From the NCBI GenBank assembly GCA_963281255.1, contig OY725497.1:2294001-2358000 (forward strand): a stretch of 64,000 nt of DNA, read 5' to 3'. The notes below the pieces were generated by a model. It was not told the DNA's origin. It searched no databases and worked only from the letters and a program-made list of their open reading frames with translations. Below, one piece after another: positions 1 to 64,000 of this stretch; position 1 is the first letter of the stretch, and each line of letters begins with the position of its first letter. The position numbers were made by a program, and so were the translations under genes. The DNA is from Aphrocallistes beatrix (lineage: Eukaryota; Porifera; Hexactinellida; Sceptrulophora; Aphrocallistidae).

Positions 1-171
1 CTGGAAAGATAGAAGCTTGAATAGTGCTTGGACAGTTGTTCTAGGTTTCGACCCTCCATAGGTCATCATCAGTGACCCGGCCTAGGGTAAGACCCAGAAC
101 TGGTCTGAGCCCCTGTTGAAAAACAGGTGTGTTTTCCCCATGACACCCCAACAGTTCCCACGACAGTTCAT

Positions 172-872
172 TCAGTGATTCGTTGAGTTGTTGCTAACAT
201 CTGGTACCTTAAATGATTCGTATTCCGAATTCATTAGGCGAATAACTGGCTCGTAATGATTGTGATTAATGTTGGATATGTAGATGGAGATAGCATTTGG
301 ATCTCTGGCATGATCAGAATACCGATGCCAGATTTTTCGCGTCCAGTGTTTGGTAACATCATACAGTTCTGTAGATATAAATACGTCCGAGTCCAACATG
401 CAAGAAATGGCCATCACCTCGACATCACTAGCCCATACATTATTTTCTGTCATAGCTGACGTTTTTAAGTATGTCACAGGAGATCTATCCTTACTGAAAG
501 TCTTAAGGTACCGGTTGATTTCCCATCCGTTACCATGTATCTGCACAATTCTGCTCTGAGCTTGGCATGGTGGTTTTCGGTGCCAGATACCATCTTAGAT
601 ATTCACCTAAAGAAACAATTCCCATCCATTCCAATCTTTTCAGTCTGCCACGGAATGAACTGAGACAGAAGAGAACCGGCTAGTGCTGGTTGTTGTTCGA
701 GGCTCTCAACATAAGCAATCCCAAGTAGTTGACACTTCTCCTTTTGCCATTGCTCAGTAATAGGATGATAGCACGGTCCTAATTTGGGGCAAGCTGGCAA
801 TCTGAATGGCATATTTTCTGTCGCGGAGACAAATCTCTTGTTAATCAACTCCGATTCCAGGTGGTCACAAAT
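172..872 (-). pseudogene. OTU cysteine-protease exon of the Ginger1 gene, broken
   Basis: Last exon of the Ginger1 gene; acceptor at 873-874 (TTCTTTCAG). It reads through a linker into the OTU catalytic block GMDGNCFFR, with Cys as nucleophile, and ends with the His block NHNHYEPVI. OTU folds are deubiquitinase-like proteases found in some Ginger1 proteins. An in-frame TGA at 603-605 follows the FFR of the Cys block, where Ala would be expected. The frame then continues (ISKMVSGTENHHAKLR), and a one-base shift near 507-515 is needed to reach the block NNVWASDVEVMAIS and the His motif. With two lesions inside one domain, the protease is unlikely to be made intact. Confidence 0.8.
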
Positions 873-3708
873 CTGAAAGAATAAAAGACGAAAATATACT
901 TAGAATTCCATACCAGACTACGATCGTGATATAATTAGTATGTTTACTCACAACTGGGAATAGAACCTTGTGTGCGTACTCGATACAATGTTGGCTCTGC
1001 ATGGTGGGGTTATAACATTTGTTAGCAAAAGCTTCTTCTGTCCACTGAAGAAGCATGTTCATAACCTCTTCTCTCTAAAACACAATTGAACTGATTATAT
1101 TATATTCACAGAAACATTTTATACATTCTTAGATAATAGCAACAAACCATTTGGAATGGAGTAACATTTTTGAGAACAGAGAATAGGACAGTAATCGTTG
1201 GACACATCTGTCTGTTCGGTGTGTTATGAAGTAATTCATGCAGTTGCGAAATAAACGCCTCGTTTATTAATTTCTTAATTACATCATCCTATAGTTAAAG
1301 AAAATAATTAGATCAAGTCCTGGGGTTCACTCACAAAATTATTATATAAGTTGTACACCTTAAATTGACTTACTTTGAGCAGATTTAATTCTTCCACTAT
1401 TGATTCTCGTGAAATACCGAATAAATACTGTTCGTCGTTCACATTCGTCACCTAACAAGATTGTTAGTTAAATCATACAACGATCTAATTAATTGAATCG
1501 AATTTTGCATCAATCTATAGGACTATACCTTGGGTCTCTTGGAAGCAGAATTAGATGAAACGTGTGTATTTTTTCTCCTCAAAGGTTTTCCTCGAGATGG
1601 AAAAAGTGTATTTGTTGGTGCATCTACTATAGTAGACTGCATATTGAGTGGCTACAAATATGGGTTAATATTATACTTTATAAGGTAAGGTATGCTTAAT
1701 TGATCAAGTGTCATTCACCTGGAATTCGATTTCGCGCTGACGATACTTTTTAGACAAGTGAAGAGGATAGGTAACAATACGTTGTGTTTCATCTTTGATG
1801 GCGACTACATGACTTTTTGTTACCTTTGTTGCCTCGAAAGGACCAGTATATTTAGGTTGTTTCGATGTATTTGGAAGCTTTTTATCTTTCCTGATGTTTC
1901 GCACCAAAAACAGCTCCCCCTCTTGGATATTAGAACTAAAATTCCAAAATTGGTTTCATATTATTAATTATCAACAATGCTAGTTATAAGGAGATTATAT
2001 ATAATTATCGTATATACCTATTCTTCTTCACCTTCTTATCATAAATACGTTTTTGCGTAGATTGCTCGATTTTGATGTTTACGCGAGCTTCAGATTCATT
2101 TTGCTGTCGATTGAATTCCATTTCACTACCTAGATCATCATTTGCTTCCATTTCAATATCGAATGGGTCAACTAGAGTCTCATTAATAATTGACTCATTT
2201 TCTGATGTGTGTGGTTCTTCGCTAGGGTATGTAGACAACTTCCTGCTAAGATTAAGCAAAGGAATAGCATCACATTTTCGGCCAAACATAAGTTCAAAAG
2301 ATGTAAATTTCGTGGCGCGCTTGATCTTAGTGTTTGCAGCCATCACTGCAAACGGTAGCTTTGTTGGCCAAGATCCATCAGAAGTTTGCCGAAGTTTTTC
2401 AATTTTTCTGTAAAAAATATGCATAAAATTCGTACAATACAATACAATACAATTTATCACGTAATATACTTTAATGGCAAGTCTGCTGCTAGTAACTATT
2501 GAATACTTGACACAATAATTACGTGCATATATACATATTTCAAAATAACTATTTAACATAGTACCTCTTCAATATCTTGTTGTGCGCCTCCACAAGGCCA
2601 TTACTTTGAGGGTAATAAGCACTTGAACGCCGGTTATCTACTCCAAGATCATGATGCATTGCATTGAACTCCTTGAAGAGGAGTTCCCTGTGAGGATGAG
2701 GGATCTTAGCTGAATTGATCTGGCAAGAATGGCAAGATTTGACCTGTTTACAGGGATAAACAATGAGAGAATATTACTAATAAGCTTCTGAAAACTATTT
2801 GAAACAAACTTACGTATTGTTCGATAGTCTGATACATTTTATCCCAAAAATACCTTTGTCTAATAGAAGATGTCATAGCATTAATGCCTGGGTGATCGAC
2901 GTGATATTTGTCCAGAATCTTAGGGATAGCAGATCTAGGTGGGTATTCAAATCGTTCAAAAACACCTCTTTTATTGCGAATGACCTATAATAAATACTCG
3001 ATAAAAATAGTACATTTTATTACATACGTTACGAGACACTACAATTAATTTTTGAACGAGATTCTTGACCTCAGACTGTTATGTTCGAATACTATTGCTG
3101 AGAGCGGTTTAAACTTATAATCCGGTTGTCATGACCTATAATGTTTATTAAAAACTTCGGTCTGGCACACTGATAGCGCAGCTCACAGCTTGGACGAGCT
3201 TCGCAACGATGTATAAACTAGATCAGTTAAAATATCCGATTTATACACGAATCAAATTAGCATGAAGGTTATGAAATACATACAACTTTGTCACCAGATA
3301 AGTGGATTCATACACGATAAATGCATGCAGTCATGAAATATCTGTATCCTGAGGAACATGCAGGTTGTATCAATTAATCTTTAACTTCAGAGACATCTCG
3401 GCAATTAGAAAAGCTCAAACGGTATGATTTTACAGGGGCAAAGTGCCAAAGTAGGACAAATAAATTCTTCGGCAAAGAGGGTAAAAATGTAGAATGAACA
3501 ATATGAGCACATGTTTTAACAGTAAACGTTATAATACACTAAACAGGTTCCTCACCTTGTAGAGTGTATCTTCATCAAAACGGAAGTGAGAAGCCTTCCT
3601 TCGAAAATTTTTCTGCGCATATCTGGGTCCCTGTTTCTCCTGTATCTCGACGGGATAGATTCCGGTGGATAAGAATAAACGTAAATTATTATATTCAAGA
3701 TCCTCCAT
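172..3708 (-). pseudogene. Ginger1-type DNA transposase gene (Gypsy-like integrase + OTU), ten exons, degenerate
   Basis: Ten exons can be joined with GT-AG borders and matching phases: 3708-3556, 2984-2814, 2743-2565, 2407-2018, 1935-1719, 1651-1529, 1451-1374, 1288-about 1148, 1074-952 and 872-172. Exon 1 starts at an ATG and has the N-terminal YP motif. Exons 2-3 carry the integrase H2C2 zinc finger (H-x3-H ... CHSC). Exon 3 has the C-terminal part of the DDE core (YYPQSNGLVEA, the catalytic Glu). Exon 5 has the GPY/F motif (KYTGPFEATKV). Ginger1 DNA transposons are known to combine a complete Gypsy-like integrase, GPY/F motif and a C-terminal OTU or Ulp1 protease, so this identification is firm. 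The core is internally deleted: after the zinc finger the frame runs from PHREL directly to KEFNAM, so the segment with the first two catalytic Asp residues is missing. Exon 8's donor is uncertain. The element ends (TIRs) were not found; one may lie left of the window. Confidence 0.85.
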
Positions 3709-3883
3709 CTCTGAATACTCGTACGAAATAGCTAGTTACGTGAAAAAGCTTGGGTTGTATGTATAATTATACGAAAACAAAATTTAATCATATGCAAGAA
3801 TAAACAAAAAAGTAATTATTGAAACTACAAAAATCACTAAATTATGACGGATGTAGAACATATATTGACATAATAGTGATGTG

Positions 3884-4131
3884 GGGTAAAGTTACAATAG
3901 ATATTACGCATTACAATACGATGGGTCAAGTTACGATAGGCATATCTCTACTATTGTTATGCTGTGGTCAAGTTACGATAGATATATTGCATTCTAATGC
4001 GGGTCAAGTTACGATAGGCATATCTCTACTATTGTTATGATGTGGGTCAAGTTACGATAGATATAATGCATTCTAATGCGGGTCAAGTTACGATAGATGT
4101 AGCACATCCATGGTGCTGGTCAAGTTACGAT
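3884..4131. repeat. tandem array of 36-43 bp units beginning GGTCAAGTTACGATAG
   Basis: Seven units start near 3884, 3923, 3964, 4001, 4044, 4080 and 4117. Two unit types alternate: a 36-bp type ending GCATTCTAATGC and a 42-43-bp type ending in CTCTACTATTGTTATG, giving a higher-order period of about 78 bp. The array lies about 180 bp upstream of the Ginger1 start codon, so it may be subterminal repeat of that element or simply a minisatellite. Confidence 0.85.
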
Positions 4132-4249
4132 GAAACAGGCCTTTTAGGTGAGGCATCTTGCTCCCCTTTGGGACTATTGAGGCATTTTGGTCGGGGAATA
4201 TATTTTAATGCTAGGATTTTGCAGTTTTTAGGAGTGATGTTAATTTAAA

Positions 4250-4600
4250 AACTATGAAATTCGGATAAATGGAGAACTTACAAAAATCAATTCAGACAAA
4301 TGCATGCGCTTCCCTTAAAAGACCTGAAAATCAATAAATTTTTCACAAATATAACCTATTGCATAACCATATGGTGACTAATCTAAATTTTAAAAACGGA
4401 TATGGGTACTTCAATATTTATATATGCTGGTAATACATTCCTAAGCTCTATTGTACTTTGTTAATTTTTTAAGGCAGCTCATGTATTAGTTCAACCATCT
4501 TCTACCGCATCCCTAGTCCCAAATCCGCAAGTTACTGTGAGGCTTTATATACAGTAGGCTATGATATTACGTAAATTATTAGCCAGTCTCTTTGTTAATA
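4250..4600 (+). repeat. family H repeat, fragment
   Basis: The stretch is shared with 38910-39145 and 59368-59510. Common blocks are ACATTCCTAAGCTC, CATGTATTAGTTCAACCATC, CCGCATCCCTAGTC and TATATACAGTAGGCTATGAT. No coding potential is seen. The other inverted half of the element, present in the two complete copies, is missing here. Confidence 0.7.
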
Positions 4601-5288
4601 CATTATCAAAGCCTACCTAAAGTACAAGTTCTAACTCAGATCATACAAGTAGTAATGATATTAGTTCTCGCATTCGTAATCAGTGGGTTTTTATTATTGT
4701 AGTTTGAGCTTTCAAGTATCCATCATTCAAATTTTGTTCCGGATAGAAATTCATGCATCTATAGAATAAATCAAACAGAATGTCAAAAGTTAAAATCGCG
4801 CCATATCTGTTGCTATCACTCGAAAGGATACGAGGTACAAATATTTAATGTTATTGTCTGACTATAGGACAAATATTTCCTAAATGAAATCTTATCTCTA
4901 CAACGAATTATCGAAACAAATGAAATTTAGATTTATCATAGCTTTATTGACAATTATATTCTAAAGGCGCGATTTGCTGCGCAGCCTGAAGGACATTTCG
5001 TGTCTGCCTTAGTCGCGTCCCTTGGCTGACTCATAACTGATATTTACGTTTATTCATATATTTTACATTTGGAACAACAGAATTGCGATATTCTTAATCT
5101 GATATGCTGGATCTATCACCCATGAACCAAACCTTTGAAGCTAATCTGTGTGCACACTTTGGATTTTTCGGAATTACACTCCTAAAAAATCTAGGTCAAC
5201 GCTATACAACAGCCATGCTATCAATAAGCAGTTCTTATAATATGAACAACACTAAAAATCTTACAATTTTAATAATATAGTACGTATA
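4601..5288. other. no gene seen; weak family A relic at 4965-5035
   Basis: AT-rich sequence without recognisable coding exons. A short GC-rich patch at 4965-5035 (CGCGATTTGCTGCGCAGCC, then GGACA...TGTC) looks like a decayed hairpin end of family A. Confidence 0.5.
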
Positions 5289-5732
5289 CAGGGTGGGGAA
5301 TAAGTTCTGCCACAAGCTTCATTAGGTATAAAATTTCTTATACTCAAACAATCTTAGTTATTATGGTCTTTAGAGATTGTAATTCAAATATTCTCAATGA
5401 TTTTAAAAGATTTTTCAAGTCTAAGACCTAGAACTGTGTTTTGTATGGTGAGTTTTGTGGAGAAAATATGTGTCCTGGCACGCAGCGAAAATCGAGAATC
5501 AGGGCCACTGCTTCTGTAAAAAAATATCTCTATAATCGATGTGCTATGACGATTTAGCACCAGATACCTTTCATTCACCTTGGAGATATTTCACAAATCC
5601 ATTGAATTCACTAACAGAAACAAGATAAAGTTATTATTTCACGAGTTGAAATTAGGTACATTTTGCAAAATCACCCAAATGGCACTTTTTTTCACATCAT
5701 CAAAAAATCTGATCCAAATGGTTCTCAATATA

Positions 5733-6868
5733 CAGGGTGATCCAAAAGTTCTGCAACAAATTTTGCTAAAGTATTATACTTACACATGAGAATCTAACAT
5801 CAGATATTTCGTTTTGCTTGAAAATTATAAGGATTATCCTTACTATTAAAACTCGATTATTGTTTGTTTATATATATATATATATATATCTGTAACGAAT
5901 TGATTGAAGAAACTGTCAGGCACAGAAAGCTGATTTTTGGTATGTGGAAGTGTTTTGGCTATGGCTCCAGTAAGTTCTGAGCTCAGATGAAAATGTCGAC
6001 TCATCATGGAATTATGACGTCATTGTAACATTTTTAAAAGTTAAGCAACAGAGTTATTCGAGCATAACTCAGCCATTATAGGAGATAGAAGGCTGAAATT
6101 TTAATAGAATCTGTATACTAACATACCTCACATATGATGCAACTATCATCAAAAAGTGATGACTCATCATTTTATTATGTCGTCATCATTACACACAAAA
6201 ATTTTAAAATTGACAAATTTGGTGATTTTTCATGCGACATAGATTATAACATTAGGACAGACGTATTTAGAGATGTTATCTCCCTTATAATTAATCAATG
6301 GTGACTCCAGGCGACCGAAGGGAGCCACCGGCGGACACAAAGTGTCCGCTAGCCGCGTAGCGCAAGCAAGCGAAGCGTGCTTGTTTTAATTATTTTACAA
6401 TCCAATTGCCTGTATTTCTTAATATATTTGCTAAGGTGGATCATAAATGTTTGTGTGCTTAGAAAAAAGAGAAAAATCAAAAGAAAAAATCTCGAATGCT
6501 TGGTAGATTCTATGATTATATTTAACAATTGTTGTTCTTATTGGCGATTCCCGGTCAATGAACCAAAAGAAATAGTCATATATTAGTATTTTGAATGAAT
6601 AACTGACTATAGGAAGATATAAATATAATTAATAAGGAGAAAAAAGTTTTTTTCGAACTTGACATTTTTGAGATCAGATTATTGGAGTCCCGGGTATATA
6701 AATTTCAAAAATTTGAATAAAAAATATTTTGCGCAATGAATAGTGTTCATTTCTAAACTAGAAGGGTGGTAGATTCCATAGATGCAAACCGATTGAAAGT
6801 TAAACTAAATTATCTTAGTCAAATCAATGAAGTAGAATTTATAGTTGCAGAACTTTTGGATCACCCTG
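5733..6868. mobile_element. D1: TA-flanked MITE (CAGGGTGATCCAAAAGTTCT), containing A1
   Basis: Termini CAGGGTGATCCAAAAGTTCT and AGAACTTTTGGATCACCCTG are inverted and flanked by TA at 5731-5732 and 6869-6870. It sits exactly within the middle of C1 and is itself interrupted by A1. A related element with similar ends is D2 at 18188-18779. No transposase frame is present. Confidence 0.85.
5837..6383 (-). mobile_element. A1: family A Helitron/HINE-like element
   Basis: Starts TCCTTACTATTAAAACTCG after an A, then an AT microsatellite, the conserved CTGTAACGAATTGATTGAAG block, two TGACGTCA-type sites, and a GC-rich hairpin region ending CTTG followed by T. It inserted into D1, so family A moved after D1. 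Confidence 0.8.
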
Positions 6869-7364
6869 TATTCTGATCTAAACATCCTATATTTCTACAA
6901 ATTTAGAGTGTTCGAGGGAAATGTGAGAGCGAATTTGTCCTAGAATTTGAAGACTCTAGAAAGATAATTTGAAAAGCATTGGGCCCTGATTCTCGATTTT
7001 CGCTGCGTGCCAGGACACATATTTTCTCCACAAAACTCACCACACAAAACACAGTTCTAGGCCTTAGACTCGAAAAATCTTTTAAAATCATTAAGAATAT
7101 TTGAATTACAATCTCTAAAGACCATAATATCTAAGATTGTTTGAGTATAAGAAATTTTATACCTAATGAAGCTTGTGGCAGAATTTATTCCCCACCCTGT
7201 ATAAGATATGATAATGCAGGTGATTATTGTTTAAAATATGTATGCTCATATGACAGTTTGGATCTGGCATAATTAGTCGAAAAAGTGATCGTTTGCTGTA
7301 AATTGATCGATTTTATTTTAAATTAGTGTTTCATTTTCTACAAAATTAAAACAATGTTATTCAG

Positions 7365-7786
7365 AGTAATGTTATAATCGATATCACTCGAAAAATCACA
7401 AAATATGTCAATTTGCCGATTATTGATGAGTAATAATGCAGTCATAACAGAGTGATGAGTAATCAGTTTTTGATAAAAGCAGTATTATATTTGAGACATA
7501 TTAATATACATATTCTATTAAAATTTCAGCCTTCTATCACCTAAAATACCTGAGTTATAGCCGAAAAACTGAAATTTCCAATTATATAAAATGTGACAAT
7601 GACGTCATAAAAAACTCCCACATGCCAAAAATCAGCCGAACCTGCTATAACGGTCACCTGTCTATAGTGGTCACCAACGAACAGTCCCGTCCAGAACCTA
7701 GTGGAGCAATAGCCAAAAGACTCCCACATGCCAAAACTCAGCTTTCAGTGCCAGGCAGTTTCTTCAAAAATTTCGTTGATCTATTT
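7365..7786 (+). mobile_element. family A fragment, interrupted, truncated by mariner-1
   Basis: Recognisable body blocks are ATAATCGATATCACTCG, CATAACAGAGTGATGAG, CAATGACGTCATAA and the CAGTTTCTTCAA end. Between about 7615 and 7700 it carries extra sequence flanked by two copies of ACTCCCACATGCCAAAA, apparently a local duplication. Mariner-1 was inserted at its right end. Confidence 0.7.
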
Positions 7787-7787
7787 A

Positions 7788-9085
7788 CGAGGGGGGTAGA
7801 AAAGTTCCCGGAATTTTGCTCGTAGAGATGTATTTAACATGACCCACATTACAAATTCTATGATATAATTGTCACTAACGAGTACGTTTTAAAATGCAAC
7901 ACAGTTAATCATCTCCGGTTTCTCAATTCTAAAATATCACCTCACGATGGCAAATGGCTTCAAAACCACTGATTGAAAATTCTAAGTTTGAGCAGAGAGC
8001 CGTAATCAAGTTCCTGGTTAGCGAAGGCGAGAAGGCTTCTAACATAGTAAAACGGCTGGAAGCTGTTTATGGTAATGCAGCTCTAGGGAAAACCGCCATA
8101 TATGCCTGGGTTGAACGTTTTCGTTCCGGCCGAATAAGCCTTGAAGATGACAAACGGAGCGGTCGTCCAATAACCTCGGTCACTCAGCAAAGGATCAATC
8201 GAGTAGATGAAATGGTTCAAGCAGATCGAAGAATCACTTTAGATCTTTTGAAGGAGTGTACAGGGATATCAAGGTCTAGTATTGTTGAAATTTTGCACGA
8301 AGTCTTAGGGTATAATAGAGTATCTGCTATATGGGTGGCTAAAATGCTTCATAATGATCAGAAACGTGTCCGCTTGGAAATAAGTGAGGATATGCTTCGA
8401 CGGTACAACGCCGAGCAGAAGAAGTTTCTCGATCGAATAATAACTATGGACGGAACTTGGATTTATTTCTATGATCCAGAGACAAAACAGCAGAGTTCTC
8501 AGTGGAAGCACACCAGCAGTCCCTCCCCCGAAGAAGTTTAGAGTTGATAAATCACAACATAAGGTCATGGCGTCCGTATTCTGGGATATCCAAGGAGTTA
8601 TACTAGTAGACTACTTGCCAAAGGGACAAACAATCAACAGTGACTACATTATCAACATTTTAATAGATAAATTACATCCTGCTATTAAAGAAAAACGGCG
8701 TGGAAAGATCAGGAAGGGGATTTTAAGACCACATACTGCACACAAGTCAATCGCAAAGATTCATGAACTAGGCTATGAAATACTACCCCATCTACCATAT
8801 TCACCTGATCTGGCACTTAGCGACTTCGTACTATTCCCTACACTGAAAAAGAATTCGAAAGGAAACCATTATAGCTCTAGATCTGCCATTGCTGTTAATC
8901 AGTGGCTCCGCGGTAACCCTCCAGAATGGTACGAAAGTTCATATGCAGGTTGGGTGGAACGCTGGAAAAAGTGTTTAGCAGTTAAAGGAGATTATGTTGA
9001 AAAATAATAAACAAATCATTAAAATATTAAAGTCCAATTATAAATTTCCTGTAATAATTTCCGGGAACTTTTCTACTCCCCCTCG
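7788..9085 (+). mobile_element. mariner-1: full-length mariner element with TA target duplication
   Basis: Inverted ends CGAGGGGGGTAGAAAAGTTC at the left and, read from the right, CGAGGGGGAGTAGAAAAGTT are flanked by TA at 7786-7787 and 9086-9087. The 1.3-kb length is standard for mariner. Both ends look intact although the transposase is not, so the copy could only be mobilised in trans. Confidence 0.92.
7954..9007 (+). pseudogene. mariner transposase, frameshifted and lacking catalytic D2
   Basis: The reading frame starts MASKPLIENSKFEQ, passes a helix-turn-helix region (AIYAWVERFRSGR ... RSGRP) and reaches the first catalytic block ITMDGTW. At about 8520-8535, after SQWKHTSSPSP, the frame must shift to continue as KKFRVDKSQHKVMASVFWD. 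The usual HDNARPHT block reads GILRPHTA, so the second catalytic Asp is gone. The third, in YSPDLALSDF, is present. Mariner enzymes need a DD34D triad for cut-and-paste, so this copy is inactive. Length across the shift is about 350 residues, normal for the family. Confidence 0.9.
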
Positions 9086-9175
9086 TACTGTCAACTCCGC
9101 TTAATCAGGACACCGGATAATTGGGACAACCGCTTAATTGGGACAAAATATCCAATGATTAAGCGGAGTCACCTG
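9086..9175. mobile_element. B5: shortened pogo-like MITE
   Basis: Carries CAACTCCGCTTAATCAGGAC and the inverted end AAGCGGAGTCACCTG followed by TA. Only about 88 bp of the usual 187 bp remain. It abuts mariner-1 on the left and element M on the right. Confidence 0.75.
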
Positions 9176-9528
9176 TATACTTGAATGGAGTTAATTTCAC
9201 ATTTTTCAAGCTATCAAAAAGCTCTCTTCAGGATTTTGGAGACTTAGTCTAAGAAGTATTCCTGTAAAATTTGAGCAAGATATATTGATGTTTGACCCTG
9301 CCACAATCGACTTGTTTGAACCGGTCGAATTCATAAATCAGTTAATTAAAACCCATAAAATATGGATTACGTAATGATTTAGCATTAAAATTAAATTTCT
9401 TTTTAATTTTTCTTAATAAATTGAGTTTTATCTTCCTTAAAATATACAGAATATGTGTAATATCGAATCACATTGACTCCCAAGTATGTTACAGAAATTA
9501 TATTTGCAAAAAGATCTCCTTACCTAGT

Positions 9529-9668
9529 TATTATTCAATTACAGTGGATATGGAATTGGTGGTATTGTACTACATAATGGAATATGGATTACTTTTGGAA
9601 TGCACAAATAATTATTCAATTATAGTAAATAAGGAATTTGGTGGTAGTTGTATTACCTTTGGAATGCA
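9529..9668. repeat. two-copy tandem duplication, ~70 bp unit, inside element M
   Basis: TTATTCAATTACAGT...GGAATTGGTGGTA...TTTTGGAATGCAC is followed by a diverged second copy (TTATTCAATTATAGT...TTTGGTGGTAG...CTTTGGAATGCAC). It is just inside the left arm of element M. Confidence 0.7.
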
Positions 9669-9707
9669 CGTTCCACTTTTGAAAATTGTAAAATACGAAT
9701 ATATATA

Positions 9708-9895
9708 CAGTCGATTCCGCTTAATAGGGCCACATCGGTCAGAGGTAATTTTGCCCCGATTAAGCGGAGGACCCTATTAACCGAAAATATTTTGTATTAG
9801 CTTCTATGTGTGAGAGCTATTCCGGTCCTGCCAAAAGTGGCCCGATTAAGCGGCTGACCCGATTAAACAGTGGCCCTATTAAGCGGAGTCAACTG
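9708..9895. mobile_element. B1: pogo-like palindromic MITE, 188 bp
   Basis: Ends CAGTCGATTCCGCTTAATAG and CTATTAAGCGGAGTCAACTG are inverted and flanked by TA. Internal CCGATTAAGCGG motifs repeat in both orientations, making nearly the whole element a hairpin. It is near-identical in layout to B2 and B3. Confidence 0.85.
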
Positions 9896-9905
9896 TATAT
9901 ATATA

Positions 9906-10440
9906 TCCTTACTATTAAAACTCGATGATTGTATATATATATATCTGTAACGAATTGATTGAAGAAACTGCCGGGCGCAGAAGGATGATTTTTGGCATGT
10001 GGGAGTCTTTTGGCTATGGCTCCAGTAAGTTCTGAGTTCAGAGCAAAATGTCGACTCATCATGGAATTATGACGTCATTGTCACATTTTTAAAAGTTAAG
10101 CAACACAGTTATTCGGGCATAACTCAGCCATTATAGGAAATAGAAGGCTGAAATTTTAATAGAATCTGTATACTAACATACCTCACATATGATGCGACTT
10201 TCATCAAAAAATGATGACTCATCACTTTGTTATGACGTCATCATTACGCATCAAAAATTTTAAAATTGACAAATTTGGTGATTTTTCGAGTGATATCGAT
10301 TAGCACAGTAGAACAGACATATTTAGAGATGTTATCTCCCTTATAATTAACCAATGTGACTCCAGGCGACCGAAGGGAGCCTCCGGCGGACACAAAGTGT
10401 CCGCCAGCCGCGCAGCGCAAGCAAGCGCGAAGCGCGCTTG
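9906..10440 (-). mobile_element. A2: family A element, near-identical to A12
   Basis: Begins A|TCCTTACTATTAAAACTCG and ends CTTG|T, followed by an AT microsatellite to about 10461. It contains two TGACGTCA palindromes and the GC-rich hairpin. It shares private variants with A12 at 60057-60603, including an extra CG before AGCGCGCTT. Inserted into element M. Confidence 0.82.
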
Positions 10441-11383
10441 TATATATATATATATATATATACTTAGAATTTCTAATTGAAATATAAACTCCGTAACAAT
10501 TGAATATTTTCATAGCATCTAGTACACGTAGTCAAACCATTCATCCCATATTTGTCAAACCGCAGGAGCTACCATTAGGACAGCTTCCAACTCAAAAAGA
10601 AGTGTTCCTGTACTATGAGTTGATTAAGCTCGAAACTACAATAAGTGGGATGAAACCGTCAAAAATTTTTGATACCGCTGAAATTGTAGTTGCAGATGTC
10701 CTGTCAATTTGGAGCCGTGCTACTATTCCGACATTTACGTTTTACACAGTCCAGAAAAAGATCATTGAACTAGTAACTAAGGTCAGGAATCTGATAAAAG
10801 TATACAAGACCCGTTCGAAAACTGAGACATTCAAATTTCAAGTAATACAATTTGATCAACTATTTGACATCTGTTCATGCCCATGTTTCGCGAAATTCTT
10901 TAGTTTGCATGAGACTATTCCACAATCAAAGGAAATATCCACACAATTATGTACATAGATGCAACAATCCAAGGATTCCCATTAACTAGTTCGACATCCA
11001 CTTCTATTTAGATCAGATGGGTCTCCATGTGAAGTTCAACTACTTCGGTAAAACTACAGGACTAGCATCTTTCTCAAGTGAGCTAGGTAAGAAAATTACA
11101 GATTATCTTACAAAAGTCAACATTGTTAAGTATCAACAGATTGACGGGAATGTCGAGCATTTTCCACAAAATATATTAGCCGAACTTAACTGTGACCAGA
11201 AATATCTTCACATGATTTCGCGTGCTGTCCAAGAAGGACGTAAACATTTCGATGAGAAGCTTGCATCGCTTAGTCCGGAAACAGTACATAATACACGTTG
11301 GTTGACAAAGGCGAATCGGATCTTACGATTGTACTTCTCTACTCTGCATCCGTCTGTGGAACTTATAAGTGTAGTTTCTATTA

Positions 11384-11988
11384 TCCTTACTATTAAAACT
11401 CGATTGATGTATATTTATATATATACAAGCGCGCTTCGCTTGCTTGCGCTGCACGGCTGGAGGACACTTTGTGTGCGCCAGAGGCTCCATTCGGTCGCTT
11501 GGGTTCACATTGGTTAATTAGTATAAGGGAGATAACATCTCTAAATATGTCTATCTTAGTGTTATTAAAATCGATATCACTCGAAAAATCACCAAATTTG
11601 TCAATTTTAAAATTTTTATGCGTAATAATGACGTCATAACAGAGTGATGAGTCATCATTTTTTGATGGTAGTTATATCAAATGTGAGATATATTAATATG
11701 CACATTCTATTAAAATTTAAGGATTCTATCACTTAAAATGGCTGAGATATTGTCTAAAAACTGAAATTTCTAATTATAAAAAGGTAACAATGACGTCATA
11801 ATTCCATGATGAGTCGACATTTTCGTCTGAGCTCAGGGCTTCCTGGAGCCATAGCCAAAAAACTCCCACATGCCAAAAATCAGATTTCTGGGCCTGACAG
11901 TTTCCTCAATCAATTCGTTACATATGTATATATATATATATATACTATAGTATATAAATATACATTAATCGAGTTTTAATAGTAAGGA
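11384..11988 (+). mobile_element. A3: family A element with terminal repeat at both ends
   Basis: The most informative copy. The left end TCCTTACTATTAAAACTCG is matched by an inverted copy CGAGTTTTAATAGTAAGGA at the right, each separated from the body by an AT microsatellite. The body begins with the CAAGCGCGCTTCGCTTGC hairpin and ends with the CAATCAATTCGTTACA block. It interrupts the ARW relic. Confidence 0.85.
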
Positions 11989-11994
11989 TATATA

Positions 11995-12181
11995 CAGTAG
12001 AACTCGGTTAGTACGTACTCGGGATAAGACGTGCTTCGGCTTAGTACGTACTCATTTCTCTGAACTAAAATTCATTTATTATATAGATTCCTATGAAATA
12101 TCAACTCGGTTAGTACGTACTTACGGATAGTACGTACTTTTTTCCGCTTCCCGGAGCGTACGTACTAACCGAGTTCTACTG
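11995..12181. mobile_element. L1: pogo-like MITE, 187 bp (not the LINE family)
   Basis: Inverted ends CAGTAGAACTCGGTTAGTAC and GTACTAACCGAGTTCTACTG are flanked by TA. The motif TTAGTACGTACT recurs internally. Same length and layout as family B but different sequence. Confidence 0.85.
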
Positions 12182-12183
12182 TA

Positions 12184-12684
12184 TATATATATCTGTAACG
12201 AATTGATCGAAGAAACTGTCAGGCCCAGAAATCTGATTTTAGCATGTGGGAGTTTTTTAGCTATGGCTGCAGGAAGCTCTGAGCTCAGACGAAAATGTCG
12301 ACTCATCATGGAATTAAGATGTCACTGTCACCTTTTTATAATTAGAAATTTCAGTTTTTCGACTATAACTCAGCCATTTTAGGTGATAGAAGGCCTTGAT
12401 TTTAATAGAATGTGTATATTAATATTCCTCACATACGATGCAACTATCATCAAAAAATGATGACACATCACTATATTATGACGTCATCATTACACATAAA
12501 AATTTTAAAAATTGAAAAATTTGGTGATTTTTCGTGCGATATCGATTATAACAGTAGGACAGGCGTATTTAGGGATGTTATCTCCCTTATAATTAATCAA
12601 TATAACCCCCAGGCGCCCAAAGGGCGCCTCCGGCGGACACAAAGTGTCGCCAGTCGCGCAGCGCAAGCAAGCGAAGCGCGCTTG
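12184..12684 (-). mobile_element. A4: family A element lacking its TCCTTAC terminus
   Basis: Starts in the AT microsatellite, then CTGTAACGAATTGATCGAAG, two TGACGTCA-type sites, GC hairpin and CTTG|T. With A3 and L1 it forms a contiguous insertion between the two coding islands of the ARW relic. Confidence 0.8.
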
Positions 12685-13697
12685 TAATCAATATTTATGC
12701 GCCATTCTGGTTTTATTTCAAATCTCATCCCTACTGTTATCATGGATCAAGTAATCAATTCTGTTCTATCCAACTAATGCGTGACCATCTGAATGTGAAC
12801 AAATTCAAAATTGTCAAAGGAGTTATAGAACATAATGCACATATGGCACATCTTGAAAATATTCTTTTGAGTGTTCTACTGGACGATGATTTGTCTGTTG
12901 GGAAACTTACTCTGCAAATGGTTATTGAAGCTAAGGACATTTATTCATCAGCATCTCAAGAAATAATCAGAACATTTAAACTTCCCCCAATTAATTTTCA
13001 AGCTGACCCATACTGGATTTTAATTGATTGGGAATCAAATGATGCTACAGTTCCACCACTAATTTCAGATATTCCGATAAGTACTCTGGAAAAGGCTGTC
13101 ATTGATGGGAAACTTTTGATTCCAAAGGTAGCTTGTAATACCCAATCATGAGAACGGACTGTGAAGCTAATGACAGAAAAATGTATGCAAACAACATCAT
13201 ATGAAGAGTGTCATGGTGATGTATTATCAACCTTAACATCAAGAAACAAAATGCCACATTTTGACACAAAAAGAGAATTCATACTATAGAATCACGTTAC
13301 CAATTGATTATTATATGCCTCATACATTATAATCAAAATTTTATTCTTAAGGAATAGCCAAAAGTTACCAAATATAATATCCTAAGGCATATTGAAACAT
13401 TTTAATACACGTGAAATACTTTGGGAGTCAATGTGATTCGATATCACACATATTCTGTATATTTTAAGAGAGATAAAACTCAATTTATTAAGAAAAATTC
13501 AAAAAAAGTCTACTTTTAGTGCTAAATCATAAAGTAATCCATATTTTATGGGTCTAGATTAATTCACTGATTTATGAATTCGATCGGTTCAAACAAGTCG
13601 ATTGTGGCAAGGCCAAACATCAATATATCTTGCTCAAATTTTGCAGGAATACATACAGCTTGAAAAAAGTGAAATTCACTCCACCCTACTGTATATA

Positions 13698-16096
13698 CAC
13701 TGCTTGAACAAAAGTATTCGTACACCCCTTAATTCCCCAAACAAATAGTTATAATACTGAATTTTTAGCCTTTCAAGAATATTTAATTTTTGAAAGATAC
13801 AATTAATTTGGCTTCAAATTCGAATTCTCCAGATTCAAATTACACACTTTATAAGTTTTCACCTTAATTACTCTTCTTCAAGAATAAATATTTTCGACAT
13901 TTGCTTTCCTATGCCACATGTCGCGAGTGATTACTATTGTATATGGTGGCATTGGTGGTATGAGGTGGCACAGTTTGAAATTTTTTAAGGATACCGCCCT
14001 CGAAAAACCTTGCCTGGCGTAAAAAACCGGCTAAATTTGTTATTGCTAATTTCATTGTATTACTCATCGGTCTACCATCTGATAGCACTATTTGGGCGGT
14101 ATTTATTTTGATTTTTGTGAGTTAACCCCTAAAGTTTAGCGTTAATAAAAATTGAAAAATTATTGGAGGTTATTGAATCATTTACCAATTAGTTTTTAAC
14201 TTATTTGATATTTTTTTAACGATATGGACCTTAACATTGTTTTGGCACCTTTGGAGATTATATAACACAAGATTTGAAAGAATGGACAAATAAAATCCAA
14301 ACAAAGCAGCTCTATAAGGGAGTTCATTTATATAATGCTCTGGAAATCGCAAGTTTGATCTCAGATATTTAGCGATCACTGGGTCAGGAAAAAAATTCTG
14401 GTCGTTTCAAAAAAAATTGTTCGGATCCGACCATTTGTTTTTGAGATATCGCTTATTATAGGTAAAGTTCGGGCATAATATCTCTCTATGGTCCCGAAAG
14501 TGGCCGATGTCATATCTTAAAAACTATTGAAGATATATAATCTATTATATTCTTAATTAAAAGGATATATGCGAAAATATATAGTTTCCTCGAACATTCC
14601 ATTGTCAAAAAATAAATAATTCTCGACTTATCATTGATCTAATTGTAATACAAATTCAATGGGAACTTTGAATATATTTAAAAATGGCGAATCTAATCAT
14701 TAATTATTTGTCTAAATGTGGCTATTATGCTAAATAATGAATATAATTGTCGTTAATAATGTGTACAGAAAAATTGGAGAACTTTAGATAATTATTTCGA
14801 AAGTTCTGGCCTTGAACCTCGTAGATTCGGTCAAAAACCCCTATTTAGGGTCCAAAAAGAGATATCTCTCTATCTCTGTAAATATAAGTCCAAATTCTTA
14901 ATTCTCACTTCCTAATATACTTTTTATGAGTGTACATATATGATTCTTTGATAATATTTGTACTACACCCTATGGATTGTTAAGTTTTAGATTTTTGTCA
15001 TATGATGACGTAGCATTTTTCGAAAATCCTAACTTGGAAACTAAAAGTCGTAGGCTTTCGCTCTAACTTCCTAATATACTTTTCGGAAGCTCTTTAACCA
15101 TTCTAAACTGATAGATTATACTTCGTAGTGCTAGGAATATGAAATATTATTTACAATTATCCCAAAACATTCGGGGTTAGGGGCCTCAAGGAAATTTGTG
15201 GATTTTCAGGGTACTCTTGCTATTTTTTGTAAATATTTGTTTCGAATATACCTAAATCAGGAGTATAAATAAGAATAGATGTCTGTGAATGCTTTTGTTC
15301 ATTATTAATAACTCATTCTACATTCTTCTTAACATCTAAACTTAAAATCTCTATATCTCAGCACTTTGATATTTCAAAATTGACCGTCTTTACAGAATTT
15401 TTGCTCAAAATTGGTTTGAGATAGAGGATTGAAAATTTCAAGAGTTGTTCTATATTATTTGGCGATGAACGTAGGACCACCACTTTGTCGATATCTTCCA
15501 ACTTGGTGATTTTATTCTTGATTTACCATAGAAAACAGAAATTTTTCGTCGTTTTTGGCCCTTTTTTTTCGGATACCAATAAAATTTACAATTTTTGTCA
15601 TTTTAACTTTCTTCTGGTCCTATGAAGTTGCAAATATGGTAGACTATCTATGATTCGAATTTGGAAGCATTTGATTCCTTGTAGGTCTTAAAATTCTTTG
15701 AGTGCACGAATTTCTACCATTAAGATATGCTAGCGGAAAACAAACAAACAAAAGACTTTGAGACACTGTATCTCAAAAACTAGAAATGAGAATCAAAAAC
15801 GGTTTGGAATGTGCCAGTATTTCTTGATGGAGATACCTCCCCACGCTTAATATCTCTTATAGCTCTACTTTCATCGTATGCTGTAAGCCAAATCATATGT
15901 TTTTAGTTGAGGGCGGTATCCTTAACCTTGTGGGAGTGTAAACAAGTTGAACGATTAAAAAGTGAGTGATTCGAATATGAAGTTAAATTAAGCATAACTC
16001 TTACCAATTAAATTCCTTGACTCGCTAAATAAATCAGTATTATAACTATTTGTATGGGGAATTATGGGGTGTACGAATACATTTGTTCAGGCAGTG
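13698..16096. mobile_element. G1: Tc1-like TIR element containing E1
   Basis: Ends CACTGCTTGAACAAAAGTAT and ATACATTTGTTCAGGCAGTG are inverted and TA-flanked. Inverted similarity continues to the TTCGTACACCCC block. Without E1 it is about 460 bp with no coding frame. E1 sits at a TTAA inside it. Confidence 0.8.
13989..15921 (+). mobile_element. E1: TTAA-flanked element, full length (1.93 kb), non-coding
   Basis: Left terminus GGATACCGCCCTCGAAAAAC; right terminus GAGGGCGGTATCC; both flanked by TTAA (13985-13988, 15922-15925). No transposase frame is visible. A TTAA target fits piggyBac or Kolobok type elements, but the superfamily is not proven. Confidence 0.82.
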
Positions 16097-17252
16097 TATA
16101 TGCAGCCCCAGGCCCATCTTCAAAATAGCCCGCCACGTTGCACCATAGGCCCTAAAGGACTGCGAAGAGATGATTTTGTTTGGGTACTAAAGGCACCTGG
16201 ATTTCATATGCAGTCTTCAGGTAGACATGGCATTTTCTCAGTAGGTTAAGCTAGGTTAATCTATTAGAGATGTTAAACTTGGGAAGGTATCTCCGTCAAG
16301 AAATACTTGCACATCCCAAACCGTTTTTGATTCTCATTTCCAGTTTTAGAGATACAGTGGAAACAAAGTTGTAAATTTTATCGGTGTCCGAAAAAAAGGG
16401 CCAACAAATGGCGAAAAATATCTGTTTTTTTAGGGAAATCAGGAATAAAATCACCAAGTTATAAGATATCGAAAATAAAGTGGTCCTACGTCCATCGCCT
16501 AATGATATGGAACAACTTTAAATTTTCAAACCTCTATCTCAAACCAATTTTGACTTAAAATTCTGTAAATACGGTCAATTTCGAAATTTTGAAGTCCCGA
16601 GATATAGAGATTTTAAGTTTAGATGTTAAGAACAATGTAAAATGAGTTATTAAAAATGAACAAAAGCATTAACACACATTTATTCGCATTTATACTGCTG
16701 ATTTAGGTATATTCGAACCAAATATTTACATAAAATTGAAAGAGTACACTGAAAATCCACAAATTTGCTTGAGCCCCCTAACCTCGAATATTTTGAGATA
16801 TTTGTGAATAACAATTCATATTCCTAGCACTACGAAGTATAATCCATCATTTTGAATGAATAAAGAGCTTCCAAAAAGTATATTAGGGAGTTAGAGCGAA
16901 AGTCTACGATTTATAGTTTCCAAATTAGGATTTTCGAAAAATGCGACGTCACGTCATATGACAAAAATCTAAAACTTCTATAGGATGTAGTTCAATTATT
17001 ATCAAAGAATCATATATGTACCCATTAAAGGTATAACAGGAAGTGATAACTAATAATTTGGGTGCTTATATTTACAGAGATAGAGATATATCTCTTTTTG
17101 TACCCTAAATGGGGTTTTTGATCGAATCTTCGAGGTCCAAGGCCAGAACTTTCAAAATATTTACCACAAGTTCTCCAATTTTAATGTACACATTATTCAC
17201 GATAATTGTATTCATTATTTAGCATATTAGCCACATTTGGATACATATTTAA

Positions 17253-19040
17253 GGTTGTTATTTCCCTCCAGAACTAACTCAAAAAGTTTTCATTATTTTC
17301 TCCTGAATTTTTTTGTGGAAACTGTTTTCGATGAGTTATCTGCAAAAATACACTTTTCGGGAGCTCAAGAAGCAAGAAAAAATTTTTTTCCACAAATCAC
17401 CTAATTTATAGAGGACATTCAAGGAAACTTCAATGGCTTATGCCTCTTTACTCAATTATTCTTGCACGAAATTGTTGAATATAGAAAATAATAGGAATAG
17501 AATTTTCAATTTAAACCCAATTAATTTTTTCTTTTCAATTTCGTTGCTTCAATATTTAGAAGCAGATTTTCGTCAGGAAAAATATTTTAACGTTTTTCTA
17601 AAGTAGAACATCGAAAATCTGTCTCTATCATTTTGTTCTACGTGACGAGATCTTTCAAAAACCGTCGAGTTTTTTACTCTTACGACTTTTGTAACTAGAC
17701 ATTCCTCCGTTTTAAAATTGATATTTTTGAGTGCTAAAAACAGGCTACAAAGCAATTTTCTTCGAAAAGGTTTGATTTCCAATAGTTTTTACTGTGTCCT
17801 AGGATTAACTAACATCTACACATCCTAAATCAACAACTTATACAAGTACTTAATTTCAAAATATGGCATATCAAATATTTTCACATTATGACACCTTCAA
17901 AAGTGTGAAAGAGTTGTCAGTTATGACTGGGGACCCAAAAATGACCTTGTCAGATAGTATCCGCCGAAATCCCACATCTATAACTTTATTTGACTATGCC
18001 AGGTCGAATTTAATACTGAATTCGTGCTCAGCACTAGATTTCCAGTAATTTGATATATACATATATTGACCAGATTTGGAGAATATTTTGGTTGCCTTTT
18101 CCTAGCAACGGTCAGGAATGTGAAAAAATTCCTGGCCGTTGCTAGGCACGGTCAAAAAGAAATGTTTCCAAATATGGTCAACATATATAGGGTGTCTCAA
18201 AAGTTCTGCAACACCCAATTTTACTTTGTTAATTTGACTAAGATCACTTGGTTTTAGTCCAAATTAGCCTCCATAAATGAAATCTAGCACCCTTCTTGCA
18301 TAGATATGAGCTCAACTCATCACGCAAAAGATATTTCTTATAAAATTTTAAATAACTACATACCATTGACTACAAAATTTGGAACTCAAAAGTGTCAAGT
18401 TTGAAGATCTCAATTTTTCTGATGAAATATTGCATTAATCACTTCTATATTCTGTAATTGGTTCATAATACTAATATAATATTATTGCTTTTGATTTATG
18501 CAACAGAAATATTCGATAAGATCGAGTATTTTTAAGTATAACCGTAAAAAGGACCATGGATACGAGTTTTTTTATTGAGATAAAAAATATTGTTTATGAG
18601 ACAACGATATATATAATCCATCATTGCAAATAATTTGAGAAAAGCAGGCCATTGGGAATGCAAAATAATTAAGATAATCCTTCCTATTTTTTGATCAAAA
18701 AGAGGTATCGGATATTCGATCTATTTGTCTATGTATAATACATCAGCAACATTTGTTGCAGAACTTTTGGGACACCCTGTATGTCAAATTGCTGGAAATC
18801 TAAAAAGATGATTTGGCACTGTTAAAAGAAGTTATAGCTGTGGGACATTTCGCATTTGAAATGTGTCGTTTTTAGAGCGACACCAGGTGATACAAGTGGC
18901 TCAAAGTGACGAAATATTGGGGCTGGAGTTATAAAAATCGGAATTTTTGTTTAGAACCCCTATAAGGATCTAAAAATGATAAAAAAGCAATTTGGGCACA
19001 TTTTTAGAAAAAAACAAGTGTCCCATGGGAAACACCAACC
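17253..19040 (-). mobile_element. F2: TTAA-flanked element containing D2
   Basis: Termini GGTTGTTATTTCCC and GGGAAACACCAACC are flanked by TTAA (17249-17252, 19041-19044). Removing it rejoins E2 exactly across one TTAA, confirming the target duplication. On the minus strand at 17573-17782 is a short frame (MEIKPFRRKLLCSLF) that recurs in F1. Confidence 0.83.
18188..18779. mobile_element. D2: TA-flanked MITE in F2
   Basis: Ends TAGGGTGTCTCAAAAGTTCT and AGAACTTTTGGGACACCCTG are inverted and TA-flanked; 592 bp; non-coding. Same terminal motif as D1. Confidence 0.85.
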
Positions 19041-20956
19041 TTAATGATTAGATTCGCCATTTTCTAATATATTCAAAGTTCTCCATAGAATTTGTATTAC
19101 AATTAAATCAATGATAAGTCGAAAAATATTTATTTTTTGACAAAGGAATGTTTGAGAAACTATATATTTTCGCATATATCCTTTTATTTAGGAATATAAT
19201 AGATTATATATCTTCAATTGTTTTTAAGATATGACATCGGCATCTTTCGGAACCATTGAGAGATATTACGCCCGTAGTTTACCTATAATAAGCGATATGT
19301 CATGAACAAATGGGTGGATTTGATCAAATTTTATTTTGAAACGATCAGAATTTTATTTCTGATCCAGTGATCGCTAAATATCTGACATCAAACAGGCGAT
19401 TTCCCGAGCATTTAATAAATGAACTCACTTTTAGAGCTATTTTGTTTGGATCTTATTTAGCAACTCTTCTATATCCTTGTGTTATATAATCTCCAAAGGT
19501 GCCAAAACAATGTTTAGGTCCATATCATTAAAAAATTATCAAATAAGTTAAAAACTAATTTGTGAATGCGTCAAAAACCTCCAATCATTTTCAATTTTTA
19601 GCAACGCTAAACTTTAGGGGGTTAACTCATAAAAATCAAAATAAATACCGTCCAACTAGTGCTATCATACGGTATACCGCTCAGTAATACAATGAAATAA
19701 ACAATTAAAAAATTTGCCGTTTTTTACGCCATGCAAAGTTTTTCGAGGGCGGTATCCTTAAAATGGCAATGATTTATGTACATAGATGTACTTATAACTT
19801 TACCTGTGTCCAATTAATTTTGGACTAAACAATTATTTAGGTTTTCATTATGAGATTAATTTTTGTCAGTAATAATCACTTTAGGTTTTCTTCTATTAGA
19901 CTGCGTATTTCTATTAATATAACCAGCATACTTAATATTTATAATCTACTTCATTGCTTTATATGTTTATAGTAAAAAGATGAAAAAATATCATAGTGGC
20001 TGGGACAAAGCAAATGCTAGGCCACAAGAAGAAAGAAATCTGCAGGAACATTTATAAAGTACCAGAAAAATGAACGGTTTAGCTCCACGAAACCCCCCAA
20101 TGAAAATGCAGGAATATGCACGAATGTACACACAGATGTTCAACATTCCATTGAGAACGTGAGTAATGAATCTCTTCACCTTGAATTAGCAGAACCTTCA
20201 TCTATTCCACTAGATTGCGATATGTTTAGTAAAACTGAAGATTGTAACTGCATTTACCATCAAGAAGAATCATTATTCTCAAATGATATGGGGAAATTGA
20301 ATTACTGTTGGTTTACACGAACACTTTTGTTAAAAGGAGTTTACTGGATATCAGCACATGGATAGCTACTTTACTTCCTCAGAGAGGACATTTCCTAATG
20401 AAACCTTGATGCGGCGTTGTACCAGATCACTCTTTTATCGTATAGCAGTTAAACGGTGAGAACATTTTAACTCGACTGGGTTTGCTATTCAATCAGATCT
20501 AAGAAACTGTATCGCGCAATATGCATGCTATTTTCAACACCAGACGAAACTTCACAATTAGGAACAAATAGTTATTCAGATTGGAAGCATGCACTCAGGG
20601 TTTTACTCTTTCATGAAGACAATCAGTTGCTTAAAACATATATTCAAAACATATATTGCGAAAAATGACTGTTGGACGTATAGAAGAAGATCTATTTGAG
20701 CAATATGAGTCTGAATAAAAGTATTGGCATAAAGTTATCCAGAGAATTTTAAGTTTAATCAAGATACTTTCACCATGAGGTCTTTCAATTCGTAGGATTG
20801 ATGAGATAGTAGGATCTGTGCATAATGGTATTTTTGGGTTGTCTCGAGTTATCAGCTGAGTATGATACATTCGTTGCAGAACACATTCAGCAACGTGGGA
20901 ACAAAGGGCGAGGCCACATATCATGCTTATCATCAACAATATTCAATGAATTTATC

Positions 20957-21666
20957 TAGAGATGCACCGGATATCCGGTATCCGGCCATTTTCGTTAATT
21001 TGCCGGATATCCGGTCCGGCCGGATAATAATAAGTATCCGGCCGGATATTAATATATTGACAAAATTCATGAATTGATGAAATACTACAGCAACAAACTC
21101 AAATTATACACTGCGCTATAACAAACTTATCGAGAGACTAATAATGAAAATCTAATAATCCTAAATTTTTCTGGATAAAGAGAAGACATTCTCCCTTTTC
21201 TCGTAACAATTTGTTACGCTTTTCTTCAAGTACAATTCCAGCACTACTAAATAATATTTCACTATAAACTGAACTAGGTGGAGCCCTAAATATTTAATCG
21301 CAACACCAACTAAGTTTGGATATGACAAAGCATTATCCCATAAAGTTGCTTGTGAAAGTACTGCAAATGATTCCATAGCGGAGTTGTACTATAGTTTTTT
21401 GGAGTTTTACTTCACAATAATCGTCGAGCACTCTTTACATATAGCTCTTGAATTGTCAGAGCTGTTGACAACAAAAAACGACCAAATCTCACTCATTGTG
21501 AAGTTAATGTGAACCTATTATCAATTGCAATGTGTAGAAGCTAATAATTGTGAACTTTATAATACCTATGTATTATTCATAGTTAAAACATTGTGGTCCT
21601 CAGTGGGTAACCAATAATATCCGGTATCCGGCCGGATAGGTAATTTTCCTATCCGGTGCATCTCTA
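20957..21666. mobile_element. non-autonomous hAT element with perfect 8-bp target duplication
   Basis: Ends TAGAGATGCACCGGATA and TATCCGGTGCATCTCTA are inverted. The target duplication AATTTATC is exact at 20949-20956 and 21667-21674. Subterminal CCGGATATCCGG motifs repeat. It is inserted within the NEFI codons of the older hAT relic. Confidence 0.95.
21161..21300 (-). pseudogene. hAT C-terminal dimerisation fragment inside the nested hAT
   Basis: In one frame the minus strand reads APPSSVYSEILFSSAGIVLE then EKRNKLLREKGECLLFIQ, the typical hATC dimerisation end. One base disrupts the join to the preceding KYLG. It shows that the 710-bp element is a deletion derivative of an autonomous hAT. 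Confidence 0.82.
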
Positions 21667-22637
21667 AATTTATCCAAATAATTGTACAGCAGATTCTCCG
21701 GCAGAATATATTAGAAATCAAGACTGCTAAGTACTATTCTGTTAGTATGAATTCCACAAGGGACATTTCGCACATGCGTAGATCAGCTAACACCAATAAT
21801 TCGCTATGTATTGCCGATAGGGCCAATGGAACGATTTCTTAGATTCATTCCAATATGTGGACGCACTGGTGCATTTAGCAAAATATTTATTTGAAGAAAA
21901 TGACATTTCTATAGAAGATTATCGAAGTCAAGCATACGACAATGCATCAATCATGAGCGGGGGGTATAACGGTGTGCATGATTTGATTCGTGAAAAGAAT
22001 AAGTTAGCTGAATTCATCCATGTTGTGCACATTTCATCGATCTTATCGGACAAATGCTGTAGAATATTGTCAAATAGTAGTTTGATTTTTTGATTTTGTA
22101 CAAAGGATATGTGATTTTCTCGGCCTCCACTAGATAGTAGATGGGATCTTCTTATCGATGCCTTCAAGAATTTAGGATACCAACTTTGAAAAGACTTTCA
22201 AACACACGATGGTCTGTTCACCACGATGCGACAGATGCTTTACTAAAAGGTTATACAATTGTTAAAGAAGTACTTGTACTAATGTGAGAAGATGAGCCTG
22301 AGAAACCTGTTACACCCTTTGAGGCCAAGGGACTTGTTGGAATAATGAATCTTTTGAAAACAGGAATAATGTTTCAAATATGGTCAACAATACTGATTAG
22401 GTTTAATAAGACTAGCATATGTCTTCAACAAACAAATCTGATGCTGAAGATGCTGAGTTTTCAACATCAAATGAATTTATGGTAGAAAGATTCTTTCCAA
22501 TTATTGATAAACTAGTTGCAGCTTTGTGTCAGAGATTGGGGGCATATTGTTCACCCGGGACAGATTTGGATTTTTATCACAACTTGATTATATAGTCTCT
22601 AATCAGATGCGTGAGAAAGCCAATGATTTAATAAATA

Positions 22638-22684
22638 CAAGCGCGCTTCGCTTGCTTGCGCTGCGCGGCTTGCGGACGCGCCTT
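22638..22684 (+). repeat. family A hairpin fragment
   Basis: CAAGCGCGCTTCGCTTGCTT followed by GCGCTGCGCGGC, preceded by A. Only the hairpin end is present. Confidence 0.75.
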
Positions 22685-22710
22685 GAATTATTCAATCTAG
22701 CCTATTTTAA

Positions 22711-23143
22711 ATGGATTTGTTTACTTTATGTATATATTGTAAACAAAAGTTAACAAATAATTTCTCAAATATATCCGAAAATATAATATTCAAAATCTAC
22801 ACCCCGGAAAACCCCATGCCAACAGTTGGAAGCCGGTCTCTAGCTAATTTTTATAATTTCTTTACTTTATGCATCTTTTGTAAACAAAAGTAAACAAAAT
22901 AATTATCAAATTAACTAGAAAATAAGATATTCGAAATCTACACCCCTCAAAACCCGATGTCAACCGTTGGAAGCTAGTTTCTAGCTTATTTTTGTCATTT
23001 GTTTACTTTATTCATCTATTGTAAACAAAAGCAAACAATTAATCTATCATATCGATCTGAAAATATGATATTCGAAATCTACACCTCTATAAACTCCAAG
23101 TCAACCGCTCAAAGCTAGTCTCTAGCATTATTTTCAAAATTCG
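22711..23143. repeat. 141-bp tandem repeat, three units
   Basis: TTTACTTTAT...TTGTAAACAAAAG starts at 22720, 22861 and 23002. Each unit also has a CGAAATCTACACC block and a GCTAGT.TCTAGC inverted pair. Inverted TGTTTAC/GTAAACA motifs occur in the units. Confidence 0.85.
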
Positions 23144-23623
23144 TCAAATGGTGTTAAAATATGTATATAAATCTGTAAAAATATACACAAAAACTTTTTT
23201 ATTACTATACACTATAATATAATTGAGACATCTACATAAATTATTGCTTTGAAGTATTAATAGCAATGACAGCCTACCATAGTGTCGTACAATGATTTCT
23301 ATTGTGAGAGTGAAGCCGTATATAGTAAGGTGTAAAAAATTGTTTACCATATTTTTTGCAGAGGTGTGAAAATTTCACCTAGATTTTCGAACTTAATCCG
23401 AGATTCATCGTTTGACACCTACATGCCAATTTTCATACCTCTACGACTTGCCAATTCTCCAATCAATTCAGACAAACAAACAAAAAATCCTAGCGTTTTA
23501 ATATATAAGATATACTCGGACGACCTTGAGTCTGGCTTTGTAGATGAAATCATAGTCTGCTGCTCTCTGGAACAGATATATTTCCTCAAATTTAATCGTA
23601 AGGATAAATACGTGGTATATACA
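23144..23623. other. no gene recognised
   Basis: An open frame of 88 codons at 23366-23632 (plus) matches nothing I know and lacks splice or family signals. I treat it as chance. Confidence 0.5.
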
Positions 23624-24169
23624 TACTATTAAAAGTCGATTAATGTGTACTATATATGTATATACAAGCCCGCTTCCCTTGTTGAGCTGCGCGGCAGGCG
23701 GAGACTGTGGGCGCCTGGGGTCACATTGATTAATTATAAGGGAGATAAAATCTCTAAATAAGTCTGTCCTACTGTTATAATCGATATCCCACGAAAAATC
23801 GTCAAATTTGTCAATTTTTAAAATTTTGAGGCGTAGTGACTAAGTCATAACAGAGTGATGAGTCATCATTTTTTGATTACTGTTTCATCATATTTGAGGT
23901 ATATAAATATACAAATTCTATTAAAATTTTAGCCTCCTATCACTTAAAATTGCTGAGTCATGATGTAAAAACTGAAATTTATAATAATCAAAATGTGACA
24001 ATGACGTCATAATTCCATGATAAGCGGACATTTTCATCTTAGCTCAGAACATATTGGAGCCATAGCCAAAAGACTCCCACATGCCAAAAATAAGCTTTCT
24101 GTGCCCGGCAGTTTCTTCAATCAATTCGTTACAGAATATATATATATATTAATCGAGTTTTAATAGTAG
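23624..24169 (+). mobile_element. A5: family A element
   Basis: TACTATTAAAAGTCGATTAATG at the left, a degraded hairpin (CAAGCCCGCTTCCC), body blocks, CAATCAATTCGTTACAG, AT microsatellite, and an inverted terminus CGAGTTTTAATAGTA at the right. Confidence 0.8.
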
Positions 24170-24183
24170 TAACTATATTTCTT

Positions 24184-24360
24184 TCTCTGTAACAAATTGA
24201 TTGATGAAACTGCCGGCACAAAAGCTGATGTTTGGTTTGTTGGAGTCTTTTGGCTATGGCTCCGCCAAGTTCTGACCTCAGACGTAAATGTCGACTCATT
24301 ATGGAATTATGGCGTCATTGTTGCCTTTTTTATTATCAGTAATTTTTTTTAAATGGTAAA
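24184..24360 (-). mobile_element. A6: partial family A element
   Basis: CTGTAACAAATTGATTGATG to about the GCGTCATTGTTGCC block. The hairpin half is missing. It lies head-to-head with A5. Confidence 0.7.
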
Positions 24361-24380
24361 ATTGGTTTGTATATACTATA

Positions 24381-24568
24381 CAGTCGACTCCGCTTAATAG
24401 GGCCACTGTTTAATCGGGTCAGCCGCTTAATCGGGCCACTTTTGGCAGGACCGGAATAGCTCTCACACATAGAAGCTAGTACAAAATATTTTCGGTTAAT
24501 AGGGTCCTCCGCTTAATCGGGGCAAAAAGTCCTCTGACCGATGTGGCTCTATTAAGCGGAGTCGACTG
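24381..24568. mobile_element. B2: pogo-like MITE, 188 bp
   Basis: Ends CAGTCGACTCCGCTTAATAG and inverted partner, TA-flanked. Same structure as B1 in opposite orientation. Confidence 0.87.
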
Positions 24569-24569
24569 T

Positions 24570-25075
24570 ATATACAAGTATATATATACTACTCTAAGAG
24601 CTATTAAGAGCCTGATTTAAGATTCGAAATCTTCACATTCGAATTAGTAATAGTTGAAGATTTCTAACAAATGGCTCAACCCAACGGGTAAAATTATCAA
24701 CCTGTGGCACAAGGGATGGTACATCACCATCATGTATAGTGATAAAAAGGGATATATGTAGCACAAGGTGGCAGTGATTGATAATTTGAAATAATTGGGA
24801 ATTAGTAATTGATTAGAAATATCCTACAATAACTAATTCGAATGCGAAGATTTCGAATTTGAAACCCGATTAGTTGTATCACTTACCGTTTCGGAGTTTC
24901 AATCTTCATGAATAGACCCATTTAGTATTAAATGCACGTAAGATAATGAAGTGTGCAAATACTTTTGTCCGGGTAGTGTGTATATATATATATATATACT
25001 ATATAACAAATTATATACTATACATATATACTATATAACAAATTATATACTATACATATATACTATATAAGAATT
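24570..25075. other. no gene; Tc1-like end and AT-rich 38-bp repeats
   Basis: An inverted pair GATTTAAGATTCGAAATCTT / GATTTCGAATTTGAAACC spans 24613-24875. TACTTTTGTCCGGGTAGTGTG at 24960-24980 resembles the G-family end. From about 24980 to 25070 a 38-bp TATACTATATAACAAATTA unit repeats. Confidence 0.55.
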
Positions 25076-28000
25076 TCCAATCAAAACAGCACTATAAGTG
25101 AGTACATTTCTAAATTAATCGGGAAATGGCCAGTTTGAAATCAGATATTTAGAGACAATTGTACCAAAAATAAAGTTCTGATCATTTTTTTAAAAGTTTT
25201 TCCAGATCCGACTGTTTGTTCGCGAGTTATCGCTTATAGGGAAAGTCCGGGAATAATACGCCTCTAAGGTCTCGAAAGATACCGATGGTATATCTTAAAA
25301 ACTATTGAAGATATAAAATCTATTATAACCTTAAATGAAAGGATATACATGATGATATAAAGGCTCCTCAAACATCTCTTTGTCAAAAATAAATATTTCC
25401 CGACTTATCATTTAGGTTATTATAATATAAATTCTATGGAGAACTTTGAATATTTAGAAAATGGCGAATCTAATCATGGAATTTGTATCCAAATGTGGTT
25501 ATTAAGCTAAACAATCAATACAATTGTCAGCAATAATGTGTACAGAAAAATTGGAGCACTTTTCATAATTATTTTGGTAGTACAAGCCTTGAACCCCTCA
25601 GATTCAGTCAAAATCCCTCATTTATGGTCCAAAAAGAGATATATCTCTATCTCTGTAAATAGTAGTATATGCCCAAATACTTAGTTCTCAATTCCTAATA
25701 TACTTTTTATAACGGTCTATATATGATTCATTGATAATAATGGACTACGTCCTAAGAAATGTTAAGTTTTAGATTCTTATCATGTGATGACGTAGCATTT
25801 TTCGAAAAACCCAACTTGGAAACTAAAAGTCGTGGGCTCTCATTCTACTACGTAACTTCCTAATATACTTTTTAGAAGCTCTCTATTTTTTCGCCGTTTT
25901 TTGCACTATTTTTTCAAACTCCAATAAAATTTTAACTTTCTTTTGATTCTATGCGGTATCAAATATGATAGACTAGATATTAATCAATTTAGGAAGCATT
26001 TGTTCCAAATGCTTCCAAATTTTTGTTATTATTGAATGATATATATATCGTTATAAAAAGTATAATTGCATTTGAGAACTAAGAATTTAGACTTATATTT
26101 CCAGAGATAGAGAGGTATCTCTTTTTGGACCCTAAATGAGTAGTTCTGACCGTATATGGAAGGTTCAAGGTCAGTACTTCCAAATAATAATAAAAAGTGC
26201 TCATTTTTTCCATACACATTATTAACAACAATTGTAAAGATTCTTTAGCCTAAAATCATCACTTGGATACTTTCTTCTTTATGAGATTCGCCATTTTATA
26301 ATTTATTCAAAGTTCTTAATTGGATTGTATTACGATAAAGTCACTGAAGTCGAGAAATATGATGTTTTTGACAAAAGGATGTTTGAGGAACTTAGATATT
26401 ATCGTATATATCCTTTCATTTAAGATTTAATGGATATTCTATATTCAAGGCCTAAATAGGTTTTTGTGTCCGAGCATTACTCAGTAAAAGTCACTGTTCA
26501 GGAAAAAATGGTCAGATTTGAAACCTTTTTCTAGAAATATCGTAATTTTATTTCTGATGCAATCAATTATCGATAGATATCACCCATTAAACCTACCATT
26601 CCCTTAGGATTATAGAAAGATACATCTTTAAGATCTTTATTTAAGCGATTTTAATGGCCTTTCTTGCAAATTTATGCATTATGTATTCTTGAAATGTTCC
26701 AAAACAATGTGCGAGGTTCATATAATTAAACAATATCAAATATGTAAAACCAACTCATAAATGCTTCAAAACCCTCAATTATTTCAAAATTTTAGAAGCG
26801 CTTAAGGATACCGCCCTCGAAAAACTTTGCATGGCGTAAAAAAACGGCAAATTTTCATTGTTAATTTCATTGTAGTATTGAGCGGTCTACCATCTGATAG
26901 TACAAGTTGGACGGTATTTATTTTGATATTTTTGAGTTAACCTCCTAAGGTTTAGCGTTACAAAAATTGAAATTATTGGAGGTTTTTGACACATTCACCA
27001 ATTAGTTTTTAAATTATTTGATAATTTTTTAATGATATGGACTTTAACATTGCTTTTGGAGATGATATAACACAAAGATTTAAAAGAATGGGAAAATAAA
27101 ATCCAAACAAAATAGCTCTACAAGGGAGTTCATTTATATAATGCTCGGGAAATAGCCTGTTTGATAGATATTTAGCGATCCCTGGGTCAGAAATGAAATT
27201 CTGATCGTTTCAAAAAAGAATTTATTCGGATCCGACCATTTGTCCGTGATATATCGCTTACTATAGGTAAAGTTCAGGCATATATCTCTCTATGGTCCCG
27301 AAAGAGGCCGATGTCATATCTTAAAAACTATTGAAGAAATATAATCTATTATATTCTTAAAAAAAAGGATATATGTGAAAATATATAGGTTCCTCAAACA
27401 TTCCTTTGTCAAAAAATAAATATTTCTCGACTTATCATTGATTTAGTTGTAATACAAATTCAATGGAGAACTTTGAATATATTAGAAAATGGCGAATCTA
27501 ATCATTAAATATGAATCCAAATGTGGCTGTTATGCTAAATAATGAATACAATTGTCCTTAATAATGTGTACAGAAAAATTGGAACTTTTGATAATTATTT
27601 TGAAAGTTCTGGCTTTGGACCTCCCATATTCGGTCAATAACCCCCGTTTAGGGTCCAAAAAGTGATATCTCTCTATCTCTGTAAATATAAGCCCAAATTC
27701 TTAGTTCTCACTTCCTAATATACTTTTTATGAGGGTACATATATGATTTGTCATATGATGACGTAGCATTTTTCGAAAATCCTAACTTGGAAACTAAAAG
27801 TCGTAGACTATCGCTCTAACTTCCTAATATACTTTTTGGAAGCTCTTTATTCATTCTAAACTGATAGATTATACATCGTAGTACTAGGAATATGAATTAT
27901 TATTCACAATTATCCCAAATATTCGGGGTTAGGTACCTCAAAGAAATTTGTGGGTTTTCTGAGTACTCTTGCTATTTTATGTAAATATTTGGTTCGAATG

Positions 28001-28346
28001 TACCTGAATCAGCAGTACAAATGGGAATAAATGTCTGAATGCTTTTGTTCATTTTTAATAACTCATTTTACATTCTTCTTAACATCTAAACGAAGAATCA
28101 AAAAAGGTTTGGAATGTGCAAGCATTTCTTGACGGATACCTGCCCACGCTTAACATCTTTTAAAGCTCTACTTTCATCGTATGCTGTAAGCCAAATCATA
28201 TAGTTTTTCGAGGGCGGTATCCTTAACATTAGAGAGTAAACTAAAAAAAACTCAAAATAGGTACCTTCCAACTAGTACAATAAGATGGTGGACCACTCAG
28301 TATTTTTTTAAGTCAGGTACATTTTTTCGAAGGCAGTATCCTTAAA
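25076..28346. mobile_element. E-prime: diverged fold-back copy of family E, split by E3
   Basis: 25076-25870 reads in E orientation (AAAATGGCGAATCTAATCAT at about 25450). 26045-26810 plus 28227-28346 reads inverted (GAGATTCGCCATTTTATAAT at about 26283) and ends CGAAGGCAGTATCC|TTAA. The two halves form a long imperfect inverted repeat. It is older and more diverged than E1-E5. Confidence 0.62.
26816..28222 (+). mobile_element. E3: TTAA-flanked family E element with internal deletion
   Basis: GGATACCGCCCTCGAAAAAC to GAGGGCGGTATCC, TTAA on both sides (26812-26815, 28223-28226). It is 1.4 kb, missing about 500 bp relative to E1. It inserted into E-prime. Confidence 0.82.
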
Positions 28347-28674
28347 CAATGAAATTTGTTTACTTCCCTTTATATATTTTCCATAGGTTTCCAATTTTGA
28401 AAAGTAATAGAAAAGTTTAGTGTTGAGGCAACCAGTAGAAATATTCTAATATTTTCTTAATTTCAACGATAGCAACAACAATCCATGGTTTGCAACGATA
28501 ATCACAAGGGGATGTAAATTTAGCATTCGAAATTCGAATATGGCTAAAAGCAAATAGTTCAGCACTAAAATAAAATATAAAGATTTTTCAGGTAGCTTCT
28601 GGCACTAAACCTAGGGAGTTATAAGATAATAAACTAAGAATAATGACTATTTAAAATTCCTAATATATATTTAT
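28347..28674. other. no gene recognised
   Basis: AT-rich sequence. I see no exon, RNA gene or known repeat. Confidence 0.5.
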
Positions 28675-28800
28675 CCCGCGCTTTGAGAGGAGTTTTGTTG
28701 CGTCATTTCCTGTTTAAGCGCCATTTTGAGCGGGAAGCCATCACGTTTGGGTCTTACTAGAAAACATCACTAAGCCAACCGCAGGTTAAAAACTATTCAA
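28675..28800 (+). repeat. dispersed repeat N, copy 1
   Basis: GTCATTTCCTGTTTAAGC, CCATTTTGAGCGGGAAGCC and AAGCCAACCGCAGGTTAAA recur at 56090-56215. Class unknown. Confidence 0.65.
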
Positions 28801-28823
28801 CAATAAAAATGATAGAAAGACAA

Positions 28824-28960
28824 CTCCACTTAATCGGGACACCGCTATTTCGGGACAACCGCTTAATTGGAACAAGCCTCCAGGAATCAAGTGGTTCCCT
28901 TAGATAGATGCTAGTACTAAATTTCATTGATTAATTGGGAACTTAATGAAAAATTGACAT
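28824..28960. mobile_element. B6: pogo-like MITE fragment
   Basis: CAACTCCACTTAATCGGGAC, ACCGCTTAATTGGAAC and TTGATTAATTGGGAAC match the B4/B5 subfamily. The right end is missing. Confidence 0.7.
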
Positions 28961-28986
28961 TGATATTGATATAATTTTATTCACAC

Positions 28987-29030
28987 AAGCGCGCTTCGCT
29001 TGCTTGCGCTGCGCAGATGGTGGACACCAT
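28987..29030 (+). repeat. family A hairpin fragment
   Basis: CAAGCGCGCTTCGCTTGCTT then GCGCTGCGCAG, preceded by A. No body follows. Confidence 0.72.
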
Positions 29031-29034
29031 GGGC

Positions 29035-29514
29035 CTCATTCACTAAAGTTCTAAACTGAAATTCTTCATACAATTCGCCGTAATTCTTAGAATTTCACTT
29101 GATTCTAAGAATGGTTCCAAGAGATTTTCAATTTTAAATCGAATTCTTAGAATTGTTACAAGTGGTATTCACTAAAGTTCTAAAGTCAAATTCTTAGAAT
29201 TTATACGAATTCTAAGAGAAATTTAGGTAGCGGGTTGACTTAAATTAATTCTAAATCGTTGAAGTTCGTCAAAGATCAAAAGATCTCGGTGGTATTCCAC
29301 TATCTGTTAGAGCAGCTGGAGTTCGAGTTCTTAGAAAATCTGCTTGAGTTCTTAGAAAATTCTTGAATTCTTAGAAATTATACGAATTCTAAGAGAAATT
29401 TTAAGTGAGGTAGGGGTTAACTTAAATTCATTCTAAATCGTTGAAGTTCGTCAAAAGGTCAAAAGATCTCGGTGATATTCCACTATCTGCTGTTAGAGCA
29501 GCTGGAGTTGCTCA
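29035..29514. repeat. GGGCCTCATTCACTAAAG repeat with a 182-bp direct duplication
   Basis: TTCTTAGAATT palindromes recur, and ATTCACTAAAGTTCTAAA occurs twice. The block with CTAAATCGTTGAAGTTCGTC and GATCTCGGTG.TATTCCACTA is duplicated with a 182-bp offset (29251 and 29433). The duplicated part includes the 3-prime end of the ARW relic on the minus strand. Confidence 0.65.
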
Positions 29515-31380
29515 TTGTTCTTCGTCAGAACTTCGTTGAAATCAGTTCCAACTTGATGGCCCACTCTGCAGTGTCATTGACAATCCCCAGCTCACGAATA
29601 GTCTTGCAAGCTATAACGAAGTCCGAAATAAACTTATCTTGGAAAGAAGGAATCTGTTTTGGAGGGAGGCAGCGTAATTGATCATCGGATGTATGTAGGA
29701 TGTTACAGTTTGTTTGCAACCGCGGTTCTCCTCATGGGCACTGATGTCATCGCAAAATGATGACAAGTCAGCGAGATCCTCGCTTAGGTACCACAAGTGG
29801 AGCCGCATCTTTTTATCTACCAGTGTTACAACCTTGCTGTCAAAACTCGCAAACTACTCATCAAGCTGCAGCATGCTGAGATCGTTGGATACTGCAAATA
29901 TACAGCAAACCAGAACCCCGAGTATATTGTTGTTTCGAACAAGCATATACGTCGCAAACTGCTGATCTCCGATAATTGTACTTGATGGCGGAACCCAAAA
30001 ATTTTTAGGCAGTAAATCCCTTTTGTCATCCATCTTGCGCGATGATAAGCCCCGGCGCAGAAAATTTGACATAAATTTTTTCCCCTTAACAAACGCAAAA
30101 GTCAGATAGGGGAATTTTTTATAGTCATCACGTGACTGAACTTCAACCAAATGATAGTTTAGTCTCTCCATGACCTCGCCTCGATGAGATCCAAGCATAG
30201 TGATCTCAGCAGGCCCCAGTGCTCCATCACCATTCTGATCAGTGTCGACTGACAGAGAAATAAATGGTCGATGAAGTGCCACTGCGACTTAAGCCGACTA
30301 TTGAGTTCTGTCAACTGGTACCGACGAAGTAAAGCTGTCTAAGACTGCAGGTGCGTACAGCTCCAGGGTGCGATGTCAGCAGGAAGGAATTAGTCTGCGT
30401 TTGAAGAATTCCTGAATGATTTTGATCGCTCCTGTGTTGCTCGCTGTTGTCTCAATGCAACGGCCTGTAAGATTCTCTCCGACTCCTGACCATTCGTGTA
30501 GGAACTCCATCACCTGTCTACTTCCACTAGGCAAAATAGGGATGGCCAACAATCTCCATATCCAGACCAGAGACAACAATTACCAGATGATCCCTCTTCA
30601 TCCCTTCTAGATTTGGCAAAAGCTTTCCTTCGAAATGTACAATCAGTAACACTATTGGCTGGAAATTCTGCTTCAAACTCGCAGCCATCAACTCACGAAA
30701 CTCTTTACGAGCTTACATCATAGTGGAGCGAGACATTGTGAGCTGGTTTGATCACTACTGCTGCAGCAAACTCCGGGACGACGATCATCATCGCCTTGCG
30801 AGTTGATGTTTTTGTTCTGTCCAGTACTGCATTGAAGACTGGGTTTTCAATAATTCAGCGGTTCGACGGTGAATCTACGATTAATTTTGTCCGGTCATTA
30901 ATGTATTCATTGTTGGAGTATAGTCATTGTCAGTGTTGGAAGACTCGCTGTCTCTTACTATGTAATCTGTCCAATTAAATTGAATGGAAGTGCAAGGCTG
31001 ATTAAGTTATTATACGTTGTTGCTCTGATAGCTTGCATTTATGGCGTTTCTCAGTAAATCATCTGAAGTTGGTGTCCACAGTAGAGAATATCATCTTCCG
31101 TAGCATACGTTGATCAACAAGAAATTGGCGGTCAGTGAGTACTTTAGTCGTTTCTGCCAGTCTGCATGAGCGATATCAAACAGCATACTGAGATGCATCA
31201 TAAATTGAGTCTCGAACTTCTGTTGTGCAGTACTCTTACGATGCTTATTCTTAGTAACTCGGACATACTGCTGATGGAGAACCTTGAGTTTGCTGACAAA
31301 ATGAGGTTTCTCGGTTTTAAGATGTTCGCACGAGCCCAAAAGACATGACCTCGTCAGAGAAGGTACCACAAGAAGTAGAA
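29290..31380 (-). pseudogene. second ARW-family gene relic, minus strand
   Basis: Blocks appear in order along the minus strand, in changing frames. STAQQKFETQFMMHLSMLFD then IAHADWQKRL are near 31170-31270. NPVFNAVLDRTKTSTRKAMM is at about 30790-30850, FLHEWSGVGENLTG with CIETTASNTG at about 30430-30510, and YHRARWMTKGIYCLKIFGF at about 29990-30045. LHLWYLSEDLADLSSF is near 29765-29805, and VNDTAEWAIKL then KNNEQLQLL at 29490-29585. I recognise this arrangement from a widespread uncharacterised invertebrate family with ETTxSNTG, HARWM and VNDxAE motifs; function unknown. It is related in general plan to the relic at 10.5-13.3 kb but clearly a different subfamily. Many frameshifts and stops make it a pseudogene. 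Confidence 0.7.
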
Positions 31381-31956
31381 AGAATTGCTTTCTTCGTCTT
31401 CATCTCGAAGAATACACGCCGAAGATTTGCGCTGGACAGAGGCAACTGACCGAACTCCTCAATTGCGTGGAGGGGCTGGGCAGTCTGATTAACCAGATAG
31501 TTGTTGATCGAGTAGCTATGAGCAGAAATATCAGATTAACACAAATAATACAGGAGACGAAATAATAATTAAAAACACTATATAATGTCAATTAATATGG
31601 TGCTCCTTAGTATACTAAATTAAAATGTAGAATGAACATGAGAAAGTTCAACAATGTGGCTGCAAAATGATTCAACGTAGACTGTTTGGTGTTGACGCCA
31701 AAGTTTGGCTTTATAACCCCATAATACCAATTTGCCACAGTCGTGCGTGATATTACAGCTATCTTCAGCCATTTCCTACAGCACTGAAGCATCAATAGTA
31801 TGAAGGCATTACAATGAAGTGCTACGTTCCATTAGTAATTTGTAATGCTGATTAAAAAAATGGATAACCGGGTTGACCAGTACAGATATATTGGCCTTGA
31901 AAGACCTGTTAATAATATCGATGTGAGTTAATAATTTAAGTTAATAATAATAATAA
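31381..31956. other. no gene recognised
   Basis: Short open frames here carry no family signal. A TAATAATAAT stretch precedes A7. Confidence 0.5.
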
Positions 31957-32500
31957 TCCTTACTATTAAAACTCGAATAATGTGTGTATATATATATATA
32001 TACGTATATATATATACAAGCGCGCTTCGCTTGCTTGCGCTGCGCGGCTGGCGGACACTCCCTTCGGTCGCCTGCGGTCACCATTGATTAATTGTATGAG
32101 AGATGACATCTCTAAACACGTCTGTCCTACTATTATAATCGATATCGCACGAAAAAGCACCGAAATTGTCGAATTTTTAAAATTTTGATGAGTAATGATG
32201 ACGTCATAACAAAGTGATGAGTCATCATTTATGATGATAGTTGCATCATATGTGAGATATGTTAGTATACAGATTCTATTAAAATTTCAGCTTTCTATCT
32301 CCTATAATGGCTGAGTTATGCTCGAATAACTGTATTACTTAACTTTTGAAAATGTGACAATGACGTCACAATTCCATGATGAGTTGACATTTTGCTCTGA
32401 GCTCAGAATTACTGGAGCCATATCCAAAAGACTCCCACATGCCAAAAATCAGCTTCCTCTACTTGGTAGTTTCTTCAATCAATTCGTTACAGAGATATAT
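31957..32500 (+). mobile_element. A7: family A element
   Basis: TCCTTACTATTAAAACTCG, long AT microsatellite, CAAGCGCGCTTCGCTTGC hairpin, body with two TGACGTCA-type sites, CAATCAATTCGTTACAG. The right terminal repeat is absent. Confidence 0.83.
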
Positions 32501-32501
32501 C

Positions 32502-33875
32502 TCCTTACTATTAAAACTCGATTAATGTGTATGTGTGTATATATATATACTACAGGGTGGCTTTTAAGTTATTTCCCAAGCTTGATTAGGTATAAAATTT
32601 TTTATACTCAAACAATATTCGTTATTATGGTCTTTAGAGATTGTAATTCAAATATTCTCAATGATTTTAAAAGATTTTTCGAGTCTAAGACCTAGAACTG
32701 TGTTTTGTGGAGAAAATATGTGCCCTGGCCCGCAGCGAAATTCGAGAATCAGGATCACTGCTTCTGTAAAAAATGTAAAAAATGTCTATAATCGCTGTTC
32801 CATGACGATTTAGCACTAGATATCTTTCATTCACCAAGGAAATATTTCACAAATCCATTGAATTCATTATCAGAAACGAGATAAAGTTATTATTTCACGT
32901 ATTCAAATTAGCTATATTTTGCAAATGGCACTTTTTTTCACAGCACCAAAAATCTGATCCAAATGGTTCTCAATATATACTGATCTAAACATCCTATATT
33001 TCTACAAATTTGGAGTGTTCGAGGAAAATGTGAGAGCTAATTTGTCCTAGAATTTGAAGACTCTAGAAAGATAATTTGAAAAGCAGTGGGCCCTGATTCT
33101 CGAATTTCCCTGCGCGCCAGGACACATATTTTCTCCACAAAACTCACCATACAAAACACAGTTCTAGATCTTAGACTCAAAAATCGTTTAAAATTATTGA
33201 GAATATTTGAATTACAATCTCTAAAGACCATAATAACTAAGATTGTTTCAGTATAATAAATTTTATACCTAATCAAGCTTGGGAAAGAACTTAAAAGTCA
33301 CCCTGTATATATATATTTCTCTGTGACGAATTGATTGAAGAAACTGACGGGCGCAGAATGCTGATTTTTGGCATGTGGAGTATTGTGGCTAAGGCTCCAC
33401 TAAGTACTGAGCTCAGAGCAAAATGTCGACTAATCTTGGAATTAGTCTCGACTCATATCATCTCATCTTGGAATTAGTAGATCGACTCATCTTGGAATTA
33501 GTACATCTTGGAATCAGTCACATTTTTAAAAGTTAAGCAATACAGTTATTCGAGCATAACTCAGCCATTATAGGAGATAGAAAGCTGAAATTTTAATAGA
33601 ATCTGTATACTAACATATCTCACACATGATGCAACTATCATCATAAAATGATTACTCATCACTTTGTTATGACGTCATCATTACTCATCTAAATTTTAAA
33701 AATTGATAAATTTGGTGATTTTTCTTGCGATATCGATTATATCAGTAGGACAGACGTATTAATAGATGTTTTCTCTCTTATGATTAAACAATGTGACCCC
33801 AGTCGACCGAAGGGAGCCTCCTGCGGACACAAAGTGTCCGCCAGCCGCGCAGCGCAAGCAAGCGAAGCGCGCTTG
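32502..33875 (-). mobile_element. A8: family A element interrupted by C2
   Basis: TCCTTACTATTAAAACTCG at 32502, then AT microsatellite split by C2, resuming at 33306 with CTGTGACGAATTGATTGAAG, body, hairpin and CTTG|T. A local triplication of ATCTTGGAATTAGT lies at 33440-33510. Confidence 0.8.
32553..33305. mobile_element. C2: TA-flanked MITE, 753 bp
   Basis: Ends CAGGGTGGCTTTTAAGTT and AACTTAAAAGTCACCCTG, TA-flanked within the microsatellite of A8. Interior matches C1, including the CGCAGCGAAATTCGAGAATC block and its inverse. Confidence 0.87.
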
Positions 33876-33883
33876 TATATATA

Positions 33884-34070
33884 CAGTCGACTCCGCTTAA
33901 TAGGGCCACTTTTTAATCGGGTCAGCCGCTTAATCGGGCTACTTTTGGCAGGACCGGAATAGCTCTCACACATAGAAGCTAATACAAAATATTTTGGTTA
34001 ATAGGGTCCTCCGCTTAATCGGGGCAAAATGTCCTCTGACCGATGTGGCCCTATTAAGCGGAATCGACTG
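33884..34070. mobile_element. B3: pogo-like MITE, 187 bp
   Basis: CAGTCGACTCCGCTTAATAG and inverted partner, TA-flanked. It sits in the microsatellite tail of A8. A short family A scrap (CATGTGGGAGTCTTTTGGCT) follows at 34080-34130. Confidence 0.87.
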
Positions 34071-34130
34071 TATATATTTGTACAGAAAAAGGATTTTGGG
34101 CATGTGGGAGTCTTTTGGCTAAATGAGTCC

Positions 34131-34967
34131 GGATATTGAAAGTGAAAAATTTAGTCAATTGAATGTTCAATTTCAAAGGTTTATAAATATATGATACATG
34201 GGCGATTAGTGAATTATTTATGTATAAATAGTACATACATAAAGAGGGCAATGGTATTTGCATATAGTATCCCTTTTCCAATGTAATTCAATATTTAGCT
34301 CATCTCTGCTTTATATCCAGATAAAAAGATATAACATTTTAAAGCATGAATCTAAAATTCTGATTGTATATCCATGAATTAATCTTGAGTTGATTTTGTA
34401 CTAAAATTGATCCCATACTTGTACAATGTAATGCATCTACATGAGATATCCATTGTTGACATAATACCATTAAAATTGGGACGAGTGACAAGTTGTAGTT
34501 ATAATAAATTGGAATTAAAACTATAAATAATGTGAAATAACTGTAGAATGGCCAGCATTTATAAGGTTTCAGTGGCATAGAAAATGGTTGGGTGACGTCC
34601 GCGATATCGGAGACACTGTGTCCCCAGTGGACATTCTACTTAATTAATATTAATATTTTTGTTAACGTTGACTAAGAATAAATTAAGGTGCAGAAGGGCG
34701 GGTCTTAACCCGTGCGCCGACTCAAATCGGTGTTAGGTGTGTATCAGATTATTCGCAGACATTTGATTGTAAATTTCAAATTGTAAAAATTGATAATTTT
34801 TTTATTAAAAGCTTACAAGGAGTAATTTGAGATCAAATTGAGCGCATCTGTTACTGATTGAATTCTATAGATATCATAAATTATCTACGTAGTATTACAA
34901 CTATTTAAATGGAAAGAATGAGATATAGGAATACTTTGGTGTGGGAGTGTATATAACTAATATTATT
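34131..34967. other. no gene recognised
   Basis: AT-rich. A more GC-rich patch at 34585-34740 contains no exon or tRNA fold that I can support. Confidence 0.5.
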
Positions 34968-35600
34968 AGGGTGCTACAAAAAATTCGGAATTTGAATCTT
35001 TAGGTGTACATCATTCGAATAGTTTACCTTGATCACAAATATTTGATTTAGGGGTCGCGCATGGGAGACTTCCCCTCGTGCAGATTTATAATGGGATATT
35101 TCCGGTATGGAGGTTTTATTTGTAAAAGGCGAACTTCAGATATGCAAAGAAACTAGTAACTTTATTTATGAGATATTTGGGGGTGGTTTTATAATAGTAA
35201 TAATACATTTGTATTACATATAATCTACCAGTTCGGAGATATTGATAAAAACAGTTGGGACCAGCCTTCGTACTTGAAATTATTAATGGTCCAAACTGTT
35301 TCCACCAATATCACCGAGCCGGTATATTTTAGTCATTAAAATGCATTATTTAGCTGATATAAAATCTCAAAAATAAAGTTACTCGTTTATTTGAATAGCA
35401 GTCGTATGTCTTTGCTTCAAGCACCAAACCGGACATATCCCATCATAAATCTGAACGAGGGGGAGCCTACTTTGTGCGACCACTAAATCATCTCTAAATT
35501 GCTTGAAAATTTTATGGTGAACGCTTGGTGATCAAGGTAAACTATTTGAAGAGTGTGCATTTAAAGATTCAAACTTTTGAAATTTTTGGAACACCCCAAC
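34968..35600. mobile_element. J: long inverted-repeat MITE
   Basis: The arms match inverted over most of their length: TTAGGGTGCTACAAAAAATT with AATTTTTGGAACACCCCAA, AATAGTTTACCTTGATCAC with its inverse, GGGGTCGCGCA with TGTGCGACCAC, and ATGGGATATTTCCGG with CCGGACATATCCCAT. Centre near 35250-35290. No coding frame. Confidence 0.75.
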
Positions 35601-35620
35601 CTATTATATTACCCGGAATA

Positions 35621-35953
35621 CAGACAATTCGTGACAGGACAATTCGTGACAAGACAATTCGTGACAAAATTTCTAGACATCATGGGCCTTATTCTCAGAT
35701 CGACTTAACTTAAACTTAACTTAAACTAAGTATTTACTTAGTTTCGAGCAAAAAACTAAGTATGGATTTAAGTATAAGTATAGCTAAGAAAACTTAATGA
35801 AAATTAAGTAATTACTTAGTTTAAGTTAAGTTTAAGTTAAGTCGATCTGAGAATAAGACCCCTGATGTCTAGAAATTTTGTCACGAATTGTCTTGTCACG
35901 AATTGTCCGTCACGAATTGTCTTGTCACGAATTGTCCTGTCACGAATTGTCTG
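35621..35953. mobile_element. K: 333-bp near-perfect palindrome with tandem GACAATTCGTGA arms
   Basis: TA-flanked. The left arm holds three GACAATTCGTGACA units, the right arm five inverted units. Inside, CTAGACATCATG and its inverse flank a second palindrome (35684-35862, GGGCCTTATTCTCAGATCGA / inverse) with AACTTAAACTTAAC repeats. Probably one fold-back MITE inserted at the centre of another. Confidence 0.78.
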
Positions 35954-35955
35954 TA

Positions 35956-36604
35956 TTCCATATTACCCATATATTAAAGATATTTACTATTATATGTTTT
36001 GCAACAGAAGACTTGCAGGTGTAACGTGAAAAAGTAATCATATTTAAGTGTGCTGAAAGACGAAAAAGGTGCCGAAAGAGGAGAAGCACTGGTATAGAAT
36101 TTTTAGACAAAAATTAAACCGTGAATAGCGATTGCAATTTCATGAAGGATGATTCTCAATATAGATTATTATACTTGTAGTATTGAATCGAAAAATGTAG
36201 GGTGTACAAACATTTTTGCCTTCTTAGTGTATTACCTCTGACCAGGATATTCATTCGAAACCAGCATGATGATAAAATTACAAAATGATTTTCTCAATAT
36301 TAATTAGCTTGTTCAATATAATTTATAATTACTTTACATAGGTACAATAAATACGGTGATACTGGCGAACAGAGTAAAGGCAATATGATTAATAATGTAT
36401 TAATCCTATATCTATGGACATTATCTAATCTATTTTTATCGCTACAGTATATAAAAACACATCATTTATTCACATTATATATTAATTTCACACTTAAAAA
36501 TAGCCTTAAAGCGAAAATGAATGAGGAATAATAAATCATTATAATTAGTACTTGTGTGATAATAAATATGAGAATACTATAATCCAAATGATGTTTATCC
36601 TGTA
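35956..36604. other. no gene; isolated Tc1-like end at ~36198-36228
   Basis: GTAGGGTGTACAAACATTTT followed by TGCCTTCTTAGTG resembles a Tc1-type end, but no inverted partner is visible. Confidence 0.5.
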
Positions 36605-37147
36605 TTAGTTAAAGTTGATGGAAAAACAACCACAATTAACCTCTTGACATTCAGGTCTTATACATGAGCATCTACATTCTGGAAGATGAATATTTTCAGA
36701 AAAGGATTTGAAACTATGATACCATGCAGGTGGAAACTGTCGAAAACGATGACATTTTTCGTTACAATTCAGTTGACAATTGTTGTTCCAATTTTCACAT
36801 TTGCTAGTACATAATTGAAAAAAATAATCTTTAGATGGAATAAAAATAGTGTATTTTTCAGCAGCTGCACGAAGATTAGTTGAGCAGAAATTGCATGTAA
36901 AATTCCGATTAAATACATTACATGAAGGAATATGAGAAAACGAAAACAATTTTCGGAGAATTAGAATACAAAATATCAGTAATAAATAAAAACATGCAAG
37001 CAATAATGTAATAATTGGAATGAGAAAAAATTTAGTTAAGTTTCTAGGATTTTGATCGTAGAATAGAAATGTTTGATTTGGCATGATCAACAAGAGTAAC
37101 GCAGGAAATAGATAAAATAAGAGTAACACTATGGAAGCTTTATACAC
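36605..37147 (-). CDS. Cys-rich membrane protein exon, family unknown
   Basis: The open frame runs 180 codons to a stop at 36605, with a stop just above 37147. It has no ATG at its top; the first in-frame ATG is at 37082-37084. So it is either a terminal exon (possible acceptor TTTTTAAG at about 37148) or a 159-residue protein. From the top: a hydrophobic segment (residues 6-21), a short loop with NQT and NLT glycosylation sequons, a second hydrophobic segment (about 38-65), then a domain with 14 Cys. That domain includes a CRCSC cluster and a terminal NCGCF. The layout suggests a two-pass membrane protein with a disulphide-rich domain, or the last part of a larger one. I do not recognise the family. 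It is one of the few sizeable uninterrupted frames here not tied to a repeat. Confidence 0.5.
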   Translation of the reverse strand: MYKASIVLLLFYLFPALLLLIMPNQTFLFYDQNPRNLTKFFLIPIITLLLACFYLLLIFCILILRKLFSFSHIPSCNVFNRNFTCNFCSTNLRAAAEKYTIFIPSKDYFFQLCTSKCENWNNNCQLNCNEKCHRFRQFPPAWYHSFKSFSENIHLPECRCSCIRPECQEVNCGCFSINFN

Positions 37148-37473
37148 TTAAAAAGATTTGACTATTAAAAAGTCAAAAATTTGGAAGGAGTAAGTACCCG
37201 AATCTGGGGCGAAATATCATTGAGGCTATAGAGGTTGAAACATCAAACTCCATGCAGATTATTGTTCTCCAGGGCTCGAAAAAAATACTAATTATATTTA
37301 GTGACAAGCCACAAGTCGAGTGGTAAGCACCTAACTATATCATTCAAAGCGATTTTAAGTCTACTATTATTCCTGTCATCACAGAATTAAAAATATACGA
37401 GGGACGCGGTAGAAGCAGGGCAGGGAAATACAAAACACGGGCCCAGGACTGTGTGCGGGCTCCCCGTCAGTAA
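37148..37473. other. no gene recognised
   Basis: No further exon joining the Cys-rich frame could be identified. Confidence 0.45.
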
Positions 37474-37845
37474 TTAATGCATGGTTTGGCTCAAAAATAC
37501 ATATATTAAAAATGAATAGGAAGCGAAATCAGCAAGAAAGATTGGGAGGTTGACGGATTTGGGACGATAGGAAACCTCCTGAAAGGAAAGAGAAGGTTTG
37601 GAAAGCAAGAGACTACAATATATGGAGAAATGGTCAGAGAATAGATGGACAGAAGAGGGATCAGAGAGGATGATGTTGTCAGCAAAACGGGATATTATCA
37701 GATCGAGAATGTGACCCTTCTCATGGGTTGGCTGATTCACATGCTGGATTAAAGATAGAGAACACAGGAGCTCGGAGAACTGCAAAGAAAGATGAGAATA
37801 AGAATGAGGAGGAAGTAGAGAGGGAAAAATAGAATTACTCAACAT
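37474..37845 (-). pseudogene. non-LTR retrotransposon endonuclease fragment
   Basis: The frame reads FSELLCSLSLIQHVNQPTHE, GHILDLIISR and LFSDHFSIYCSL, matching the C-terminal half of the APE-type endonuclease of CR1/L2-like LINEs (the SDH block contains the catalytic Asp-His). The N-terminal half and reverse transcriptase are absent here, so it is a fragment. Confidence 0.8.
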
Positions 37846-37918
37846 ATTAGGAAGGGGAAAGTGGCCCAGGTGAGGAACGCCTGTCTCCCCCGTCTGAGCG
37901 CAGCGAGCGAGGGGATGA

Positions 37919-38330
37919 GAGCTATAGGCCCATAGTGAGTAATGGTTGGTGGTTGTGGTGGAGTAGGGAGAAGAGGAGAATTGGGATTCGAGAGTGGACG
38001 ATCAGCTGACTGGATCCTATTTATATTAGGAGAGTGCGAGCTGAGTGAGGAAATAGGCCAACAAGGAAGAGGGAGGAGAACTGTAGGCCTCTAGTGAGTA
38101 ATGGTTGGTGGTTGTGGTGGAGTAGGGAGAAGAGGAGAATGGGGATTCGAGAGTGGAAGACCAGCTGACTCGATCCTATTTATACTAGGAGAGTGCGAGC
38201 TGACTGAGGAAATAGGCCAATAAGGAAGAGGGAGGAGAACTGTAGGCCTATAGTGAATAATGGTTGGTGGTTGTGGTGGAGTAGGGAGAAGAGGAGAATG
38301 GAGATTCGAGAACTAATGCATGATCTGCTT
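37919..38330. repeat. 159-bp minisatellite, about 2.6 units
   Basis: AATGGTTGGTGGTTGTGGTG recurs at 37941, 38100 and 38259. Units include GGGATTCGAGAGTGGA and ATCCTATTTATA.TAGGAGAG. It is purine-rich on the plus strand and adjoins the LINE fragment, so it may be that element's repeated 5-prime UTR. Confidence 0.85.
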
Positions 38331-38334
38331 AAAA

Positions 38335-39150
38335 ACATTAACCACGCAGAATAGAGCATAGGAATGTATTACCAGTATATATAAATATGGCGCTGCGGTA
38401 TCCAATTCCGTTGCTTAATAAATATTGATTAGTCATAATATTATTGCGCAATAGGTTTATATTTGACGTATTTGGTGATTTTCAGAGCTGTCAAAGGGTA
38501 ATGTAATAATGTGGATTTTATCACGAAATGTTGCTATATTCCAGCATTGCAATGGAAACCCATTTTGGTCAGTTAGGGTCTTACCTGAATACTGCAATTA
38601 CCTACTAGGCAATCAAATTTTGATTATATGCGAGAGCCAATTGATTACTTCCTATTAAGCATTATTATGATATTTTCGATAATTTATCATAATGGACACA
38701 TTCGGGAATTTGTCTAATAACTTGAATTTAAACGTGAAATTTATATAATTGCTTGATAGTACGTAGTCTATTAGCTATCAAATAAGCTCAAATTTGAATG
38801 CCTATTTATTGCGGTTTTCAAGATATAACTCAACTGACCAAAATGCGTTTCTATAGCAATGCTTCACAGCTCAGTTTTATCCGAAAAAAGTTACTCGGAA
38901 GTGTCCTTAAACCGGATCTGTAAATTACTCATAAATATAATCTATTGTGCAATCATATGATAACTAATTTTTTAGGAACGGATTCGGGTACTTTGGCACT
39001 ATATTTAAATATGCTGGTATACATTCCTAAGCTCCTTTGTGCGTGCTTAAGATTTTACCCAGACCATGTATCAGTTCAACCATCTTCGGCCGTATCCCTG
39101 GTCTATTTTTGAGATTTAGGTAGCAGGATTTATATACAGAGGGCTATAAT
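38335..39150. mobile_element. H2: inverted-repeat element
   Basis: GGAATGTATTACCAGTATAT at the left is inverted as ATATGCTGGTATACATTCCT at the right. Further in, GAAACCCATTTTGGTCAGTT pairs with AACTGACCAAAATGCGTTTC. About 0.8 kb, non-coding. Shares sequence with 4250-4600 and 58820-59510. Confidence 0.7.
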
Positions 39151-39556
39151 AAAACGTTTCAATGTTCAACCGTCTATTTATTCTAAATGTAGGCCATTCT
39201 ATGGTAATCGCAAGAAGGTATAAACTAGGTATTGCAATTATGCTTTTTTGTATACATATACTCTATACACGTAATTTTTTGACGTTTATCGCACGGGATC
39301 TCGTTTAATTGGTTAACCTAAAAGTAGTTTCAAACCTTTTAATTCACAAGACGATTTCATATTTATCAGTGTTTTCACGGGCCACAGGTAAAATTAATTT
39401 AGATTCAATAATTATTCATTCTTGTATTATTGGTATCAGGGTTCTCCCCAGGATCTTCTGAAAGGGGGGGACAAAGCATCTAGCTGTGGTCTGGGGCAGT
39501 GGGTTTTCTCATAAATTTTTATACTTTAAATCCTGACGGGGGAGCACGTGACCCTC
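39151..39556. other. no gene recognised
   Basis: AT-rich sequence becoming G/C-rich near 39460-39556. No exon seen. Confidence 0.5.
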
Positions 39557-39564
39557 CCCCCAAC

Positions 39565-39709
39565 CAGAGGCGTAGCCAGGGTGCGGCACATGGGGCCTAG
39601 GCCGCAACCTCAAAGGCTGTGCCCACTAAAATTTCACAAATTAGCATTGGGTGCCGCAACCCTCTCACGGAATTGCCGCACTCTAAAAATTGGGCTGGCT
39701 ACGCCTCTG
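39565..39709. mobile_element. 145-bp hAT-type MITE with 8-bp target duplication
   Basis: Ends CAGAGGCGTAGCCAG and CTGGCTACGCCTCTG. CCCCCAAC is duplicated exactly at 39557-39564 and 39710-39717. GTGCGGCA/TGCCGCA motifs are inverted inside. Confidence 0.9.
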
Positions 39710-39717
39710 CCCCCAAC

Positions 39718-40365
39718 CCCCCCCCCCGAATGCGCTAGTGCGTATCAGTACTTATATACAGTTGTCAAATATATCCAATGTCCTCCTACAATGTTATTGC
39801 TACATTTTATCCACTGATAGGTCATCAGTATTTTTATATTAGACATACTATATAGATTTATGTATTCAAAAGGGATATATATCATATATCATCTTTCCGA
39901 AGACATATCGGTTCAATACGCCCGAACGGGCTAGAGAGGACACTGGATCTGGTTAATTGAATCAAAATAGTACAATATCATAAATTGGGAATATTCAAAT
40001 AATCATGATATTTCATTAAACTTGAATTTTTAGCTTGTTTGGCACTGCTTCCCTTCAATAGCTCATCCAGATTTGGTACAATTGGTAAAACAGCGATTCT
40101 TACAGTGCGGTCTAGATAATTCTTAATTGTATTGGTATTTATACTTCACAGTCAAAATTGTTAAGAGCTCTATATGGTTTGATGTTCATTGATGGTTAAT
40201 TAACAAGGTTTCTAATGTTATACAAGTGTCATCAGTAGGTATTAGTTCCTGGCTTAGTTTCAGGTTAATTATAATGATTATTTTTCCTTAAACTAGTAGA
40301 AATCAGAAATCGCAAATTAGATACAAAATTATTTTTATTTAAAATAATGTGGCGATAAGGTATTG
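39718..40365. other. no gene recognised
   Basis: A poly-C stretch at 39714-39727, otherwise unremarkable AT-rich DNA. Confidence 0.5.
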
Positions 40366-40369
40366 TTAA

Positions 40370-41584
40370 GGTTGGTGTTTCCCATGCGAAACTTGTTTTT
40401 TATTAAAAATGTGCCCAAATTGCTTTTTTATCATTTTTAGATCCTTATAGGGGTTCTAAACAATAATCCCGATTTTTATAACTCCTGCCCCAATATTTCG
40501 CCACTTTGAGCCACTTGTATCACCTGGTGTCGCTCTAAAAACGACACATTTTAAATGCGAAATGTCCCACAGCTCTAACTTCTTTACACAGTGCCAGATC
40601 ATCTTTTTAATGCTGAATTCATGCTCAACACTAGATTTCCAGCAATTTGCTATATATACTGACCATATTTGGAAACATTTTAGTTTGACCGTGCCTAGCA
40701 ACGGGCAGGAATTTTTTAACATTCCTGACCGTTGCTAGGAAAAGGCAACCAAAAATATTTCCAAATATGGTCAATATATATATCAAATTGCTGGAAATTT
40801 AGTGCTGAGTACGAATTCAGTATTAAAATAACGACCTGGCATAGTCAAATAAAGTTATAGGTATGGGATTTCGGAGGAAACTATCGGACATGGTTATTTT
40901 TGGGCCCCCAGTGATAACTGTCAACTTTTTCACACTTTTGAAGGTGTCATGATGTGAAAATATTTGATATGTCATATTTTGAAGTTAAGTACTACTATAA
41001 GTTGTTGATTGAGGATGTTTTAATGTTATATATTATCAGAATACCGTAAAAACAAATGGAAATCAAGCCTTTCAGAAGAAAATTGCTTTGTAGCCTGTTT
41101 TTAGCACTTAAAAAAATCAATTTTACAAAGGAGGAATCTCTAGTTACAAACGTCGCGTAGAGTTAAAAACTCGACGGTTTTAGAAAGATCTCGTCATGTA
41201 GAACAAAATGAGAGAGACAGATTTTTGATATTCTACTTTAGAAAAAAGTTAAAATATTTTTCCTTACGAAAATCTGCCTCTAAATTTTGTATAAATGAAA
41301 TTTGAAAGAAAAAATTATTTGGGTTAAAATTGAAAATTCTATTCCTATTATTTTCTTTATTCAACCATTTTGTGTAAGAATAATTGAGTAAAAGAGGGAT
41401 AAGGCATTGAAGTTTCCTTGAATGTCCTCTATAAATTAGGTCATTTGGGAAAAAAATTTATCTTACTTCTTGGGCTCCCGAAAAGTGTATTTTTGCAGAT
41501 AACTCATCGAGAATAGTTTCCACAAAAAATTTCAGGAGAAATTATGAAAACTTTTAAAGTTAGTTCTGGAAGGAAACACCAACC
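40370..41584 (+). mobile_element. F1: TTAA-flanked element, 1.2 kb
   Basis: Termini GGTTGGTGTTTCCC and GGAAACACCAACC, TTAA at 40366-40369 and 41585-41588. A central inverted pair CTAGCAACGGGCAGGAAT / ATTCCTGACCGTTGCTAG lies at 40695-40740. It carries the same short MEIKPFRRKLLCSLF frame (from 41055) as F2. No full transposase. Confidence 0.83.
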
Positions 41585-41886
41585 TTAAGTATCCAAAGAC
41601 ATTTTCGGGGTTCGAGCACTCACTCCCCCGAGTTCGGCGCCTGACAGTGGTGGAACAATGTAACATTCTTTCCATTATTAATAGATGAAGTCACATAAAA
41701 TTTTCAAAATTCACTTAGAAAAATCAGTCCAACGTGACTCATGAATCCATTTGACTTAAGCACTTGAGTGGCCAGTCACGGGATACTTGCAGGCATAGGT
41801 TTCACACCCCTGACCAAACGGATAATTGCTCTTAAATATATTAAAAAACATAACAATTTAGTTTTAATTAATAAATAGGTATGAAA

Positions 41887-43116
41887 TTATAAGATCGATT
41901 TTATTTCCACCTGTGATGCACTAATCATAACAAAGTCATTGAGCATCTTGCCAGTTTTGCTAGGACAAATGCGATGTGCAATTGCTAAAATTATTCCTAG
42001 ATCTTCATCTCGATCAAGCAGTAAATCTTGTTTTAGTTGCGAAAATAAGAGGCCAGGGTCATAGTCGCTTTTTGATTCAAATTCTCTTAAAATATTCTCT
42101 AATGAAAGTAAAGCCAAAGCTTTCTTCATTAACAAACGTAGAAAGTCTCTAACATATAACTCCTTTACGATTGGTATATTTGGAAAAATATCTATGTCAT
42201 TACAGAGATCTTTGATCAACTTAGCACGCCCTCGAACTTTGACAAATGCCTCAGGCGTTTTGACAATCTTCCCAGTGAGATTAGCTTGGAATACCTGTAC
42301 ACAATTATTGTCTAAATCAATCAAAGTGACACGCTGTTTACCAAAACGCAACAACTGTTCTTTAGCCGTTTCTAAGTTAGAATATGCTTGCAATAAGAGA
42401 TATGGACGGAAATCAATGTCCTTACCGGAATAAGTTTGCGTCAGGCATCTATCTTCATCTAGCATAAAAAAAGAAAGAGTTTGTATCATCGAACGAAGAT
42501 GCCTTGCATTTTTTCCACAAACAACTGAATAGGTCCCAGTTTGTAGATGTGAACTCAAGCAAGTCTGTAGGAATCGGTCTAATGAAATTCTCTTAGTAAG
42601 TAGAGACTCATTAATACTAAGATTAACAGAATTATAGCGAATATTAATAAATTCAGGAATTACATTGATTAATATTTTGTCTATATCATATATTTTGTCA
42701 CTAGAAGAATTAGATGAGAAACTATCTCTGAGGATCTTGCAAAATGTACAATGTAAAGGAACATAGTACTGCATATGGGAAATGGGAAATAAGAAGGAGA
42801 GAGAATATACATCTCCAACCATCAAAAAGATAGCAGACAAAGTGATCAATTCGATCCCAGAAAATATATAAAGTTTTAATTCGAAGCTCTCTTCTTGAGT
42901 AAGTCTCCATACCTCTCCATTCAGAATATGATTAGATACATAAACTAAGCAATCCAAATCAATTTGTGAAGTTTGAGAGTCCCATACTTTAATAATCTTA
43001 GGGCCGCAAAGATTATCCCACTTCGCGTACTTTATCATCGCGATAAATTGACATACATCAGCTTCTAGTAGAGACACTATTTCTCTTGATTCTCCCACGT
43101 CTTCATTTGTGGCCAT
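41887..43116 (-). CDS. C9orf72: C9orf72 orthologue (DENN-type protein), single intact exon
   Basis: A 409-codon frame starts at ATG 43114-43116 (GATAATGGCC). The uORF-like extension above it would need a non-ATG start. Matches to the vertebrate protein that I recognise: YAKWDNLCGPKIIKVWD (about 30-46) against its WDN..GP block; LANH-like VSNHILNGE; LSSHLQTGTYSVVCG (187-201); and LGIILAIAHRICPS near the C-terminus. C9orf72 is a divergent DENN protein that forms a complex with SMCR8 and WDR41. It acts in autophagy, lysosome function and small-GTPase regulation. It is shorter than the 481-residue human form, mainly between the two DENN halves. No intron interrupts it, whereas the vertebrate gene has many. 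No disabling change is seen. ATTAAA downstream (41863-41868, complement) is a possible poly(A) signal. Confidence 0.88.
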   Translation of the reverse strand: MATNEDVGESREIVSLLEADVCQFIAMIKYAKWDNLCGPKIIKVWDSQTSQIDLDCLVYVSNHILNGEVWRLTQEESFELKLYIFSGIELITLSAIFLMVGDVYSLSFLFPISHMQYYVPLHCTFCKILRDSFSSNSSSDKIYDIDKILINVIPEFINIRYNSVNLSINESLLTKRISLDRFLQTCLSSHLQTGTYSVVCGKNARHLRSMIQTLSFFMLDEDRCLTQTYSGKDIDFRPYLLLQAYSNLETAKEQLLRFGKQRVTLIDLDNNCVQVFQANLTGKIVKTPEAFVKVRGRAKLIKDLCNDIDIFPNIPIVKELYVRDFLRLLMKKALALLSLENILREFESKSDYDPGLLFSQLKQDLLLDRDEDLGIILAIAHRICPSKTGKMLNDFVMISASQVEIKSIL

Positions 43117-43386
43117 TATCGCTGTGACATACAATATTAGATTGAAAAATGGTGAACAAAAATTATTAAAGGCGAATTTGTGGAATTATTTTCTCAAATA
43201 TTTTCAGAAGCGTAAATACTTTCTCTCTCTAAATATACGAAATTTATCCACAAAAGTTGGGTCCTTTATCAGTAAATAAACATTCCAAAATTAGTTGTTC
43301 TATAATTTCTGAGGATATGCGAAATAAAATAGTTTCGAAGTAAGTTTTTATTAAAATTGATGGATGATTTCAATTTACTCCATTAA

Positions 43387-44745
43387 GGATACCGCCCTCG
43401 AAAAACATCGCCTGACATTAAAAAAATGGTGAAATTTTTATTGCTAATTCCATCGGATTATTGTGTAGTCTACCATCTAATCGTACTTGTTAGACGGTAT
43501 TTATTTTGATATTCTAGACCTGAGCACCTAAAGCTCAGTCGTACTAAAAATCGGAAAGTTATTCGTGGTTTTGCGGCGCATTCATCAAATATTTTCTAAC
43601 TTAACTGATTTTTTCAATTATATAAACCTCAAAATGGTTTTGGCCCCTTTAAATAGTATAAAACAGATGAATTTAGAAAAAGAGGCACTAAATAAATAAA
43701 AAAATCCAATCAAAAATATCTTTATGAGGGACTTCATTTCTAAAATGCTCGGGAAATGGCCGTTGTGATATTAGCTATTGTGTATAGAAAAGAATTCTGA
43801 ACAGTTAAAAAAAAAATTTGCTCAGATCCGACCATTATTTCGTAAGTTAGAGTATATTGTAGGTAAAGTTCGGACATCAAACCTCTCTATGGCCCCGAAA
43901 GTGCTCGATGTCAATGCTTAAAAACTATTGAAGATATATAATCTATTATAATCTTAAATAAAAGGATATATATGATAATATATAGGTTCCTCAAACATCT
44001 CTTTGTCAAAAAGTAAATATTTCTTGACTTATCATCGATTATATTGTAATACAAATTCTATGGAGAACTTTAAATATATTAGAAAATGGCGAATCTTGAC
44101 ATGAAATAAGTTCCCAAAAGTAGCTATTATACTCAAAAAACAATGCAATAATCACTAGCCATGTACACAGAAATTTTGAAGCACTCAAAGCACTCATGAT
44201 TATTTTGGAAGTTCAAAGCATTTATCTCCAAAATTCGGTCAAAGCCACCCATTTATGGTCTAAAAACAGAATCCTCCATATCTCGGGAAATATACACCCA
44301 AATTCTTAGTTCTCAATTCCTAATATACTTTTCAAGACGGTATAAATCTGATTCTTAAATAATAAGTGTACTACATGGAGTGGAATGCTAAGTTTTTTTA
44401 ATTTTTTATCACCTGATGACGTAGCATTTTTCGAAAATCCTAACTTTAAAACTAAAAGTCGTAGACTCTCGCTCTAACTTCCTGAATATACTTTTTAGAA
44501 GCACTTTATTCATTCTAAACCGAAGAATTATACTTTATAGTGCAAGGAATATGAATTATATTTCCTAATTGGTTCAAAATATTCGGGGTTAGAGGCCTCA
44601 AAGTAATTTGCGAATTTTCAGTATAATTTTCTATTTTCACCAATATCTGTTGGAATACATCTAATTCATTAGTATACATGCGATTAAATGCCCATGGATG
44701 CTTTTATTTATCGTTAATAGCTCATTTTACATCGTTCTTAAGATT
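43387..44745 (+). mobile_element. E4: diverged family E element, right end lost
   Basis: Begins TTAA|GGATACCGCCCTCGAAAAAC and follows E1 colinearly (for example AGAAAATGGCGAATC) to about 44745. No GGCGGTATCC terminus. Starts 270 bp upstream of C9orf72. Confidence 0.75.
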
Positions 44746-45072
44746 ATAATATATTTTATATCTTCAATAGTTTTTAAAATATGACATCGGCCTAATTCGG
44801 GACCATTGAGATATATTATGCCCGAACTTTACCTATAATAAGCGATATGTGATGAACAAATGGTTGGAAAGCGGTTCTAAACTTTAATTTCGATTTTTAG
44901 AATTTCAATGCTAATATTTCGCCACTTAGAGCCACTTGTACCACCTGGTGTCGCCCAAAAAAGGACACATTTTTGAAACGAAATGTCTCATATCCATAAC
45001 TTCTTTGAACCATGTCAAATCATCATTTTAATGCTAAATTCGTCATTTTATTGCTGAAGCACGAATCTAGCA
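44746..45072. repeat. fused fragments of families E and F
   Basis: 44746-44870 is inverted E sequence (ACTTTACCTATAATAAGCGA). 44875-45070 matches F (GCCACTTGTACCACCTGGTG, then GTCGC). Confidence 0.65.
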
Positions 45073-45076
45073 TTAA

Positions 45077-47011
45077 GGATACCGCCCTCGAAAAATCTTG
45101 TCTGACGTAAAAAAAAACGAAATGTTTTATTGCTAATTTCATTGTATTACTGATCGGTCTACCATCTGATAGCACTATTTGGACGTTTTTTTTTTGTTTT
45201 TTTGTGAGATAACCCCTAAAGTTTAGCGTTAATAAAAATTGAAAAATTATTGGAGGATTTTAACTCATTTACCAATTAGTTTTTAACTTATTTGATATTT
45301 TTTTAATGATATGAACCTTAACATTGTTTTAGCACCTTTGGAGATTATAAAACACAAAGATTTAAAAGAATGGGCAAATAAAATCCTAACAAAATAGCTC
45401 TATAAGGGAGTTCATTTATATAATGCTCAGGAAATCGCAAGTTTGATCTCAGATATTTAGCGATCACTGGGTCAGAAATAAAATTCTGATCGTTTCAAAA
45501 AAAAATTTGTTCGGATCCGACCATTTGTTCTTGAGATATCGCATATTATAGGTAAAGTACGGCCATAATATCCCTCTAAGGTCCCGAAAGAGGCTGATGT
45601 CATATCTTAAAAACTATTGTAGATATATAATATATTATATCCTTAAATAAAAGGATATATGCGAAAATATATAGGTTACTCGACCATTACTTTGTCAAAA
45701 AATAAATAATTCTCGACTTATCATTGATTTAATTGTAATACAAATTCTATGGAGAACTTTGAATCTATTAGAAAATGGCGAATCTAATCATTAAACATGT
45801 GTCCAAATTTAGCTATTATGTTAAATAGTGAATACAATTGTCGTTAATAATATGTATAGTAAAATTGGAGAACTTTCGATAATTATATTGAAAGTTCTGG
45901 CCTTGGACCTCGCAAATTCGGTCAAAAACCCCCATTTAGGGTCCAAAATGCGAGATCTCTCTATCTTTGTAAATAAAAGTCCAAATTCTTAGTTCTCACT
46001 TCCTAATATACTTTTTATGAGTGTACATATAATATTTTTTGATAATAATTGCACTACACCCCATATAATGTTAAGTTTTTAGATTTATGTCAGATGATGA
46101 CGTAGCATTTTTCGAAAATCCTAACTTCGAAACTAAAAGTCGTAGACTTTCGCTCTAACTTCCTAATATACTTTTTGGAAGCTTTTTATTCATTCTAAAC
46201 TGATAGATTATACTTCGCAGCGCCAGGAATATGAAATATTATCTACAATTATCTTAAAATATTCGGAGTTAGGGGCCTCATGGAAATTTGTGGATTTTCA
46301 CGGTACTTTTGCTATTTTTTGTAAATATTTGGCTTTAATATACCTAAATCAGCAGTATAGATGCGAATAAATGTCTGTGGATGCTTATGTGCATTATTAA
46401 TAACTCATTTACATTCTTCTTAACACCTAAACTTAAAATCTCTATATCTCGGGACTTTAAAATTTCAAAATTGACCGTCTTTACAGAATTATTTCTCAAA
46501 TTTGGTTTGAGATAGAAGTTTGAAAATTTCAAGAGTTATTTCATATCATTAGGCGATGAACGTGGGACCACCATTTTTTGGATATATTCTGACTCGGTGA
46601 TTTTATTCATGATTTCCTCCAAAACCAGACCTTTTTAGCCGTTTTTTGGCCCTATTTTTTCGGACACCGATAAAAATTACAATTTTTGACATTTTAACTT
46701 TCTTCTGGTCCTATGAAGTTGCAAATATGGTAGACTATCTATGATTCGATTTTGGAAGCATTTGATTCCTTGGTATGTCCTAAACAATTCATTGAGTGCC
46801 TATATTCCTACCATTAAGATGTGCTAGCGAAAAATTAAAAAAACAGACTTTGAGACACTGTATCTCAAAATCTAGAAATGAGAATCAAAAACGGTTTGGA
46901 ATGTGCCAGTATTTCTTGATGGAGATACCTCCCCACGCTTAACATCTCTTATAGCTCTACTTTCATCGTATGCTGTAATGCAAATCATATGTTTTTTCGA
47001 GGGCGGTATCC
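45077..47011 (+). mobile_element. E5: full-length family E element (1.94 kb)
   Basis: GGATACCGCCCTCGAAAAAT to GAGGGCGGTATCC, TTAA at 45073-45076 and 47012-47015. Within 2 bp of E1's length, and colinear throughout. Non-coding. Confidence 0.85.
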
Positions 47012-47015
47012 TTAA

Positions 47016-47790
47016 GAAGTGGAATCTTCGTTTTCGTAGGGAGTCGATAGAAGATGACCCTTGGATGGGACAACCCGCTACTGCTACTACCTCAAACAAT
47101 ACTGCTCTTGCAGCTGAAATGTTGATTCTGATTCGTATATTGCAGTAGAACAGTTAATTGGCACCCTGTCCTGTCAACAGGAAGTGTCTATACTATTCTG
47201 ACAAAGCATCTTGGTATGTCAAAGGTTTGTTCGCGTTGGGTTGCACATTTCTTAACACAGGCTCAAAAGAAGAACTGATTGAAAATTGCCATAAACTTGA
47301 AAAGTATGAGCATTGCGATGAGAGGTGATTATCTGAAATATGTACTGGGGATGAAATTTGGTGAAGATATTCAGAACCTCAAGCAACAGAATAAGGTATA
47401 GGTGGCAAAAGGGAGTGTTCCAAACAACTACTGGCAACTTTTATGCAACATTTGTCTTCTAGAAATCCAAAACATTATTTTAAGCGTCGACCAGCCTGCC
47501 AGACAGCACAAATCTAAGGATGTGAAAGAAACAATTGCGAAGGGTCTTGAGGAATTAGAACATCCACCAACCATATAGTACTGACCTAGCACCTTGCGAC
47601 TTATGACTCTTCGATGGGCTCAAAAGACATCTAGTTGGATCAGTTTTTGAGGGAGATGTACAAATTGGAAGTGCAATTCGTCTGTATCTCAGAGACATAC
47701 TCCAAGAGGAGTATAAGAAGACTTTTTAAATGGATTGAACTTTGAAAGCTAGTAATTGAGCAGAAGGGAGACTACTTTAAACATTTAATG
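47016..47790 (+). pseudogene. mariner-like transposase remnant
   Basis: Starts beside E5 with KKWNLRFRRESIEDDPWMGQ (helix-turn-helix end). The first catalytic block is ICTGDEIW near 47335-47355. DLAPCDL and FDGLKRHLVGSVFEGD follow near 47585-47650, and EEYKKTF near 47720. Frames change several times and the middle Asp block is not recognisable. It is a mariner lineage distinct from mariner-1 and mariner-2. Confidence 0.72.
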
Positions 47791-47865
47791 TAGTTTTTGA
47801 TGTTTAAGTTTCCTTATAATAAAATAATTGCAGGGATTCGAACTAATTGAAAGCCCTAAGTATAT

Positions 47866-48197
47866 CTCTGTAACGAATTAATTGAAGAAACTGCCAGGCA
47901 TAGAAAGCTGATTTATTCCATGTGGGAATCTTTTGGCTATGGCTCCACTGACTTCTGAGCTCAGACGAAAATGTAGACTCATCATGGAATTATAACGTCA
48001 TTGTCACCTTTTTTGTAATTAGAAATTTCAATTTTTAGGCTATAACTCAGCCATTTTAGATGAATTTAAAAATTGACAAATTTGATGATTTTTCGAGTGA
48101 TATCGATTTTGCAGTGAGGCAGACATATTTAGAGATGTTATCTCCCTTATAATTTATCAATGTGTGCCCAGCGCAAGTAAGCAAACGCTCTTGTTAT
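47866..48197 (-). mobile_element. A9: family A element with large internal deletion
   Basis: CTGTAACGAATTAATTGAAG, one TGACGTCA-like site (ATAACGTCATTG), then a jump to the GAGATGTTATCTCCC block and a short hairpin ending CTCTTG|T. Confidence 0.75.
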
Positions 48198-48204
48198 AAT
48201 GATA

Positions 48205-48268
48205 TCAATGATAAAAAATTTTGGCGTTTTTTTTTTGTTAGGCAAAGTTTTTCGAGGGCAGTATCCTT
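48205..48268. repeat. family E solo end
   Basis: GGCAAAGTTTTTCGAGGGCA then GTATCC|TTAA; only the terminus remains. Confidence 0.65.
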
Positions 48269-48587
48269 AAAAGAAAACTTTTACTAAACTAATATCTCAA
48301 ATTCTTCACGACATCACAAATTATATCAATTGACAACTTGACAAATTCAAATGAATGACAATATTTACATTCTAACAAATCACAACAAAAGTACATAGTA
48401 CACTGCAGTATCGATTTTACGAACTAGTTGGGATCCAAACTGTTCGTAAATTCGAATAATTCGTAAAATCGATCATCCTTTATAACTTGATTTAATTTTT
48501 TGTTCAAGACTTGTGGTTGGAAATAAATGCAAACAAATATTTTTTTATTTTATAACACTGTCCAATTCTCTGATCCGAAATATAATA

Positions 48588-48774
48588 CAGGTGACTCCGC
48601 TTAATCGGGACACTTTGCTCCCGGATATTTTGTCCCGGTTAAGCGGAGTTCCCAATTAACCGATGAAATTTAGTATTAGTTTCTATGTACGAGAACCATT
48701 TCATTCCTGGAGACTTGTCCCAATTAAGCGGTTGTCCCGATTAACCGGTGTCCCGATTAAGCGGAGTTGCCCTG
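48588..48774. mobile_element. B4: pogo-like MITE, 187 bp, second subfamily
   Basis: CAGGTGACTCCGCTTAATCG and CGATTAAGCGGAGTTGCCCTG, TA-flanked; internal TTAAGCGG motifs in both orientations. B5 and B6 belong to this subfamily. Confidence 0.87.
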
Positions 48775-49022
48775 TATAGAGTAATACATATACGAGTAGT
48801 ATTATTCATTAAACAAACATTATTTCGCCCAATAAACTGGATGCTGAACTAGCCTTAGAAAAGTTGTCAACCATTTTATATTTCTAATTAGGCTTGTTTG
48901 GAACTACAAACTTGGTTTCAGATTACGCAATGCATTATATAATTCAAACTTAAACTTCTAAGCCAACCATTACTTCATTAGAATAATATATCTATTGATA
49001 TGAATTAGTAAAATCAATGCGT

Positions 49023-49370
49023 AGTTTGAGTTCGTAAAATCGATAGTTTGAGTTCGTAAAATCGATAGTTTGGGTTCGTAAAATCGATCATTTCAGTTCG
49101 TAAAATCGATAGTTTGAGTTCGTAAAATCGATCATTTCAGTTCGTAAAATCGATAGTTTGAGTCCATATAATCGATCATTTCAGTTCGTAAAATCGATAG
49201 TTTGAGTTCGTAAAATCGATCATTTCAGTTCGTAAAATCGATAGTTTGAGTCCATATAATCGATCATTTCAGTTCGTAAAATCGATAGTTGGAGTTCGTA
49301 AAATCGATCATTTCAATTCGTAAAATCGATAGTTTGAGTTGGTATAATCGATAGTTTGAGTTCGTAAATC
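49023..49370. repeat. 21-bp satellite array, about 16 units
   Basis: Units TTCGTAAAATCGATAGTTTGA and TTCGTAAAATCGATCATTTCA largely alternate, giving a 42-bp higher-order unit over the middle. Every unit keeps the P terminal core. Confidence 0.92.
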
Positions 49371-49609
49371 GTACGTAATTTGTATACACACTACGTATGC
49401 AATATTGATATAAAAGACAACCAAAATTGTTTTACGGGATACAAATATTATAAGTATTAATAAAATGAATTTGGAGTGGGAAATTCGTAAAATCGATAAA
49501 TACTTGGGAATAATTTGTAAAATCGGTGTTCGTTAAATCGATACTGCAGTGTATTCGGAAAATTGACAACACAAATTCTAACAGATGCAGCATCCTCGTT
49601 TATATTTAA

Positions 49610-49879
49610 CAAGCGCGCATCGCTTGCTTACGCTCCGCGGCTGGCGGACGCAAATGTCCAACGGTGTCGCCCTTTTGGCGCCTGTGGTCTCCATGATTTA
49701 GTTATTTGGGAGCTAACATCTCTAAATACGTCTGTCCTAATGTTTTAATCGATATCTCACGAAAAATCACCAAATTTGTCAATTTTTAAATTTTGATGCG
49801 TAATGATGACGTCATAGCTAAGCGATGATTCCTCATATTGATGATAGTACCATCATAATCGAGTTTTAATTGTAAGGAT
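49610..49879 (+). mobile_element. A10: family A element, internally deleted
   Basis: CAAGCGCGCATCGCTTGCTT hairpin, body to TGATGATAGTACCATCAT, then directly the inverted terminus ATCGAGTTTTAATTGTAAGGA. Confidence 0.78.
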
Positions 49880-50693
49880 AAACCTTTGGTAATATGGGTG
49901 ACGGAGCTAAGGGGCGACCCTTGTCCGAACGTATACTGTTTAGAATCACAAAACAGAAGGTCCTATTTCTTAAATTTTCTAAAAGTTTAGAAATATAATT
50001 CTGATCGATTGAGATGCATGAAAATACCTGTTTCAGCATTCTTATAAATTTAGTCGGTAGCTAGCGTTTCCTTCGCGGATATTACGAAGTTGAGAAATAC
50101 ATACTTTTAAGAGAATGGCGGAAAATTCCTCGGTGGAAATTCGTCGCTATCGTATCTAATACATAAATAAGAATATAATCGGTATCCACTACCACTAGTC
50201 ATATCGGCTATAATTCAAGAAATCCACAGACAGTACAAACTTGTACATAATCTACGGCTGTAGTGAAAAATCCCATGATTACATTATCATACGCCAAAAT
50301 ATTACTAGACTAATTTAATTCTCCACCTCAAAAAGTCTCGTTGACACCTGGTTTCGAGCTCCATTCCTCCTTTCAAACGCAACCGGCCTTTAGCCCCTTC
50401 ATAATATTTCCACACCTAAAAGCATCCACTTCATCCATTATTACACGTTGTATATACAACTTTGGTTTCCGGGGCGAGAATTCCGCGACGAATCTTCCGG
50501 CGACTAATTTTCCATGCGACGGATTTTCCGGCGACCAATTTTCCGTTAATGACGTTTGAGACACCAGGAAAAACTGCCCCTATACTGTAGTTATAACAAC
50601 ATATATGCCCTCAATATGTAGTAGACATGTTCTAACATGGTTGGTTTCAAATCAATTAATTTTATATAGATTCTTTTATTTTACTTCGGGATA
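49880..50693. other. upstream region of the mL46 candidate; TTCCGGCGAC cluster at 50473-50550
   Basis: No coding exon is supported. At 50473-50550 a degenerate unit of about 20 bp (CTTCCGGCGACTAATTTTCC, TTTTCCGGCGACCAATTTTCC and variants) repeats about four times, some 150-220 bp before the mL46 ATG. One unit contains CTTCCGG, an ETS-type core. It may be promoter or a small MITE. Confidence 0.45.
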
Positions 50694-53600
50694 ATGTTAC
50701 GAAATATTTCTGAAACACTATTTTGCTATAATAGTAATTATTTTTGTTATTTAACTGTTCTCTTTAAAATCAATAAGGAAGTTCTTTTCAAGCGTTTCAA
50801 GCATCAATGGAAATTTGATATTGATGTTTGTTTGGAACGAATGCCAGAATTGAGTGATGGTAAACTTAATCAAGCGAATGAATTCGAGAAACTTTTCCTA
50901 GACAAAACTATAAGTAAATGCAGATTCAGCGATTTTGAACTCTCTCAAAAAAAGATTTTATCCCAAGAATCAGAGTTAAATCGATTAATTTTAGAAGGAA
51001 AGGTGTCACAAAAGGATCTTATTGTGTAAGTTGTTTTAGCTGCATTCAATTTCCATTATGACCATTTCTTTTCATAGTGCTAAATGTTTCATTTAAATCT
51101 TTGCAAGTGCTGGACATATTGGATATTGCACCAATATTGTTTGTTATAACCGATATAACATAGTAGCAGTATAATGTGTTGGCTATGGCACAACCAATAC
51201 CATTTCGTTATCGCTCTCCTAAATATAGTTCGAGTTTTAGGTTTAAAACAGTCAGGGCTGGGGTTGGTTAACCGATTTTAGGGTTCGGTTATTTTGGTAT
51301 CCTCTAGGGCGGTTAACCGGTTAATCGATGTCAATACTAATTGGTGAAATTTTGATTTTTGGACAAATCTTTAACTTGATATTTAAAATTTAATAATTTT
51401 CTATGGTCTCGAATATACTACAGTCAGGGTCGCTTATTGTTGAACCACCAGGGGATATAAAAATCGGGGTATTAAAAACTACTATTCGCATGCGAATAAG
51501 CTACTACATATTCGCATGCGAACAAGCTACTATTCACATGCGAACAAGCTGCTATTCGCATGCAAATAAACTACTATTCGCATTCGAACAAGTTACTATT
51601 TGCATAAGCGAATAGATCACAATTATGGATCAAATTCAAGGAAATGTCACAAAAATTTTGGACTCCCACAGAATGACATAAGCGTAGGCTCCGGTCGGAT
51701 TGGTAGGGCCTTTGCCTTACATGAATTAGACGAAGGCTATTACCTTTTATTAGCTATGATACGATTGGTCCAAAATGGCCCTACCAATCATGCAAACCTA
51801 AAAGCCCCACCATTGCAATCCTCATTCCGAGTCTACGGCCCCTAGAATGGTATCCCCCGGTCCTTACAATTCGAAATATTTGGACCCCCAGAACGAATAT
51901 TTCAAAGTTATACTGAAATATATGGACCACTCTTAAAGATCGGTCTCCCTTAAGTGCGGTATGGAGATCATGATCCCTATGTACGAAGATCATGATCCCT
52001 AAATACGAAGATCATGATCGTCGAAAGTACGTAGATAATGATTGTTGATTATTTTATTGTATCTTTGTTCAATACCTTCGTTGTGTTTTACAATATTACA
52101 AGCGCTGTTCGGTCGCTTGCGCTCCGCGGCTTGCAGACACTGCGTGTCCGCAGAGTCACCCTGCGTGCGCCTGCAGTTACACTGTCTAACTTATTTTAGG
52201 AATTTTTTCCATTTTTTTCGTGGACAGCTGCGCACCCTCGATCAACCTACCTAGGGTTGTAAAGGGTGAGAAACTTTCCGGGAATTTTGGAAACTTTCCG
52301 GGAATATTCCCGGGAATTTATAAGACCTGGAAATTTCCGGGAATTTTGGGAATTTTTGTTTTTCTTTAATATTGAGAAATATTCAAAGATTTTACTGTGC
52401 CGACTATAATATTGTATAGTAGCCCAGTTCTAAAATGCATTATTTTGTTTGTTTGTTTGTATTTGTGAATAGACCTGTCCTGGCTACACCATTATACATT
52501 AAATTTGGCAAGTAGATATGAAAAGTCCATCTAATTTGCATCTCGGTATACGATTTTCCAACCAGCCACAATTTTTGTATTCAATATTTTGAATTGTAAT
52601 GTCATTCACGAGAATCACAAGATTTAGAACAATTATAGCCAATATACTTTTCATTTCAATGAGGTTAAATAAAACTCGGTTAAAATTTGTCAGATATTTA
52701 TTGACTAGAGCTGTAGCCAATATATTATTATAAGCTATAAGCTTCTGTTTATCTCATATCAGTTTTAACTTAATACAGTCAGGGTCGCTTATTATGAACC
52801 AGCTTAATATGAACATTCGTTTATTATGAACTAACCTCCTGCTCCTAATTTCATTTTCTAGATAGGATTTGTATTGAATCAAGTTCGCTTAATATGAAAC
52901 AAAGCTGGATTCAGTTAACCGGTTAACCGGCTAACCGCCGTCAATTACGGTTAACGGTTAAGAAAATTTTGGATCGGTTAGCCAATCTGCTTTATTTTCT
53001 AAATATTTAGACTAATTTCATTGTTTTTCGATGAAGATTCATGAATATTACTTCTAAAATTTTGATATTACAATATTATTACAATTTTTCTAACCAAATA
53101 GTATATTTCGAGACCACTGAATATTGTAAATTTTTCAATATCAGGTTAAATATTAGTCGACAAATCCATATTTATACTAATTAATATTGACATCGGTTAA
53201 CCGGTTAACCGCCTTGGAGGAAACCAAAATAACCGATCCTGAATATCGGTTAACCAAGCCCAGCCCTGTATGAAATATCTCTATTATGAACATATTTTTT
53301 GGTCCCCTGGTGGTTCATAATAAGCGATCCTGACTGTAATGACTAGTCAGAAACGTACTGTTAGACTATTTGATAGGTTTCCCGATTGTTATAACTACGT
53401 ATATAGAAGAATCGGCTAACTTAAACTTACAAGTAGTATGCGATTTTGTATTATATTTATTATTGATCCATCTTGAATCAGTTCGGCACTGGTTGTACAA
53501 TTTACATTTTTTTTTCATTTTTCCTTTATTTTTGAGTATTTAGAGGCAAATAAAGAAAGGTTTTAATAGAATTCAATTTATTTACCTCAGAGAAATGCCT

Positions 53601-56600
53601 CAGAAACAATCAGATTTATTTAAACACTATAGCAGAAATTTCCAGTTCTTATAAATTCCCGGGAATATTCCCGGAAAGTTTCCAAAATTCCCGGAAAGTT
53701 TCCACATTTGAAAATTCCCGTGAATTTTGCAACCCTAAACCTACCCTTGGATTTTCTTACTGGTGTCTGATATAAATAGTAGAAAAAGATTGTTGTTTAC
53801 TTGTGAAATATTTCTAAAAAAATGAGTACTAATTCCTAAGTGTACCTAATTAAGTTCAATGCGTCGTGGAGTAGATGCGAAGCAATCAATTACGCGGTTT
53901 AGATTGATAAATCATGACCTCTCTCTGTTTACGCTAAGAACTCCTAGCCCACTAAGTCTCGTTACTCATTGTAGAGCAGAGATGAATCTTTACTCGACCC
54001 ATCAAGGAGAACGAACGTTCATTTGCAGCCGTAGTGCAAGGCAGAGTACATGCAATGGTTAGACAGTTGTGTAATTATAGGGATACATCGCATGAAAGGA
54101 TGCACAAACTGCAAAAATCCAATCAAATTAGAAGGAAGATCTTCGGCTTCCCGAAAAAGGTTACGCACAGCAGTGACCTCTGTTCTTAACATTTCGGCCT
54201 CAACCTCAGTTCTAAGCAATCCGGAACATTTCGTGAAGGACACGATGATAGCTGCCTCAAGAAACTTTTCAGATCCTGGAGTCAGAGCGGATATGCCATG
54301 GTAGATGTCATTGTGCTCTTGTTCGAGGAAACGCCAGGTCAGTTCTTCATGGACAGCAGCGTATATAGGGATATACACCAACTATGGAAATTATCAGATC
54401 CCTGGATATTGTTACGATACTCTACCATGTCTGCTCTAGCCCTTCTGATACGACGAACAGGTGACGCTAGTAGTCCACAGTAGTCAATAATAACGTTAGA
54501 TTTTGTTAGCTATCTGGTCCTATTGCTCATCTGCGTTTGAAAACGTTTGAGAATCCATCTCTTCGCTTTGTGAGCACACTATCTGTTGTGCTCTATCTAT
54601 AGTAAGCTCCGGACACTGTAGTGCTTCAGTAATGCCAGCGCATTGCCCCGATGACCTTCATAATCTCTAGGTGTACCACGAAATTGCTAGTAAGTTGTGT
54701 AAGCAGGTTACGAGCAATTGGAGCCGATTGCTTTCCCCAGCTTCGATATTAATATCTCACTTGCCACTTAAGATATGAATATCGTCATTCATTCATACAT
54801 ACATACATACATACATACATACATACATACATACATACATACATACATACATACATACATACATACATACATACATACAGAACTTATGCAAAGATCGTAG
54901 AGTATGTAACATATCCATTACGCATCCAACGTTAGTACATACCGCGACAACCACCAGATTGAGTCTATGAGCATGGCAGTGAACATAAAGGCTCACAAAG
55001 CTGATTTTTGGCAAGTCTTTTGGCTATGGCTCCAGTCAGTTCAGTAGTAAGTTCTTCAGACCAAAATGTCGACTCATCATGGAATTATGACGTCATTGTC
55101 ACCTTTTTTCTAATTAAAAATTTCAGTTTTTCGATCATAACTCAGCCATTTAAAGTTACAGAAGGCTGAAATTTTAATAGAATTCGTTTGTTTAACCTCA
55201 CATCGATGAACCATATCATTTTACAAATTATTTGAATCTGATCCTTCTCTTAAAGCGGAGATTTATCATCTTGGAACGCGGTTTGTCACAAATTGTTACT
55301 AAAGTTCTACTTTATCTTGGATAAATTGTACTCTATAGTTAAGAAAACGTGTTGACCATGATTTCATCCCTAATTCTCATCTCTCGTCTTTAGCTTGCTA
55401 TAAATAATTGTTCTCTTTATCACATGAATTGTCACTGCGACATTTGTAAAATAGCTATGTTCTAGACACATATTTCTACTCCATCTCAAATCTGATGCGA
55501 GTATATTTAATCAATTTCAACGCCACCTCTATCTTTATGTGTATGAAATTTATGTGAAAACCAACATTACTTCTAAAGGTAAGTGAATTGTCATTTATTA
55601 TTTTCTATATACTACATTTCATTTATTACCACTGCATCTTTATTGAGTGAGAAGTTTTTGTTACTGCTGGGTGTATTTCAAAAACTTAGGATGAGTTGGA
55701 ACTTGCTTATTTATGGTAACCAGCTTATGTAAAAAGTGGCGCTTCAGATTTTCTTCTGATCACTCATCAAAAGTTATCAAGTTGAACACTGTTCTTTTGT
55801 CTACGAAGTTATAACAGATAATTATCTGCTTTGCTCTCATCTATGTTCAAATTTCTTGTAGAAGAAATAAAATTTTCCCACAGGTACCACAGCGAAACGA
55901 TAGTGAAAGATCATAATATGTGTTTTTCGATTTGTTACATATTGAATATTTTCAGAAATAATTGGATTAATCTACGGGAATTTGATTGTACCTATACATT
56001 TGTTTACTTAAATTCTCCAATTTTAACTCTCCTGTATCAATATCAAAAGTCACGTTTTACGAAATTGCCATTATTCTTAAATTTAATTCTTAAACCGCGT
56101 TTGGCGAGGTGTTTTGTAGCGTCATTTCCTGTTTAAGCCATTTTGGGCGGGGAAGCCATACAAGTTTGGGGTCTGACTATAAATAGAAAAGATCACTTAG
56201 CCAAGCGCAGGTTAAACTGGCCAAAATGCCCATGATTTTAAAATTTAATCACAGTATAGAGATCAAAATTGCTAATTTGAAAAATCCCCACTTTTGGATA
56301 GGGATGAGATTGAAATTTATTGATTTTCAACAAAAACTCCGCCAAGCATGTTTTTAACCTAAGATGACAGCTTGGCTCATTAATTTGAAGGGAAATTTTG
56401 ATGAACTTCTCAGCCTCAAATATATTTGGCAGCAAAACTCATGACGATGTCACAATATCACATTTTTTTCAGGTTATGCTATCAGTAAGTGAGTTATTGC
56501 TTTATACACTCGTGATAAAAGCTTCATGCTTCTATCATCAATAAAGGTCAAAATGGAAATTTTTGATATTAAAATATTGATTATGACGGCATAACTTAAT

Positions 56601-58039
56601 CCATGTCACGGTCCTCAGAGGTCTATTCCACTATGGATCCACGTCTAAAAATATTATATATGGTGTGTAGAAGTTGTGTGAAAGCTTTTTCCTTTTATCA
56701 AAAAATGCACACTACCTTAGATTTTGGCAGCTTACCGGCTATACCAGTTATCTACAGAGAGAAATTTCTCTCATGATCTTAACTGTTAGCGAGAGTTTCG
56801 GGGAGTGGTCAAGGAACCAACTCAATCCATCAGAATGCTCAAGTTGGCAAGCACTCTTCATACTTTTACTTAAAGCAATAAAGCCCATTTATATAATCTA
56901 GCTGAGACCCTTGTGGAATATGCTTCCCATGGTCCAGAATATATTGCAAAAGCTTGTGATCTGTTTTTATTGTGAATTGGCGGCCATATAAAAGGCGTGA
57001 AACCTCTTGACCAGGAAATGAGTTTTCAAAATGAATCAATTTCCGACTGGATGTCAATATCCTTTGCCGCCTCGAAATTGGGAGATTGCTCAATTCCCAC
57101 CGGTCTACCTATAGAGTAAGCTGTAGAGAGTGTCTATGGTTCACGAGTTCATTAAATCGAGATCTCAATTACCTGACACCACTGGGTGAGTGCGGCTCTT
57201 ATAGGAAGAATCAACAATTGAACCTGAGTCCATCTGAAGCAATTGCATGTCAAAGATGATCACGGATTGTTTCATCTCCTTTGACTATACAGGTTTGCCT
57301 GTAAAAGTGCCGAGGTGCCTAGCACACTCAAGTTCATTATAGTGGGTGCCAGGCACCGCACTTTTTCGCACTTTTTGTGCAAACGAGGATGATAAACGAA
57401 CCGCTGAACAATTACTGAGGGCCGAGGTGATCCTCCACAAGTTGCATGATGCATTGCGCTTCTGTTTCATAAAGTAGTTTCTAACATCTAGATTAGACAT
57501 CAGAACTGCTGTAAATTGGATGTGTTAATTGTATTACTATTATTATCATTCTATATTTTAAGGATCAGCAAACATTGGGTTATTTATTTTTAATGTATTA
57601 TCTGTGATTGTCCTAATTTATGTATTGACAAATTGTTATTACAATCAATATTTGTTGATGGAACAACTCTTTAATTTTTGTAATTACAATTTATTTTATG
57701 CTCTTTATAGTATTTTTTATTTAGCTCTCGCTCCGATGATGAAGATTCCAATTTATCCCTACATATTTTATCCTCTAATTTAGAACAATTCGGACGAATG
57801 CAGTTAAAAGGGAATGTAGATGAAGAAGAATTTTTGGAACCCTCCGCAAAAACATTGAGTTGTAGACCTTTATATCTTTTGATAAGATCTTCAATTGGGA
57901 ATATTTGGAGATTCCCACATATATCACTTACCAACGATACATCCCTTTTATTTAACTCGTATCAAGCTATAAAGGACATTATTTTGGATCCATGCTTTCA
58001 AATCAATACATATTACCCCTTTTCTTTTCTAGAGCTTAG
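50694..58039 (+). CDS. MRPL46: candidate mitochondrial ribosomal protein mL46, exons 1-2 (3-prime end not found)
   Basis: Exon 1 is 50694-51025, from ATG to a GTAAGT donor in phase 2. Exon 2 is 57725-58039, from a TATTTAG acceptor in phase 2 to a GTAATA donor. Joined, they give about 215 residues. Exon 1 has a basic, hydrophobic N-terminus that could be a mitochondrial presequence. It then has DIDVCLERMPELS (43-55) and CRFSDFELSQ (76-85), matching the 'LxRxPxxS' and 'xSDHEL' blocks of mL46. Exon 2 has an acidic stretch (SRSDDEDS), then RPLYLLIRSSIGNIWRFPHI, the Nudix-like core that in mL46 reads LVLLVR..G...W.LP. mL46 is part of the large mitochondrial ribosomal subunit. The last 60 or so residues were not located in the window. 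No stop or frameshift in either exon. Confidence 0.66.
51254..51475. repeat. fragments of hAT-type S and TA-type R elements
   Basis: 51254-51405 is one end of S (CAGGGCTGGGGTTGGTTAAC, then GGCGGTTAACCGGTTAATCG). 51420-51475 is one end of R (CAGTCAGGGTCGCTTATTGT, GAACCACCAGGGGA). The partner ends are missing. Confidence 0.72.
51476..51615. repeat. ~29-bp tandem repeat with TTCGCATGCGAA palindrome
   Basis: About five units of CTACTATTCGCATGCGAACA then AG, with A/T variants. Confidence 0.85.
51616..52093. other. intronic sequence; GATCATGATC repeat at 51960-52030
   Basis: GGATTGGTAGGGCC at 51698 and GGCCCTACCAATC at 51777 form an inverted pair. GAAGATCATGATC recurs with a 23-bp spacing near 51963-52030. 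Confidence 0.55.
52094..52195 (+). repeat. family A hairpin fragment, diverged
   Basis: CAAGCGCTGTTCGGTCGCTT, GCGCTCCGCGGC, GACACTGCGTGTCCGC. No body follows. Confidence 0.65.
52776..53336. mobile_element. R: TA-flanked MITE, containing S
   Basis: Ends CAGTCAGGGTCGCTTATTAT and ATAATAAGCGATCCTGACTG, TA-flanked. TTAATATGAAC-type motifs repeat inside. Confidence 0.87.
52900..53268. mobile_element. S: hAT-type MITE inside R
   Basis: Ends CAAAGCTGGATTCAGTTAAC and GTTAACCAAGCCCAGCCCTG are inverted with drift. GGTTAACCGG motifs occur at both ends. TATGAAA on each side is a probable target duplication of 7-8 bp. Confidence 0.75.
53850..55014 (-). pseudogene. hAT transposase relic (ZMYM1-like), minus strand
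   Basis: The upstream block YVHCHAHRLNLVVVAVCTNV then LHTLRSLHKF is at 54905-55000, typical of the hAT RNase H core. Downstream in other frames come ANERSFSLMGRVKIHLCSTM at about 53960-54030 and RLSGLGVLSVNRERS with INLNRVIDCF at 53870-53945, the C-terminal dimerisation region. A CATA microsatellite lies within the coding track after HKFCM. Frame changes make it inactive. Different copy and strand from the hAT at 20 kb. Confidence 0.8.
54794..54879. repeat. (CATA)n microsatellite
   Basis: About 21 uninterrupted tetranucleotide units inside the hAT relic. Confidence 0.97.
54992..55195 (-). mobile_element. A11: family A fragment
   Basis: AAAGCTGATTTTTGGCAAGT, TTATGACGTCATTGTCAC and GGCTGAAATTTTAATAGAAT. 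Both ends missing. Confidence 0.72.
55196..56089. other. intronic sequence, no exon seen
   Basis: An open frame at 55831-56136 has no family match and runs into repeat N. I do not call it. Confidence 0.5.
56090..56215 (+). repeat. dispersed repeat N, copy 2
   Basis: CGTCATTTCCTGTTTAAGCC, GGGCGGGGAAGCCAT and AGCCAAGCGCAGGTTAAA match 28675-28800. Confidence 0.65.
56216..56679. other. intronic sequence, nothing recognised
   Basis: AT-rich; no exon, repeat or RNA gene supported. Confidence 0.5.
56680..57093 (-). pseudogene. Gypsy-type LTR retrotransposon RNase H fragment
   Basis: Minus strand reads YGRQFTIKTDHKLLQYIL (56935-57000), the RNase H block with the TDH motif. Further downstream in another frame EHSDGLSWFL (about 56810-56840) corresponds to the DGLSRL linker that precedes the integrase zinc finger. 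Stops and frame changes throughout; no LTR recognised. Confidence 0.75.
57094..57724. other. intronic sequence up to mL46 exon 2
   Basis: Short minus-strand frames at 57272-57500 may continue the Gypsy relic but contain no motif I can name. AT-rich tract before the exon acceptor. Confidence 0.45.
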
Positions 58040-58819
58040 GTAATATTTTCTTTCAAGCGCTTACATTATTAATATTATTCTAATCATTAAGTACTTACAT
58101 ACCGATTTTTCGATATTTAAATTGCCTTCTTTCCTCACCTTCATTAATTTATTCTGTTCTCCTAATTTGTTATCGATTTGTGTATAATATTCCGAACTTT
58201 AGTTCCGATAAAAACTGTTCGGATAAATTATCGAGCGGGATCACGAACCGTTTAAAAATTCTCATTGCGATTACTATTCTTGATATTAGCTATGATTAGG
58301 ATCGGGATCCCGATTTATTTTTCACGATCGATTAATCCCTCATGTATATGCATGGAGTGGATTCGACTGTCATTGCTCTTTCGTTCACACATAATCGATA
58401 GATTCTTTTTGTCTAGCTTTAAATTTATATTTCATTAAATTATATCATACTAGTACATAAGAAACTTCATTGGTCCCTAATAAGCAATTGTAATTGATTA
58501 CTATGTGATACCTTAACATAATAGTAAACATTTATTTTTCGTCTACTATCTAATATGGGATCAATATTCATTAATTGTCCGCTTGTCCACTTGATTACTA
58601 AGCATCATCCATCTTTTTTATACATGGAGCAATAATGGAACTATCGACAAGTTAACAAGATCTTGAAAGATAGGATTCCTCCATTTTTTTGCTACTGAAA
58701 TAAAAAAAATCATTACTGCAGAAGGTCACTATTATGAAATTCTAAATATGTTATTTTGTAGTGGCGACAATTCTGCAACGTTTTGGTAAGAAGATTTTTA
58801 TATTCAATCATAGCCTACT
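58040..58819. other. no further mL46 exon recognised
   Basis: Expected downstream of the exon 2 donor, but no frame resembling the mL46 C-terminus is visible on the plus strand here. Confidence 0.45.
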
Positions 58820-59510
58820 GTATATAAGGCCTCAGAGTAACTTGACTAGGGATGCGTTAGAAGATGGTTGAATTAATACATGAGCTTCCTGTGAATGAGT
58901 TGTGAATGAGTTAATACGAAAAATTTTGATTTTTTTCTGGGAATGTTGCTACATTCCAGTGTTGCTATGAAAACGTATTTTGGTCAGTTGGGGTTATATC
59001 TTGAAAACCGCGATAGCTAGACATTCAAATGTAATTCCATTTGATAGCCAATGAAATTAATGAGAATGAAATTAAGGTCATAGAAATCTACGCTCAAGGA
59101 AATTATCGCGAAGGAATTTTGGAAAAATTCTCGTTAATTTTGTGGAGCGTTAATTTCCTATAATAAAGTATACTCAATCGTCCAATTAGAACACTTCGCG
59201 TGTTCAATGCTGATCAATTTTCCTTTTGCTTGTATTTCATGGTCAAAACATTGATTGTATTGTATTTTTGAATAAAACAGCACTTCCTTTGACATCTTGT
59301 TTCTTCTGGCCTAGCGCGCCTTCTTGACCCCCTGAAATGGCCTAGTAGTCAAGTTTGCCGACCCCTGTGGTAATACATTCCTAAGCTCTATTGTGCTTTG
59401 TTAATGATTTAAGGCAGCTCATGTATTCGTTCAATCATCTTCTACCGCATCCCTAGTCCCAAATCCGCAAATTACTGTGAGGGCTTATATACAGTAGGCT
59501 ATGATTCAAT
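58820..59510. mobile_element. H3: inverted-repeat element
   Basis: CTAGGGATGCGTTAGAAGAT at the left is inverted as ATCTTCTACCGCATCCCTAG at the right. AAAACGTATTTTGGTCAGTT matches H2. Interior differs from H2. Confidence 0.68.
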
Positions 59511-60056
59511 GATAATCTTTGAATAAAAGTGAATAATAATTATTTTGGTTTAATTTTTATGAAAAATTAAGTATTATTTACTTATTTCACCTTGATCAAT
59601 ATGCAGCATATCTGCGTTGTGCCGCGGGTGTTATCAATACAAATGTGCTTTGAAAGTGAAATAAATTTCAGAAAATTTTGTAAGAGTAATTCGAATAATT
59701 TGACTTCGAATATCAGATTTAGAGTAAAGTAATAAATTTTCTTGTAATTATATCTGACTCGGTAAATTTGGGGCATCAATTCATAAGAAACATAGCTTAA
59801 TTGATATTTTAGTAATTTTGACAAAAGATCTAGTCCCTCCCAGTCCCAATTCAGTGGAGTCGATTGTACATTCTGAATCTTTTTGAAAAACTTAATATTT
59901 AATATATTCAAGTGTTGCAATGCTAATCACGGATTGAGCAGAAATCAATCCCTAACCTAAGGGTAGGAAAATAGAAGATTAGAAACCCAAATTAGATATT
60001 TAAATTTGATGTATTTGATAGGCAATGGGCTACTTCCAATTTGCTCATAATACATA
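59511..60056. other. no gene recognised
   Basis: A 112-codon frame on the minus strand (59582-59920) matches nothing known and has no splice context. Confidence 0.45.
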
Positions 60057-60603
60057 TCCTTACTATTAAAACTCGATGATTGTATATATATATATATATA
60101 TATATATCTGTAACGAATTGATTGAAGAAACTGCCGGGCGCAGAAGGCTGATTTTTGGCATGTGGGAGTCTTTTAGCTATGGCTCCAGTAAGTTCTGAGT
60201 TCAGAGCAAAATGTCGACTCATCATGGAATTATGACGTCATTGTCACATTTTTAAAAGTTAAGCAACACAGTTATTCGGGCATAACTCAGCCATTATAGG
60301 AGATAGAAGGCTGAAATTTTAATAGAATCTGTATACTAACATACCTCACATATGATGCGACTTTCATCAAAAAATGATGACTCATCACTTTGTTATGACG
60401 TCATCATTACGCATCAAAAAATTTAAAATTGACAAATTTGGTGATTTTTCGAGTGATATCGATTAGCACAGTAGAACAGACATATTTAGAGATGTTATCT
60501 CCCTTATAATTAACCAATGTGACTCCAGGCGACCGAAGGGAGCCTCCGGCGGACACAAAGTGTCCGCCAGTCGCGCAGCGCAAGCAAGCGCGAAGCGCGC
60601 TTT
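60057..60603 (-). mobile_element. A12: family A element, near-identical to A2
   Basis: A|TCCTTACTATTAAAACTCG, longer AT microsatellite than A2, the same body variants, and hairpin ending CTTT instead of CTTG. Two TGACGTCA sites. Confidence 0.85.
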
Positions 60604-60646
60604 TTATATAATAAATTCTAAAATTTTCGAGATACTGCACAATATA

Positions 60647-61351
60647 CAGGGTGACTCATAGGTCCTGTGACAAGCTTCATTAGGTATAAAATGTACTCGA
60701 ACAATCTTAGTTATTATGGTCTTTAAATATTGTAATTCGAATATTTTCAATGATCTAAAAAGTTTTTTCGAGTCTAAGACCTGTGTTTTGTATGGTGATT
60801 TTTATCGAGAAAATCAGGGCCCACTGCTTTTCAAATGATCTTTCTAAATTCTTCAAATTCTAGGAAAAATCGGCTCTCACATTTCCTCGAACACTCAAAA
60901 TTTGTAGAAATATAAGATGTTTATACGTATCAGTACATATTGAGAACCATTTGGATCAGATTTTGGTGATGTAAAAAAAGTGCAATTTTGGGCGATTTTT
61001 TCTCGTGAAATAATAACTTTCTCTCGTTTCTGATAATGAATTCAATGGATTTGTGAAATATTTCCATATTGAATGAAAGGTATCTGGTGCTAAATAGTAA
61101 TCGAACATCGATTATGAAGATATTTATTACAGAAGCAGTGACCTTGATTCTCGATTTTCGCTGCGTGCCAGGACACATTTTTTCCCCATAAAACACGCCA
61201 TACAAAACACAGTTCCTTAGACTCGAATGATCTTTTAAAATCATAGAAAATATTCGAATTACAATATCTAAAGCCGAAATAACTAAGATTATTTGAATAT
61301 AGGACATTTTATAGTTAACGAAGCTTGTATCAGAACTTATGAGGCTCCTTG
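60647..61351. mobile_element. C3: TA-flanked MITE, 705 bp
   Basis: CAGGGTGACTCATAGGTCCT and GAGGCTCCTTG ends with TA; interior inverted blocks as in C1 (ATTCTCGATTTTCGCTGCGT). Confidence 0.82.
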
Positions 61352-61800
61352 TATTTATGAAATGACATATCTGATAAATTGTTCTATATCTCGAAAATTT
61401 AGAGATTAATTTTACATTTCAAAATGAATTATAAACTAATAGAAAAGTAGTCTATTGTTTGTTAAATACATATTGTTACTGATTTCAAACTATACATACT
61501 TGCAATGGGCAATAATGCGATCCTATGGCAAGCTAGAAATATACGAACATTCATTAGGAAATATTCCAATTTTTGCAATTTGTGCAATTTGTCGCCATTT
61601 TGATTTTCTGATCATACATTGATTAACCCGATTGGGACTAAAGATTATGCTAATTCATTTTGGCAGTTTCTTCAATCAATTCGTCACAGATACTATATAC
61701 AGGCTGTAACAATAGTCTTGGCCAGTTGTATTATAGAATATAACAATAATGTTTTTGTTAGTGTTGTCTCGAATACTTACTAACAAAATATCCACTATTT
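61352..61800. other. no gene; family A scrap at 61663-61690
   Basis: GGCAGTTTCTTCAATCAATT then CGTCACAG is the terminal block of family A. Otherwise AT-rich sequence. Confidence 0.55.
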
Positions 61801-61813
61801 TCTACAACTAATT

Positions 61814-62090
61814 TTACCCTATTAGGGAAAAATTAGCAACCATGTTTTCAAGCAAGGTAGGCTGGACCTCCGTCCATACCTTTTTACGGTTAGAAATTAT
61901 ATCTCCGATCCTCATTTCATCCAATCGTTCATACAAAATTCCCCAGAGATCTCGGCCTTCGAGTAAACCTTGCTGATGCCTTTTAGCAGTTCCTTTTCGT
62001 GTTAAGCCTTCCTCTACCATCATAATTGCTTTACAGCGGACCTCAATTCCAGGATCGCCGACATTAATCTTATCAGGAAAAAGTTATGTT
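61814..62090 (-). CDS. possible terminal exon, family unknown
   Basis: An open frame of about 90 codons on the minus strand runs from a possible acceptor (TTTTTCCTGATAAG, about 62076-62089) to a stop at 61814. It reads NVGDPGIEVRCKAIMMVEEG then RKGTAKRHQQG, and RDLWGILYERLDEMRIGDII. Composition is protein-like: charged and helix-prone, without low complexity. It is not part of any repeat family here. I do not recognise it. Upstream exons would lie beyond mariner-2 or outside the window. Confidence 0.4.
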
Positions 62091-62193
62091 AAGAAAAATA
62101 AACCCAAAAGTACCAAAGAGGTGTGATCTAGTTAAAATCAGCCTACCATTCAAATTGCATATGTATGTATTAACTAATTGTGGAGTAGTAGTA

Positions 62194-63493
62194 CGAGGGT
62201 CAGTCCAAAAGTTTTGTCGTACACAAAAAATAATTTGCCAATAGTAATCAAATTTTCACAGCTTCTCAAAGTATTCCACTACATTCTATGCAAAGTTGCA
62301 TGCGATGAAACCAATTCTCGAAGCAGTTATGCCATTTTTCCTCTGGCAGGGTCCAGAGGGCCTCTTCGAACGCCAGTCGGGACTCTTCCTGACTGCCAAA
62401 CCTGATTCCGCGGATCTTTTCTTTGATAGTTGGGAATAGGAAAAAGTCGCATGGGGCCAAATCTGGACTGTAGGGGTGATGCGATACCAACTGGACCAAA
62501 TTTTCAGCCAGGAAGTCCAGTGTTTTGGCTGCAGTGTGTGCCGATGCATTATCGTGGTGAAGGAGTAGGCCTCGGATGCCTGCCTTAGGGCGACGAGAAC
62601 TCCAAGCTTCGAAGGCCTTGGGGAGACAATTGTCGATGTACCAATCAGCATTGACTATACGACGATCCTCGAGAGGAACTATGGCTACTGGGCCCGTCTT
62701 ACAGAAAAATGCGGCCACCATCTTCTTCCCGACGCTTCGAGCCCGGCGAACTTTTACAGGGGGATCTTCTCCAGGAAATACCCATATTGAAGATTGCCGC
62801 TTTGTTTCCGGATCGTACTGATAGATCCATGTCTCATCACATGTTAGGATATCATAAACACGTTTGGACCCTCCTCCGTTGAATTTATTGAGCATAAACA
62901 CCACTCTACCCTTGCCTCCATCTGCAATTCTGTGAGGTTATGAGGGATCTAACGGGCCGCAAGCTTACTGACACCGAGATGATCATGTAGGATAGTATTA
63001 ATGGCTGCTTTTCCGATGTCTAGGGTCTCAGCAAACTGCTCATAGGTAATGCGGCTATCCTCTTTGATCAACGACTCCACAGTGGCAATATTCTCTGGAG
63101 TGACGGCGGTTGAAGGCGCCCAGACCTAGGCTCATCTTGTAATGACGTTCTATCCCTCTTGAATTCTAGAAACCAACGCTCCACCGTGCGCTTAGATGGA
63201 GCTTGGTCTTGGAAAGCTTCCAGTAAATTATTGTGACTCTGCTCCACTGATAACTTGCGCATAAAGTCATAGAACATCATGGCTCTAAAATCCCTTCTTT
63301 CTAGCTCCATTGAGTAATTATAAAATCTGTATAGGCGCTTATGGATAAAATAGCATAAGTCAAGAATTATGCCTAATATAGAGCTCAAATTCACAGTAGA
63401 GTCATCAAACATAACCAAGAATATAGTCTATAAATTATTAGACTGTACGCTGAGTAGAACTGGTGTACGACAAAACTTTTGGACTGGCCCTCG
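62194..63493 (-). mobile_element. mariner-2: full-length mariner element
   Basis: Ends CGAGGGTCAGTCCAAAAGTT and AACTTTTGGACTGGCCCTCG, TA at 62192-62193 and 63494-63495; 1.3 kb. A different mariner lineage from mariner-1 by both ends and protein. Confidence 0.94.
62266..63310 (-). pseudogene. mariner transposase with intact DDD residues but broken N-terminal half
   Basis: Starts MELERRDFRAMMFYDFMRKL with the first helix-turn-helix (SKRTVERWFLEFKRDR). A one-base shift near 63110-63115 follows RSGR, an in-frame TAG at 62949-62951 follows KLAAR where Trp is expected, and another shift occurs near 62905-62915. From 62904 the catalytic half is open and complete: LTCDETW, LLHHDNASAHTA and YSPDLAPCDFFLFP, a full DD34D triad. 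About 347 residues overall, normal for mariner. Confidence 0.92.
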
Positions 63494-63587
63494 TACTCTA
63501 GATACTATGATAGGAGGTACTCATAAAGAATGAATACTAATTAGATTCACAACCGGCAAAGACTTTTGTTACACCCTGTATACTATA

Positions 63588-64000
63588 TCCTAACTATTAA
63601 AACTCGATTAATCTAACTATATATATATCAAGCCCGCTTCGCTTGCTTGCGCTGCGCGGCTGGCGGACACTGTGCCCGCCAGAGGGACCCTTTGGGCGCC
63701 TAGGGTCACATTGGTTAATTATAAGAGAAATAACACCTCTAAATACGTCTGTCTTACTATTATAATCGATATCGCACGAAAAATCACCAATTGGTCAATT
63801 TTCAAAAAATTGATGCGTAATGATGGCGTCATAACAAAGTGATGAGTGATCATTTTTTGATAATAGTTGCAGCATATGTGAGATACATTAATATACACAT
63901 TCTATTAAAATTCCAGCCTTCTATCATCTAAAATGGTTGAGCTATAGTCTAAAAACTGAAATTTCTAATTATAAAAAAAGTGACAATGACGACATAATTC
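63588..64000 (+). mobile_element. A14: family A element, cut by window end
   Basis: TCCTAACTATTAAAACTCG, AT microsatellite, CAAGCCCGCTTCGCTTGC hairpin, body to GTGACAATGACG at the edge. Just before it TTTTGTTACACCCTGTA (63564-63580) is a D-like end. Confidence 0.82.

Follow-up and report, generated by a model that had tools for sequence, protein, structure and literature searches.

A decayed gene of the ARW protein family in the hexactinellid sponge Aphrocallistes beatrix, enclosed by long inverted arms, is very probably the remnant of a cut-and-paste DNA transposon that is hAT-like and closest to hATm, with the ARW gene encoding its transposase. ARW proteins are annotated in many animals as uncharacterised alone. 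In this genome ARW is the internal gene of elements with long terminal inverted repeats (TIRs), and this holds for the family of the copy described here (family A) and for at least three more (families B, D and E).

The stretch of DNA that was analysed (the window) is 64,000 nucleotides long and corresponds to C11:2294001-2358000 in the 100.5-Mb assembly of 28 contigs that was searched; a C9orf72-like gene is also present in it. Comparison of the left arm (9170-9490) with the window by blastn identifies the right arm with 91% identity over 237 columns (E 5e-91), and the outer 27 nt of the two arms also pair (93% identity), so that the long inverted arms reported outside the gene in a preliminary description of this DNA are real. 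The right arm lacks ~39 bp that are present in the left arm and in other copies. When the left arm was dinucleotide-shuffled 100 times, three of the shuffles gave some match to the right arm, of whatever strength, at E≤1e-3. Chance pairing of the arms is rejected by their alignment together with the copies elsewhere in the genome and the co-location and polarity of arms and genes described below. The features of the window copy are listed in Table 1.

Table 1. Coordinates of the ARW element and of the younger insertions within it, numbered from the first letter of the window.
Feature	Position	Strand	Remarks
Left target-site duplication CTGTATAC	9173..9180	.	7/8 identical to 13689-13696
Left terminal inverted repeat	9181..9483	+	outer end TTGAATGGAG, a decayed TAGGGTGGAG
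Younger insertion M1, small inverted-repeat element	9703..9900	.	~31-bp TIRs
Younger insertion, ~504-bp repeat, copy 1	9937..10440	+	one of three copies in the element
ARW gene, N-terminal part	10500..10955	+	LFDI.SC.C cysteine motif; profile positions 91-166 in second half
ARW gene, middle part	10990..11400	+	(A/S/T)RWLT motif; family profile positions 477-603
Younger insertion, ~504-bp repeat, copy 2 (inverted)	11421..11929	-	one of three copies in the element
Younger insertion M2, small inverted-repeat element	11993..12183	.	26-bp perfect TIRs
Younger insertion, ~504-bp repeat, copy 3	12191..12688	+	one of three copies in the element
ARW gene, C-terminal part	12687..13286	+	in-frame stop 13149-13151 just before predicted catalytic glutamate
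Right terminal inverted repeat	13421..13688	-	outer end TAGGGTGGAGTGAATTTCAC read on - strand
Right target-site duplication CTGTATAT	13689..13696	.	flank comparison with left copy

Four open frames in the window copy (10497-10955, 10990-11514, 12606-13148 and 13152-13286) have matches to an ARW family profile built in this analysis, the end of the second frame and the start of the third being insert sequence. The matches cover profile positions 91-166, 477-603, 596-751 and 754-802, and the first half of the N-terminal part of the gene has close relatives in other family A loci. Positions 167-476 of the profile, which include both predicted catalytic aspartates and a C-x-x-H motif, were not found in the window copy. 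The five younger insertions previously proposed to lie inside the element were borne out: they account for 1,900 of its 4,508 bp and leave 2,608 bp, and one of them, M1, has copies at 97% and 96% identity elsewhere in the window. The copy is a dead relic of a transposon; with both predicted aspartates lost and five later insertions, it is no longer able to make the enzyme.

When the right arm is used as a query, the genome contains at least 39 match rows at no fewer than 21 distinct places, the window included; the count of places is a lower bound, the best candidates alone having been scored. ARW coding sequence, sought ~1.5 kb to either side of the arms and further where loci overlapped, is present at 14 of the 21 places (window included) and at 15 of 22 when one locus found through ARW is added. 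Other copies of the right arm and of the ARW blocks, which the preliminary description had suggested looking for, are thus present in the genome, and its prediction that the arms should enclose ARW genes holds at these 14 places. The seven arm places without ARW comprise five with a partial arm, one that lacks the outer end, and one 1.0-kb two-armed element. The arrangement is also strictly polar, with the inner end of the arm directed towards the gene in all 19 arm-gene relations at 15 loci. In seven of 11 cases the gene and the 3' arm are 270-286 bp apart (23, 167, 202 and 233 bp in the others); the gene and the 5' arm are separated by 217 and 219 bp in two of eight cases and by 293-1,130 bp in the remainder, several of the long 5' gaps being attributable to inserts or to missing first blocks.

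Several further ARW lineages have TIRs of their own. Family B is a multicopy family of 3.03-kb elements, of which the locus L091 on contig C14 is 3,034 bp long with 297-bp TIRs that are 95% identical; there are six further full-length copies (on C12, C9, C3, C19, C10 and C11) that are 95-97% identical, and one more on C1 that is split by about 18 kb. L091 contains three open frames of at least 100 aa, all of which are ARW; no other gene is seen in this TIR element, and ARW most likely encodes its transposase. Family D is represented by one locus with both arms, with TIRs of 319 and 342 bp (82% identity), and across families A, B and D the TIRs are about 268-342 bp long. Four loci show the right end of family E, and a fifth has an inverted copy of it on the 5' side of the gene; no locus with both arms was found among the family E loci examined, and its arms are taken from different loci. 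For family G there is a single candidate terminus, TAGGGTGATC, from a TAGGG scan that also lists chance matches. Counting by eye over 50 merged loci, and including family G, an arm or terminus accompanies ARW at 30 of 43 ARW-bearing loci; the other 13, including those assigned to families C and F, have no arm in the stretch examined. No intact ARW gene was found among the ARW loci examined. With regard to the expectation that ARW genes elsewhere should be flanked by arms, divergent lineages represented by decayed copies do have arms of their own wherever the ends are reachable. The proposal that a TIR element owes its transposase to this family finds good support in these multiple lineages, each with its own TIRs, and in the co-location of arms and genes.

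The ends of these elements are related among the families. Copies of the window family share TAGGGTGG.. alone as the start of the element, and the common outer ends are TAGGGTGGAG in family A, TAGGGATGGG in B, TAGGGTGATC in D and TAGGGTGGAT in E (as read: TAGGGTGGAGTGAATTTCAC, TAGGGATGGGGAAAAATGCA, TAGGGTGATCTGAAAACAAT and TAGGGTGGATCGATTTTTCA, respectively). TAGGGTG/CACCCTA is the commonest form of the end in families A, D and E; the family B ends differ and are TAGGGATGG or TAGAGATGG.

Flanking sequences were read on both sides of 13 copies (four of family A, one of D and eight of B). Exact 8-bp direct repeats lie immediately outside TAGGG...CCCTA in six of the 13, all of family B (ATATACAG, GTACTCAA, ACCTACAT, ATGAACAG, CTTCACAG and ATACACAT), and two pairs of flanks, that of the window copy (CTGTATAC/CTGTATAT) and that of the family D copy (GTGTTTTG/GTGTTTGG), agree at seven of eight positions. 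One further family A copy agrees at six of eight and the rest at 4, 4, 2 and 0, such that five of the 13 two-ended copies have no good 8-bp duplication. Another repeat abuts one end in the poorly matching pairs on C9 (family A) and C12 (family B), and in the C10 copy (0/8) the right end was extrapolated 11 bp past the match and may be misplaced. When all copies are pooled at length 8, 78 of the 104 bases are identical, and the highest value among 20,000 random pairings was 71. Lengths of 1-7 and 9-14 lie within 0.08 of the cross-pair control. From this comparison of flanks we conclude that the duplicated target is 8 bp long and that the adjacent TA is part of the TIR. Among the left copies of the eight best duplications (7-8 matches), inspected by eye, T is present at position 2 in seven and A at position 7 in seven; nTnnnnAn is the target preference of hAT elements.

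The version of the preliminary description would instead give the element CAGTAGGGTGG as its terminus, a TA target of 2 bp and a position outside all known superfamilies. TA does flank the inner GGGTGG at many ends, and a TA adjoining the inner GGG is reminiscent of Tc1/mariner elements, but it falls inside the inverted repeat with the exact 8-bp repeats outside it, and identity over 2 bp beyond the TIR is 0.35, as against 0.42 in the cross-pair control. The CAG of the proposed terminus is not common to other copies and corresponds to the edge of the duplication CTGTATAY. The ARW elements differ further from Tc1/mariner in their 8-bp duplication and in that no Tc1/mariner domain is found in the ARW pieces, and we regard a TA-target element as scarcely credible. 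In the suggested search for empty sites, among the matches listed for five joined flank pairs, with common words skipped, those spanning the joint were found for the family B copy on C14 alone; the surroundings of this site are rich in TA, with a repeat on either side, and the empty site alone therefore cannot fix the length of the duplication.

Much of this anatomy has been described for the hATm elements, which end in 5'-TAGGGTG/CACCCTA-3', have target duplications of 8 or 9 bp in 28 members, and have long TIRs, reported as 417 and 575 bp for two members and not said to be defining (Zhang et al. 2018, PMC6004678). More than 74 Repbase entries are assigned to hATm, and hATm-6 carries the domain PF05699 (PMC6004678). 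In their DNA the ARW elements agree with this description in the TAGGGTG/CACCCTA ends (families A, D and E), the 8-bp duplications and the length of the TIRs, which runs to hundreds of bp (PMC6004678). As far as the DNA is concerned, then, the elements match a published signature and do not make up an undescribed type, and the earlier claim of one was overstated (PMC6004678). They differ in that PF05699 is reported in hATm-6 whereas ARW has no Pfam hAT match (PMC6004678); since PF05699 was not detected, we refrain from assigning the ARW protein to hATm and describe the element as working like hATm.

Searches of the ARW pieces against Pfam, NCBIfam and the PDB returned nothing credible, the strongest matches being to Cnd1_N in Pfam (0.012) and to a FabI model in NCBIfam (0.0048), each with a single member. 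PF05699 had no match in 23 family members (E≤1), four frames (E≤10) and ten C-terminal pieces (E≤10); as all of the ARW proteins tested are pieces of decayed copies, they may nonetheless have a divergent dimerisation domain. The genome has at least 150 PF05699 matches (150 of 672 candidates scored), and by eye none of those listed overlaps a listed ARW place, indicating that the profile works in this genome and that the ARW proteins lie outside it. On C4, one PF05699 match lies upstream of an ARW match at a distance of ~300 bp. The cysteine-rich N-terminal ARW rows tested had no match to a zinc-finger model of Pfam. Relatives of ARW were not found in viral contigs, GTDB genomes or phage records, with contig scans that reach close relatives only, and a search of the literature for ARW motif strings found none, a weak test given that peptide strings are rarely printed.

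A structure was predicted for one member of the family, with its stop codons read through. The model, which is of low confidence (mean pLDDT of the models 63-67), has an RNase H-like order of strands and helices, with the predicted catalytic residues D200 in strand 1, D272 after strand 4 and E584 in a late helix; the corresponding alignment columns contain D in 7/7, D in 8/8 and E in 8/10 rows with letters. We predict, at low confidence, that the ARW protein is an RNase H-fold DDE enzyme. Foldseek matches of this low-confidence model are led by the ISCth4 transposase (PDB 6xg8; E 5.8e-4, the top match of the full model and the sole one at 1e-3), followed by the P element transposase (3.8e-3) and Mos1 (0.025); of the two Foldseek searches, one was empty at this threshold. 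In the comparison with RNase H-fold transposases that had been proposed, the predicted order of strands and helices fits, at low confidence and with that one search empty. ISCth4 encodes a bacterial copy-out/paste-in transposase (PMC7780238) with 12% identity to the ARW model, and a low-confidence match of this kind suggests the fold class alone. No hAT structure is among the 50 Foldseek matches listed, an absence that excludes nothing.

With conventional hAT genes so common in the genome, a foreign enzyme would be at hand, and ARW could in principle be a passenger gene in hAT elements moved by another transposase. We consider this very improbable, as ARW is the sole gene seen in the full-length family B copy L091, separate ARW lineages have their own TIRs, and the protein is predicted to contain an RNase H-like core with conserved acidic residues. 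It is unlikely, too, that the element belongs to the P superfamily rather than to hAT. The P element transposase ranks second in Foldseek, and Galileo, a member of the P superfamily, has long TIRs like those of the ARW elements and duplications of 7 and sometimes 8 bp (PMC4168063). However, the P-element model is not among the eight Pfam families matched by 23 ARW members at E≤1, the duplications of Galileo are usually 7 bp with the consensus GTANTAC, which is not seen among the 8-bp duplications here (PMC4168063), and the TAGGGTG ends fit hATm (PMC6004678).

A further reading, to which we give a minor share of probability, is that the ARW elements are DDE transposons of a deep lineage beside hAT and P and not a branch of hAT, with the TAGGG end and the 8-bp duplication derived from shared ancestry of the group or from convergence. 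The lack of a recognisable PF05699 or other hAT model in the ARW pieces is consistent with this, as are the second rank of the P element with no hAT structure among the Foldseek matches listed, and the lack of a zinc-finger match in the N-terminal rows tested. On the other hand, a profile can miss a dimerisation domain that is short and divergent, and ARW has a C-terminal VERxVK motif at what we take to be the place of the ER motif in hAT proteins. In addition, the combination of TAGGGTG ends, 8-bp duplications and long TIRs is the published hATm signature (PMC6004678), and a single clade has already been described for the transposases of hAT and P (PMC3985635). We tentatively entertain the possibility, which we would not put higher, that ARW is a large transposase family beyond Pfam, branching off deeply at the base of hAT or beside it, with hATm-like TAGGG ends and 8-bp duplications but with a different cysteine-rich N-terminus and a C-terminus that does not resemble the dimerisation domain of hAT. 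Any novelty may thus lie in the ARW protein and not in the anatomy of the DNA, provided that the hATm transposases of Repbase are not themselves ARW proteins.

For the hAT-like, hATm-related transposon that we favour, we infer that the ARW protein itself catalyses movement, by cut-and-paste. The ARW gene would encode a transposase, predicted to be an RNase H-fold DDE enzyme, that binds the long TIRs, whose outer end is TAGGG(T/A), excises the element and inserts it into a target with an 8-bp stagger; host repair would then leave an 8-bp duplication resembling nTnnnnAn.

The anatomy of copies in one genome thus provides a likely function, ends and target for a protein family that has no Pfam model, and the TIRs and target sites are now at hand for testing. 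Correction of the TA target matters in that this plausible reading would have put the element in the wrong superfamily. Annotation pipelines could then relabel such genes from 'uncharacterised protein' to 'transposase'.

The copy of family B (an ARW lineage of this genome separate from that in the window, with a 3,034-bp element and 297-bp TIRs) at G000 C1:2842073-2863133 is interrupted by ~18 kb of other sequence, yet its outer ends retain an exact 8-bp target-site duplication, ATACACAT, pointing to a large later insertion within this copy. The ARW element in the window belongs to family A. An element of ~1,026 bp at G000 C7:3958416-3962362 (loci L015 and L020) has both of the family-A arms and contains no ARW sequence, and is likely an internally deleted, non-autonomous form.

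An inverted-repeat element of ~775 bp adjoins the end of the family-B copies on contigs C14 and C12, and further copies are present inside the examined stretches around the ARW loci on C16 and C9. The window itself contains several full or partial copies of a ~504-bp repeat, which starts near ATCTGTAACGAATTGAT and ends near GCGAAGCGCGCTTG, together with broken mariner-type transposase genes and a C9orf72-like open frame that is probably a host gene.

Repeats and genes in the window and beside ARW copies
Feature	Location	Strand	Remarks
~775-bp inverted-repeat element	L091:836-1609 (family-B locus, C14) and many other places		TIRs ~220-228 bp
~504-bp repeat	window 9937-10440		inside ARW element
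~504-bp repeat	window 60100-60602		99% identity to 9937-10440 copy
~504-bp repeat, full or partial	window 5882-6383, 32017-32500, and others		
Broken mariner-type transposase gene	window 7954-9007		just outside left arm of ARW element
Broken mariner-type transposase gene	window 62269-62937		weak match
432-aa open frame	window 41890-43185	-	C9orf72-like family PF15019, E 6.3e-19

The TIRs of family B and of family D, another ARW lineage, share a motif, AAAGTTGC, located ~50 bp inward from the ends, and a motif resembling it recurs 3' of the gene in the family F lineage. This motif may be an inner binding site.
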